Assembly (NCBI RefSeq): GCF_964340395.1
Contig: NC_135553.1
Span: 10,595,001-10,659,000 of the forward strand
Direction: 5' to 3'
DNA length: 64,000 nt
DNA from: Glandiceps talaboti
Taxonomy: Eukaryota > Hemichordata > Enteropneusta > Spengelidae
In this document: positions 1 through 64,000 of the stretch, piece after piece
Layout of the letters: every line of letters starts with the position of its first letter
Position numbering within the stretch: position 1 is the first letter of the stretch
Program-made: the position numbers and the translations under genes
Notes under the pieces: model-generated
Told to the model about the DNA's origin: nothing
What the model saw: only the letters and a program-made list of their open reading frames with translations
The model's database searches: none

Positions 1-3000
1 TTACATGGATTTCAGTACAATCCACCTTTTTAAAACACGAAGCATTAGAAATTTTTTTTATTTTTTAAATTTTTTTTCTGACTGTTTTAGCTGTGGGATG
101 TTTTGAGGGTTGTTGCGGTCCTTTCTTTCCCAAAATAAAGTTTAATAATACTAAAAATAATAAATGGAAGAGCACATTCTAAAAACTGAAAAATTTCACC
201 TTGCAACCACTCTGGATTCTTATCTAAGTTGTTATCTTGTTTACAAAAATAAACCAATCATCTGCTTTCCAAAGTAATTATGCAGATAGAAATTTGCATA
301 CAAACCATGTTTTCAAGGACAGTATTAGTAAATACATTCCAAATTTGAATAATTTATTGATTAGATTTAATATAAGTGGTTTATTTACCCAAATGTATAA
401 ATGATTATAAAATCTTGGTAACAAAAATCAAAAAGAGAGAAGGGTGAATGAGGAGTCAAAAAACAGCTTACAAAATTAAGATTAAGTTATATCTCAACTT
501 ATTTAAACAATGTTATAAAACCTAAATCAATCGATGAGGTTAAAAAATATACTTGTGATAAATTAGTTTTCTAAGAACCACAGTACACCATCAACTGATA
601 CACCACTTATTCCCCTTGCTTTATTTACCATCTGGTTTTATACTGCATGTCATGTGTTGGTGACAAGTGTTGAAATCTACTGTGAGACAAGTTTATCAGA
701 CACAGCAGGGAAGTTGGACCACATTTAAGGAAAGTTGACCACAGATATAAATGATATGAGACTTTGTTAGGGCATATTGAGTGTCATTTAATCCTATCAC
801 ATTAATTTATCATGAAAGGTCACGTGGGGACAACTCCCAGACTTCCTTCTCCTCTTAGCATGCATGCATTCTTGATAAGGTTTGGGGAACTGAGATGTGA
901 AATCTGTTAAAACTTCTCTAGATTTTTGTACCATCATTTTTGGTGGGAAACCATGTAGCATCCTGGGGAACTTGAGGGAACTTTAGCCTCACTATATATA
1001 TATTGTTTACAAAACACTGCTAATCAGCTAAAAAATTGCCTCTTTTTTTGCACATTCTGTATTGTTCTGTTGCTATGGTTGGTAAATGGATAAAATCTTC
1101 CTTATATGAGTCTAATTTCTTTTTCAAGAATTATCACCAAAATTATGATCAACTGAACGAATTGAAAAATATTTTCCATCTGGCTACTACCCTGGAACCA
1201 TGTCCATTGCAAGAAACTTCAAAAGTTTCCATGGAAACCTAGACACTGGAGTCTACAGGAAACCTATGCACAAGCACCCGTTGAGTTTTATCTAACATTT
1301 CTTTGAAGAATTGTTCACATATATTAAAATTACTGCTTAGAATGTCATTAATTGCTGAGCAATTATTAAGATAAAATACTGAATTTCAATGACGTTTCAT
1401 GCTAGTTTTGAGTTGAATAATACAAATGATCTAGAATGACCTTTACAAAGGAGTTATGTGACCTAGCTACGTGTTTACACAAACAGCTTTACCAATTAAA
1501 AGTACTTTTAGTCAAGTGAAAATGAGAATCACTGCTGGCATATACTACACTGCAATTGCAAAGTGAAACTTACAGCATCACAGACACCCACACATGCACT
1601 GACAACTTTTCATGTCTCTGACCAATTGTTACCATACATTGTCATACAACTTTGTATAGTTTCTACATCCACTGTGTGAATAGAAAATCACACACGGGCT
1701 GTTTGCAAACATCTAAAAAAAATTTCAACCAAATTTGTAAACATAAGTATGTCACATTAACATAAATTCAACACTTAAACACATAAAACTAGTTGTATAC
1801 AGGTTATTTCAAGTACTTTCAAGTAAAATTCACTGTTGTTCCCCCACGACAATTTGTATGCTTCTTGAAGAGGACTATTGTTCAGTGTCCAATGACAAAC
1901 ATGCCCTGGCTTCCAGAATGGTCAAATTCTCCACTACAAGTTGGCTGCATCTACTACACTTCTCTAACAAGTTCCAAAATCTGTTTACGACAGAAACACT
2001 TATTTCAAAAATTCAAAAACCGTAGACGATAACCTTGACTTTCAGACTTAATTTCCACCAATATAATTTCACAATATTAATACCATTCCATGTCAGTGAC
2101 TGTTTAGGCACCATGTCTACTTCAGGACAACATGGCACTAATACATGTAAATAAATAGCATTGACTGGGAGCAGACCGTCACTGTAACTCACACAGCTTC
2201 CTGTCAAACCATGCCACCACAGGTCATGGTGTTGTCACCATAGCAAGGTCAGACATAATAGTCATTTTATTTTCATATATCAATTCTATGTTGTGACAAA
2301 CTGGCGTACTCGAAACAATTACATAAACAAGTCACATTTTTGTTTCCTTTAGTATTTTGAGTAAGTATTCTGTCTATTTATTTATCATTTTATTTGCACT
2401 ATAATTCCTACTAACATTTCTCGTCACACTGTCTACCACAGTGTATAGTTTTTTATATCATTCTGGAGGTCATTTAAAATGCACATCATAATGTGAGAGA
2501 AATTTGACAAAAAAAATCAAAATGGAGTCACTGAAATAAAAGATTTTTGTGGTGGTAAAACGACAAGGGTTCAGTTCAAATTAAAAGATGTCTTTACTGT
2601 TGCATCAATTTAGCAAAATTGATAAATTTGACAAAATGAGAGATGGTGCCTTTCAAATATGATATTTCAGTGTTGTATACCGATACAAAAACAGGTGAAA
2701 TTTACAGACACAGCACATAAAGTTTACAATGATAATTATCAATAATTTCAAAGTCATGATACTGCCAACTTTTTTTTAATTTCTTCTCTGTAGTTAAGAT
2801 TTAATTATACATGTTTATCTAAGTATGTGTTCACAATGTTACTGAGACCACCAGCCAATGCTCAGCAGCTATATGCAATGTTTTTACAGCAAAAATATTT
2901 CTAGCTCTGAGATAATGCAAAAGACTGATAACAGACATCATAGCATTCTATTGTTGTTACTTGGAGTGACACAGATGAGAGATCAATAGCTCAGGTCAAA

Positions 3001-3347
3001 GTTCAACATTGAAGGATTCAACATTTTTCCTTTAGCCTTTGCTTCTTTTCTTTCAATTTCACTCGAAATTAGTTTTAAAACTAACAGTTAGCTGTAGTAA
3101 GTGAAAGAGTTTATTTGTATTCACTGACTGTTTCAGTTGGCATTAATACTTTCCAGAATATGAAATTTGAATATGAAATTCTTGGCAGCGATTTTCATGA
3201 ACTTTCAAGTCTGGTTAATAGTTATAGAAAGAAAATTTCTGCTCAGAGTCGAATTTAGATTCGCTTACAAAAATTTGTTTCACTCAGAGAGTAGAATTTT
3301 CGTTTGTACTTCAAGAAATTTGCCCAAAAAAATGTAGACTGACTTAC
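1..3347. other. Non-coding stretch, probably intron of the minus-strand gene starting at 3.56 kb
   Basis: The stretch is AT-rich and holds no convincing exon on either strand; the open frames are short and lack splice signals with protein-like context. It lies directly downstream of the donor that ends the minus-strand exon at 3348, so it is most simply that gene's intron, with later exons beyond the left edge. One nuclear-receptor-type direct repeat at 2993-3005 is listed separately. Confidence 0.5.
2993..3005 (+). promoter_or_regulatory. DR1-type nuclear receptor site
   Basis: AGGTCA, one spacer base, then AGTTCA. This is the direct-repeat-1 arrangement bound by HNF4/RXR-type receptors. 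It is intronic relative to the minus-strand gene. A 13-base match can arise by chance in 64 kb, so function is only a possibility. Confidence 0.25.
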
Positions 3348-3574
3348 TCTCGAACAGATGCCTGTCGAGCAACCTGTCGATCCATTCCCCTTGGTGGTGG
3401 ATTCAATGGAGCGGTCTCACTAGGATATATTAGGCGAACATCAGTATCGGCTGCTTGTGATAGGTTCCTCATCACACCTGTTTCCCTGGGATTGGTCGGT
3501 GGGTTGTGATGTTCGGCTAGCCGACCGGAGTGTCCTTCCGGGACCTTCTGTTGCTGCATATTTCAATGTTAAAA
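3348..3574 (-). CDS. First coding exon of an unidentified minus-strand gene (possible iRhom/RHBDF1-like neighbour of MPG)
   Basis: An acceptor (pyrimidine run then TACAG) opens the exon at 3574 on the minus strand. The first ATG is at 3559-3557 and the frame stays open for 70 codons plus 2 bases to a strong donor (GTAAGT) at 3347. The encoded segment is hydrophilic, rich in Pro, Arg and Ser, begins MQQQKVPEGHSGR and ends DRQVARQASVR. It has no membrane segment or domain and looks like a disordered N-terminus. An in-frame TGA lies two codons before the ATG. Its place and minus orientation upstream of MPG match RHBDF1 in vertebrates, and RQASVR faintly recalls the RQTSI region near the iRhom N-terminus, but that is weak. 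Later exons are outside the window. An internal AG at 3555-3554 could serve as an alternative acceptor, joining CAACAG in frame to the 14.3 kb exon. Confidence 0.5.
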
Positions 3575-6500
3575 CTGTAAAAAAAGAAAAGAGAGAATGA
3601 ACACTTTTCATCTCTATATATGAAGATTTCTGACTATGGCAAATGTAGAAAATCTCTAAGAACATGATGTCAACATCAAGATGCCGGCAAGTCAATAGCA
3701 GGAAATATGATATACACGTATATGTAAATGAAAGTGTAATACCACAAATGACACCTTTAGGGTGGCACAACAGACTGTATCTTGAGAGGCCAAAATTTAG
3801 TTAAAACCAATCACCATAAAACATTACATAAATAATAAACTCAAAATTATTTGGGACAACTTGGTGTCAACAAGTGGCAACCAAAACTCTGGCATTTTTC
3901 AAAGATAACGGTACCCAAAAGAACTCTTTTTTTCATATCACTGTAACTCTACCACTAGTACTACGGTACTTCAGCAAGATACAAGTATGTGCATGTAGGT
4001 CTTCAAACAGGACTTATGAAACCATTTTGACAAATTCTCACGTTCGACCTGTATCTAAAGGTCATGACCTTATCGGCAAACAGAGTAGTTTCACAGACCA
4101 AACACAGATGTGAATATGAGTGTCTCTCTTTCCAGAAAAATGTAAGGTGGCTCTTGACATTAAGTTTAGATTTAGACATGGTTCATACCCAGATGAATAA
4201 TTCTAATCAAACATTTCATGTACATGACTGCATAGACAACCAAACTATTGAATGCCCACCCTACTCTACTTAGACAGGGTCAATGTTGGTCTGGATGGAA
4301 TGCATGTTACACTTGAGGGTATATTACATTTTCTACATATTACAACATGACATTGTATATTGTAGAACACCACAGCATGGATTCCTGACAAGGTCAAAGC
4401 TGTATCAGTTTCATATGTAAGATTTGAATGTATGGGAAATCTGTTAATAATCCAAATTCATCAAGACCTATCAGGGTTGGATTTTCCACAGGTTTATGCA
4501 TTGCTGTAACAGTATTACATGTACCCACCAGTAGTACTAATACTAATACTATAAAACATATGCTCGGCCAACCGGACAATTAACAGTTCCAATTCTTCTT
4601 AGGTCCATGCGATATGCAGGTCTAAAATCCAAACTACAACAAATTATAATATATGCAGGTATTGTAGAACAATACATGATGGGCTTCAGGCAAGAGCATA
4701 CTGTATACATGCGTACAACTGTCAGTGATGCATAATGCATAAATTGTGGTTTTCAGAAAAGCTACCTGGTGACCCAGGGCAGCTAGCTGTTAGCATTATG
4801 CTCACTGGCATGTGACATGACACAGTGCTCATTTAATGACCAAGAATAGAAAATACATCAAAAGACAAAGTGGGATATTTTATTCAATAACAGTAACTCT
4901 TTGTACTAGGGTGAAATAACTAATTCCAAGTACTGTTTATCTAAGTTGTCAGTGCTGAGTCTGTGAAAAACCATTTGATTTGATCCATGGAGCTAGAGGA
5001 CATCCTACACAACATTCCTGCAATTCATCACAGTAGATGAAGCATGGAAGCCTACAGTCTTTTTTCCATTATCATTATATCACTTCCCCTAGCTGTTAAC
5101 TTGCAAACTTTCACTATTTGCTTTCTTTCCTTTCTGTGGTCAAGAATGCAACTGAAAACACGATCTCAACAATTGAGACGTCGGAACACACTGTAGGTAA
5201 CAATGGTTATTATGTAAGGTACCTGTATATCAATGGCAAGGCCCTCAGGTGTAATCATAGAGAGTGGACCACTGTCTATGGTGCAATCACCATAGCTATG
5301 TACATGTTATAAATGAATTGTAAGTATCTACAACAAAAGGGCATTAGGGACTGGTTAGGTTCTTTGGCCAAGGGAGGATGGGGTCAGAAGTTAAGTGTAG
5401 GGGGGAGGGGGGTGTATACCTGTTGTTGAAATTTGAAGTATTATAAAAGATGTGGGGGGGGGGGGGAGGTGTCAGCCTCTTTCGAAACATGTTTGTTGTA
5501 TTGTTTTGGTTTGTACATCTTTACAGAGAGAGGGTGAGAAAGATTTGTTCAAATTGTTGCACTGTGGAAAAATTCACCATCGACATGAGAACATGTGGTT
5601 ACAAAACCAAGCATCTGTTTCATTTCATCACAATTTGAAAGTAGTTGACAGATATATGTGACTACACAGTGAGTCTGACAAAACTGATAAATTATGCTTG
5701 ACTCCTGAAGACTTTTGAACCATGGGCTGCCCTTACGTTAGTTTAATAGAGAGTAGAGACTATAAAACCGTTTGGTTTGAATCTGAAGATCTCTTTACCC
5801 TATCTTCAGGTTCAAACCTAGTCTAGATGCTAGCCATGGCACATGAATATCAAATCACCTCTTGAGATTCGATGCCATGGATATCATTAGAAATTCAAAC
5901 CCAACAGCTAGTCTCTAGACTATAAGTAATATTGAACTCAATACAAACAAAACTGCATACCACACGGTGACACCATGTGCATGCACAATTTACAGGAAAT
6001 GAAATATAATGAATTATTAACTTCTTTATATTAATAGATGATTACTACAAAGATCACTGTGACTCACAAAATGACACAATGATTCCATGAATGACAGTGA
6101 CCCCTGACTATCATGTGACATCCACTCATTTCAGTCATATTCTTTAACCGTCTTTGAACCTAACAGAATTTTTTTTAAAATGAAAATTGAGATCCATTTT
6201 GAGTTACATTTTGTTTGTAAATTGTTCTTTTAATCAAGTTTATCATAAAAAAAAGAATGACAAATAGACTGCAGAGGAAAAAATTAAGCAAACTGAATTA
6301 GTCAACATATTGCAAAATGTTGGTATACACATGTTTGAAAAATCTTAGACCATAGAATGTTCCCCATTTCCTTCGAAAAAAACATATGTAAACCAAGTCT
6401 AACGACCAAGGTTATACACAAAACGGTTAATCATGGCCTTCCTACCCTGAAGTCTGATTCCTACCCCGAAGTCTAATGCCAGGAAAAAACATGTTTATGG

Positions 6501-7373
6501 ACACTAGTGTGGAGGAAACAGTATATAATGTGTAGGCAACAGTTAACATGAATTGATGGACATGTCTTTCAAAGCATTCCCACTATTTCCTGCAACAGGA
6601 AGTTTTGGATTGTGTTCTCTGGACATGTCACTGATTACTTTATCAACACTTATTCATGATGACAGCTACAACCCACATTTTTTTTCTAGGGCATCTATAA
6701 AGCACATCTAAGTTTTAGATTGTTTCACTGATTCAACAGTTATTTATGAAAAAATAATATGGCCTGCCTTTTTTTCTAGAGCCAAGATTCCTCAAGCAGC
6801 AGTTTCTGCCTAAACAATGAAACTACAATGTACTAATATTAAGTTTTACTAGCCTAAGATTTTTTTTTAAAGTTAAGTAAATGTGAAGTGATTTTTAAAA
6901 ACAGAAAATATGGTGGATACAGTTTGGTAAACCACTAGAGAGAGACTTAATAAAATATAAACGCAAGCAGTTGATTTGGAATCTTGAAGCCTTGTTATCG
7001 TAATTCAAGAGAAGCCTTGACCAACACTTCACAACATTTTTACTTTCTTCACAAAAATGGTTGGCAAGATGGATCATCAACCTGGGTTTTCCCCGTCAAC
7101 AGCAAACATTACTCCCGGAGAAAGATTATATCATTTCCTTCCTTGGGAGATCTTTTTATTTTACTCAACGACAAATAGTATATTAAATATCATATTTAAT
7201 CTCTAGCGTATTAAATTTCATTATTGAAGTGGTTACAAAGACAAAGGGGGGGAACAAAATACTTCAGTATCAAATAATTCGTTGCAAACTAAATATTCTT
7301 TGGGAAATAATTACTAGTATATGTAATGTTTTACTTTGAAAATATTTTATAACAACAGGAAAATGATAAACTC
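3575..7373 (-). other. Putative intron; no gene seen
   Basis: It lies between the start-codon exon and the candidate upstream exon at 7.4 kb. It holds only short chance frames. At 5.73-5.93 kb is a palindromic repeat (GAGACTATA near one end, TCTAGACTATA at the other) with internal AATCTGAAGATCT and CTTGAGATTCGA blocks related to the 8.8 kb minisatellite. Confidence 0.4.
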
Positions 7374-7375
7374 AC

Positions 7376-7427
7376 CTGTTTCTGTTTGAGGAAGGGTAAC
7401 TTGTTTTTAACGTAAGGAGCTTGTTTC
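7376..7427 (-). other. Candidate noncoding upstream exon of the minus-strand gene
   Basis: AAACAG is followed by a good donor (GTGAGT at 7375-7370 on the minus strand). A weak acceptor (GGTCAG) lies at 7429-7428. Joined to the acceptor at 3574 it gives no continuous reading into the ATG, so it would be 5' untranslated. It might equally be spurious; only the donor is strong. Confidence 0.25.
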
Positions 7428-8589
7428 CTGACCAGCCGGTAGATTGATTAACTAGTGTATCTAAGGTAAAAATGCTGCTATGACAGGTCTTAAAACAGAC
7501 TTCCTGGCTCACAATTACATTTGCAAATGACTACAGGTATTTGAGTATCTACATTGATAATTTTTTGACGGAAATCATTCCATTAGCTTTACTTATTTCC
7601 TTCCTGTATAATGTTTAGTCAAGGGACCCCAGACTGACCCCACGGATATCTTTCTGGGTCACACAATCCTACTGACTCATATCTTATGATATCATACAGA
7701 GCAAAAAAATTGTTTCTGTTCCGGAGGTGCAACTGAAGTTGCCATGTCATACAATTATAAATACCACTAAAATTATCATCACACTGGAAACTGCAAGATG
7801 TATCAGTCCCCAAACATCTGTTATTGGGGCCCTCTGAGCCTACCTGTAGACTTGAGGGACTATGGCTACTATGTTATTTCATTTATTAATTAAGCTGCCA
7901 TTTTGATTTTGTTAAAAAAAATTTACTCGTCCTTTAGGAAAATTCAGAGCTTTGAAATGGCAGTTAGGATAGCTGAAATACATAAGCATAATAGTCCTTC
8001 AATTGTACAGGTACATGTAGGCTAGGGCCCTCCATAACTTAGCCAAAACACACTATGGCCAAAATAACTGACAGAATTATGTAAATACATTAGTAATACA
8101 TCATTGGGATCACAATTATATTTACTTTAATTCTTGACATTTACATTTTTATGTAATAACTCACTATCTTGAACAAACGTATATATATAAATGATAATTG
8201 ACAGTACATCATTATCATAATGTGATAAGATTTCTAATTTGCATACTTTCAGACAGTTTTAACTTTTGAAATATGATTCTAACAATTCATTTCTAAAAAT
8301 AGGGTTACGACTGTGAAGTGTTGAAGGTTTATGATGTCACTTTTATTGTCTTCAGAAATTAGATAGGGGTGGTGGGGATGTCTTTGACAAGGAAGTCATT
8401 TACTAAAAGTGTCATACAAAAATACTCATCATTATGAATTACACAATACAGGATCTGAGATGTCATCTACTTCCTGATTATCTGTTACTCTCAATCACAT
8501 GTAAATTATGTAATCCCAGGGCAAGACTTAAAGGTCACTTTGAAAAAAAAATGAAACATTAGGTGTGAAAAACAGTTGGCCAAGCTAGA

Positions 8590-8695
8590 ACACGAGAATA
8601 ATCCTATGTAATCCTTGTGGTTCCACTGATAAGATAACACTAATGCAGGTTCCTGGGATTGAAACACTGGCCTTTAAAGATTCCACATTAAGTGC
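8590..8695 (-). repeat. Dispersed short repeat copy (33-kb cluster family)
   Basis: The segment containing CACTGATAAGATAACAC and GGTTCCTGGGATTGAAACAC is the reverse complement of the block seen at 32.34 kb and, in degenerate form, at 33.18-33.6 kb. It is not coding. Confidence 0.7.
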
Positions 8696-8800
8696 TGCCC
8701 ATAATGGTAACCATATGCTAAACATGCGTAACCAGGGCAATTACAGGAGTGTACACAATGACAAATATTTCAGTCTGGGTTCACACTGTAGATGTTGTCG

Positions 8801-9070
8801 ATAGCTTTGAATCTCAAGATCTCTATATAGCTTTGAATCTCAAGATCTCTATAGCTTTGAATCTCAAGATCTCCGTCGCTATGAATCTCAAGATCTCCGT
8901 CGCTATGAATCTCAAGATCTCCATAGCTTCGAATCTCAAGATCTCCATAGCTTCGAATCTCAAGATCTCTGTAGCTTCAAATCTCAAGATCTCCGTCGCT
9001 ATGAATCTCAAGATCTCCATAGCTTCGAATCTCAAGATCTCTGTAGCTTCAAATCTCAAGATCTCTCTCC
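8801..9070. repeat. 24-bp minisatellite, about 11 copies
   Basis: The unit contains ATCTCAAGATCT followed by TCCGTCGCTATG, TCCATAGCTTCG or close variants. Eleven copies run head to tail. As 24 is a multiple of three, long repetitive frames are open on both strands (NLKISVAM-type and EILRFEAT-type periodic peptides); these are artefacts of the repeat. The array ends in an inverted copy (TTGAGAAGAGATTCATAGCC) that could fold back on the last units. Related single blocks occur at about 5.79-5.88 kb and 15.70 kb, so it probably arose by expansion inside a dispersed element. Confidence 0.9.
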
Positions 9071-11077
9071 TTGAGAAGAGATTCATAGCCATGGATAGAG
9101 AGAAGAGATCAGAAGCCACATATATAGCCTCTAGACTAAGTTGGTGTTAGTTAATTTCTGTGTCCAGTTGGAACTTGGATGCAATATATTTCAATAGGGT
9201 ACACTTGACTTTTCACCTGTCTGTCCTTGGGACTGATAACTACATGTATCTATGCACAATGAAGGCTAAAATCCATATTTCTTTATCTTCATGGTTGATT
9301 ACATTTTATAACTCTGAAGTTCAACTATTCCCAAATACTGAAATTCATCTCTAACCAGATAAAATTTGTAGAAGAAAATGACTGGTTTTGCATAAATATC
9401 TTTTACCCTAATAGATAGTCCCAAGTTTTTGTACATCATCTGTTCCTTACATTTGACAATAATTTCCAAATCCTATTGGAGCTGTCATATACAACTGACT
9501 GTTGATGCAAAGGATATACAGTAAGATATGACATAGAATTCGATAAATAACGCAATCAAAACCTTTTTTCCCCATCAAATTTCAATCAGACTGTAATTTG
9601 CCTATTGCCTCCCCATCTTCTTTCAATCAGCTGTATTCTATACAAATTAATACAAATATGAAAGATTATACAAAATGTATAAAAATTACACAGCTGAAAC
9701 TCATTCCACCCCTAGAGCCTTGAAGGTCTATAATGTAAATATCATACAAATAAATTGATTTACTCATTATTTTTGGAAGATATGAATATTGTAAACCTAG
9801 ATATCCTCACAACTGGAAACATTTGCGTGTTTACAATCTTTTACCAACCTCGTTCCCAAACACATTTTCACCAAACTTTTACAAGAAGGCATTTTAGTCA
9901 CTATTAATTTGAGCATTTTTGGTGTCCAGGGAAATAAATGAAAAATACAGTATTTGTGATTGAATAATGGAGACTGAATAATAAATAATACATAAATGAT
10001 AATAAATGAATTAATACTCTCAACCTCCGACATTTTGTAATATCATTCTATTTTCATCTGCAATCATAACGTAGACAATACAATCAAATTGATAATTGAA
10101 AATCGGATTGAAATTTCATGCCAATGTACAGCTGACACACGTACAATGTAGTTACATTCAATTTAGTATTATTGTAACTATAATATGTTAGTCCTTGCAG
10201 GTTGTTGTACCGAGGTCATCTTACTAATTACTGTATCTAATATCATTGTCTTCACATGTCAATCATGATATTGACTACACACATGGTAGATTACTGCCCC
10301 TTCAATTAAGATGACAACACAATGTAACACCTGTATAACTACATACACAAGGATATCACTATCAGTCTTACACTTACAAAAATAGACATCACGATGTTGT
10401 TATGTGACTTTTTTAGTTCGAAAAGCACACACTTCCAATATGCTGTGAGAATACATTTCCATTGACTCTGAGCATGTTTACAGTTACACATGAAAAATTC
10501 TACTGTGACATTAAAACAAATATTTTGGCATAAATCCCAAATGTCTCAAATGAGGAACAAGAGGACAGACCATTGCAATACACCCCTGGGCCCTTGTAAT
10601 GCTGGCGGTGGTGTCAGAAAAAACTTGCAATTCATTGCCAACCCTTTTTTACGCAGCAAGTCAAATTTTCATTTGCTACCTTATTAGTTCTGTTATCTAA
10701 CAATATTGGTGTACAATTTACATGTTTCTTACTCTTCCACGGACACATGATTGATCAATTATTTTTGAAGAAAACTTACTGCATATGAATTGCATTCACA
10801 ATCAAATTCAAACTCTGTATCAAAATGTATGAAAGTTATGGATTCTAGTTTTCAGCCCGAGTCCTTGCAGGCTTGCAATTGAATGATACAAAAGAACATC
10901 ATTATAGCTATCTCTAAATAGAGATGGGGAGCTGTTACACTTTACCACCTGTCTGGGACACATGTCAACACTGGGACATTTCACATTCCCTGATGAAAAC
11001 ACGAGGATTCCGTTTGAAAGCTAGGATTTATTCAACCATTTTGGCACAGTACAAAGTTGAAATTTATTTCTAACTTC

Positions 11078-11154
11078 TGATGAAAATATTTTTCCAGTGC
11101 AGTTGATATATATAGTAACTATAATATCAACTGCACAGGAAAAATGTTTTCACC
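11078..11154. repeat. Near-perfect hairpin with 32-bp arms
   Basis: The left arm (11078-11109) contains TTTTTCCAGTGCAGTTGATAT. The right arm (11123-11154) is its reverse complement with a few mismatches. About 13 bases of loop separate them. It may be a degenerate miniature element or a structured transcript; nothing decides between these. Confidence 0.8.
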
Positions 11155-12656
11155 AGTAAACCTATATGGTATTTTATACATGTACACTGCATCTGTGTGT
11201 TCCATGAGATATTGGTGAAAGACTCGCTGCTAATACAATTATACTATATAATTACAGTTTTATGCTTTCTAATATTTATTCTATTATGTTATACTGGTAC
11301 CTGGCGCTGAAGCCATGCTACAGAAATTGTTTAATATGCTGTGTTAATGAGAGCCCACTTTGAACAGAGAAACAAACAGTTAAAAATAGATGGCTTTAAT
11401 ACCATCATTCATAGGCAATATCGTCAATGCTAAAACGTGCATGACTGCAGCTATAGACAATAGTGGGGATACTGTCAATAGACAAACCTGTCAATTTCAA
11501 AATAAATGAGATTTATATACTGTATTGTTACAGCTCAGAAAACATAAAATACCAGCAAAATCATACATGTCTTTTTACAGTTAGGTTTCTGTTACATCAC
11601 TAGTAACTTCACTATCTAGTATGTTTATCCATTACTACCCCACCCCCAACCACACCCTAGTAGTCACCTGCTTGCAGACAGAGTAAGTTTGAACTCGATT
11701 CTGACATGATCCCATTGACACTGAAATCCAGACTCCTTTGTCTTGCAGGACTAATCCATGGCATATTGGTTGTAGACTGCAGTGTTCATTCTTTTAATAT
11801 GACAAGTAGAATTCTACAAACACACTTGACCTTCAAATGATGAATTTATCAAAGGCGTACACTTTCCTTGTGTATGTTTGCAATGATATATTTAGTACTG
11901 CAATTGACAAAAATGTCTCACCCAGCTGACAAATACAGCAATACCATACAGTAAATAACAATGTACAAGGTTAATAGATTATAGGTCTTAAAAAATGACC
12001 ACCTGCTCCTTTCTTTCACCAGTTTATCTGTTCAGAGTTCATCCATCCATCCATTCATTTGTGATCTCAGTCACTCCTATTTTTTTTTTACTTTAATGAA
12101 TGGCAAACAATAGAGAAATATTGAAATTTGCATTGTACTGCATATAACTGTCATTATTATATAATCATTACTAGTAAAATACAACATTCTATAGAATTAG
12201 CATATCAAAGAAAATTAGTATTTCTTTGGATTTCTCTCTTTTGAGGAACATGTACAAAATGTAAATGACAATCAGACTTACTATAATACAGTTACACTAG
12301 TAGAGGCACAATAGTGAAGGACATGACAATGAGGTCTAAAAACAGAGCTGATGCATGAGACACCATGATGTCCTACCTTTACATGTAATATAAATAAACA
12401 TTTACCTGTATACACATCACAAAATACCATCTATGTACGATATTAAATTGATTGATCAACAAATTTTGGTTCATCAAAATCAGGTGTATAATTACAATAT
12501 GTACTGATGTATATACCCTGGGACCACTTCACCCTTCAATACCCTCTTAAAACTAAACATGATCAAATCCTCCATTGTGATCTCCTATTAGTATTACATT
12601 GATGTTCTATTTAATATCCAGACTATACTAGTGATCATAAAGAATAGGTGACATAG

Positions 12657-12770
12657 TGTACCTAGCCCACACATTTGGCTGTCTGGCATAACAGTGCCAT
12701 TTGCCCACATATTTGGACAAAACCACATAGTCTAGCCAAATAACACTGTCTCTGGGCTACAGTCAGTAAC
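12657..12770. repeat. Short palindromic dispersed repeat
   Basis: It contains TAGCCCACACATTTGGCTG, GCCCACATATTTGGACAAA and CTCTGGGCTAC. Related blocks are at 15573-15662 and 16305-16400, where AGTCTCTAGACTTGGCT and TCTCTGGGCTA recur. It looks like a small non-autonomous element family; no target duplication could be fixed. Confidence 0.5.
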
Positions 12771-14286
12771 CATACATGTACATACTGGAGGCCAAAAGTC
12801 ATTTTCATGTTTATAAACATTTCTGATATGTTTACATAAGCAGTGATTCAACACAACTAGGGTTTGCATAGAACTCTATTTGTGATACATATTATGATTA
12901 TATGAAACAATATCACTATTGCAAATCTATATTAATATCATATCTGTATCTGACTGATTATAAACACTATAACTAGGGGTGGGGGAGGGGCAACACTGAC
13001 CATATTGATAAGTCACCTAATTCAGGATGTCCTGAAGTGAAACTACAACAAGAGCTGTGCTAATACTACCTACCTAGCAGCAAGTTTCTTTATTGATCAC
13101 AGTGTAATCTTTCACTCCCTGGTGTTTACACTCTACCCACACAATCTTGATAAAAATAAAGTGATTCAGAAATATCCTAAAGGTATCATCTCTATACATC
13201 TATTAACTACAAACAATCTATGATGACTAGGGGTGGGGTGGGGGTGGGGGTGCAATAAAAACATACTGATACCATTAGTCACTTTACTTAGAATGATATG
13301 CATATAATGAAACTGAACTCTGTACCCACACAACACAATAGTAGGGGTTCCCCCATTGCCTGTTTCTATTTCAGTGGATGACAAGACTTCCACGTTTTAT
13401 ACACAACACACATCATATGACTATACCAAAATAGTGATGTTGTAACTAATGGCATAACACCATGTCAGGCTGACGCTGACATAGCCTGTGCCTGCATGGA
13501 TCCTGCTAATTGAATGAATCTGGCTAAATGTAACCTCACCCAATGAATTATCATTTGTCACAAAATTTGGATTTGAAGACAAATCTGTTAATAAAATTAA
13601 TATTTCACAAATCTACACCCAAATATTATGTGTGACAGTGTCATGTATTTCTTAAAATCATAATATTGCTTAGGTCCTTTTGAAAAGCATGCCCAGTACA
13701 TTGCAGCTCAGCTTCCCCCTGTAGATGGTGTTTTGATATATGTGATTCCAAACAAAATTGATTAAAGGAATCAGTTGAGTACAATTAGGTGAGTTATACT
13801 TTTGTTTTACATGAGAAACGATGGGGGGTGATTGGCCATATTGAAAGGATCGTGTCATATGAATACACACCCCAGAAATATTGTTTCCCTGGCCGGCCCA
13901 CATTGTGGATATATGCCATTCACACCGTCCACGTCTATATCCGAATCCACTCTGAAACTAAGAGTGGGTCTGGGCAGACATATCGATAAAATCACAGGTA
14001 TCTTTTAATACACATAGATGCTGGGAGGGAGGGTGTGATGAATTTTCTTGCAAATAGCTGTGTACGTGATTACATATTGCTGGGGAAGTTAGTGGGATGG
14101 GGGAAAGTGATGGATTGGCGATCAGTTCACTCAGCTAGCACGTCGTGGTGCATGGTGAACAACTCGGGTTACTCCCAAACAAATTTGGAAGAATCATTAA
14201 AATAAATGTCATGGCTAATTAGTCCTAATCAAAAGAATTGTGATTTTCTCGTTCACTTATTGATCATTAAATAGAAACTCCCTTAC

Positions 14287-14420
14287 CTTGAAATATTCAA
14301 TCAATGTCGAGACAACTTCGTAGGCTGTCGACGCACACAGTGGCACACTGCACACACCTCTTCCTGTCAAACATACATAAGACGCGCAGACGCCCGACAT
14401 CAACAAGGCGACGACGCAGA
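14287..14420 (-). other. Candidate first exon of the minus-strand gene, divergent from MPG
   Basis: A strong donor (TTTCAAG then GTAAGG) ends the exon at 14287. Upstream, an ATG at 14400-14398 opens a 38-codon frame that reaches the donor in phase 0 (MSGVCASYVCLTGR... ending LIEYFK). Spliced to the internal AG at 3555 it would continue in frame into QQKVPEGHSG; spliced to the 3574 or 7427 acceptors it would stop quickly and serve as 5' leader. The transcription start is not visible, and the upper limit is only a guess. Confidence 0.35.
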
Positions 14421-14429
14421 TTTTGGCAC

Positions 14430-14888
14430 AGACATAAAATTTGCTTTTTGCACCAATTCGAATATTAACCGTTAGTTAGATGGCATATAGTAGTGTAGAC
14501 TGACAGATCAAGCGTGGTTTCCTTTCATAAAATTGGGACAATGACTCAAGCGATCGCGTCGAGTCTGTGCAAGGACAACTATGCTGTAACTCCACGATTG
14601 CTTTCTCAGCATGTCATGGAAATGAAATGTGCGCATGCGTGATCACCGTTGACCTTTCAATGTACACTCTACCTCACTCGTGGGAAATGAATGTGTCATA
14701 TACACTTGTCAAACTTGTGAGCATGTTAGAACAAGTTTTTTGATTTTGCTGAACTACGCAAATTCCAATGGCATAATGTACCCTATCTGACGCCGAGACC
14801 AGACGACAGCTGGCGGAGAGCAGGCTTCACAGCAATTATCGTTGCTGCTTAAAATATAACCATAATATGCAAATATAACTGGGCAATT
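14430..14888. promoter_or_regulatory. Probable bidirectional promoter region of MPG and the minus-strand gene
   Basis: About 0.5 kb between the divergent candidate exon and the MPG start codon is richer in CpG (GCGATCGCGTCGAG, GACGCCGAGACC) than its surroundings. It carries an NRF1-like site at 14630-14641. No TATA box is evident. This fits a housekeeping divergent promoter, by inference. Confidence 0.5.
14630..14641. promoter_or_regulatory. NRF1-like palindromic site
   Basis: TGCGCATGCGTG closely matches the NRF1 consensus (YGCGCAYGCGCR). It is 248 bases upstream of the MPG ATG, within the CpG-richer divergent interval. NRF1 sites are common in promoters of housekeeping and DNA-repair genes. 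Confidence 0.5.
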
Positions 14889-17800
14889 ATGTCTACGAAA
14901 GCTGTTACCAAGCAACGCACGGGTGTAGAGAGCGTCAAGATGAGGAAGACGAGGTCATCGGATAAAAAGAGGACTATAAAGAACAAAGGTGCTGGAGATG
15001 AAACTTGCTCTGTACCAAAGAGACAGAAAACATCGAAAACACAAGGAAATGATAAACAGACAAAGACAGTTCAAAGCAAATATTTTTCAGTTGGAGGAAA
15101 GACAGTACCCTCATCATCATCATCAACATCATCATCATCATCAGTTTCTACATCTACATCCCGGCTGGCGAAAGAATTCTTTCAGAAATCATGTATTGAT
15201 TTATCAAAAGCACTCCTAGGCCAGATTCTCGTTAGGAGCTCTGACACTGGTGAAAGACTGGCAGCTAAGATTGTTGAAGTTGAGGCATACCTGGGTGGGG
15301 AAGATAAGGGGGCACACTCCTATGGTGGTAAGAAGACAGAGAAAAATGCAGCCATGTTTATGGATCCAGGCACAGTGTATGTGTATTATATATATGGTCT
15401 GTATTCCTGTATCAACATATCTAGCCAAGGTGAGCACCCCAAGCTTGTCACCCTATGTTGTGTAAAGGTGACTAAGGTCTCTGGATGATCAATAAAAGAA
15501 TTCTTCCAAGTTCACTCAAATTTGTCCTTTTGCAAAAACCATGATATATTTTGAAGTTACATGCTACATTAGTCCAGAGACTTGCTAACTGGCCCAACTG
15601 TGTTTTTGGTCCAGATATGTGGGCAAAAACATTGTCAAGCCAATTATAGCCAAGTCTCTTACTAATGGTGGCTATCCATGTCTTGGTAAAGAGATATCTT
15701 GAGATTCAAAGCCATAAATAGCATCTAGAAAAAAAATGGTGTCTGAAGTTTCCAATGAGTTTATTATTGGGAATTCCATGACAGTTTTTCATCAGACTTT
15801 CACTTGCCAACATGCATCCTATCTAACAGGTATAATTATAAGGGTGACCCTATTTTTTTCATGTTTCTCCGACATTACCCGACTGACCCAATTTTCAGCT
15901 TCAACATCAAAATAAAAAACCCACATTTTTATAAAATATAAAAAATAGTAATTCGAGTAGAGAAGCTGAAAACATGCTAATTGTGTTACAGTGTAGAGAA
16001 GCTGGGAAAGGGATTGTTACCAGGAATCCAATAAAAAGATAGAGAAGGAGAAGGAGATGCAGAGAAACAGGAAGAAGATGATTTTTTTATTGTTTTACTT
16101 TAAAAAAAAAGAAGAAAAATCGGCCAACCAACCCATAGTTGCCATGAAAAAGTAATGAGAAACATAGGGTCACCTTAAAGCATCGTCCATGGAAAGACGT
16201 CTTGGAATGACATTATGGTTTCTGACTATAAACTCTCTACATGCTTGCAGGTTTCATTGGTCTATGATGTAATATTCATGAACAAAAGCCTAAATCCAAC
16301 TGTAGTCTCTAGACTTGGCTATCGATCTGGCTTGACATACTGGTTCACAGATCTGGTGAACACCATAGTCAAAGCCAGATAGTGAAATCTCTGGGCTAAA
16401 ATCGTTCCCATATAGGTATGCCCTAACACTGTAACAGCTGAGTTCTGTCCTGGTCTTTCACCAAGCTCCCATTCCACAATATCATGTCTAAAATATGGAT
16501 ACAATTATCAGTGCTAATAAATGGTATTTAACAGGTGGTGCCAGTAGAATCTAGAATTTCTGACAATGAGTCTTGAAGTAAATATGTGTATGGCCATGAC
16601 TTGTATTACTTAAAGTTCTGTCCTCAACCTTTCACAGCAGATCATTTGTATGGAGAGTGAATGACCTATATTATAAATAGGGTACATTGCTCTATATAGA
16701 CTCCATAAAATGCCATGTGATGTGATTTCAACACCTCTTTCATATGGTTAACATTTGTTCTTTTGTAAGTACTTTATCTTGAACTGGAATGTCTTTTGTT
16801 TGGTTAAGTTTATAGCCTCACTCTTGTAGTCAAACCTATCATTTTGTTGATAAAATTAGACTCATTGTACCAACTACTCTACCTTGCATCATAAGCAATA
16901 TATGTATGCTTATGGCTTGTCAGTATGATTTGAATAAGCCTACAACAGAACAGGAGGTACACATTGTAATAATAAGAGAATTAAACAGCATCTGATTCAA
17001 CAATATAGGTAGGCTGCAAACTTACATATCAGAGTTATCGATGACATTCTGATAGAGTAGTGTAGCTATAATTGTGGTGAACCATCAACTTCTAGTACTT
17101 TATACAGTTTAGCAATATTATTGTGTATTGGCCATATTGTTGAAGTCATTCTGGAAAAATTGATGTGTCATGATACAACACATGGTCAAACAACTGAATA
17201 ATGAACAGTTCAGTTTGGAATCATGGGGGTGGGGGTGGGGATGGGGGGTTAGGGGTGATGTAGCACATTCTGTAAATGTGTTGATTTTTGATTGGGTATG
17301 AAATTCATCACATCTTTTGGAACTTGCCAAGGCTGACATGATAAGGTAGCACCCTTCCCCTCACCACAAAGGTTAGCGGCATCTTGTGTCAGATTTGGAA
17401 TTCATTTTGTTGTAGCATGTTCATACTGTGCCCTCTAATGATAGCAAAGTTTTGTAGTTGTGAGGCAAACTGGGACAAACTTGGATTTCTTGTGAGTCAC
17501 TTCATAGTAAGAGATAGGGGAACACCATAGTTTGGTGCATCACTAGAAATTGTGTGAATCAGTGGCACGTCAAATTGACTTAGAGGGCACACTGGTTCAT
17601 AGGATATATAAATACACTGAAATAAAGAAAATTGGAACACTAATTCTTGCTACCTTTTGTGACCTCATAAATCATGATTGCTGTATTACCAAACTAACCA
17701 TATTTCTAATCACAGGTGAAGGAGCAGCAGTGTTGATCCGTGCACTAGAACCAGTCGATGGCATTGACAAGATGAGAGAAATACGAAGCAGGAAGAAGAA

Positions 17801-18095
17801 GGCAGGTTCAAAACCACTCAAAGATCATGAACTTTGCAATGGACCATCCAAATTATGTCAGGCTATGATCATTGATAAACCAACCTACAACAAGAAAGAT
17901 ATCACAACATGTGATACATTATGGTTGGAGGAAGGAGAAGCTGTCGATGAGGATACAATAGTTAAATGTCCTAGAATTGGTATTGATTACGCTAAGGAGT
18001 GGGCATCTAAACCTTTGAGGTTCTACACCCTTGGTTGTCAATCTGTTAGTGTGAGAAATAAAGAAGCAGAGAAAAGTCTACAAGGAGATGAATAA
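14889..18095 (+). CDS. MPG: DNA-3-methyladenine glycosylase (alkyladenine DNA glycosylase), two coding exons
   Basis: Base-excision repair enzyme that removes alkylated purines and hypoxanthine/ethenoadenine from DNA in the nucleus. CDS exons are 14889-15429 and 17716-18095; the intron is phase 1 with CCAAG|GTGAGC and CACAG|GTGAAG. The product is 306 residues (human about 298). Residues 1-90 are a basic, Ser-rich tail with a poly-Ser run near 75-90. The glycosylase domain covers about 92-300. By alignment to human AAG, the catalytic Glu125 is E132 in VEAYLG, Tyr127 is Y134, His136 is H143, Tyr159 and the intercalating Tyr162 are Y166 and Y169, Asn169 is N176 and Arg182 is R189. LCNGPSKLCQA and the C-terminal KPLRFY are also conserved. 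The first ATG of the frame was taken as start. NPRL3 lies further along, on the opposite strand, as in vertebrates. It looks intact. Confidence 0.97.
15430..17715 (+). other. MPG: MPG intron
   Basis: A 2.3-kb intron bounded by GTGAGC and CACAG. It contains a TIR element at 15840-16177 and copies of the short TCTCTAGACT/TCTCTGGGCT repeat family. No other exon is needed to complete the protein. Confidence 0.9.
15840..16177. mobile_element. MITE-like element with terminal inverted repeats
   Basis: The left end AAGGGTGACCCTAT (then a T run and CATGTTTCTC) matches the reverse complement of the right end GAGAAACATAGGGTCACCTT. The element is about 340 bp, AT-rich inside and has no coding frame. A non-autonomous DNA transposon is the simplest reading; no clear target duplication was seen. 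Confidence 0.65.
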
Positions 18096-18284
18096 TAGAA
18101 AGAGGCACAGTCTGTAACTGTATAGTCCAGAAACGCATATATCTAGCTTGACAATGTCGTTTATCTGGTATAAATTGATATATAAATTGATCATAAATTG
18201 ATGGATATTATTCCACCAGGTTCGAAGAGCGACAGTAATGCTGAATAATTACATCATTGCATGATCAAGGTCCATAGTAGTATT

Positions 18285-18396
18285 GCTGCTAGACCTCTTG
18301 GGCTATTCTGCTCACTGTGAAGGTGACGGTGATAGCCTGAATGGCTCAGGTGTTCCACCCTCATATCTATCAGAAGAAAGCCCAAGGTCTAGCAGC
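18285..18396. repeat. Short inverted-repeat element
   Basis: GCTGCTAGACCTCTTGGGCT at one end faces AGCCCAAGGTCTAGCAGC at the other, with about 75 bases between. A relative is at 47927-48002 (AGCCCAAGGGGTCTAGCAGC), so this is a dispersed family. It lies in the MPG 3' untranslated region. Confidence 0.65.
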
Positions 18397-18507
18397 TAGA
18401 CTAGAGCCATAGTAGCTGAATCAAACCATTTGTTCCTAAGTTACCATTCCAAAGTAACTAGATTGTACTGTCCTATATACGTGTTAATTTGTACATTGAC
18501 TTTGGTC

Positions 18508-18513
18508 AATAAA
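18508..18513 (+). terminator. MPG: Polyadenylation signal of MPG
   Basis: AATAAA lies 413 bases after the stop codon, followed within about 20 bases by TTCTCAGTTACAG. It is the first canonical hexamer downstream of MPG in the sense strand. Confidence 0.6.
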
Positions 18514-19861
18514 TGTATTCTCAGTTACAGACTGAGCAATTTTAATCTTGCTGTCCATGAAATTATAGAGGAAAATGTTTCATCCTGAACGAGACAAATC
18601 TTGGTATAGTAGATTGGATTGAAAAGCCACTGTTTGATTGTTAAAAAATTTGTAACACTCGTAATTTTAAGTTCAATTCAGTTTTTTAGGTCTCAGAAAT
18701 ATTTGAATAGTTGAATTGAATGAAATGATGAAGAATAAAAACAGGTCTAAAATCGTGACATTTCTAAACTGATAACCAACACTTGGATAGATTTGAAGCT
18801 TTTCATAGCCAGATAAGAATTAAAGGTGATCCCAAAGAGATATACCAAAAACAATAGTTTGCTTACTTCAGAAAATTTGGCCTCTTTATTCATCAATGAA
18901 ATGTACCTGAGTACCATATATACAAAATGTACTATGACACGGTTTGAATAATAACTGAAATATTTTTAACTTAGCAAAGCAAATCTTGTGGTTTTATGAA
19001 AATTAATATTGAAGTCCAGTCATCAATACATCATATGACAATGGTAATCTAGCCGTCAGTTTACTGAAATACACACAAACTAAATCTATTGTTCTTCAGT
19101 GTGGTAGATTACACAAGCCAATGGTAGCGGTTCCTCTGTTGTGTGATTGTAATTATTGCAACAATAGTTTTAGTTTGTGTCTATCTTCAAAAACCGAAGG
19201 CTCAGCTACCAGGGTAATACATGTATGTCAAACAAATATATAGAAAGATTAAAATACATTTACAATAAATTAATTTTTGTTGATTTTTTATATGGGGACT
19301 GGTTGTTCTATGACTGGGAAGGAATTAAATGTAAATTTTGCAATGGCTGAGATGTATATTATCACCTTGTTCACATTATATGTAAATTGCATAGCATAAA
19401 GCAGAGAGTCAGACCATTTTATTGCCTTGAATATCTATACAAATTACATAGAGGCTGAGAGACATTGTATTACCTCTAGAGGGAGAAGGTCATGCACAAT
19501 GTTTTGTATCGATTAATCCCGGTATTCAAGACTGCCACTAGATGGCAGTCTACAGTACCCTCTTTCTTTTACATCAGGCTGAGGAGAACATAACAAATCC
19601 TGAACTCAGACTCTGGCTAATTGTTTTCCCTGCCAGTAAGGCACTTTTACCCACAGAAGATTTTATATATGTATTAGTGGGGGGGGGGGGGGTATATGGT
19701 GTTAAAGTGATTGTGGTATCATTGAGATATCACAGAGAAATGCTTTGAGTTGTACATTTAGTTTAAGATGCCTATAGAATGTTCAGATGAGTGGGAAAAA
19801 CAAAACACAATAAAATGACAAATACATGCATGGCTGATTGTCATGTTTGTGTGAGAAATTC

Positions 19862-20249
19862 GAAGGACTAGAGCTACCACTCTATTTGCTACCCTAACTG
19901 ACATTTTAATTTTGAATTTCACTGTCCTTCCCCGTCTATGACGATAGCAGTGTTCTACTGGTCTAGAAGCCATGCCGGCCACACATACGTGTGTAAAATT
20001 TTAGCGACATTTGAATAAAATACGACGTAAGTAATTAGAGTGAGGTCACATTTCCATGACGACACTTAATTGTTGCTGATGGCATGATTTAAATATGTCT
20101 TATTATATATTCGGCCAATAACAGTCTATACAGGAATGTCATTCAAGACCAGTGTGAAACAGCTATCATTGTAGACTAGGAAGGACAGTAATATTCAAAA
20201 TCAAAATGTCAGTTTAGGATATCAAATAGAGGGATAGCTCTAGTCCTTC
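19862..20249. mobile_element. MITE-like element, about 388 bp, long inverted arms
   Basis: GAAGGACTAGAGCTACC at the left faces GGATAGCTCTAGTCCTTC at the right. Homology between the arms continues inward for about 70 bases (TAACTGACATTTTAATTTTGAA against TTCAAAATCAAAATGTCAGTTTA). No coding capacity. Foldback-type or MITE. Confidence 0.75.
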
Positions 20250-21468
20250 AAGTCTACATGTAGGCTAAACCTTTAGTGACAAATCTTTGGAAAAAAATAG
20301 AGTCTTTCATTCCTAAGGTATTTTGCTGTTAATTTTACAAAATACACCAACATTCTAAGTTGAATATTGTAAGCAGAATTTTGAGAGAGAATGGTACAGT
20401 GTTGTTACCCATCTTCCCAATGTGCAATACTCATCCTTGCAGGGGTTCAGGAGGTCAAGATATGACTGAAAACAACCGCACACATCTTGTTAATGTTATA
20501 TTGTGGAAAGATGTGTGGTGCAAAGGGCACAAAAGTATATTTTTCCTATTGGCAATTGTCTAAACATAAATGCATCTATAAGACGTTCAACCATACTTTA
20601 ATTTGCCTTTAAAAGACTTCATAGGAACTTTACAAAGATTGATAACTCTCCAGATACACTTAGAGCAGATATATACAAAGTGTATATTTTCTTGTTATGT
20701 TTTGTGTTGACTGAGATTGTACAATGTATATTAATTCACATTTTGCAGTGTCAGTCTATCTTATGTTGAAATTGAAAGATCTAGTCTCACTTGCCAGACT
20801 ATATGTCTTCACAAAATGCAAGGGGTTCAAGGGTGATGACATCATCTTCCATTGTGCTTTATTATTAGGAAGATGTATACTAAGTCACCTGCAGTCGGGC
20901 AAGCAAGATTATGAAAGATCCAGCTTGTTTGTGGGCAAGGTTGACTCTGCCTAACACTATCTTCTATGATCTCATTTTAGTCTAGTCAGTAAGGTACACC
21001 ATGATGGAGCAACCTCACACATCAATCAACCCCTCCAGGAGAGAGAGGACACCTGTGAGGGCAAAGCAACACAACATATCTTACAGTCTAATGATAGTCT
21101 AAAAGAATTAATTCAATCTCAAAACAGACAATGGAATACTGAGGTATTATCTCAATAAATCTTTTCAAGATGTAAACTTATGTGCATTTTAATCAGATTT
21201 TTAGAAACTGCGGCAGTAATGTTTTACTATTGAACTAATCGTAAATTGACGTTTCTTTGGAATTTTTTTTATTTTGATGAATTGTGTATTTGTATAGTTT
21301 TGTATGTGATGCATACAATCATAAATCAGTACTAGATTGAAATAAAATATTTTTTCACCAGACAGTTTATGTTTTTGATAATTTGAGTATTTTTTTTTTT
21401 TTACAAAATGAAGACTCAACAGCTGTATTCATGTATTTGTAGATACCACAAGAAAAAAGATACATTAA

Positions 21469-21816
21469 AGGGGCACAAGCTGAGTTATACATTTTGGGGT
21501 CTAATATTTGCTGTATATTTCAAGGGTACCACCAGTAATTTACTTACTGAAGCATACTTGATCATCACTTGAAATAGACTCAAACCGGGTATCAAAATAT
21601 AACTTATAAATGACATGAGAACATAATTTATCGAATGTATAAAAAATGTTGAGAAACTCCTTACTATGCAATGAACTGTTCCAACAATGCCAGGCGACAC
21701 TTGTAATGCCATAGAAGGTATGCATCACCAGTAATATTAACTAAAATAGTTTAATCAAGGTTTTTTGTAAGTATTTTCACGTGAGTAAAATGTTTATAAA
21801 CTCAGCTTGTGCCACT
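21469..21816. mobile_element. MITE with TTAA target duplication (piggyBac-type)
   Basis: TTAA at 21465-21468 and again at 21817-21820 flank a 348-bp element. The left terminus AGGGGCACAAGCTGAGTTATA and right terminus TATAAACTCAGCTTGTGCCACT are inverted repeats. TTAA duplication is the hallmark of piggyBac-class transposition. The interior is non-coding, so it was mobilised in trans. Confidence 0.75.
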
Positions 21817-22349
21817 TTAATTAATTTAGAGAAAGTAACAGTTTACTTGTAAACCTTTCCTTCAACCATCTGTATCCTCATTCTTAACAGCTGTATTTTC
21901 AAAAAAGAACAATAAAAAAGGTTAAAAAAATATATTTTTTACAACTCTTTTATTAGCTGTTACAATGTCACTGGTTGTATAATATGTGCATTTATTTATC
22001 TGTCACCATAAAATGAGACATTAGAGTTTATTTAAATTTATTTTTCCAAAGCTCCCATTCTATTCTAGTATACATTGAAATATTCACGAGCACTAAATAC
22101 AAGGAGTAATTGAAAAATGACCTATGTACTAACAAAAAAGTGACAAGAAATATTGAAAAAATTGACAACATAGTCAATATATAAGTGCTATTAAAAATCA
22201 ATTGATTTTTAGATACTGCTTGAAACGATGTATTTATATAGTTTATGTTTAATTATTAACAAGTTCTGTGACATTTTAAGTTATATGACATTACACATAT
22301 GGACATACGAAAAAAAGTGTGAAAAGAATGCCAGTGAATAAATTATTAA

Positions 22350-22669
22350 AGTGGTCATATGGATGAGGATTGGGTATTTATTTAGGATTTTTTTTATTTA
22401 TAAAACAATTTTATCATGGCTTCCTACTTGAAAAATCAATGTGAAACGACATTGATAACGTCTGTGTTTGAAACTCAATACATTGCAAAATAAAATGTGT
22501 AAAAAGTTTTGTTATTGTACATACATACAATAACAAAGATTTTGAGTTGCAAACACATACTTAGTATATGTTGTTTCACTTTGATTTTTCCACGTAGGAA
22601 GCCATGATAAAACTGTTTAAAAAAATTAAAATCCAAAATAAATAGCCATTCCTCATCCATATGGCCACA
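22350..22669. mobile_element. MITE, TTAA duplication, long TIRs (family copy 1)
   Basis: Flanked by TTAA at 22346-22349 and 22670-22673. The left arm begins AGTGGTCATATGGATGAGG; the right arm ends CCTCATCCATATGGCCACA. Complementarity runs about 100 bases inward (ATCATGGCTTCCTACTTG against CACGTAGGAAGCCATGAT). A second copy of the same family is at 41994-42328. Confidence 0.85.
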
Positions 22670-23985
22670 TTAATGAACTACATGGTTTTGATGTCACATG
22701 ACTCTGCTACCTTGATGTTTTGTTTTGTTTTGTCAATAAAACGAGACAAGAAACACTAAGTTTAGAGAAGTAATGAGGTAATTTAGTTTCTGTTCTGTTT
22801 TACTTTGAATGGATGTATGCCAAATGTTTGCATGAACAATAACTTGAGAACAAAGTACATGTATGCTATTTTGGCATAAATATGCAGATGTAGCCAACAG
22901 GCTGATTTGTAGTTTTCACTAATTATGTGTTGTTTCAGACCCAAAATGGTGTTTTTAATAGAATGCTCCCCCTCAAAAAAAATTGTGTGGGGGTGGGGGA
23001 GGGGGGGGTGTTAGCTGTTCTTTATGTGCCCTCCCACTGGTGGTGAAGGATATTTGCCCTCCCTCCCATTGGGTTACAACTTGCCCGCCAGCCCACTGCT
23101 GCCCACCTACTATTGTGTATGATTTACCAACTCACTACCAGGAAAACGGTTGTGCTTTCTACTATACCAACAATTCACAACGCTCCCACCCTTCCCCCCA
23201 AATTCAATGTTTTCCCTCCCACTGTATCAAAATCAGGACTTTCCCACTGCAATTATTCCTTGTTTGCTCCCTCCTGCCACATGTACTTATTGAAAAAAAA
23301 TGCCCGCCCACTGAAAAAATGCGTAAGAACAGCTTTTTGCACTAATACATCCATGATTAGAACAGCTTCGTTGACTGCACCTGCAACGTTTACATCCGGG
23401 GTTTACACATACTGTTTGACACTGGGGTGTCTTTGATGAGGGCAGTAAGAAGGTAAAATCTGCTTGACTTCCACATACAATTTACTGGAGTTCCCCCCAC
23501 CAAGTTATGGTGATAGACATAGATATATATGTGCAAGTTTTAACCCCTCTCTCCCCACCACGGGTTCTAAAACCATAACAAAACGATGTAATGGTATTGA
23601 AAATCAAGGGACAAAGTTTTTGGTATCAACAAAATCAATTCACAATACAATTCATTTACAACTGTGACATTGTCTACATTAATGTACAGTTGTAAGACTG
23701 GAAAACGAACGGATGAAGGTACAAATTTAAACGAACACAAAATCCGTTTTTATGAAACTTTTAAAATTAGGTCACTTCAGATTGAAAGTTTGACTCTGTT
23801 TGACATCATGGAGGAATGATTGAAGTTAGACGTCTGCAACTTGAATTATAGTCATTGAAAAAGAGGGGTTTTTACTCAATAAGTTAGTTTTAAATATTTA
23901 ATAGCATTGACATTTGTTGATTTCATGCTTGGGTTATTCCTTGTAGTCTTAATACAGTTGTGATCACGTCACGTGATAGAAAGAC

Positions 23986-23993
23986 TGACGTCA
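23986..23993. promoter_or_regulatory. Palindromic CRE (TGACGTCA)
   Basis: Full cAMP-response-element octamer next to a CACGTCACGTG block 15 bases upstream. No gene start is recognised within 4 kb. Other full octamers in non-coding DNA are at 31564-31571 and 51559-51566. Confidence 0.3.
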
Positions 23994-25095
23994 TCAGTAA
24001 CCGTCGACATCGTATTTGTTACATCTATGGTTTTGATTTAAACTCTGAATTTGAATTTGAATTGAATTTGAATTTGAACTGATTTTCATAGGAAACATAA
24101 GATAATAACAATACAAAGAAAATAACGAACAATTCTGGTGAAAACCATGGAAATAGTTAACTTGAAACCAATCTAGTCCTGGCAACTTAAATAAATAATA
24201 TTACACTACATGTATTTACACGGCGTACACATAAAATAACAATAAAGTAAAGATACCTATTTACATTTATTTACATTCCTACATAAACATTCGAAAGCGG
24301 AACAATACTAGACAAAGAAAGACGCAATATTATAGTAAACGAAAATATATTTTTTCTAAAAAACGGAACAAAAAACCCCAACAGAATCTATGGCACCAAC
24401 AAACAAATATTATTACAGATGCCAATGTAGGGAATGCAAAATTCAATGCAGAAGAAGGTGTGACTTCAATGATACGTGTTTCTTACGTATGTATGCTTTG
24501 ATATTAGTCATTCGATTTTTGTAAATAAATAAATAAATAAATATGTTCTTTTCAGTCATACAGTTATGGTCAGGTCACCGCTTGCCGCCTTCGTATGTGT
24601 TTCGTTTATGTTCTTTGCATTCTTACAGTTGTGGTGATGTCACTTCACCACCAATCACTTTCAGAGTATAATGCTCTCAGAAGTATTTTACATGGCTTGT
24701 AGAAGGACGGACGGTGAGTCCAGGTTGAAATTGATATTGGTATTGGAGGTATTACATTCAAGTTTTGAAAAAGAAACAACATTTGTATAACGTATGTGAT
24801 GGATAGTCTTATTTGTTGGTGTAGAATCTAAAAGTATAATCGGAGATTATCACGCGTTACATCACAGGGGTACACAGGCTTAATTTTGGTTTACAACAAC
24901 AAAGAAATGTACATGAATAATGTAGTTTACAATTTCTACCACTGTTTATTGAAATTAATTCTTCAGATCTTATGCATAAATAATCACTCCATTACCCCCC
25001 CCCCCCCGTGCAAATAGTTTACCGGTATTAATACATCATACACTATTGAAAATCAATTCCCCAGATCCTATGCTTTTCGTCGCTCTCTCTCTGCC

Positions 25096-25317
<222 letters not shown>

Positions 25318-26566
25318 CATGTCACTCAATTACATCATCCACATTACTCTGTGGTCTATTACCGAATTCCTTCAATTTATAGGGTTTCAATTCGAGTCAA
25401 TGTATTCATATAATGCAACATCAGAAATATCAGAATCATAATCTAGTTACTGTTCAACTCAGATTATTTTTAAAGAAACAACCAGTCTAGTAAAAACTTG
25501 AGTGGCATTATAGCAGGAAAACGTACACTGCAACACTGCATTCACTTAACTGCAGACTAGTGCACTTGTCTGAGACCAAAAAAACATCCCGATGTTAATG
25601 TATGTGTTACAACGAAATGCGCAAATTCACATGGTATGTATTTTCCGAAAACACACTTTTAAGATAACTGATGGCCACCGTGTCAAGTACATTCTTGTAC
25701 GCGTGGTCACAACGCCCATATGTTCACATGGTAACTGAAGAAACGAACGGAGAATTTACATTGTGTAATACGAGGTACTAGTACATCTCCTATGCCTAAT
25801 GGTTGAATGTCAGGGGCAGTCACCGTTACATGTTGTACAACGATATACTACTTTACATGTATGTGTGTTTTATCTTGGGTTAACCTTACATCAAGAAGTC
25901 ACATGTTTTACATACGTTTATATGATTGTCAACAAATAGATCAAAAGATCAATATACATGTCACCGTTTTTGAAACATACTGGTAGTTTTGTTCAGACCT
26001 TTGAAAGATAGTATACATTTTATTGAAAACAAACATTTATTTGTAAGAAAACCTACTAAACTGATAACGTGTCCTGTAGACAGCCATAGCCCCTCCACGA
26101 TGGGTGGAGGGTCTACAGTATAATATGAATGGGGGAAGAATATATTTACATGTACTTACTTTTATCACTAGTTATATACGATACACAATCACCATCCACT
26201 GTCTATGGTTATAAATGTGTCATTCTTTTTTCCCTTTCGGGCATCATAAGTGAATCCTGCTATTTTCTCTTGTCGGTGTCCATGAAATAACACAATACAA
26301 TATATATTTATAGGTAATTCTTTGAGCCACAGTAAAAAAACAAACAAATTGAGGGCAATATACAATGCAAGGTGATACTAGATTGTTGTTTTGTTGATGA
26401 TGTATTAATTTTCTGAAGCTACTACTAGTAAGTAAATAGTAGAACCGTGGACAAATGTATAAAAAAGTAATGGGTACGTGGTTAAGCATATATGCCGGTA
26501 CTTAAAGAAGTTGGTGAGAAGAAGCACATACATATGAACCTTCAATACGAGAAGATAGGCATAGAG

Positions 26567-26568
<2 letters not shown>

Positions 26569-26629
<61 letters not shown>
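26569..26629. repeat. (AC)n microsatellite
   Basis: About 30 uninterrupted AC units. Confidence 0.98.
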
Positions 26630-26633
<4 letters not shown>

Positions 26634-26670
26634 AATGGATGAATCACATGTATAGTCATTAGCTACAAAC

Positions 26671-26672
<2 letters not shown>

Positions 26673-26703
<31 letters not shown>

Positions 26704-26794
26704 TGTATGTATGTATGTATGTATGTATGTATGTATGTATGTATGTATGTATGTATGTATGTATGTATGTATGTATGTATGTATGTATGTATGT
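26673..26794. repeat. (ATGT)n microsatellite
   Basis: About 30 units of TATG, 44 bases from the AC tract. The opposite strand gives a periodic YIHT peptide frame that is not a gene. Confidence 0.98.
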
Positions 26795-27630
26795 GTAATG
26801 CTATGTAGTCTAAAGTAAAAATTACGAAAAAAGAAAAAGAGGGGTTGGACACAATTTCAGAGTCATCTGGACGATGGAAACGACAAAAAGTAACATGATC
26901 TTATATTTTATTTGTTAAAAAGTTTTGATGGGCAATTATTCATTTTCATAGAATAAAGTTTGAACGAAAGGGCATACGGGGGAGACTGAGTATTATCTTT
27001 CAACAGGGCCATAAATTTGAACGAGTGAGTGTTATTCGTATTACAGACAGCACTTCGAGATGAACGTATATACATGTAATCGCGTCTCTAATCTGGCATT
27101 AAGCCAAACCCACTTTCCGTTGCTCAGGGTGGTACCATGACAACAAAACAAAAATCGTTACGGTTTGTTCAAAATGTAAGACTGGGACGCGTTCGTTGCA
27201 TTGTTCTGTCTACGCACCATATTAGGGAATACAATATGTATCGATTGCAATTTAAATAAATTCAACTATTTAACTTGTCAGTTGTTATAAACCTTGAAAG
27301 AATAGTATAATGGTAACCTTGACTACGTTCAATTGTTTTAAAAATCGCTCTTTATTTATCTCAGAAAACTCCCAAGTTGATATGGGAGTACCGAATTACG
27401 ACTTAGAAAGGGAAAATTGACGAGTCAACAGTATTTTTATACTCTGGATATGAAAATAAAAATATGATCTTGTTATTTATATAAAATAAAATATTTTCTC
27501 TTCCGAAAGTGACTTTGAATGACGTTTACAACGAATATGGGCTAGGTTGATGTACTTCAATAATTCGTAAGTGAAATGTAGTTGTGAATTTTTTTTCTCG
27601 GGTTGTTGATATCGCCTGTATTGAAAAATG

Positions 27631-27769
27631 TATAGTCTAGAGTTCTAAAGCGGTACAGTATTACGTTTTAAAAACTTCATTACTAATACCATTATTATTG
27701 TATTAGTAATGAAGTAATGAAGTTGTTAATACGTAGTACTGTACCAGTTTAGAACTCTACTAGACTATA
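27631..27769. repeat. Imperfect palindrome, arms of about 60 bp
   Basis: TATAGTCTAGAGTTCTAAA at the left faces TTTAGAACTCTACTAGACTATA at the right. Complementarity continues to a small centre (CTTCATTACTAATAC, ATTATTATT, GTATTAGTAATGAAG). It is either a small MITE or a foldback copy; no coding content. Confidence 0.85.
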
Positions 27770-28129
27770 AAGTGTACAACAACGAAATCGCACAAACGCG
27801 TATCAGAGATAAGAAAATCATCCTTGTGTAAATAGTACAGCGGTTAAATTTCGGGAAAAAATAATTTAATTTTAATATATATGTTGATATTTTATCTGTG
27901 CACTCTTCTGTCCGACGGAACAGGTAGAATTTGGATAGTTACTGAAGAGCTACGCAGTAATTCCCATACCCGGTTCCCATAACCTCACTTGAGGACGAAT
28001 CGCTTCATTGATCGAGCTTCTCCATTAGCATCGGAGCCTCAACAACAGCCCACGGTGCCATTCATCGAAGTGACGCTCATTATTTATTAATTTATTTCAT
28101 TTTGTACTGGTCAAAACAATTGAATACGA

Positions 28130-28225
28130 AATCAACCAATAGACTTCTGAATTTCGATGCCTGTCACTTAAGCCACGCCTACTGACCTTGCATACAAATC
28201 TTTGTGTACTAAACAAGACGCCATC
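28130..28225 (+). promoter_or_regulatory. Probable promoter of the Lys/Ala-rich basic protein gene
   Basis: A CCAAT box (ACCAATAGAC, about 28136) and a KLF/Sp-like CCACGCC at about 28174 precede the inferred noncoding first exon, whose donor is at 28285. CCAAT boxes are common in histone-type promoters. The transcription start is not visible. Confidence 0.4.
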
Positions 28226-28284
28226 ATTCGCGGTTAACTAGAGAAGCCGTTAACATTTGGAACGAAATTTTTCCTTGTGACCAG
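28226..28284 (+). other. Inferred 5' untranslated exon of the basic protein gene
   Basis: CCAG|GTAATT at 28284/28285 is a reasonable donor. The matching acceptor (CGTTGAACAG) lies at 28871-28879, 19 bases before the start codon. The 5' limit is a guess. Confidence 0.4.
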
Positions 28285-28898
28285 GTAATTCTTTTTGCTA
28301 TTGTGCGACCAGATCTTAATATTTAACATTTTTGAAAAATGTGTTAAATGTCATGAGTGTACGAATATGTTGTTGTCCACGAATACATTGCATATGCATT
28401 TGATATATGTGTTGTAACCATTCAAATGGGAGGGAAAATACTACTGGTCCAAATTGGATTTTTGAAATTTCAAATTTTTTGTTGGTAACGTTCTCAATTT
28501 CCTGTACAGTTATTTTTTTTTACAAAGGTTTGTCTCGGTAGGGTTCATGCGTTGCTTTCGCAAATTATATCTTATAATGTTATAAACACACTCTTAACTG
28601 TTTCTATGACGGCGCATTTTGCGTAGATAAAATTTTGGTACAAAATTTAGCTAAATATTGACATAGATTGGCAACGGCCTTTGTTCCGTTTGCTACAAAA
28701 CCGATACCAGAAGTTTGTTTGGAGACTGTTGTGGTCCCTCTACACTAATGACAGTTGCAATTTTAGCTACACATTTAATAACTGCAAACATTATCATCAA
28801 TTTGAACATTTTATAGGAGGGATTTTCAAACGCATGGAATGATTTGTTGACCTTTTTCTGTCTTTGTTTCGTTGAACAGCAATCGCATACTGCACAAA

Positions 28899-29447
28899 AT
28901 GGCAAAAGCTAAGGCCGCCGCTAAACCAGCCAAGAAGCCAGCCAAGAAGGCAGCGAAGAAGCCAGCAAAGAAACCAGCAGCAAAGAAACCCAAAGCCAAG
29001 AAACAAGTTAAGAGGCTGAAGACATCAGCAAAGAAAGGAGGAAAGGCCAAGGTAAAAAGAGAACTACGATCGATTTTCTCCCACAAAGCAACGTTTCCGC
29101 CCAAGTTTACACTGGTCATACGCCCGAGCAAGATCTAGTCGTAAAACATGGATGTTAGTGAGGGAACTATAGTTTTTAAAAAAGATAGCAACACTTCTTG
29201 ATATTTGTCACGTTTTTGACCTTCAGATACTGCAATGCAAGGTTTACCCTGAACAGAAAGCAGTCGATGTGTCTGCACTTTTTTGGCCGAATGAAGGTCA
29301 ACTTTGTTTTCAATTTGTCAGTTAACGTTCCAGCAGGAAGGAGGTGGACACTGCCAGTGACCTGTGTTCATGCACTTGTCCGACCTTGCATCAAAATGTT
29401 TTACAAGTACTAACTACATCTTTCCTTTTCGTTTGCAGAAGAAGTAA
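28899..29447 (+). CDS. 53-residue Lys/Ala/Pro-rich basic protein (histone H1-tail-like / sperm basic protein-like)
   Basis: Likely a DNA-compacting nuclear protein; this is inferred from composition. Coding exons are 28899-29051 and 29439-29447; the intron (GCCAAG|GTAAAA to TTTGCAG) is phase 0. The start ATG is 19 bases after an acceptor-like AACAG. The product begins MAKAKAAAKPAKKPAKK, has repeated PAKKPAKK blocks, then QVKRLKTSAKKGGK and ends KAKKK. About half the residues are lysine and there is no globular domain, cysteine or acidic residue. It resembles the C-terminal tail of H1 and small lysine-rich sperm proteins such as sea cucumber phi-0. If the second intron were retained, 28 unrelated residues (VKRELRS...) would follow. 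The gene is spliced and no histone stem-loop was seen, so it is not a canonical replication histone. Confidence 0.75.
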
Positions 29448-31563
29448 ATTATTCCAAGATCAGAGTATTTTTTACGACTTGCAGCAGAAGGCGTAGACGA
29501 AGAATATACATTCAACACACCTTCACGGTAGCTCCCAACTTACACTGGCACCTGAGAAGTGAAAACAAAACGGAATGAAAACCTGAATATTGGTGACACC
29601 ATGAAAAGTTCCTTGCCAGGAAAAACAAGACACACACATCTCAATTCACTTGCAGCTGAGAAAAGAGATGTTTCATTGCAACCATTTTAGTTATGAAAAA
29701 TGTTATGATTGGACATGCTTCAATTTTAATGCAGATCTTGTCTGTGCCCTCTGTTGCTGAAAGTTATTTAAAGTTTTCTTAGAGATGTTTACTTGTCCTA
29801 GTTTGCATGATGCAGCCTTCATATTTTTTCTTCAGTTTTTATATAGGCGAGGATTTTTATCTGTATATCCTATCTGTATGTATATTAGGCTACTTTTTAT
29901 ATCTATTCGTTTTGGCTCAAAATACAATTACCTCAAACAGGGAAATTTAATGAAAATGTACACAATTTTAAGAATGTATTGTGGATAGCAAATTTGCTAA
30001 TTTTCCAGATTACTATTTGTGATATTTAGTCACAGAAAATGTCTGATATTCACACTAAGCCGAGGCTGGGGTACAAAACTAGCGTAGTGCCTACATAGTT
30101 ATAAAAAAATTAATACAATGCTGTATTTATATTATGCAAATAACAAAACAAACACTTTTAATTGTCTGTAATCCACTGAATGGGATTTCAAAGTAGCCTA
30201 ATCACCAAGTTTTGATACTGAATACTGAATAGAAAATAAAATCCAGAAAAATACAAACCAGTGATTGTGTGGATGCATAGTTATTGAGTGAGTGGGTGGG
30301 TGGGTGGATGTGAGTGAGATTGGCGATTTGAAAATGAAGGAGTGGCTTCAAAGTCTTTTGGTGTGTTATGGGAAAGAAAAGCGATGACCGAAAGTTAAAA
30401 AAAAATACAAACAAACAACATTATGGACACCCAACATTTCAAAATACCTAGAAGGTAAAGTGAGGTCAATATAAGCCTCTGGTTACTGTCTAACTTTCCT
30501 GAACTCTCAAAGTTTGTGAAAAACAAAAGACTCGTTTTTGAACACCTTGTGGTGTCCTCGAAATGGAATCTTTCATTCCAACTAACTTGAGGCTGCATAC
30601 ACGTAGAGAACTCCCTCACTACAAATTTGAAAGAGAATCTTTCATTATTGCACGCAATTAAAAGTATCAACGGTGTTGCTCTGCAGTTTTAGCGAGTGTA
30701 TATGTCAATTGATTTTAACATCTGTTTCACTCTGCAAGAGACAGTAGGCCATACATTATTACATATTCATATTTATTTACATGTATGAAAACAGTCCAAA
30801 CACACGCAGCTAGTTTTGTGCCGGGTGGTTAAAACAACATTTTGTTTCAGCAAATGTTGTTACATATTATACGAGCAACGAATTAGAGTAAAACGAGTCG
30901 TGGTTTTAAAAAGAGCGGGAGTACATTCATCCATGAAGCGACGTGCCCGAACTTGCATTGTAAAAGCCGGGAAGTCTAACCGCGCCTATTATTTATGTAT
31001 TGTATACTTATGTTATTTGAGCGACCTGACAGCAAGGTAAGAAAAAGCGCCATCATGAATGCTGACGTGTAGGGGTCACCTGACGGTTGAAATATTGACA
31101 ATACAAATACACACCAGAGTATAATGGCGTAAGTTGATGGAGAAAACTGCATTTCTGAGGAAACTCTCTAAATACCTAGATATTAAACAACTGAAATATT
31201 GGCCGACGGCAGGAACATCATCGCCTTGATTCACCCATAGTATATGCACATACAGGTAAAGATCAGTCGATGCAGGACATAGTTTGACTACAGATATACC
31301 TAATTTGTTTTCAAGGTCTCGCCTTGAAACGATTTTGAACCCGGAAGACAAATGACGGGTTTATAGATGGTAGAATCGCGTTATTTAACTGTCAGTTATT
31401 TTAAAGAAAATAATTTGGAGGAATGTGAATCGCAAAATATCTCTGCAAACTTGTCAATTATTTTGGTAACAACGGTGTGTGGTTTTATGACATTCACCCC
31501 ACATAAATACAAATAGATTCAAATTGAAACAGAAGGGCGTGTCGATTTGCTTTATGATCGCGG

Positions 31564-31571
31564 TGACGTCA
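31564..31571. promoter_or_regulatory. Palindromic CRE (TGACGTCA)
   Basis: Full octamer in CpG-containing context (GCGGTGACGTCACGATC). It is 2.4 kb from the nearest gene start, so its target, if any, is unknown. Confidence 0.3.
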
Positions 31572-31827
31572 CGATCAGTAAGCGGCTAGAACAAACACAG
31601 TAAACATGCCTATATGGTAATTGTGTGACATTGTAACCAACCGTGGCCATTTTCGACAGCTGCAATGAAGTGATTTTGTCCCTGTCACCGTGGCCTTGTC
31701 ACTGTCGTTTTATGTATATGGCCGCAGTACTCACTGTTGTTAGATCGTAGCATGGAAGTGGGTGGTACTAGTACTTCCATGATCATAGACAGTAGAGGCA
31801 TGGATCTCCCTAATACATCCATGTATT

Positions 31828-31829
<2 letters not shown>

Positions 31830-31894
<65 letters not shown>
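31830..31894. repeat. (CA)n microsatellite
   Basis: About 32 CA units. It is bracketed by imperfect inverted copies: GGATCTCCCTAATACATCCATG on the left and CATGGATGTATTGAACATCCC on the right, so the tract sits in the loop of a potential hairpin. Confidence 0.97.
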
Positions 31895-31901
<7 letters not shown>

Positions 31902-32339
31902 ACCATGGATGTATTGAACATCCCTGATACATTCACATTCCTGACACAAGCACACACAGACACCGACAAGGCACATTGTTTTTTCAGAGATGGCAAGAAT
32001 GTAACAGGTTACAGCAAGTACATTTTCTTCCATAACAGAGCGCAAGTAATAATGGTTTTTAACAATAGTTTCAGTTGTCACCTAATTGGTCATGGTAATT
32101 GCACTCATTTTATTCTCATTGTGTTATTTCTAATGTTGTCTTAATTGGGCAGCAGGATCCCACCAGCAAGTTTTAGGGTACTCATGCCAGCTGTGCAATA
32201 AACAAATAGAAAAAAACCCTAATTAAACTATAAATAGAAAATTAATTGAAAGAATTGGATTTTTATTGCTAATTATTATATTTCATTGTATTTTGCATTT
32301 TGGTAGGCCAACTTCCATTTATTAGCCATTTACTGTAAC

Positions 32340-33680
32340 CTGCTGTTTAAAGGCCAATGTTTCAATCCCAGGTTCTTGCACAATAGTGTTATCTTATCAG
32401 TGGAGCCATGAGGATTTGGGTGGGTTCATTCTTTTGTTTGGACCAAATGTTTCTATAACCTGTAAGATCATGAAGATACGACATTCATGCCACATCATCA
32501 GCTACCACCTACCAGGTTTAGAAGCCTGATAGGTAGGGCTGGATGAATAACACAACATATTTGATAAATTATAGTCTAATGTTTCCAGCTGTGGCAGACA
32601 ACTGGTTTTCTCACCTAGATTTTAATCGTAATCCAGACTGTGCCTTTACAGAAATAATGAAATCCATCGCAATGTGCAGAGTTGGTTAATTGAGAGGTTT
32701 AGGCCCAGAGGCTTGACAACACTGTTTAGGCCAGTCTATTAAATGGGAGTACATGATAATGAACATGACAAGTCTAAGCTAGGATCTAGAAGAGGGCTAT
32801 TGTGGTTGATATAAAGTGTTTTTTAATGGCCAATAATGACTGTTTGACCATATCTATAGGCCTAACACACAGTTATATAAATAACATTACGATGAACCGT
32901 AGACCCTACATGTCTATTCAAATTTTGCAGTCTTCTTAGGCTAAATTAAATATACTCCAACAAACAGGTAAACAAAAACGACATGTTTATTTACAAACAC
33001 CATCATAGAATACACACACAATTTGTTTGGATCGCTAGCTGACACTGTATAGTACCCAATATTTTACACATAGAATACCACATCAATATCCATTTCTATG
33101 CTATGATATATAAAATACATCCTTCATATAGAATCTTTGCATAATTTTATACTTCTATAAAGATGTGAAAGTTTTTAAAGGCCCATAATTTAATCCCAGG
33201 TTCTCACATTACTGTTATCTTATCAGTGGAGCCATGAGGATTACATAGGATTATTCTTTTGTTCAGGACCAACTTTCCTATAACTCTGCCAGACTTGTTT
33301 TTCTCATCCAAAGTTTAAAGGCCATCCAATCCCAGGTTCAAGCATACACACACTATCTTTTCAGAGGAGCCATATATATAACAACTACCGGGATTCATAA
33401 TGTTCTGGCTCATATTTTCCTATAGCTCTGCCAGACTATGAGTTTTCTCCTAAGGATTCAATTCCAGGTTCTAGCATACAAACTATCTTATTGGTGAAGC
33501 CATATACACGTATGTTCTGGGCCATCTTTTCCTATAGCTCTGCCAGACTGGGTTTTTCTCATCCAAAGTTTAAAGGCCAAGGATTCAATCCCAGGTTCTC
33601 ACATACATACCATCTTACATCAGAGGAGTTGTAAGGAATCACTAGGGTCACTTTTTTTTGTTCTGCATCATCTTTTTCTA
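32340..33680. repeat. Cluster of about five degenerate copies of a dispersed repeat
   Basis: Blocks with CAATCCCAGGTTC, then a variable CACANTACTATCTTATCAG and GGAGCCATGAGGATT recur at about 32.34, 33.18, 33.32, 33.45 and 33.57 kb, the last four spaced 115-140 bases apart. CTATAGCTCTGCCAGACT also recurs between them. The repeated sequence was probably duplicated locally. A reverse-oriented copy is at 8.6 kb. The CAATCCCAGG core is loosely like a pol III B box, so a tRNA-derived SINE is possible but unproven. Confidence 0.7.
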
Positions 33681-33729
33681 TAACTGTGCCAGACAATTGT
33701 TTTGTTACCCAAATTTAACAAAATTTTAA

Positions 33730-34008
33730 TTAAAATTTTTGTTGTTGTTGGTACAGGTACTGCATTGCTTTGGCTTTGCTGTGTGGTGGATTAGTAGATT
33801 TCCGTTCTGTTTTCACGTTCTTGCCCTTGTGATTATCTTGTTCAGTGCTTGCAACATCTTGGTCTGTCAACTCAACATACTCGGAACAGTCTGGGCTAGT
33901 AGACTCGTGTTGTGGTGATTTCAACATTTTCGACAAACAAAAACGTCCGCTAAGTCCTGTATGACCTTTCAGAGGATTTCCGCAGGAGCAACAGAGTCGG
34001 AGTGACAT
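33730..34008 (-). CDS. Small protein with CCHC zinc-knuckle-like N-terminus, 92 residues
   Basis: A single-exon frame from ATG at 34008 to TAA at 33730. The N-terminus LCCSCGNPLKGHTGLSGRFC has the spacing C-x2-C-x6-H-x7-C (C6, C9, H16, C24), which could bind one zinc. The KGHxGxxG core resembles short zinc-knuckle motifs that I associate with mobile-element-derived proteins in invertebrates; that is recollection, not a search. The remainder is hydrophilic, with an acidic stretch (EYVELTDQDVASTEQD), then a Lys/Ser-rich part, ending YLYQQQQKF. It is head-to-head with the H3-tail gene, starts 385 bp apart, and could share its promoter. Function unknown. It could be the single surviving exon of a longer gene. 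Confidence 0.45.
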   Translation of the reverse strand: MSLRLCCSCGNPLKGHTGLSGRFCLSKMLKSPQHESTSPDCSEYVELTDQDVASTEQDNHKGKNVKTERKSTNPPHSKAKAMQYLYQQQQKF

Positions 34009-34392
34009 GAAATTGTTACTTTTAGGCCGTCTGAGTTACCAAGCTGTTGAAACTGCAGTACCAACGATACGAATGACTGCACATGTGTGGATTTATTACA
34101 GCAGCCACATGAATGCTGCGCATGCATGAACCCCTTACAATTAGCATAAAAACAAAATTACGTCACGCTAGGTTTACTGGAGCTGGCATGAAACAACAAT
34201 ACAGAGTGTAATTAAACTAAATGACACATTTAACACCAATTTAACGGCAGATCCAAACTTGACTTTTAAATACACAATATATGCGTTATAAAAAATGTAG
34301 AATTAATTATCCAGGATTTTATTTTATTATTTTTCAGAGTTAAAAACTGAATTCATTTGATGTCCATTTATATCTGTGAAGTTTAATTAGGA
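34009..34392. promoter_or_regulatory. Divergent promoter region between the CCHC-like gene and the H3-tail gene
   Basis: A 384-bp interval with a CRE-like TTACGTCA at 34158-34165 and GCTGCGCATGCATG (partial NRF1-like) at about 34116. An acceptor-like TTATTTTTCAG at 34327-34337 suggests the H3-tail gene may have an upstream untranslated exon. CREM-bound CRE sites are frequent in testis genes, which would suit a sperm chromatin role; this is inference. Confidence 0.4.
34158..34165. promoter_or_regulatory. CRE-like site TTACGTCA
   Basis: Seven of eight bases of the CRE palindrome, 228 bases upstream of the H3-tail ATG and 150 bases from the divergent start codon. Confidence 0.35.
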
Positions 34393-34665
34393 ATGGCAAG
34401 AACACGGCAGACAGCTCGCCGCTCCACAGGAGGAAAGGCACCAAGAAGACAGCTCGCTACACGTGCAGCTAGACGCAGTGCGAGCGCAAGTGGGGCTGTG
34501 GTTGTGGATACGTCACCTATGAGGAAAGAACTGAGAAGCACGAGACACCTTATAAACAGAGAGAGACTGATATCTATGCAGAGTAGTCAACAACACATAC
34601 AAGGGTTCTCACAGTCCTATGAAGAGATTGAACCACCAAAGATGTTGAAGTTGAGGCGGAGATAA
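34393..34665 (+). CDS. Histone H3 tail-like protein without a complete histone fold, 90 residues
   Basis: Starts at ATG 34393, stop TAA 34663-34665. After the Met, residues 1-32 align without gaps to the H3 tail: 25 of 32 identical, the changes being K4R, K9R, K18R, K23R, K27R, P30S and T32S. K14 is kept, as are R2, T3, R8, S10, T11, R17, R26 and S28. After residue 33 the similarity ends, except that [11 protein letters not shown] may be a relic of the H3 alphaN-alpha1 segment (KSTELLIRK). The rest ([22 protein letters not shown], ending KLRRR) has no alpha2/alpha3 helices, so it should not form a normal H3-H4 pair. The frame is intact and basic. It could be a sperm nuclear protein with lysine-to-arginine drift, a mimic that occupies H3-tail readers, or a decayed H3 gene. 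No histone stem-loop follows; an AATAAA is at 35213. I know of no named family with this layout. Confidence 0.75.
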
Positions 34666-35212
34666 AGACTAGATGAAACCGGGTTATCTTACAAACGCTG
34701 CTGGAAATATTCCTTTTGTAAAAATGAACTGAATTTATTTGTAACAATAAGAACTGTACCTGGTCAAAATTCACAAACACTTTCAGAACACTGGATGTTA
34801 ATACATGTAAATATGCTGCCAGGACTATTCCTGTTGTAGAAGAGAACTTGAATGAAAACTATATTTGATCAGGAATCACATACTTTCAAATTAAGAGTCA
34901 CATAATTCCCCCAGTACATGTATCTTAAAACTGTCCCAATCACCAAATTGTTTTTAAAAGAGATATATATATATACTTATTTCATAGTTGTTTTTAAATA
35001 TTTTACCTCAGCAGAACTTTATGAAACTATGTATACTACGACAACATTATATTTGACAAGAAGAATATTGAAAAGGACCCACTCAGATACACAAGGTACA
35101 TCCCATCAGTAAGTTATCAGTCCCACCCTTTGTCTAATGTGATCAACCATTCAGCAATGCTGCATTTTTATAGACTTTAGACTTTGTGTCAACCCCATGA
35201 TGTGAATTTGAG

Positions 35213-35218
35213 AATAAA
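35213..35218 (+). terminator. Possible polyadenylation signal of the H3-tail gene
   Basis: AATAAA about 550 bases past the stop, just before the TATG microsatellite. It implies a polyadenylated message rather than a stem-loop histone message. Confidence 0.4.
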
Positions 35219-35250
35219 TTAAAACATTCTATTGTAAGCATTTATCACCA

Positions 35251-35406
35251 TGTATGTATGTATGTATGTATGTATGTATGTATGTATGTATGTATGTATG
35301 TATGTATGTACGTACGTACGTACGTACGTGCGTGCGTGCGTGCGTGCGTGTATGTATGTATGTATGTATGTGTATGTATGTATGTATGTATGTATGTGTA
35401 TGTATG

Positions 35407-35437
<31 letters not shown>

Positions 35438-35575
35438 GTATGTATGTATGTATGTATGTGTATGTATGTATGTATGTATGTATGTGTATGTATGTATGTA
35501 TGTATGTATGTATGTATGTATATGTATGTATGTATGTATGTGTGTGTGTATGTATGTGTGTGTCTGTCTGTCTCT
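35251..35575. repeat. Compound tetranucleotide microsatellite (TATG/TACG/TGCG/TGTG)
   Basis: About 325 bp of TATG units broken by a (GTAC)n/(GTGC)n segment near 35308-35350 and by periodic TGTG insertions. All three frames on both strands are open with periodic peptides, none of them genes. Imperfections suggest an old tract with internal duplication. Confidence 0.97.
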
Positions 35576-36769
35576 CTCTATGTGTGAGTGTAGACAAATG
35601 CAGACTAACAGGTGACAATACACATTTTGTGGCTGTGCCTTGGAGTGTAGCGACAGTCACTCTTCAAGATTCACTGATTATACATGCACTGTAAATTTCC
35701 TAAACTTGTACGTATTCCTATTTAGTTATCATATCTATACCACATACAAGCAAGGTTTAACCACAGCCACTTGTGAGCTTGATAGTGAGCACTTCCTGTG
35801 AATATTTGTAAAATGTCTAATGATGTGAATGTTTCATACTACCATTGTATCGAATCTTAGCCAAAGAGTGACTGTAGGTTGACCTGTTATTTTTACACTA
35901 AAGTTTTCTATGTTCACGAAAACTCACATTCAAATTACTGGTTCAGCAGTGCTTGAAATACACACACGAGTCTTGTATGACAAGGCACCTTCCTCGATCG
36001 AAGAAAAATATTGGGGAAATAATATCTAAGGGTACCAGTGATTACCGTACTTGCTCACTGCATGTGTAATACCAACAACATTAGTGCAGACAGATATGCA
36101 AATGAGCTCAAAACATTCTATGATTTACATAAAGTTGTGATATCTGAAATCACATGCATGAACACACTTTACAAGACAGTACAATGGTATAATCCCAGTT
36201 AAGTCAACAAATGATTTGAGATATAACTCAATCTTGCTATCTTACTTCACATTAATTAATTTAAAAAAAAATGTACAAAAATAATGATGACATACTAATT
36301 AATGTTAGTATTTCATTTTATTCAGTGTAGTTAATACACTGGCAATAAGTTTACAAATATATACAGCACCATTATTTGGCATAATATACACTGTGAACAA
36401 CATCTACAAAGGACTGACTGCCATTTAAATGACGACATACTCTGCAATGTACTCTTACAGGATAGAATGATGTGTATGTAGAGTCACTCTTTGCAAGGTG
36501 TTTCTCTCATACGCAGGCAACTTACAAGGCATTCTCACCAACTGTGCCTATCGAACACACTAGGATCTAACTATATTGCTGAAAATTCAAGCTAAATACT
36601 TTTGATGAAGTATACTAAGAATTCACATTCCACTGTTCTCAGTTTATAATTATAAAATATCAATTCCGTTGCTCTTTCTGATCAATATATAATAAAAGTG
36701 CCAATCTCTGGTATTACATTTTTAATTTTGTCATGATCAAACTACTTTTTACTATGAAGGTATTTGTCA

Positions 36770-36771
<2 letters not shown>

Positions 36772-36812
<41 letters not shown>
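36772..36812. repeat. (TGTC)n microsatellite
   Basis: Ten TGTC units, ending in TCTCCTC. Confidence 0.95.
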
Positions 36813-37453
36813 CCTCAAGGTACATATACCAGTACACATTAGATGCGCCTAGGTTTCTTGTACAAGAAGTTGTCAATGCTTGGCGGTTAGCCATTACAAT
36901 GACAACTTGACTTTGCCTATAGTTCGCTAGGTTTGAATTTGTGTGTTGCTGACAGGTTTTAATTTCTCTGTAGCTCGCTGGGTTTGAATTTGTCTGTTTG
37001 AGAGATATTCAAAAATATATGGCATGGAAAATTCACTACCAATAGGAGAGAAGGGATTCGTAAAGCCTACCAGTTTAGGATATCCTAGGCCTGTCTGCTA
37101 AAGATTCATTCTGACTTTAGGCCTATCTGTCCTCTACTGTCAGCTCTGTGCTAACTTAGTCATGAGGTTCGTGTGTACTACAGTCTCTATATAGTGAAGT
37201 GTCAATAGTTTTTTCCCTTATAATCATAATACAAGGGTTGCTTTTCCCCAAGTTTATCTAGACGACTTTCAAACATCTGTACAGTTGATGATGATATCAC
37301 ATAGAATTCATATACGTTACATATAGAATTCACTCTTCTGCTGAGATGGAAATCCTATCCTGTTTGCTATCATATCCCTGTGTGCCATAAAGATGCACAA
37401 CCGGTGACACAGACACTAAAGTAACAGGCTGGGTTGGCACAATACACCAACAA

Positions 37454-40400
37454 TCAAAGGAATTCTTTGTATGTAATGGTGGCGGCATCTTGATGTAAAC
37501 ACGTGATTAGAACATCTCTGAATTTATCTAGTAATGTCAGGAGTTGTGATCTTCTTAAGTTCTCATAATACATGATTTCCTCCAAGTGGTGAGTTCCTCG
37601 GAAGTAGGGGCACAACCTGGATGACAGAAAGAAAAGAATGAACTCAGGACATATACAGATCATTTTGAGAGTAACTTTCTGTGTGTATCAACATATCTAC
37701 ATATACAGCACATTTTACCATAAATTACTAACATTCTTGGGTGGGGGTGGGGGAAAAAGGAACATAATCCACCATCGGTGATGACACATTGACAAATTCT
37801 ATCTATCTCTGTACTTCTTAATACTTTTATCAAAATGTAAATTTTGTTTCTATGCATAATCAATTTTCTGGCTAATCTACTTCATATGATTTAAAGAACA
37901 GGAAAATAAAATTAGATAAACATCTTTTCATTTTACTCTGTCTTCCTCTAAAGCAGGTGAGTATATATGATGTACAACTGTTGACATCGAAGCGTTGATG
38001 AATTGAACTTGTTACAAACAGGGAAAGTAAACCAATGAATGGGCACTTGGCACAGCATGCTGGAAGTAGAGACAAACAGTACATTTCATGGTTTGATAAG
38101 AACTGCTGTATGGCCTCTTTACATAATAATTCACATTCGCAAACAAATTTGAAGTTCCACTTGGCTTTACACATCATGAAGAGGCTATAAAACTATTCTT
38201 ATCAAACCATGAACTGTAATACAAGTCTCTGCTGTTCCAACATGCTGTGCCAAGTGAATTAGTTTACTTTCCCTGTTTGTAACAAGTTCCATTCGTCAAT
38301 GCTTCGTTGTCGGCAGTTGTGTGTGTTTCTTTGATTCTGGGGATACAGCATTGATAGTAATAATAATATTGTTACCTAGCAAACAGTCTGAGATCTTCAT
38401 CATTACTAGCAGCTGGTATACTTAGAACACTAAGTCGTTCAGCATTAGTTAACTCTGTCAACAAGTCTTCTCGTACTCTCTGTCTCAAATGCATATGTTC
38501 TTGTACTAGTTGTCCATTACTGCTAAGTTCTGGTGATTTGGCAGACAGACTGTCCAAACTAGGACTATGTGACATGTCTTCTGTGTCATCTACAGACACA
38601 AGAGTAAAGAAAACACAAACCTTGCTTAGAATACTTGTCATTGCATGATGGGATTGAATAACGTGTCAATGAGAAGGAGAACATCTTGATTCATCATCCT
38701 ACTTAGACCGTAAGATATATTGTGTTGTTCAGCCCTGATGCGTGCTGGCGGATAGTGTGGTACGGATGTCTACAGACTACATCCTACATATAAAAGCCAT
38801 ACAGGGCATTTGGCTCTGTCAGGACAAAACTACTTGTCACCAGGTTATACTTCCATGCTGTCACCAACTCAGTACATGCCAGGTCAATATCAAAGACAAA
38901 CATGACAGTCACACTTCATCAGCTTTATCCAACATTAAGCATAACTAGATGGTCACAAATACTATGAAGCAAGGTTCAATCCAGCGACAAAATGATGACG
39001 CTTAGTACAAGCATGTCTTGAGGAATGTAAATGGGTTTGTTGGTTAGCAAGACATGGCTTCTATGGATGTCAGTGAAAATCTTTATTTCTACAGTATGGC
39101 TTTGCATGGAAAGCCTTCTTCAGGGTATTGAAAAAGAACAGAAAATGGAGGACATATATTAAGTAAAAAGTCATGCATGGCACCAAGGCACTCACTGCCA
39201 TGATAGTGTAGTGTATGCACTAGCATTGCATTCAAAGAGTTAATAGTTACAGTGTGTTGAGATAGTGAAAAGTCTTGCATTGCCTCAAAGCCCTCAGTGT
39301 CAGGGTAGTGTATACACGAGCATTGCATTCTAAGAGTTGATAGTGACTTGGGATAGTGAAAAGTCTTGCATGGCCCCAAAGCCCTCAGTGCCAGGGTAGT
39401 GTATACACTAGCATGACATTCAAAGAGTTGATAGTGAGTTGGGATAGTGAAAAGTCTTGCATGGCCCCAAAGCCCTCAGTGCCAGGGTAGTGTATACACT
39501 AGCATGACATTCAAAGAGTTGATAGTGACTTGGGATAGTGAAAAGTCTTGCATGGCCCCAAAGCCCTCAGTGCCAGGGTAGTGTATACACTAGCATGACA
39601 TTCAAAGAGTTGATAGTGACTTGGGATAGTGAAAAGTCTTGCATGGCCCCAAAGCCCTCAGTGCCAGGGTAGTGTATACACTAGCATGACATTCAAAGAG
39701 TTGATAGTGACTTGGGATAGTGAAAAGTCTTGCATGGCCCCAAAGCCCTCAGTGCCAGGGTAGTGTATACACTAGCATGACATTCTAAGATTCCATTCAG
39801 ATAGTGATAATATATAATCAGTTTACATACACAATGATTCAGGTAATCCAGTACTGCTGCCTGTACTTCTTTCTGATATCTTGTGTTGTCTTGTTACAGC
39901 AAAGTCTGGGAAGTCACTATCACCTGGTGAGTATCTATCCAGTGGTGTTAAAAATACATACGTATGCAGCTACAAGAAAAGCAAAATTAAGAGCGATGAG
40001 TCAGGGATGATATTTTTTCAAAGGGAACATATTAGATCTGGTTGCAATACAAACTTGTCAGTAGTAGCTATTTTAAATGTTTTATTGTTTGGTAGCCTGC
40101 TTTTGCAGCTGTGAGCCCTAAGAGGCTATCAAACTGAAATTAAGTGCAAATAAATCTAACATATATAGGCTGACAGAGTTTGTCTTATACACCGTATCAC
40201 AATGTATGACATTCTTCCTGTAGAATCTGATCATGACTTAACTATGAGTTTTTTGTTTTTATTTCATTTCTATCATATATCACAACAAATGAATCTGTCA
40301 GTTAGCTGTGTGATATTGAATTCTGCTTGGTTTCACTATGTTTTAATTGATACTATATTTGGGGGTTGTGAACTTGCCCTGATACTATATTTGGGGGTTG

Positions 40401-43400
40401 TGAACTTGCCCTGATACTATATTTGGGGGTTGTGAACTTGCCCTGATACTATATTTGGGGGTTGTGAACTTGCCCTGATACTATATTTGGGGGTTGTGAA
40501 CTTGCCCTATAACAACATGTTATTGGCCCAGCCAATGGCGACATTCTGGATCATGAATTACACTAGTTTAGGAGGGGGATAAGGAAGCAACTCATATATG
40601 TACATACTTCACAAACCTCAATGAAACATGATGGGGGACGTTATCAGCTTGTGAGAATTTCTGAAGTCATGCATGTGTCATGACTTTAGAAAACACTGAT
40701 GAAGCCATGGTGGATAACTGGCGAAAGTTTTGGTGAGCTACGAGTATTTCTTGGTGCAAAATGAAGTTAAATTTATGAACATAGACTGAACGTCTGCATA
40801 GATGTACTTTCATCATTTCAATATATCATTTGTCAATCTTCTAATCCCAATGATAGTTAGAAGCATAATTACTGTCATTGTCAATAGTAATTGTGGTTTG
40901 TGAATTACAATCTCCAGGTGTGTATGTAAAACAAATAGAATTGGAGTTATACGGCCTTTTATTAATCTTACTTCCCTTGACTATATACAAACGATCATTA
41001 CCACTTACCTGTACCAGAAGTCTATTCTGCAGCAGCCAAACTACTGTTCTTACTTGTTCAACCTACAAATAACAAAGATATACATTACTGATGAAATTTT
41101 CTACTCACAGAGTCAAACGATTTCGTGGAGGCAAATCTCAAACTTTCACTGACATCTCGTTAGCATCATGAGGGATGTACTATGATGGGCTATTTTCATG
41201 TATCTCAAGAGACATGTGAAATAAGCTTGAGAGAAAAAACTGAGATCTTGATGCTGGCATCCCAGTTTAAATTTGGCTTCAATTGTAGTAGGGCACAGCT
41301 GATGAGATGACGGTGAAAATTTTGGATTCAAATCCAAGAAATTTTTTCACTCTATAAGTAGTAATTTTCATCAATGACTATGAACCCTGGAGTCCATTCT
41401 TTTGAAAAAGTGTATACATATGTCGTAAGACTTCTCAGCAAGTCTTACAGTACAGATTATCCTATCTCCAATTGTACATTTTACAAAATAGTATGAATAC
41501 ATGTATGTTACACTTGGGAAATCAAGATCACCATGAAAGAAACCATGACATATAGATGTTTTTAGTTTTGCATCTACAAGACTCCTGGGTTCACTGCACA
41601 GATATCATCCTTTAGCCTGTTTAGCTAAAACCTAGAATCCAGGCAAATGGGGATTTTGAATTCTGATTCCCTTCATGGGGAAAAAAACAAATTCAAAACC
41701 CCCATTTGCATGGATTCCAGGCTAGCATGGCTAGTGATAGGAGTGCTGTTCACTATTTAAACCTTTCAGACAAATATTACTTTTTAATGATAAAAGTTTT
41801 GTGTTTGAATGGTATTCTCATGGGTAAATATCTTTTTTTAAAACAGACACTAAATAATGCATACAGTACTGTCATATCTTTCATTTTAGCATCAAATATT
41901 ATTTAAAATTCCAAACTATCTTATTTATGTCACTAATCTGCAAAAATAAAGATGATTATAAATAAATCAAATTTTGTATGTATTTAGACTTAAAGTGGCC
42001 ATACGGATGTGGATTCGCTATTCATTTTGGATTTTTAATTTATAAAAAAAAAATATCATGGCTTCCTACTTGGAAAATCAATGTGAAACAACATATTCCA
42101 AGTCCTTGTTTGTAACTTAATAAATTGCAAAAGATTAATAAAAGTGTAAAATATTTGTTAATGTATGTACAATAACAAACACATTTTTAGCACATTTGTT
42201 AGCTTGTAGCAATGATTTACTGAGTTCCAAACACAGATTTAGTAAATGTTGTGTCACATTGATTTTTCAAGTAAAAAGCCATGATAAAATTGTTTTAGAA
42301 ATACCCAATCCTCATCCATATGGCCACTTTGAATGAATGGAGATAATCAAAGTAAAATACAGTATTCTACAAAACTTACAATGTGATACTTTGACTGTAC
42401 AGAATCATTTTCTTGTGATAGAATATGAAACATGAGAATATGACATCACAAAAATACTTAATACTGACGATAACTCTTTTTTCACTAAATGACATCACTA
42501 CAGCCACAGATAACTTTTTTCTATTGTCAATGCCACAACGTAGACTAGACTAGTGACTGTAGAGTTCTAAGCCTTTGGTAACTACATGGTGCTTTCTGAT
42601 GCCACTATCTATGGTGAAAGATGCTATCCAACATCGGAAAGATTGTTCATTCCCTTGATAAGGACATGAACCTGAGACACTTAAACGTTTAAACGTTGCC
42701 ACTTGAGGGCGCTGTCTAGGGAAAAACTTATATTGCATTATAATCCAATACTCAAACTCAATCCAATCCATATCATTTGCATGCAGGTATGCAATAATGT
42801 TTTTTGGTATTGCACTGCTGTGAAAATACCACGAGTATGTGTGCACCAGTGCAAGTAATCTCTGGTACTTAGGTAATAATTTCATGACCTGGTTTCCAGT
42901 TCTTTTGGTCTTCATACTGTAGTTGGGTATATCTATATACTGTAAGTGTATATTTAGTATTTACCTGTTGTTGTTCAAACCCTAGAAGGTTTCTATGTTC
43001 TCCCAATGGTAATGGTAATGAGAAGTCTGACAGGACAGCTGTTAATGACTGACCAGGAAACTTACTGGTAAACTCTTCCACCAGTTGTGAGTTACTGGAA
43101 AATTAAAATAAACATGTACATCTGATTTAGTACATGACATACATCTACACTGATACAATCTTACTGTATGTTATTATAGCTATAAATAGTGCAGATGAAT
43201 AAATTACACCCATCCGCTGGCTAAAAATATGAATTTTGCTAATCTATCATTAATTTTAGATAATTATCTCATTTGGTTACAAATGTACTTCATCAAGTTC
43301 ATGTTTATTTCTCATGGAAACATGTGTCTTAGGGGGGTTTCACTATTTTAAAAATACAGTCGAATTCTATTAATCACCATGTTTATTCATGCATGGATTG

Positions 43401-46400
43401 AGAGCTGCAGATAGTAACTCCACGGCATTAAGCTGTCCATTACAAGTCAAAGCTATGGCATCACTCTCAAAAGGTCAAACCACAGCTTCATGCACAGAAA
43501 CAGAACTGTACCAATAAATAGGAATGTAATATTTGTCAAATTTAATAAGTTTAGAACAAGGTTACTTACACATGTAAATCACAGTTAGGTGATAGTACAT
43601 AGACATTGGTTTCACACAGTGGGTATATTATAGTAGCCTGACCCCAGTAGACTAAATGACCGGCAATCTGAAACACCTACGAGAAATAAGAGACAAAGAG
43701 ATAGTAAATAATAACACTAAATACAAATCTGTTATAGAGCGAACCCCATGATGTCTGAGTGACAGTGTGTTGCACACTCAGGGTATTTGTACCCACACTA
43801 CCCCATGTGTCATGGGGTTCTAGTTTTATCACATGTTTAACCAAAAGGGCACATTTTTGTAATAAAGTATAGCTGTGTGGTCACATGATCTATGTACAAG
43901 GAACACTAATTTGCATACAATAATGTTTTCAGTATTAAACAGCAGTGCAAATACATACCAACTGTATACACCTGCTGGATGACTTTTACATAGCTTTAAC
44001 AAAAGCTAAATCACAGTCCTGTGATAACTGTTACATCCTTGGGACAAAGCTACATCACATTCCCGTGATAACTTTTACATACCTGGGACAAATCTAACTG
44101 CAGTCCCGTGATAACTTTTACATACCTGGGATAAAGCTAAATCACAGTCCTGTGATAACTGTTCCATACTTGAGACAAAGCTAACTGCAGTCCCGTGATA
44201 ACTTTTACATACCTGGGACAAAGCTAAATCACAGTCCTGTGACAACTGCTGTAAACTTTTCAAGGGTGTTGTTGTCTTGACAACTCTGGTAAGTGAAGGT
44301 GATGAGTCAGCTGGCAGTACATCAAGTAGACGGTTTTCATCTCCTAATAACAATACAGCATGGTAAGGTCTGATAGCTCTTAGACTCTTCTCAATGACAT
44401 CAGGCTAGAAAATAAAATTTGGATGTGATTACACAAACGGATCACACTCATTGCGGTAAATGTAACATATGTTTATGATGCTGCTTGAAAGGAACAGTAT
44501 TCTTTGTAATTATTGTTTTCATAGCATACTTCACTGACATATTATATAATTGAGAAGAATTGCTCTATTTAGTTATTTTGGTTCAAGCACTCAACACACA
44601 TGAAATGTCTGGTAATGAATGAATGAGAGAAGATATGATGTAACTCTTAACTGCCTGTACTTTGGTATAGGCCACATAAAGTGTTTTTGCTAAGGTGTGG
44701 GCACCCCAGTAACATTAACGAGGAAATCTGGTAAACTGTGGTATTGTTTCCCATTATTTGCCATATTTTGTTTGGGGACCCCAGTAAAGTAAAGTGACTT
44801 GGAAAGTGTCCGAAACTCAGGTGAATTTTGCCTACTAACAGCTCCTAAAAAATCTCTGGCTGCAATGTGTCATCCACACGGATTAAAAACAACTGATGTA
44901 GTAAAGAGCTGTAAGACTTACCTCTATATGCATTTGTTCCACATTGTGAACTTTGTGTGGTAAACAGAAACTGACTTGTACCCAGTTATTTATACGGATA
45001 CTTACTACTCCAGAATTGCACAAACTGAAAAGGCAATAAATAATTTTAGAACACATCTCATGCATTTGTTACGTTGTGATTTGTCAATACCTTGTCATGA
45101 GTACGGTGGTATTACTCATTTCAATGCTGTTGCATGCAAAGTGACATTCCCATGGGCCAAGGCCCTCGGGAAATAGATTTGTTTTGAGGTGATCAACAGA
45201 CCCTCGATGGGAACAGATGTATGCTATCACAATCATGGCCAGTCAACATGTGTACAATCTATGTAGTATTGAAAACAGTGAAATAAAATTGGCATACTAA
45301 CATTTTTGAACGTACATGTAGGTACAACTCAAATATCAATTTTTTTAAAATTCACAAATCAAACATCCTACTGATATGAGTGATGTATTTCTGCTTTTCA
45401 ATTCATAGATTCATATTTCTTAAATGATCACTGTTTTATTTGCAAATATGATATAATTTTAAGTAGGGGAAATACTATATTTGTTGTAACTTGTAATCTA
45501 CAGACTAAGCAATAACATGGGAGGCTGTAAATCAGCTCATTAACCTGTAACCATGACAACATTAAGCCTGAATTGAATTAGCCCATGTGAATTGTAGCCA
45601 AGCTTATAATGATTATAACTTTACACGCGTATTATCGTGTATTAGTAAGTTGTCAAATATGTCTGTAAGCACTGTCCCTCTATCACTATCATGGTGATAA
45701 AGGGAGTGTGCTGTAAGTAAGCAAAATGCAAACAGCTATAACCCAGCAAAGTAGCCTGTGAGTAAGCACATAATTAGCTTGCAAATTAGCAAAGTAGCCT
45801 GTGAATAAGCACATAATAAACAAAGTAGCCTGAGTAAGCACATAATTAGCTTGCAAAGTAGCAAAGTAGCTTGTAAGTACACAATTACCCTGCAAATTAG
45901 CAAAGTAGTCAGTGAGTAAGCACATAAATACCTTGCAAATTAGCAATGCAGCCAGTGAATAAGCAATAAATTAGCTTGCAAATTAGCAACATAGCACTTA
46001 CTTTTCATATACATCCTTCAAATCCCTGCATAGTTTACTTTTTGGTAGCATCATTCTGAATGGAGACTCAGCCATGTCTTCTGGTAATGCTGCAATTTCA
46101 TCATGTACTGATAACATGATTTTGGCTTGATTACTCAGATAGCCACATCTTCTCTCTTCATGTCTCAAGGCCAAGGACAATCGCTTTGACAGGTCATGAT
46201 AGCAATGGACAACTGACTGGACGACATCTCCCTTTGGCCAATATAAAAAACAAAAGAAAATGATGTTATCTGATAGGGGGCGCTATTCCACTAAATGTCA
46301 TAATTTCCGGTTGTGAGTAGATGTACCTGCGTCATGATCATTTATCAAAACTTTTGATATTAAAGTGTTCACATGGCACCCTTTATTGTGTATTTTATTT

Positions 46401-49400
46401 TGTTTTTTATTTTTATTTATTTATTCATCTATTTTTTTAATACATATTTTGAGTTCTTATTTTTAGTTTTTGCTGGCTACGAATACCAGCAATGGACCAG
46501 TGTATCATTTAAAGGTATGCCTTGTAATAATAATATATATGTAACTGTACTAGGTAATATTTGTGATAAATCTGTCAACTCTGTTTGCCATGGTCCATGC
46601 GTTAGTGGTTTGTCGTCCTTGGTTCCCAATCTCTACAAACAATGAACATTGTCTAATGAAGGACAACAGATTTTTGTTGTTGGTCAAAACATTGACATTG
46701 GAGAAGAAAACATCTATGGTCAAAATGACTAAAACTGAGTTTTCTTGTGAGTAACTACTTACCTATGGAGAGATGAACACCAAATTTGGCATACCACAAA
46801 GAACGATTGCGATGTCAGTGGTGTGTGAAAGGAGGTTAGAGGGCATATTGATAATATACCTGTATCATTATAGTGACCTATCTATACGTACACTAACAAT
46901 GTCTTACCTGAAGTGCAAATACAACATTAAATAATATCATGGTGGGAGCTTCTTTACTTCTTGTTCTCTAGATTGAGTGAAAGAAAACAATTTAGAATTG
47001 TAGTGGGGCACAAAATATGTTTTTTTTTTCAATCAAAAACAGTTAGCGATAGGTAACACTAGAAAGCTGTCAAATGCTGTAGGCACACTCAAGGATTGGA
47101 GCCTGATGTCTTGAGCTTGAAATTACATACTTTAACTAAAATTTTTCAGATCTAGAATTGGATCACCACCATTGTCTCATAGACAATTTTGACTACATCT
47201 TGTCTAATTCTATCCATATTTATTGTAGATATTCTAAGGAGGATGTTGCATACTATTAGTTAAGTTACTGCAGTATATGGCCACTACTATGACAAAACCC
47301 TGTGACACAGAGTGCAAGTCTGGCATACTTGGGGTATTTGCACCCCTAAGTACCCACACTGGCACTCACGCAATAATGTTTTCGGCATTGCCCTGCAGTG
47401 CAAATACCACTAGTATGTACACACACCGGTGCAAGTAATCTCTGGTACATTACGTAATAATAATTTTCATGCAACATAGTCTTGACTTACCCATCTATTG
47501 TTGACATCCTGAACTAACGTAGGATGTCCTACAAATTTGACATCATCAACTTTCAGTTCAAACTTATATCCACTCAGCTCACTTTTGGTTGCTAGAATGG
47601 TTGTCAGGATCTCATCGGAATATCTAGAAATGGAAGGAACAGTGTACAGATGGTGATTTAGGGAAGGTCAGAGGTCAACAGAATCATTTCTGTCTGTTTT
47701 AAAAAAATAATTGGCTTCTGCAGAACCCCAACAAATGTCACTCAAAGTATCTTCTGATTTTACATTTCCCAAGAATGATGTAATTTCATCGTCTTTACAA
47801 CTATTTCAAACCTTATTCTGTTTACGTCTATATGGACACAAGTTTAAGTAGTTAATCTCTAAGATCTTGGACCAACACTTTGAGGGTTGTAGAATAAAGC
47901 TGAAGGTGATGCGTACCTCTGTCTGGGCTAGCCCCCTCTGTGGCAACCTTTGATTGTTTTTTAAAGTAAGCAGAGTAGCCCAAGGGGTCTAGCAGCTAGG
48001 CTAACCACTGATGTAGTGGGCCTTTGAAATGTTCTTTGACAGTACTGAGATTAGAGACAACTAATCACTCTATGAAAAATCAATTCTGATAAATAGATAT
48101 ATTCTATTTATTACACTTGGTGTATCTATCAGTGTACACCAAGTGTAAATACTATGTATGTAACATCACAACAGAATTTTTGTATGGAGTGTGATCAGTT
48201 GTCTCTAGTGTGGGCACTGTTACAGAACATTTCAAAGGCCTGTGTTTCACTGTACTGGTAAACTGTTCTCAGTTTGAATTAAGAGCAATGGTTGTAAGTA
48301 TGTAGCTTATAAATGTATGTAGAGTAAGGCTTCTTTCATCAACAGAGATCAGATCCCATTTTGACAAGACTTGGCCTGCAGAGAGCACGGTAATCATTTA
48401 CCACTGTACAAAGAGCAATGAAATGCTTTGTACACATCAAATATCCTGAAAAAATGAGCATAATTTTTCACTTGACCCATTCAAGAGTTCCTAGATTCTT
48501 TTCTTGTAACAACACTCACAGAGTTTGAAAGGATGACCTTTTTAGAATGTGTATTCAAATTATTCATCAAATTATTTATCAACAGTTTTAGTTAATTGTG
48601 ATGCTTTGGAACATCATCATCCCCCCCCCCCCCCCCCCCCACCTGGCCAGACTTCTGGTGTTTTTGAAGCCACATGTACACAGTCTAATTTAAGATTATC
48701 AAAACTAAGTTGAAATATTTGTAGTATGTTCATGCCTTCATATATTACTTTTACTGGTTATAATCTGTGTGGCATGATAGAAAGATTTCCTCAGGGCCCT
48801 CTCACCTTTGAAACTGAAGGACAAACACTGAGTCGCCATCAGTGTGCCATCTAATAAAAGATAAAATCCAATTTAATTTGTTGTCATCTGGGTAAAAATG
48901 GATATCCTTGTAAGTCACCCAATGGATATCCTTGTAAGTCACAATTTAGTGTGTTAAAAGAAATTAGTGTGCATGTGTAAGTGGCGTGTCAATTAGTTCA
49001 AAAGCACACACGGTTCCACATAGGGAAATGAAGCAAATCAAAGAAAAAAAAACACAAACTTTTAGGATGGATTAGTTTGGTTATATAGTTTGGTTACAAA
49101 ATTGAAAATGTTTTATTGGTAATTATCATGAGCAAGCAGGTGAGGTTGCCCAAAGGAAATCTTTCTGAATTGACATCATTTTTTTTTACATTATATATTT
49201 ATCATAATTTCCTGGTTAGTGTCAAGCCACTATCTGAGTACTTGCAGTTAAACTAATTCTCTTGTAGTTAGAAAGTTAGTTTCCCTAAATCAGTCTGAAT
49301 GGTCAAAACATGAAGTGCAAACTGATGAAGGTTACAAAATCATTCTCCATTGTAGACTTCACCACTTTTTATCACACATTTTGCAGCCATTCAGAACAAT

Positions 49401-51242
49401 TTAGTCTGAATTCTGCTATCTCAGCCAAGGAATGGTCATGGCAGTCAATTTTCAGCCCAAATGCAGCCATAATACAGCCATTATGTGGCTGCTGTTTTGA
49501 TTACAGTTTATAGTATGGCCAAGTCTAGTACCACCCCAGTGTCAGTAGCTGGCCCTCACTGGAGAGGCTACTGCCACCGCAGTGGCACTAGCCATTCCTC
49601 ACTGAAATGGCTAGTGCCACCCTCCATGATATCCCGGGCTACGATATTTTTCATCGCTGAACATTACCCAACAAATAAATCACACAGAACTCTTCAAATG
49701 CTTCCATTTTACCGTAAAACACAAAATGGAAACCTAGTATTTCATTTCTAATGCAGTGCACAACCACTCAAACAAGTCTCTGTGGGGGGGGGGGGGGTGT
49801 CGCAAGTGTCAGCGCTATTGTGCATATGCATGACACCGGTACATGCACGAGGAATGGCTGTCACTACGGAGGCTTTTTGAGCAGTTGTGCGCTGCATGAG
49901 AAATGAAATAATTGGCTTGCATTTGGTATTATAAGGTAGAATGCAAGCGTTTGAGGAGTTCTGTGTGATTTATTTGTTTGGGAAATGTTCAGCGATGAGA
50001 AATATCCGGGTGATGGCACTAGCCCTTCCAGTGAGGAACGGCTAGTGCCAACGCGGTGGTACTAGACATGCAGTTATATTAATGACAAAATATTTCCTTC
50101 TTGCTTATTAAGCACTTCTGACAATAACCTGATCTGGTGAAATGTTGTGAGAACTCCACACACACACACAAATGTAGTGTCAGTGATTTCTATAAAATTA
50201 GGAAAATGCACACTATTATTTTATAAAATTTTGACTAGTAACTGAGTATCACTCATGAAAGTATGGCCACACAGAGAAAACTACAAAGTATGGTGAACAC
50301 CACAAGCACCCGTGCAAATACCCAGAGTATTCCACTCAGGCGCTCACACATCATGGAGTTCTATCTTATTACTTACCCTGCTAATTGACCTGACCCCCTG
50401 CCAGCTGATGCTGTCTCCTTTGAGTCTTTTTTGTCTTCCCGTAGTGCGTATGGATTCCGAGAAGTGTCTAAAATTTAGAACAGAAATATTATACTCCAGA
50501 ATCTAACATAACTGGTTAACAAGAAAGGACATTGATAGCTGTGTTTGTTTTTAATGCTGCATGCTTGACCATGGATCAGGAGGTAGTTGTTTCTACCTCC
50601 ATGGATGATGATTTGACTTGACTTAGTGTGTACCGTATGACAGGGTGTCAACTGATAAATACTAGTTGGTCACCAGGCAAAGTACTAATATTAATAAAGT
50701 GAAAGTTGAGTATACGTTCCACATATATCACGAAAACAAATCAAGAATACTAGTAGTTGTTTTGCAATAAATAATGGCCAATGATGATGTTGGTGAACTG
50801 TATAACAATAACAACGACGACGACGACAACAACAACAACAACAACAATAAACAACAACAGCAACAACAACAACAACAGGTTTTGAAACCAGCTGTATGTG
50901 GATCGAACATTAGCTAACTAGAGGGCATAGCGTGAAGGTGAGCGAGAGAGAACACTTCCCTTAGTCGTTGATGATAACATAGACTGTCTGTGGTGATACA
51001 TGTGATACTATCTGTCTTTATACATGTAAGTTTTGATGTAGTCTGTGATCGATCGACCTGTAGGTGTCACTCTCGAGGCCTCGTACGCCATTGCACTCAA
51101 CGTCTGTAGCATGTATGGTGTACTCACTCTGTTTCGTGACTTCTTTGTTCCCATCGAATTCATAGGGATATCTAAACAGAAGTCTGTCACCCCTTGACCC
51201 AGACGACACTATAATTACAGCGATAGGGTTACATTTGGACAT
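37454..51242 (-). CDS. NPRL3: GATOR1 complex subunit NPRL3, 14 coding exons
   Basis: NPRL3 pairs with NPRL2 and DEPDC5 in GATOR1, the GTPase-activating complex for RagA/B that turns down mTORC1 at the lysosome when amino acids are scarce. Minus-strand coding exons: 51242-51128, 50467-50377, 48850-48806, 47623-47491, 46967-46908, 46231-46002, 45024-44922, 44404-44213, 43676-43570, 43094-42965, 41062-41009, 39969-39831, 38589-38376, 37616-37454. All use GT-AG, phases agree throughout, and the sum is 1776 bases, 591 residues (human 569). The N-terminus [20 protein letters not shown] matches the longin-like start. Other clear matches are [71 protein letters not shown] and the C-terminal [11 protein letters not shown]. 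It converges on MPG, as in vertebrates. The exon at 44213 has a duplicated donor. It looks functional. Confidence 0.97.
37974..38320. mobile_element. Foldback/MITE element in NPRL3 intron 13
   Basis: ACAACTGTTGACATCGAAGC at the left faces GCTTCGTTGTCGGCAGTTGT at the right. The arms remain complementary for about 135 bases (AACTTGTTACAAACAGGGAAA against TTTCCCTGTTTGTAACAAG; CTTATCAAACCATGA near the centre). The loop is about 70 bp. No coding capacity. Confidence 0.85.
39160..39795. repeat. 91-bp minisatellite, about 7 copies, in NPRL3 intron 12
   Basis: Units start AAAAGTCTTGCATGGCCCC at 39359, 39450, 39541, 39632 and 39723, exactly 91 bases apart, with a diverged copy at 39268 and a more diverged one at about 39165. 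The right-hand copies are almost identical, so the array expanded recently from one end. It stops 30 bases from the exon 12 splice donor. Confidence 0.95.
40349..40509. repeat. 32-bp minisatellite, 5 copies, in NPRL3 intron 11
   Basis: Five identical copies of GATACTATATTTGGGGGTTG followed by TGAACTTGCCCT. Identity between units indicates a very recent expansion. Confidence 0.97.
41632..41726. repeat. Foldback hairpin in NPRL3 intron 10-11 region
   Basis: This lies in the exon 11 to exon 10 interval. TAGAATCCAGGCAAATGGGG at the left faces CCCCCATTTGCATGGATTCCAG at the right, with TTTTGAATT/AATTCAAAA inside. About 95 bp in all. Confidence 0.75.
41994..42328. mobile_element. MITE, TTAA-type, long TIRs (family copy 2)
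   Basis: Same family as 22350-22669: AGTGGCCATACGGATGTGG at the left and CCTCATCCATATGGCCACT at the right, with GGCTTCCTACTTGGAAAATC inside. TTAA flanks the left end (41990-41993); the right flank reads TTGA, a one-base decay. It sits in NPRL3 intron 10. Confidence 0.85.
42786..42890 (-). repeat. Dispersed repeat, copy in NPRL3 intron 10
   Basis: GCAATAATGTTTTTTGGTATTG ... GTGCAAGTAATCTCTGGTAC matches 47371-47460. Parts also occur at 43737-43960 and 50290-50365. The family includes GGGTATTTGCACCC and a terminal CCCCATGATG/CATGGGGTTC inverted pair. Non-coding; class unresolved. Confidence 0.7.
43737..43960. repeat. Dispersed repeat, copy in NPRL3 intron 8
   Basis: GAACCCCATGATGTCTGAGTG faces CATGTGTCATGGGGTTC, enclosing TCAGGGTATTTGTACCCACAC. 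Further on, ACAATAATGTTTTCAGTATT and GCAGTGCAAATAC match the other copies. The element appears interrupted by unrelated sequence. Confidence 0.6.
44010..44255 (-). repeat. NPRL3: 43-44-bp tandem repeat copying the end of NPRL3 exon 8 and its splice donor
   Basis: Six units beginning at about 44241 (inside the exon), 44197, 44154, 44110, 44067 and 44023, alternately 44 and 43 bases apart. Each unit copies the exon end (CTGTGATTTAGCTTTGTCCC) plus the donor CAG|GTATGT and the next intron bases. Donor copies at 44207-44212, 44120 and 44077 are intact; those near 44164 and 44033 carry changes. The second intact donor is 87 bases further along and in frame, so its use would add 29 residues, ending in a second [10 protein letters not shown]. 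Confidence 0.9.
45714..45996 (-). repeat. Degenerate minisatellite of about 44 bp abutting NPRL3 exon 6 donor
   Basis: Repeated blocks GCAAATTAGCAAAGTAGCCTG and GAGTAAGCACATAATTAGC, about six copies, more diverged than the other arrays. The array reaches the splice donor at 46001-45996. Confidence 0.85.
47285..47466 (-). repeat. Dispersed repeat, fullest copy, in NPRL3 intron 4
   Basis: It holds both modules of the family: CTTGGGGTATTTGCACCCC and GCAATAATGTTTTCGGCATTG through GTGCAAGTAATCTCTGGTAC. It ends 19 bases before exon 4. Confidence 0.7.
48018..48241. mobile_element. MITE-like element with TIRs, about 224 bp, in NPRL3 intron 3
   Basis: GGGCCTTTGAAATGTTCT at the left faces AGAACATTTCAAAGGCCT at the right. 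Inner arms pair again (AGAGACAACTAATCACTC against GAGTGTGATCAGTTGTCTCT), and the centre is itself palindromic (ACACTTGGTGTA ... TACACCAAGTGT). Non-coding. A related AGCCCAAGGGGTCTAGCAGC block ends just before it. Confidence 0.85.
48621..48640. repeat. Poly-C run
   Basis: A run of about 20 C in NPRL3 intron 3; assembly length is uncertain at such tracts. Confidence 0.9.
49523..50067. mobile_element. MITE-like element with nested palindromes, 545 bp, in NPRL3 intron 2
   Basis: GTCTAGTACCACC begins the element and GGTGGTACTAGAC ends it. The arms include GGCACTAGCCATTCCTCACTG with its complement, TTTTCATCGCTGAACATT facing AATGTTCAGCGATGAGAA, and AAATCACACAGAACTC facing GAGTTCTGTGTGATTT. Two internal GGCTAGTGCCA hairpins lie near the ends. 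No transposase frame. Confidence 0.85.
50814..50880. repeat. (CAA)n/(CGA)n trinucleotide tract in NPRL3 intron 1
   Basis: ACGACGACGACGACAACAACA and onward, interrupted CAA units to 50878. Confidence 0.95.
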
Positions 51243-51296
51243 GATTTTGGGAAAAATTGGGGGGAAGATCACGCAGAATATGTTTCTCAGATGGGC

Positions 51297-51307
51297 GCCG
51301 CCATTTT
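51297..51307 (-). promoter_or_regulatory. NPRL3: YY1-type site at the NPRL3 5' end
   Basis: On the minus strand this reads AAAATGGCGGC, the YY1 core, 55 bases before the NPRL3 ATG. YY1 sites near the start are typical of TATA-less housekeeping promoters. This fits a constitutive nutrient-sensing gene. Confidence 0.5.
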
Positions 51308-51319
51308 GGAATAACTGAC

Positions 51320-53027
51320 CAATCAAGTGACGAGACCCACAAGCCTTTACGACGGGACAAAGTTCATGGAACTCAAGTTTAATTTACTGTATCATTATAT
51401 TATTGCCATGGATATAACAATCCAGAATGGCTAAAACACTATCCTTTTTGAATCTCATTTTTCCATTTTCACACTCAAACATATATTTTTTTATTTCCAT
51501 GTTTTGGTTAAATTTCACTGAGAGCTTCTTTTCGTTGACGTTGGCTATCAAGAATACGTGACGTCATATAAAATAACAAAGAAAGAGACATTAGAATGAA
51601 AGATTCGTTGTTGCATACATTCTTTAGGAGTGGAAACATCGTCGAATATTCAAGGCTAAAAGGGACTAGGAGTTTAACGCACCTTACGATGAGGGCCCTA
51701 TCATTTCGTCTCATGACGCACAGAGAGGACGGTCTTGACGGTAAATCTATTGTCTATGCTATTGATACAAATGTATGTCAAATTTTTAAAAAAGAAGAGA
51801 AATACTGCAAATTTTGCGCATTTACAAAGTACCCCCCCCCCCCCCCCGAAAAAGACTACCGATAAAAGGGTGCAACTAGGATCAAAGGAAATTTTCAATG
51901 ACGAGTAAGCGTTCGTATCCAGACAGTCGACACTTACTGTAGGCTCGACAAGTGCGTCGTAAGTAAAACACCACAAAGGCACCCACTCGTAAACGATAAC
52001 GTTGCAAACAAACAGACCAACTATAAAACTAGAGTGCGACGTAATCTAGCACTCGAAAGTTCTCAACTGTTCCCAAAGGTCGCCGTCTCTTAATCCTTTC
52101 GAATGTAAAAATAAAGTGGTTTCATTGTCCATGCTCAGACAAGCAGAATTCTTTTAGGGTTTGAAATACGTTGGGATTTATGAAAACAAAGTTGAAACTT
52201 GCAAATAAAGTATATTCTATACCTCACAGGAAATGGTCAGTTCGTTTATTGTAACTTTATTAAAGTTGTACGTACATTATGTATTGTCTTACAATCTTTC
52301 GACCACAAAAAGAAATATTGTTCTTTGTCTGCAATTGTAGGAGTATATAAACGGTACCAACTGTCGTATGTCAGCGTAATGCAGGAAGACATAGTTTGGG
52401 TGTGAACTCAGGTGAACTCACTTCAGACTGATGACTATTCATGAACATGTCCATATATGGTAACAGGGGGTGACCGACTCTTCCATTTACTAAACATCAA
52501 CCCACAAAGAAATATAGATGTTAATACAGACTTCAAATTGGTCACCAGAATGTATCAAACGAAGTAAGAGTTGTTGATTTTGAATGTATTCTAAATCATA
52601 TCATATCCTAAATCACAATCTGACTGGCAAATGAAAACAACTTTCATTTTTTTGCATCGATTCGGCAGTTTTGACTTCAGGGTACTAACCAATGCCGGAA
52701 CAGCCACATAGTGAACAACCAATTGCGGTCGGCTAACGGGCAGAGTAAACATTTGAAGGTGATTTACGTTCAAGAAATTCCAGTCAACACCTTCCATTGT
52801 AATGAAATTTAATAGGTCTGTCCGTACAAAGGAAAGCACTACACCCATATATATAATATTCCTTTTTATATCTTGGTAGAGGGTGCGACCTGCAGTGTCG
52901 ATCCAGTCCCAGTCTAGTCTCGCATCGTTGGCCTCTTATTCTGGGCTAGACTCAATGATTTACTTTAATTTATAGGGGATTGAATTTTAGATAAGGAACA
53001 TTTCAAAAAAAATTTGGCTAGTGCAAT
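51320..53027. other. Intergenic region between divergent NPRL3 and the CUB/EGF gene
   Basis: This 1.7-kb stretch should hold both promoters. A full CRE octamer is at 51559-51566, a TATA-like TATATATAATATTCC at about 52848, and a poly-C run at 51833-51847. A minus-strand frame at 52591-52848 and others here lack recognisable features. Confidence 0.45.
51559..51566. promoter_or_regulatory. Palindromic CRE (TGACGTCA)
   Basis: Full octamer (ACGTGACGTCATATAA) 317 bases upstream of the NPRL3 start codon, in the shared upstream region with the CUB/EGF gene. Confidence 0.4.
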
Positions 53028-53094
53028 ATGAAGTTAAACTACTTGATCACCGTTTTGCTGTTGACATGTGCAATAACAGATGTATTATCACAAG
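53028..53094 (+). CDS. Signal-peptide exon of the CUB/EGF gene
   Basis: It encodes [20 protein letters not shown] then SQ and ends in phase 1 at CAAG|GTAAGA. A short basic n-region, a hydrophobic core and a polar end with small residues make a classic secretory leader, with cleavage probably near the SQ/G junction. The first intron is about 2 kb. Confidence 0.85.
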
Positions 53095-56000
53095 GTAAGA
53101 AATTTCATTGTTTTAAATACTTTTAAAGCTTATTTTGATGTTTGGCAATTCGGACAGGACAGAATATTGGAGAGTTTTCGCTTTAGTTCTACTTCGTCTT
53201 AAATCACTGCCTACCTAGATGTTGTGGTTAAGTTTCAGCGAACGCGGGAATGTTTCACGGAAATCAGTGAAGTATTAAACCGTCCACTCTGACTTACAAC
53301 GGACAGGGTCTATATTACGTGTCTACATGCTTATAAAATAAAAATAATGAGAACATGAATAATGTCTTTGAAAATGACTTAAATGACAGACAAGTCTGTG
53401 CTGAAATAGACTTTCTAGAAGTATTTTTTTCCTCCAAGGAATTGTTGTCAAAGTTTGTGGAACCCGGTTTCTTGTGTACAGCCAAAGTCTATCAGTCTTG
53501 TAATGACTCAAACACTGGGTGGCAAACTTTTTGTTCACTGAGTAGGTTTCATACCCACTATTGTGTGATGAGTTAATGTTGATAAACCTAACCACGCCGA
53601 AGACATACGTACCAGTCATACCATTTACATTATATGTATCACAATGTAAACTACTTCAGATGTACATAAACTTAAGTTTTCTCACTAAAACATTTCGTAG
53701 TTACAATATAAGTTTACCATTGCGATAAAAATGTCAGCTTTTGTAACCGTTTTTATTAATATGTTTTGGTGTCCACATCGTAACATAGCTTTCTTACGTG
53801 TACAACGAAGGTGAAATGGGTAATTAATTCACCGACCTTCATTCATATTTAAAATTGCATTGTCGATTCCTGGTTCATTCATTCTGTACATTTCATCAAT
53901 AATGCTGTCACGGCCTAGCAGACAGTCAATAGCAGGTATGTCCTTTGAAGCAACCACGCTGCTGGGTGTAGTTGACAATCTCACAAAGCGTGAGTAAGAC
54001 GCTTCGAAGGTGGTGTCTTGGCACAATACGTACAAGGCTGATCCAACTATTAGGCGTGTCTCTCCTCATACATAACGGTGTAAGGGTTCGGCGGAATAAG
54101 GTCATGCAATATTCAGGCTGGGATTTAAGCAAGGAAGTCAAACAGAGTGCTAATAAAACAACCCTAAAATGTTATTCTTGCGCCTTGGGCAATACTAGAC
54201 ATGAGTCTCTGCTGATATTCTTAACCTTGGAATACAGATTACTTTTCAATTAAGAGTCGAAAATGCAACAAAAGAGAAAAAAGGCAAAACTATTATCAAA
54301 AACGCCCGCACACGTATTCAGGTATAAGGAGATTAGTATTCAGCATTTGAAATAACGATTTCGTGACGTTAAAGTATTATCAACTACATTTTGCTTAAAA
54401 ATGAGAAAGAAAAAACACGATGTTGTTAAAAACTGAGAGAATAGCTTTCAGTTGTTATCAGCGTGTGTCTGTTTAATATAGTATTGCATCTTGAATTTAA
54501 CAACCCCCTCCCCGTTATTTTAGGCATATGGGTAATGAGGGGGAGTCCAAATCCATTGTTGTCGCCACTCTCACCTGTTCATACTTCCTAGCGGAACTCT
54601 GCCCATTGGCTACTACGGTAGTACTATGTCTGTCTGTCTCATATTACCCCCAAGTATGTGACCGGAAACACCCCTCCTTTTGATGAAATTCTTTCTTTTG
54701 TTCAAATTTGGTTGTGAAATCCAGACAGAATGCCATCAATTATATCTTGAGAAATATCGACAATGAAATACATAATTACATTTAATGAGTTAAAGCAAAT
54801 GGCAATGCAATAGAAATCATACTTTCAAAATTCAGGATTATAGCATATCAATTTCCATGGTGATGGGATTACCACTTGTCCTGTCAGCTGCTAAACTCTT
54901 AAACATTGTGAGAAATGTTTTCCAGTCATTTTTGCTACATCTATCCCTGATGGGGATTCATACCTCTCCTACCTTCAAAATAACTAAAGTAATGACATGG
55001 ACATTTTTATCAGTGATGATAACAGTTAATGTACATTTTGATTTCTAGATCGTGGTGCTTGTGTAAGTAGTCCATGTTTGAATGGAGGAACATGTGTGCC
55101 CCTGGTGGAGGGCACATATCGTTGCCATTGTCCGCATCGGAGGCAAGGAGATAACTGCGAGTTAGGAACAGGTAAATGTATTGAATGCTTTATTCACTAC
55201 CTCATATCCTTCCACTGAAAAAACCTAGGGCCGTCGGCACGTTGAAGAAAGTATCGGAAGGAAACTACGCATGACATCTAAAGAGTACCTTTCACTTCCC
55301 AATTTTGACAATGCAATTCATGCTTAGTTGCATTCACTGTGGTCCGCCATCCTGCATTGTCATCGCTATAGAGGGGTTATTACGGAAGCACGCCACCACA
55401 GTTCCTTTTTCAAGTGGGACTGGGATTACAATGAGGTCAACGACTTTACTTCTCACATCAATGCACTTCAGCTTTGTTTCGTCACCTGATACTTGTTGAC
55501 ATTTACTAGAATTTTGAAAAGAAAGGAAAGACAGAGTCGAGAAAAAGGGAACAACAGAGTCGAGAAATTAGAGCATTTGACATAATATCAACAGTAAAAG
55601 TGGATTTTACGAAGCCGATGAGTCATCTGACATTGTTTACCCATGGGGTCAGAATATCGAAATATGTCAAACAAAATCTTGGAAAACTTTGTATATGTAT
55701 TCATTTCATTTCCAATATCTTATTATTTGTGTACTCACTGTATCTGTTAACTGACATTTTAAACAAAGTCTGCACATTCCAGTAAATTTCTATGTGATTT
55801 TGGGCCTTGCATTCCCTTATTTGCTCTCGACATTTATAGTTCAGAAATCAAACCTCCAACTTGTACCGTTCTTATCCAATCACAGGTGGGAACTGTGGTG
55901 AAAACTACTACGATGTCAAAAACTTCGACCTGACGTCACCCGGTTTTCCCGGTCTCTATGACGACCGAGCGTTTTGCGTTTATCTCATCTCCTACCCCAC

Positions 56001-59000
56001 TGCCCATGCTATGAGAATTACCATAAACTTCTTCGAGACCGAAATGCAAAAAGACGTCTTGGAAATTGGTGTTGGCACGACAACTAATTTCGACAATGCT
56101 CTGTATACCTTCATGGGAGATACAATGCCAGAGCCAAACGTGTTCTTAATCCAGGAAGATCAGATCTGGGTGACATTTTTCACCGATCATAATATTCGAT
56201 TCCGTGGATTTAACATAACATTTGAGATTGGTAAGTTTCAATTTAATTGTTGAAGTTTGAAATGAAGTGTTCCTCGATGTCAAACCACATAGAGTATTTA
56301 TAACCGAATTGTTCTCTTTAATGCAGATCTAAGAGACAAAATATTGTAACATTCACAATTATCTGGGCATTGTTTCTCACAAACGGAAAATCTGTTTTCA
56401 CAAGCATGTGATTCATTCATTCATTCATTAAATCTATGGTATTGAGGCTCACTATTTCAAATTGATTGAGAAATAAAATATACAAATTTCTAATTTACAA
56501 TCCAACAACTTGTATGATTTAGAACGTTTCTAGAAATTCAAGGTTTATGCTGCAAAATTGACAACATATAATTGAAATTAAAGCCATTACTACTAAAGAT
56601 AATAATAACACAGGTTAAGTACAATAACTCTTGACACCTCGACCCACAGAATTGCCCATCAGTTACTAGAGAAGACTTGTTCTTGATCGTGATATTCTTT
56701 TTTTCCTTTATCACTAGATGCTGACGAGTGTGCTGGTAACCCGTGCCAGCCCGGATACCAATGTATCGATGAAGCATTTTCATACACATGTATCGGTGAG
56801 TTTCAGACTTCTATTGGTATATTGAAGTTTGTTTTTCGGGCTTATGATATTCTCCGAAACGAAACGAAACGAAACGAAACGAAACGGAACGAAAGAAAAA
56901 TGTTCATCTCAATGCCATAAGCCTGTTTTTTTTTTCCAAAAGTTCCAAAGTGTTGATAGGGTTTTTATACCTGAAGTCAGGGGGACACAAGTGAACTTTT
57001 CAGAAACTAATATTTGTATATGATCAGAAAGTTCTGGAAGATGTTGACCCACATATGCCAATGTTTATCTAAACCAATAAACCATTACAATTCACACTTA
57101 TTTACAATAACAAATTAAGAAAATCTTGGTCTTTGGTACAACTGTTATTAATATAATCAATTCGTCAGTATTTTTTATGATGGCACACTGCATTTGAATA
57201 TGTATCATCAAAGTTGGTAAAGTCTACTGTTACAGTACTTGTACTATGAAACAGAGTTACTAGATGTAAATACACATTAATCTTATCATCAGTAGTAACA
57301 AAACATATATGCTCTCCCTTCATTAACAGATATAAATGAATGTAACAGTAGCCCTTGTGAAAATGGTGGAACGTGTAGTAATCTGATCAATGCCTTCAGC
57401 TGTGACTGTTTACCAGGATGGACAGGAACTCGATGTGATATCAGTGAGTGGTGCAGGCGTGTTCTCAGTTGAACGTCAGATTTATGAGAGAAAAGTTTTA
57501 TAGACAAAATATCTTGATTATTTGTTAAGAATGTAAACAATTCACGTTGTGTAATATTTGTGAATAATATAAAGAGGTGGGTGATTTTGTATTTTCATGT
57601 TTCTTCAAATAATCACTGTCAACGCATTTGAAATGTGTGAAAAGTTCACATGACCATGATAAAAGAAATAATCTTTTAGTGGTTGGAAATCGTGTTGCTC
57701 CCTCATGTTCGGAATTTGAGGGAGTAAAGTTAGAAAATATGTCTTTAATCTAATTTTCCCAAATCATCATCCACACACGTATCTATGGTAACTAAACAGT
57801 CATGCTGTTGTTCTCGTTTTTCAGATATCAACGAATGTGCTAGTAATCCATGTCAGAATGGTGGTACATGTCTGGATGCTGTCAACTACTACACATGTAG
57901 CTGTGCTGCAGGATATACTGGAACTCATTGTGAAATCAGTAAGTAGCATAGAATCACTATAGTTATATATTATCCTCCAACATTTGTCTTTGTTCAGTCA
58001 AGGAAAATACGAGTGACATAATGAGTCACAGATATGTAATGCTACAACCCTTGTGTAATGATTTGATCAACTTGAAGTCTCTTCCCAGGATGTGATTGAC
58101 CAATTTAACCCACCATAAGTCTCTACCGTATATTTAGTTTTTAATCACGTTTTACCAAATTTGTTACTCGAATTGTACTACTTTTCCCAATTCTAAACAA
58201 AATGAGGCTGTCTAAACCAACACATATATATTCTGAACTATATATTATGTCGTTTCAGATATCAACGAATGTCTGAGTGTACCTTGTTTGAATGGAGGCA
58301 CATGTAATGATCTGATCAACATGTATTCCTGTACCTGTGTACCTGGCTGGACTGGAGCTAACTGTGAAACCAACTTTAATGAGTGTCTGAGCAGTCCCTG
58401 TTTGAATGAAGGTACATGTACCGACGGTCTCAACCAATACATCTGTTCCTGCATTGCTGGTTACACAGGTTTAAGATGCGAACTTGACATCGATGAGTGT
58501 GCAAGTGCTCCATGTTTGAATGGTGGTGCCTGTAATGATTTAATCAATGCTTACAGCTGCACATGTGCACCAGGCTGGACAGGTACCTACTGTCAAATTA
58601 ATATAAATGAATGTGCTAGTAGTCCATGCCAGAATAGCGGCACCTGTACAGATCTGATCAACTCCTACAGCTGTGCATGTGTTTCTGGCTATACTGGTAC
58701 CCACTGCGAAGTTGACATCAATGAATGTTCCAGTAGTCCATGCGTACACGGTACCTGCAACGATCTAATCAGTTTGTACACCTGTAGCTGTTTTTCAGGA
58801 TGGACAGGTACCAACTGCGATGTTGATATCAACGAATGCTTCATTAACCCATGTCAGAATGGTGGCAGTTGTAATGACCTGTTGAACCAGTACACATGTG
58901 ATTGTGTACCTGGATACACAGGTATAAACTGTGAAATCGATGTTAATGAATGCTCCAGCAACCCCTGCTTGAATGGTGGGGCCTGTATTGATCAAATCAA

Positions 59001-62000
59001 CATGTTTACTTGTAACTGTGTGTCTGGTTGGACTGGCATTTTATGTGGGATCAACATCAATGAATGTGCCAGCAACCCTTGTCTGAATGGTGGCACTTGC
59101 AATGATCGCATCAATGGGTACACATGTTCCTGCCTTGCTGGATGGAGTGGCGATTTCTGTCAGATCAATATTAATGAATGTGCCAGCAACCCTTGTCTAA
59201 ATGGTGCAACTTGTACTGATGGTATAAATGGATACACCTGTATCTGTGTCTCTGGCTGGGGTGGTGACTTCTGTCAGATCAACATCAACGAATGTGCCAG
59301 CAACCCTTGTCAGAATGGTGGTTTCTGTGAAGATGGCATCAATGGATACACATGTTTCTGTAGTGTTGCTTGGGGTGGTGACTTCTGTGAGATCAATATC
59401 AATGAATGTGCAAGCAACCCATGTCTCAATGGTGGCACCTGTGCAGATGGCATTAATGGTTACACATGTTCCTGCCTTGCTGGATGGCGTGGTGACTTTT
59501 GTCAAATCAACTTCAATGAATGTGCAAGTAACCCTTGTCTAAATGGTGCCACTTGTACTGATGGTATAAATGGATACACCTGTGCCTGTGTCTCTGGCTG
59601 GGGTGGTGACTTCTGTCAGATCAACATCAACGAATGTGCCAGCAACCCTTGTCAGAATGGTGGATTCTGTGAAGATGGCATCAATGGATACACATGTTTC
59701 TGTAGTGTTGGTTGGAGTGGTGACTTCTGTGAGATCAATATCAATGAATGTGCAAGCAACCCATGTCTCAATGGTGGCACCTGTGCAGATGGCATTAATG
59801 GTTACACATGTTCCTGCCTTGCTGGTTGGCGTGGTGACTTTTGTCAAATCAACTTCAATGAATGTGCTAGCAACCCTTGTCTAAATGGTGCCACTTGTAC
59901 TGATGGTATAAATGGATACACCTGTATCTGTGTCTCTGGCTGGGGTGGTGACTTCTGTCAGATCAACATTGATGAATGTGCCAGCAACCCTTGTCAGAAT
60001 GGTGGTTTCTGTGAAGATAGCATCAATGGATATACATGCTTCTGTAGTGTTGGTTGGAGTGGTGACTTCTGTGAGATCAATATTAACGAATGTGCTAGCA
60101 ACCCATGTCTTAACGGTGGATCCTGCAATGACGGTGTTAATGGTTACACCTGTGATTGTACTTTAGGATGGAGTGGTGACTTCTGCCAAATCAACATCAA
60201 CGAATGTGCCAGCAACCCTTGTCTCAATGGTGCCACTTGCAATGATGGTATAAATGGATACACCTGTGCCTGTGTTGCTGGATGGAGTGGTGACTTCTGT
60301 CAGGTCAACATAAACGAATGTGCCAGCAACCCTTGTCTGAATGGCGCCACTTGTAATGATGGTATTAATGGTTACATCTGTGCTTGTACTTTAGGATGGA
60401 GTGGTGACTTCTGCCAAATCAACATTGATGAATGTTCCAGCAACCCTTGTCAGAATGGTGGTTTCTGTGAAGATGGTATCAATGGATATACGTGTTTCTG
60501 TAGTATTGGTTGGAGTGGAGACTTCTGTGAGATCAATGTCAACGAATGTTCCAGCAACCCATGTTTCAATGGTGGCACCTGTGCAGATGGCATCAATGGT
60601 TACACATGTTCCTGCCTTGCTGGTTGGCGTGGTGACTTTTGTCAAATCAACTTCAATGAATGTGCTAGCAACCCTTGTCTAAATGGTGCCACTTGTACTG
60701 ATGGTATAAATGGATACACCTGTGCCTGTGTCTCTGGCTGGGGTGGTGACTTCTGTCAGATCAACATTGATGAATGTTCCAGCAACCCTTGTCAGAATGG
60801 TGGCTTCTGTGAAGATGGCATCAATGGATACACATGCTTCTGTAGTATTGGTTGGAGTGGTGACTTCTGTGAGATCAATATCAATGAATGTGCAAGCAAC
60901 CCATGTCTCAATGGTGGCACCTGTGCAGATGGCATTAATGGTTACACATGTTCCTGCCTTGCTGGTTGGCGTGGTGACTTTTGTCAAATCAATTTCAATG
61001 AATGTGCAAGCAACCCTTGTCTAAATGGTGCCACTTGTACTGATGGTATAAATGGATACACCTGTGTTTGTGTTGTTGGTTGGAGTGGTGATGTCTGTCA
61101 GATCAACATTGATGAATGTTCCAGCAACCCTTGTCAGAATGGTGGCTTCTGTGAAGATGGCATCAATGGATACACATGCTTCTGTAGTATTGGTTGGAGT
61201 GGTGACTTCTGTGAGATCAATGTCAACGAATGTTCCAGCAGCCCTTGTCTGAATGGCGCCACTTGTAATGATGGTATTAATGGTTACATCTGTGCTTGTA
61301 ATTTAGGATGGAGTGGCGACTTCTGCCAAATTAATATCAACGAATGTGCCAGCAACCCTTGTCAGAATGGTGGAGTCTGTGAAGATGGCATCAATGGATA
61401 CACCTGTTTCTGTAATGTTGGTTGGAGTGGTGACTTTTGTCAAATCAATATCAATGAGTGTGCCAGCAACCCATGTCTAAATAGTGGCACCTGTGCAGAT
61501 GGCATCAATGGGTACACATGTTCCTGCCTTGCTGGTTGGAGTGGTGACTTTTGTCAAATCAATTTCAATGAATGTGCAAGCAACCCTTGTCTAAATAGTG
61601 CCACTTGTACTGATGGTATAAATGGATACACCTGTATCTGTGTCTCTGGCTGGGGTGGTGACTTCTGTCAGATCAACATTGATGAATGTGCCAGCAACCC
61701 TTGTCAGAATGGTGGTTTCTGTGAAGATGGCATCAATGGATACACATGCTTCTGTAGTATTGGTTGGAGTGGTGACTTCTGTGAGATGAATGTCAACGAA
61801 TGTGCCAGTAATCCTTGTCTAAATGGTGCTACCTGCAATGATGGTATCAATGGCTACACCTGTCTCTGTGTTGCTGGATGGAGTGGCGACTTCTGTCAGA
61901 CCAACATCAATGAATGTGCAAGTAATCCATGTCTGAATGGTGCTGCATGTGGTGACTTCATTAATAGTTATACGTGTACCTGTCTACTTGGTTGGAGTGG

Positions 62001-64000
62001 CAACAGATGTGAGATTGATGTCAACGAGTGTTCAAGTAGCCCTTGTCTGAATGGAGCAACCTGCAATGACATTATCAATGGGTTCACATGTACCTGTATG
62101 TCTGGTTGGGATGGTATCCTTTGTGGGGTCAATATCAATGAGTGTATCAGTAACCCATGTCTGAATGGTGGAACATGTAATGACATCATAAATGGCTACA
62201 CCTGCGCCTGTCTTGCTGGATGGAATGGGGACTTATGTGAAATCAATATCAATGAGTGTGCAAGCAACCCATGCCTCAATGCCGGATCTTGCACTGACTC
62301 GATAAATGGGTATTCATGTGCTTGTGTTTATGGTTGGGCTGGTGTTAATTGTCAGATGAACATAAACGAGTGTGCCAGCAACCCTTGTCTAAATGGTGGA
62401 ACGTGTGCAGATGCTGTTGGCAAGTACACTTGTATCTGTGGACCTGGCTGGAATGGTAATCTCTGTGAAGTAAACATCGATGAGTGTGCCAGCAACCCAT
62501 GTTTGAATGGTGCTATTTGCCAAGATTCCATAAATGGTTACTCATGTGAATGTGTTTCTGGCTGGACTGGCACTCTCTGTGAGATTGACATTAACGAGTG
62601 TGCCAGTAGTCCATGTTCAAATGGTGGTACCTGTAGAGATGTGTTGAATGGCTACATATGTACATGCCAGCCAGGCTGGGTTGGTGCAAATTGTGACGTC
62701 GACTTTAATGAATGCATCAGCACTCCCTGTTCAAATGGTGGCATTTGTGCAGACCTCCTCAACTCCTACAGATGTGACTGTGCTCCAGGATGGATTGGTG
62801 TCACTTGTGATACCAATGTTGACGAATGTACCAGTGGTCCATGTTTGAATGGTGGTCAGTGCAATGATCTTGTCAACAAATACACCTGTACTTGTGCACC
62901 AGGATGGCAAGGTATCCATTGTGAGCTAGACATTGATGAATGTGCAGTTAGTCCCTGTCGTAATGGTGGTACTTGTGTCAACCTGCTCAATGCCTACAGA
63001 TGTGACTGTCCTATTGGATGGATTGGTACTAACTGTGATATTGGTAAGTATGAAAGAAACATTTCTATCATATGAAAAAGTTATCCAACCAATTCAAGAA
63101 GGAAATAAAATGTTGTTCCTCCCTCTTAAGTGTTTACATTCCATTGATTTAATGACAGAAATATAACATGCAGATATCATATATCCAATTTGGCAATATT
63201 TTGAAATAAGTTCAGAAATGACGAATCCTAGTCATGTTTCATATTTCTTTCATACAATTTCAGACTTCAATTTCTGTGATGCTGCACCTTGTTTGAATGG
63301 AGCCACCTGTGTCGATGGATTAACTGGATACACTTGCAGCTGTGTGTTTGGATACAGAGGAGTGAACTGCGAAACTAGTAAGTAACGAAAAAAGTTTGTA
63401 TCCACATTGCAATCCTTTCGATTCTTATCTTCTTAACACAAATCTGTCGTCAATATGGCTGAGATGCTGTTTTCTTCACGAACAACAAATTACTCCTGCA
63501 TTACTCGCACCGCACATACAATATTGACTGACATGTTGCTTTCATTCAAATGATTGAATATTGTGTTTTTTGTAGACATAGACGAATGTGTCAGTAACCC
63601 ATGTTTGAATGGTGGAGCTTGTACAGATGGAGTGAATCAATACACTTGTCAGTGCGATCAAGGGTGGACAGGTCTTAGATGTGAAATAGGTGAGTTGTGA
63701 GTTGGAACTTTAGCGTTGACATTTACTCTTTGGGTACTTTACAGAAGTTCTTTTTTTTTACTTTTAATGTCTTTTGCATATACATATACTACGAAACACA
63801 TTACATGTAATCTCTTTGGTTGCAGATGTCGATGAGTGTTCCAGTTCTCCTTGTTTGAATGGAGGAGTATGCCGAGACCAAGTCAATTCATACATATGCG
63901 ACTGTGTTCCTGGCTGGATTGGTAGCAACTGTGAAATCGATTTTGATGAGTGTGCCAGTAATCCTTGTCTAAATGGTGCGGTGTGCAGCAATCTGCTGAA
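53028..64000 (+). CDS. Fibropellin-like secreted protein: signal peptide, EGF, CUB, then about 47 EGF repeats (3' end outside window)
   Basis: Likely an extracellular-matrix or apical-layer protein. Coding exons: 53028-53094 signal peptide; 55049-55171 EGF; 55886-56230 CUB; 56718-56795 short four-Cys EGF-like; 57330-57443 and 57825-57938 one EGF each; 58259-63043 with 42 EGFs; 63264-63377 and 63576-63689 one EGF each; 63826 to the edge, one and a half EGFs. Every intron is phase 1, so each module can be gained or lost without breaking the frame. The repeats carry the calcium-binding NxNEC or DxDEC start. EGF-CUB-EGFn is the layout of sea urchin fibropellins, which end in an avidin-like domain; that end would lie beyond the window. 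Notch is unlikely, because of the CUB domain. No membrane segment appears. I see no breaks. Confidence 0.93.
53095..55048 (+). other. First intron of the CUB/EGF gene
   Basis: A 1.95-kb intron. An antisense open stretch at about 53829-54060 ([12 protein letters not shown] ... [17 protein letters not shown]) has protein-like composition but no good splice sites or known domain; it may be a gene relic or chance. Nothing else stands out. Confidence 0.6.
55886..56230 (+). CDS. CUB-domain exon
   Basis: 115 codons in one exon, phase 1 on both sides. NCGENYYD opens the domain, and [18 protein letters not shown] shows the usual SPxFP-xxY pattern before the second cysteine. Further matches are ITINFFETE and, at the end, [20 protein letters not shown]. 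Only two of the usual four CUB cysteines are obvious. The acidic pocket typical of calcium-binding CUBs (E, D and D) may be partly present: FFETE and FFTDHN. Confidence 0.9.
56857..56886. repeat. (GAAAC)n pentanucleotide tract
   Basis: Six GAAAC-type units in an intron of the CUB/EGF gene. Confidence 0.9.
58259..63043 (+). CDS. Giant exon encoding 42 tandem EGF repeats
   Basis: 4785 bases, phase 1 at both ends, exactly 1595 codons: 41 repeats of 38 residues and one of 37 (the VHGTC repeat at about 58740 lacks one residue). The typical repeat runs [16 protein letters not shown], xDGINGYTC, [11 protein letters not shown], with six cysteines. Repeats between about 59.0 and 61.9 kb are nearly identical in groups of three (types A, B and C), while those at both ends are diverged. 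All carry the calcium-binding consensus. Loss of the introns seen around single-EGF exons, followed by unequal exchange, explains the size. Frames on the other strand and +1 frame are shadows. Confidence 0.95.
59160..61900 (+). repeat. 342-bp higher-order repeat within the EGF exon
   Basis: Groups of three EGF units repeat as a block. B-type units ([17 protein letters not shown]) occur near 59320, 59662, 60004, 60460, 60802, 61144, 61372 and 61714. The spacings are 342, 342, 456, 342, 342, 228 and 342 bases. Near-identity at silent sites indicates recent unequal exchange or conversion. Confidence 0.9.

Follow-up and report, generated by a model that had tools for sequence, protein, structure and literature searches.

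A possible unmodifiable mimic of the histone H3 tail in a tail-only reading frame of the acorn worm Glandiceps talaboti

Mimics of the histone H3 tail are already known, and those with which we compared the reading frame described here copy shorter or looser stretches of the tail. The SNAG domain mimics the H3 tail in shape and not in sequence. By N-terminal mimicry of the H3 tail, the SNAG-domain factors Snail1 and GFI1 are reported to recruit LSD1 (PMC12612597), whereas the frame from Glandiceps talaboti copies the H3 sequence itself. The PHD finger of UHRF1 is described as recognising the motif ART in H3 and VRT in PAF15 and DPPA3, and mouse DPPA3 as inhibiting the binding of UHRF1 to chromatin, with human DPPA3 doing so much less (PMC11187062). 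PAF15 (PCLAF) is reported to be a small protein whose H3-like N-terminus is read by UHRF1, whose binding to PCNA needs two Phe residues, and whose dual mono-ubiquitylation involves two tail lysines 4-9 residues apart; Lys-to-Arg replacement at both PAF15 sites abolished co-precipitation of DNMT1 (PMC7060239). On H3, the same source places the paired ubiquitins that recruit DNMT1 on lysines 14, 18 and 23 (PMC7060239).

In a window of 64,000 nucleotides, the whole stretch of G. talaboti DNA that was analysed, we find an open reading frame (hereafter the ORF) that starts as an H3 tail and has the following parts:

34393-34665, + strand: H3-tail-like ORF of 90 codons, ATG to TAA, from the list of open reading frames
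34393..34497, + strand: Met and H3-like tail (H3 residues 1-34), from the H3.1 alignment and phmmer matches to H3 chains
34498..34665, + strand: C-terminal part, 55 codons plus TAA, with a predicted helix at ORF residues 41-75

An in-frame TAA lies three codons before the ATG. The reference for the tail was human H3.1; H3 positions are counted from the residue after Met, and ORF residues are numbered with Met included. Of H3 residues 1-32, 25 are identical in the ORF, the same count that a sequence-only reading of this DNA had given for the H3 tail. Within residues 1-29 the ORF departs from H3.1 by K4R, K9R, K18R, K23R and K27R alone, so five of the six lysines have turned into Arg and the unchanged positions are all intact (24/24). 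The alignment agrees with the swapped lysines named in that reading and with its statement that K14, T3, S10, T11 and S28 are kept; R2, R8, R17 and R26 are kept as well, and K36 and K37, both Val in the ORF, lengthen its list of lost lysines. K14 is the only lysine in residues 1-43. Beyond residue 29 the ORF shows P30S, T32S, G34A, K36V, K37V and P38D, and H3 similarity ceases near residue 35. The match is above chance by phmmer against PDB chains (E 9.9e-12 to H3), by tblastn (E 3.8e-14) and by a local H3 profile (E 1.8e-14).

The conserved tail (with A31, as in replication-type H3) is what the ORF has in common with histone H3, whereas the fold is missing and an unrelated C-terminus of 55 residues stands in its place. 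Pfam found no histone domain in the ORF, and an H3 profile run over the window in six frames (2,927 pieces) gave E < 1 only for the tail part of the ORF, the next best piece having an E of 1.7; the earlier description of the frame as tail-only, with the fold absent, is thus upheld. The possible STxxLI relic of alpha1 proposed in the same reading did not hold up, as residues 36-90 scored 25 against the H3 fold and shuffled sequences averaged 24.5 (p 0.43). Nor did these residues resemble the CENP-A fold above shuffles (p 0.33). A decayed full-length H3 with its fold in another frame was rejected, as tblastn and the H3 profile gave no such match in the window below E 1. CENP-A was also rejected, since its tblastn matches in the window look like chance (E 0.061, in a frame with stops, and E 0.27), and a profile that included CENP-A found no fold of the CENP-A type in the window. 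Rfam at the gathering score gave 0 matches across the window, and so no replication-histone 3' stem-loop; with E up to 5, the region 34000-36500 gave 18 matches, none to the histone stem-loop family and all within 35249-35624, on or beside an ATGT repeat.

The codons of the tail bear on how the Lys-to-Arg pattern arose. At K4, K9, K18, K23 and K27 the Arg codons are CGG, CGC, AGA, CGT and CGC (4/5 of the form CGN), which lie at least 2, 3, 1, 3 and 3 base changes, respectively, from a Lys codon. Assuming Lys ancestry and single-base steps, the five codons required at least 12 changes, five that replaced Lys and at least seven that kept Arg; multi-base mutation or gene conversion would lower the weight of this step count. 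Under neutrality (divergences of 0.05-0.5, kappa 2 or 4), the probability of at least four CGN codons in five, given Arg, ranges from 9e-9 to 9e-4. Neutral simulations that included CpG hypermutation, with 4,000 runs at each of 5 divergences, produced at least four Lys-to-Arg changes in 2/20,000 cases, and in 0/20,000 when no more than two other changes were also required. The observed/expected CpG ratio is 0.82 in the tail, 0.42 in the window and 0.40 in the C-terminus, and CGN accounts for 5/9 Arg codons in the tail and 1/8 in the C-terminus (Fisher p 0.13). The earlier argument that a uniform Lys-to-Arg pattern in an intact frame speaks against random decay is reinforced by these simulations and by the CGN probabilities. 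Because of the CGN codons, the neutral simulations and the CpG level of the tail, we conclude that Arg was, to judge from the sequence, favoured at the swapped lysine positions. The pattern is, by the same codon evidence, a real evolutionary signal, and random decay would explain the tail poorly. This selection may predate the tail-only form, having acted on an earlier full-length protein, and it may since have ceased.

What kind of locus carries such a tail? Our leading, though tentative, reading is that the ORF is a small orphan gene whose product would be an H3 tail free of the nucleosome, recognised but not modified like H3. Nearly as likely is that the ORF is the unused tail remnant of a once-selected H3 variant with these Lys-to-Arg changes, left by truncation, duplication or retrocopy and running by chance into non-coding sequence. 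The C-terminus has features that suit such a remnant. In a codon-usage model built from two pieces of MPG together with 300 EGF codons, it scores -0.17 bits per codon against a mean of -0.12 for intergenic open frames, 57% of which score as high; its codon usage is therefore no better than intergenic, and its CpG ratio is that of the window. Among intergenic windows of 55 codons, 954 of 22,270 (4.3%) are open anyway, as the frame of the ORF is to its end, and a chance of 4% is not negligible. No database protein has three 5-residue words in common with ORF residues 33-90, a PDB search with the C-terminus gave 0 matches up to E 5, and an NCBIfam search with the ORF gave 0 matches. AlphaFold2, run on the single sequence, places a helix at ORF residues 41-75 with a pLDDT of about 90 over residues 41-60 and a mean of 71.5; the one intergenic control ORF (n=1) also gave helices, at lower confidence (mean pLDDT 53.9), and the helix predicted in the ORF is not clearly amphipathic compared with shuffles (p 0.14).

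Database relatives bear on the same question. The protein searches covered proteins of about 50-157 aa, and the whole-ORF search scored 23 candidates, 18 of them with E <= 1. Of these 18 matches, 15 have two of the six lysines changed to Arg and three have three, compared with five in the ORF, and a Pfam histone domain is present in 15/18. In the three that lack such a domain (P0003, P0012 and P0016), the H3 tail gives way to unrelated sequence. Read-through of a first exon into its intron, or a chimeric origin, may explain these proteins, and read-through of this type is a warning for the ORF as well, in line with the remnant reading. A further parallel from the deuterostomes is the truncated H3 gene H3sh of Oikopleura dioica, which has undetectable expression and is called a likely pseudogene by the authors, and which we liken to the ORF by truncation alone (PMC3156773). 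Against an unused remnant, the tail frame is intact and its CpG-rich Arg codons have been kept, and none of the database proteins of 50-157 aa is a full-length H3 with five such changes in its tail, although a parent could have been lost or be unannotated. From Glandiceps itself the search gave no match in the 50-157 aa range, though the database includes Glandiceps MPG, so public annotation does not seem to call the ORF a short protein. The MPG proteins of Saccoglossus and Ptychodera are in this database too, so the search would probably have recovered a short ortholog with such a tail had one been annotated; an ortholog that is unannotated or longer than 157 aa would have escaped it. Our literature search, which left most subscription journals outside its reach, found no title on a comparable tail-only H3 gene.

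An unlikely alternative is that the ORF encodes a nuclear basic protein of sperm or eggs derived from the H3 tail, in which Lys-to-Arg changes would raise the affinity for DNA and the RS dipeptides at 9-10, 27-28 and 47-48 would be kinase sites as in protamines. Like sperm nuclear basic proteins, the ORF is small, basic and Arg-rich, with 17 Arg and 4 Lys among 90 residues (21/90 basic and 6/90 acidic), a pI of about 12 and three RS dipeptides. In addition, a Lys-rich ORF of 53 aa (24 Lys) lies 5.3 kb upstream in two exons (28899-29051 and 29439-29447, + strand; junction AAG/GTAAAA ... TTTGCAG/AAGAAGTAA); by its sequence it resembles the C-terminal tail of H1 or a small basic protein of sperm, and neither Pfam nor NCBIfam gives a significant match to its unspliced frame. 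Protamines are described as marked by high Arg content and Arg clusters (PMC12216123), whereas the ORF has no long Arg cluster, carries its six acidic residues in the C-terminus and keeps the non-basic residues of H3 exactly. The identity of all 24 unchanged tail residues to H3 is more than charge requires: a protein that binds DNA through basic charge alone would have no need to preserve T3, Q5, S10-G13 or Q19-T22 exactly, and we infer that the 24 residues fit sequence-specific recognition better than they fit a merely basic sperm protein. The same literature search, within the same limits, found no title on acorn worm sperm proteins.

The surroundings of the ORF are relevant to whether it is a complete gene. 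It sits between MPG (+) and NPRL3 (-) in G. talaboti, a hemichordate of the Spengelidae, and the following features were recognised at the locus:

14853-18095, + strand: MPG, by Pfam
34287..34293, + strand: TATA-like box in an AT-rich flank, weak
34335..34337, + strand: CAG in the 5' leader, a weak candidate for a 3' splice acceptor, with about 0.8 such sites per kb
35213..35218, + strand: AATAAA, a possible polyadenylation signal, weak
44075-46282, - strand: NPRL3, by Pfam

The GC content of the 200 bp before the ATG is 0.25, and the TATA-like box is hence a weak sign. Splice donors matching 6-7 of 9 bases occur inside the ORF (34490) and downstream. Because the only listed internal donor matches 6/9 bases, the ORF would most simply be the last or only coding exon. 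It is improbable, more so than a sperm protein, that the ORF instead opens the coding sequence of a longer spliced gene, the remaining exons having gone unrecognised. The database searches were blind to relatives longer than 157 aa and the donors inside and beyond the ORF would allow such a gene, but the match of the sole internal donor is no better than 6/9, no fold of the H3 or CENP-A type follows in the window, and what comes next within 30 kb is NPRL3 and a frame of EGF repeats.

Two window exons of MPG, joined by hand, are 100% identical to the G. talaboti protein over 306 aa. For NPRL3, the Pfam NPR3 match at 45998-46282 is above the cut-off and that at 44075-44404 is weaker and falls below it; on our reading the gene has exons nearer 38 kb, where the frame 38372-38665 gave no significant Pfam match. 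MPG and NPRL3 are thus close together in a hemichordate, and in vertebrates this pair adjoins the alpha-globin genes. The EGF-like repeats lie in an open frame of 1,612 codons (58237-63075, + strand) built of 114-bp units with higher periods of 228 and 342 bp. An ORF of 92 aa (33730-34008, - strand), with a Cys-containing start and no Pfam match, is arranged head-to-head with the H3-tail ORF, the two ATGs being about 385 bp apart. A long ATGT microsatellite (35250-35561, + strand) just past the AATAAA gives rise to microRNA matches below the Rfam threshold. Upstream of the ORF (33250-33740, + strand), a short dispersed repeat is present in several diverged copies; a repeat origin of the coding part was rejected, as repeat copies within the window touch only about 33650-33740 and not the ORF.

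If the ORF is a free mimic of the H3 tail, we infer its expression, the removal of its Met, its binding and every functional step from what is observed, namely the sequence, the missing fold and the past selection on the tail. Once Met had been removed, the mature N-terminus would begin ART. From this free H3-like start, factors that grip the H3 N-terminus (PHD fingers reading A1-R2-T3, tail-binding enzymes and importins) could therefore still bind the mimic. Lysine methylation, acetylation and ubiquitylation would be impossible at positions 4, 9, 18, 23 and 27, with K14 alone retained in the tail. The C-terminus, perhaps helical and ending in KLRRR, might anchor the mimic on DNA or on a partner, and the mimic would then compete for tail-binding factors or serve them as a decoy. 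That the recognised residues are kept and the modifiable lysines lost suggests that the mimic would bind H3-tail readers yet evade modification. As methyltransferase competitors, Lys-to-Arg peptides are usually weaker than Lys-to-Met peptides, which counts against this reading.

Membership of the PAF15 family was considered and rejected. The ORF has the MART start and H3-like N-terminus in common with PAF15, its tail resembling that of human PAF15 with a p of 0.039, and its Pfam PAF match (E 4.1) is below the cut-off. A PIP box of the form Qxx[ILMV]xx[FYW][FYW] is absent from the ORF, which has only QQHIQGF followed by Ser; there is no tail lysine pair for dual ubiquitylation, K14 standing alone; and the C-terminus is unlike that of PAF15 (p 0.99). 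With DPPA3 (STELLA) the likeness is in motif only, and we claim no sequence relation. Both have the xRT motif of UHRF1-PHD ligands, present in the ORF as ART after Met (Met removal being assumed), and then helical sequence, predicted in the case of the ORF. In contrast to DPPA3, the ORF would expose its ART at a free N-terminus, and H3 tail makes up most of its first third.

These parallels raise a more specific and quite speculative version of the mimic reading, to which we give little credence. The ORF might be a 'ubiquitin-proof' H3 tail whose ART fills the PHD finger of UHRF1 and whose Arg residues at K18 and K23 block the paired ubiquitins that recruit DNMT1, providing acorn worms with a brake on the maintenance of DNA methylation, perhaps in the egg or the early embryo, that arose independently of mammalian DPPA3. 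The window is depleted in CpG, which is consistent with methylation of the genome.

Even if the ORF is a fragment, it still records the past presence in acorn worms of an H3 tail in which Lys-to-Arg changes were selected. If it is a mimic, it would be a natural counterpart of the Lys-to-Arg experiment done at the bench, with nearly the whole tail placed in a separate gene, and it would mean that an animal uses an unmodifiable H3 tail off the nucleosome. Such a protein would help to separate the readers that need the H3 sequence from those that need its marks.
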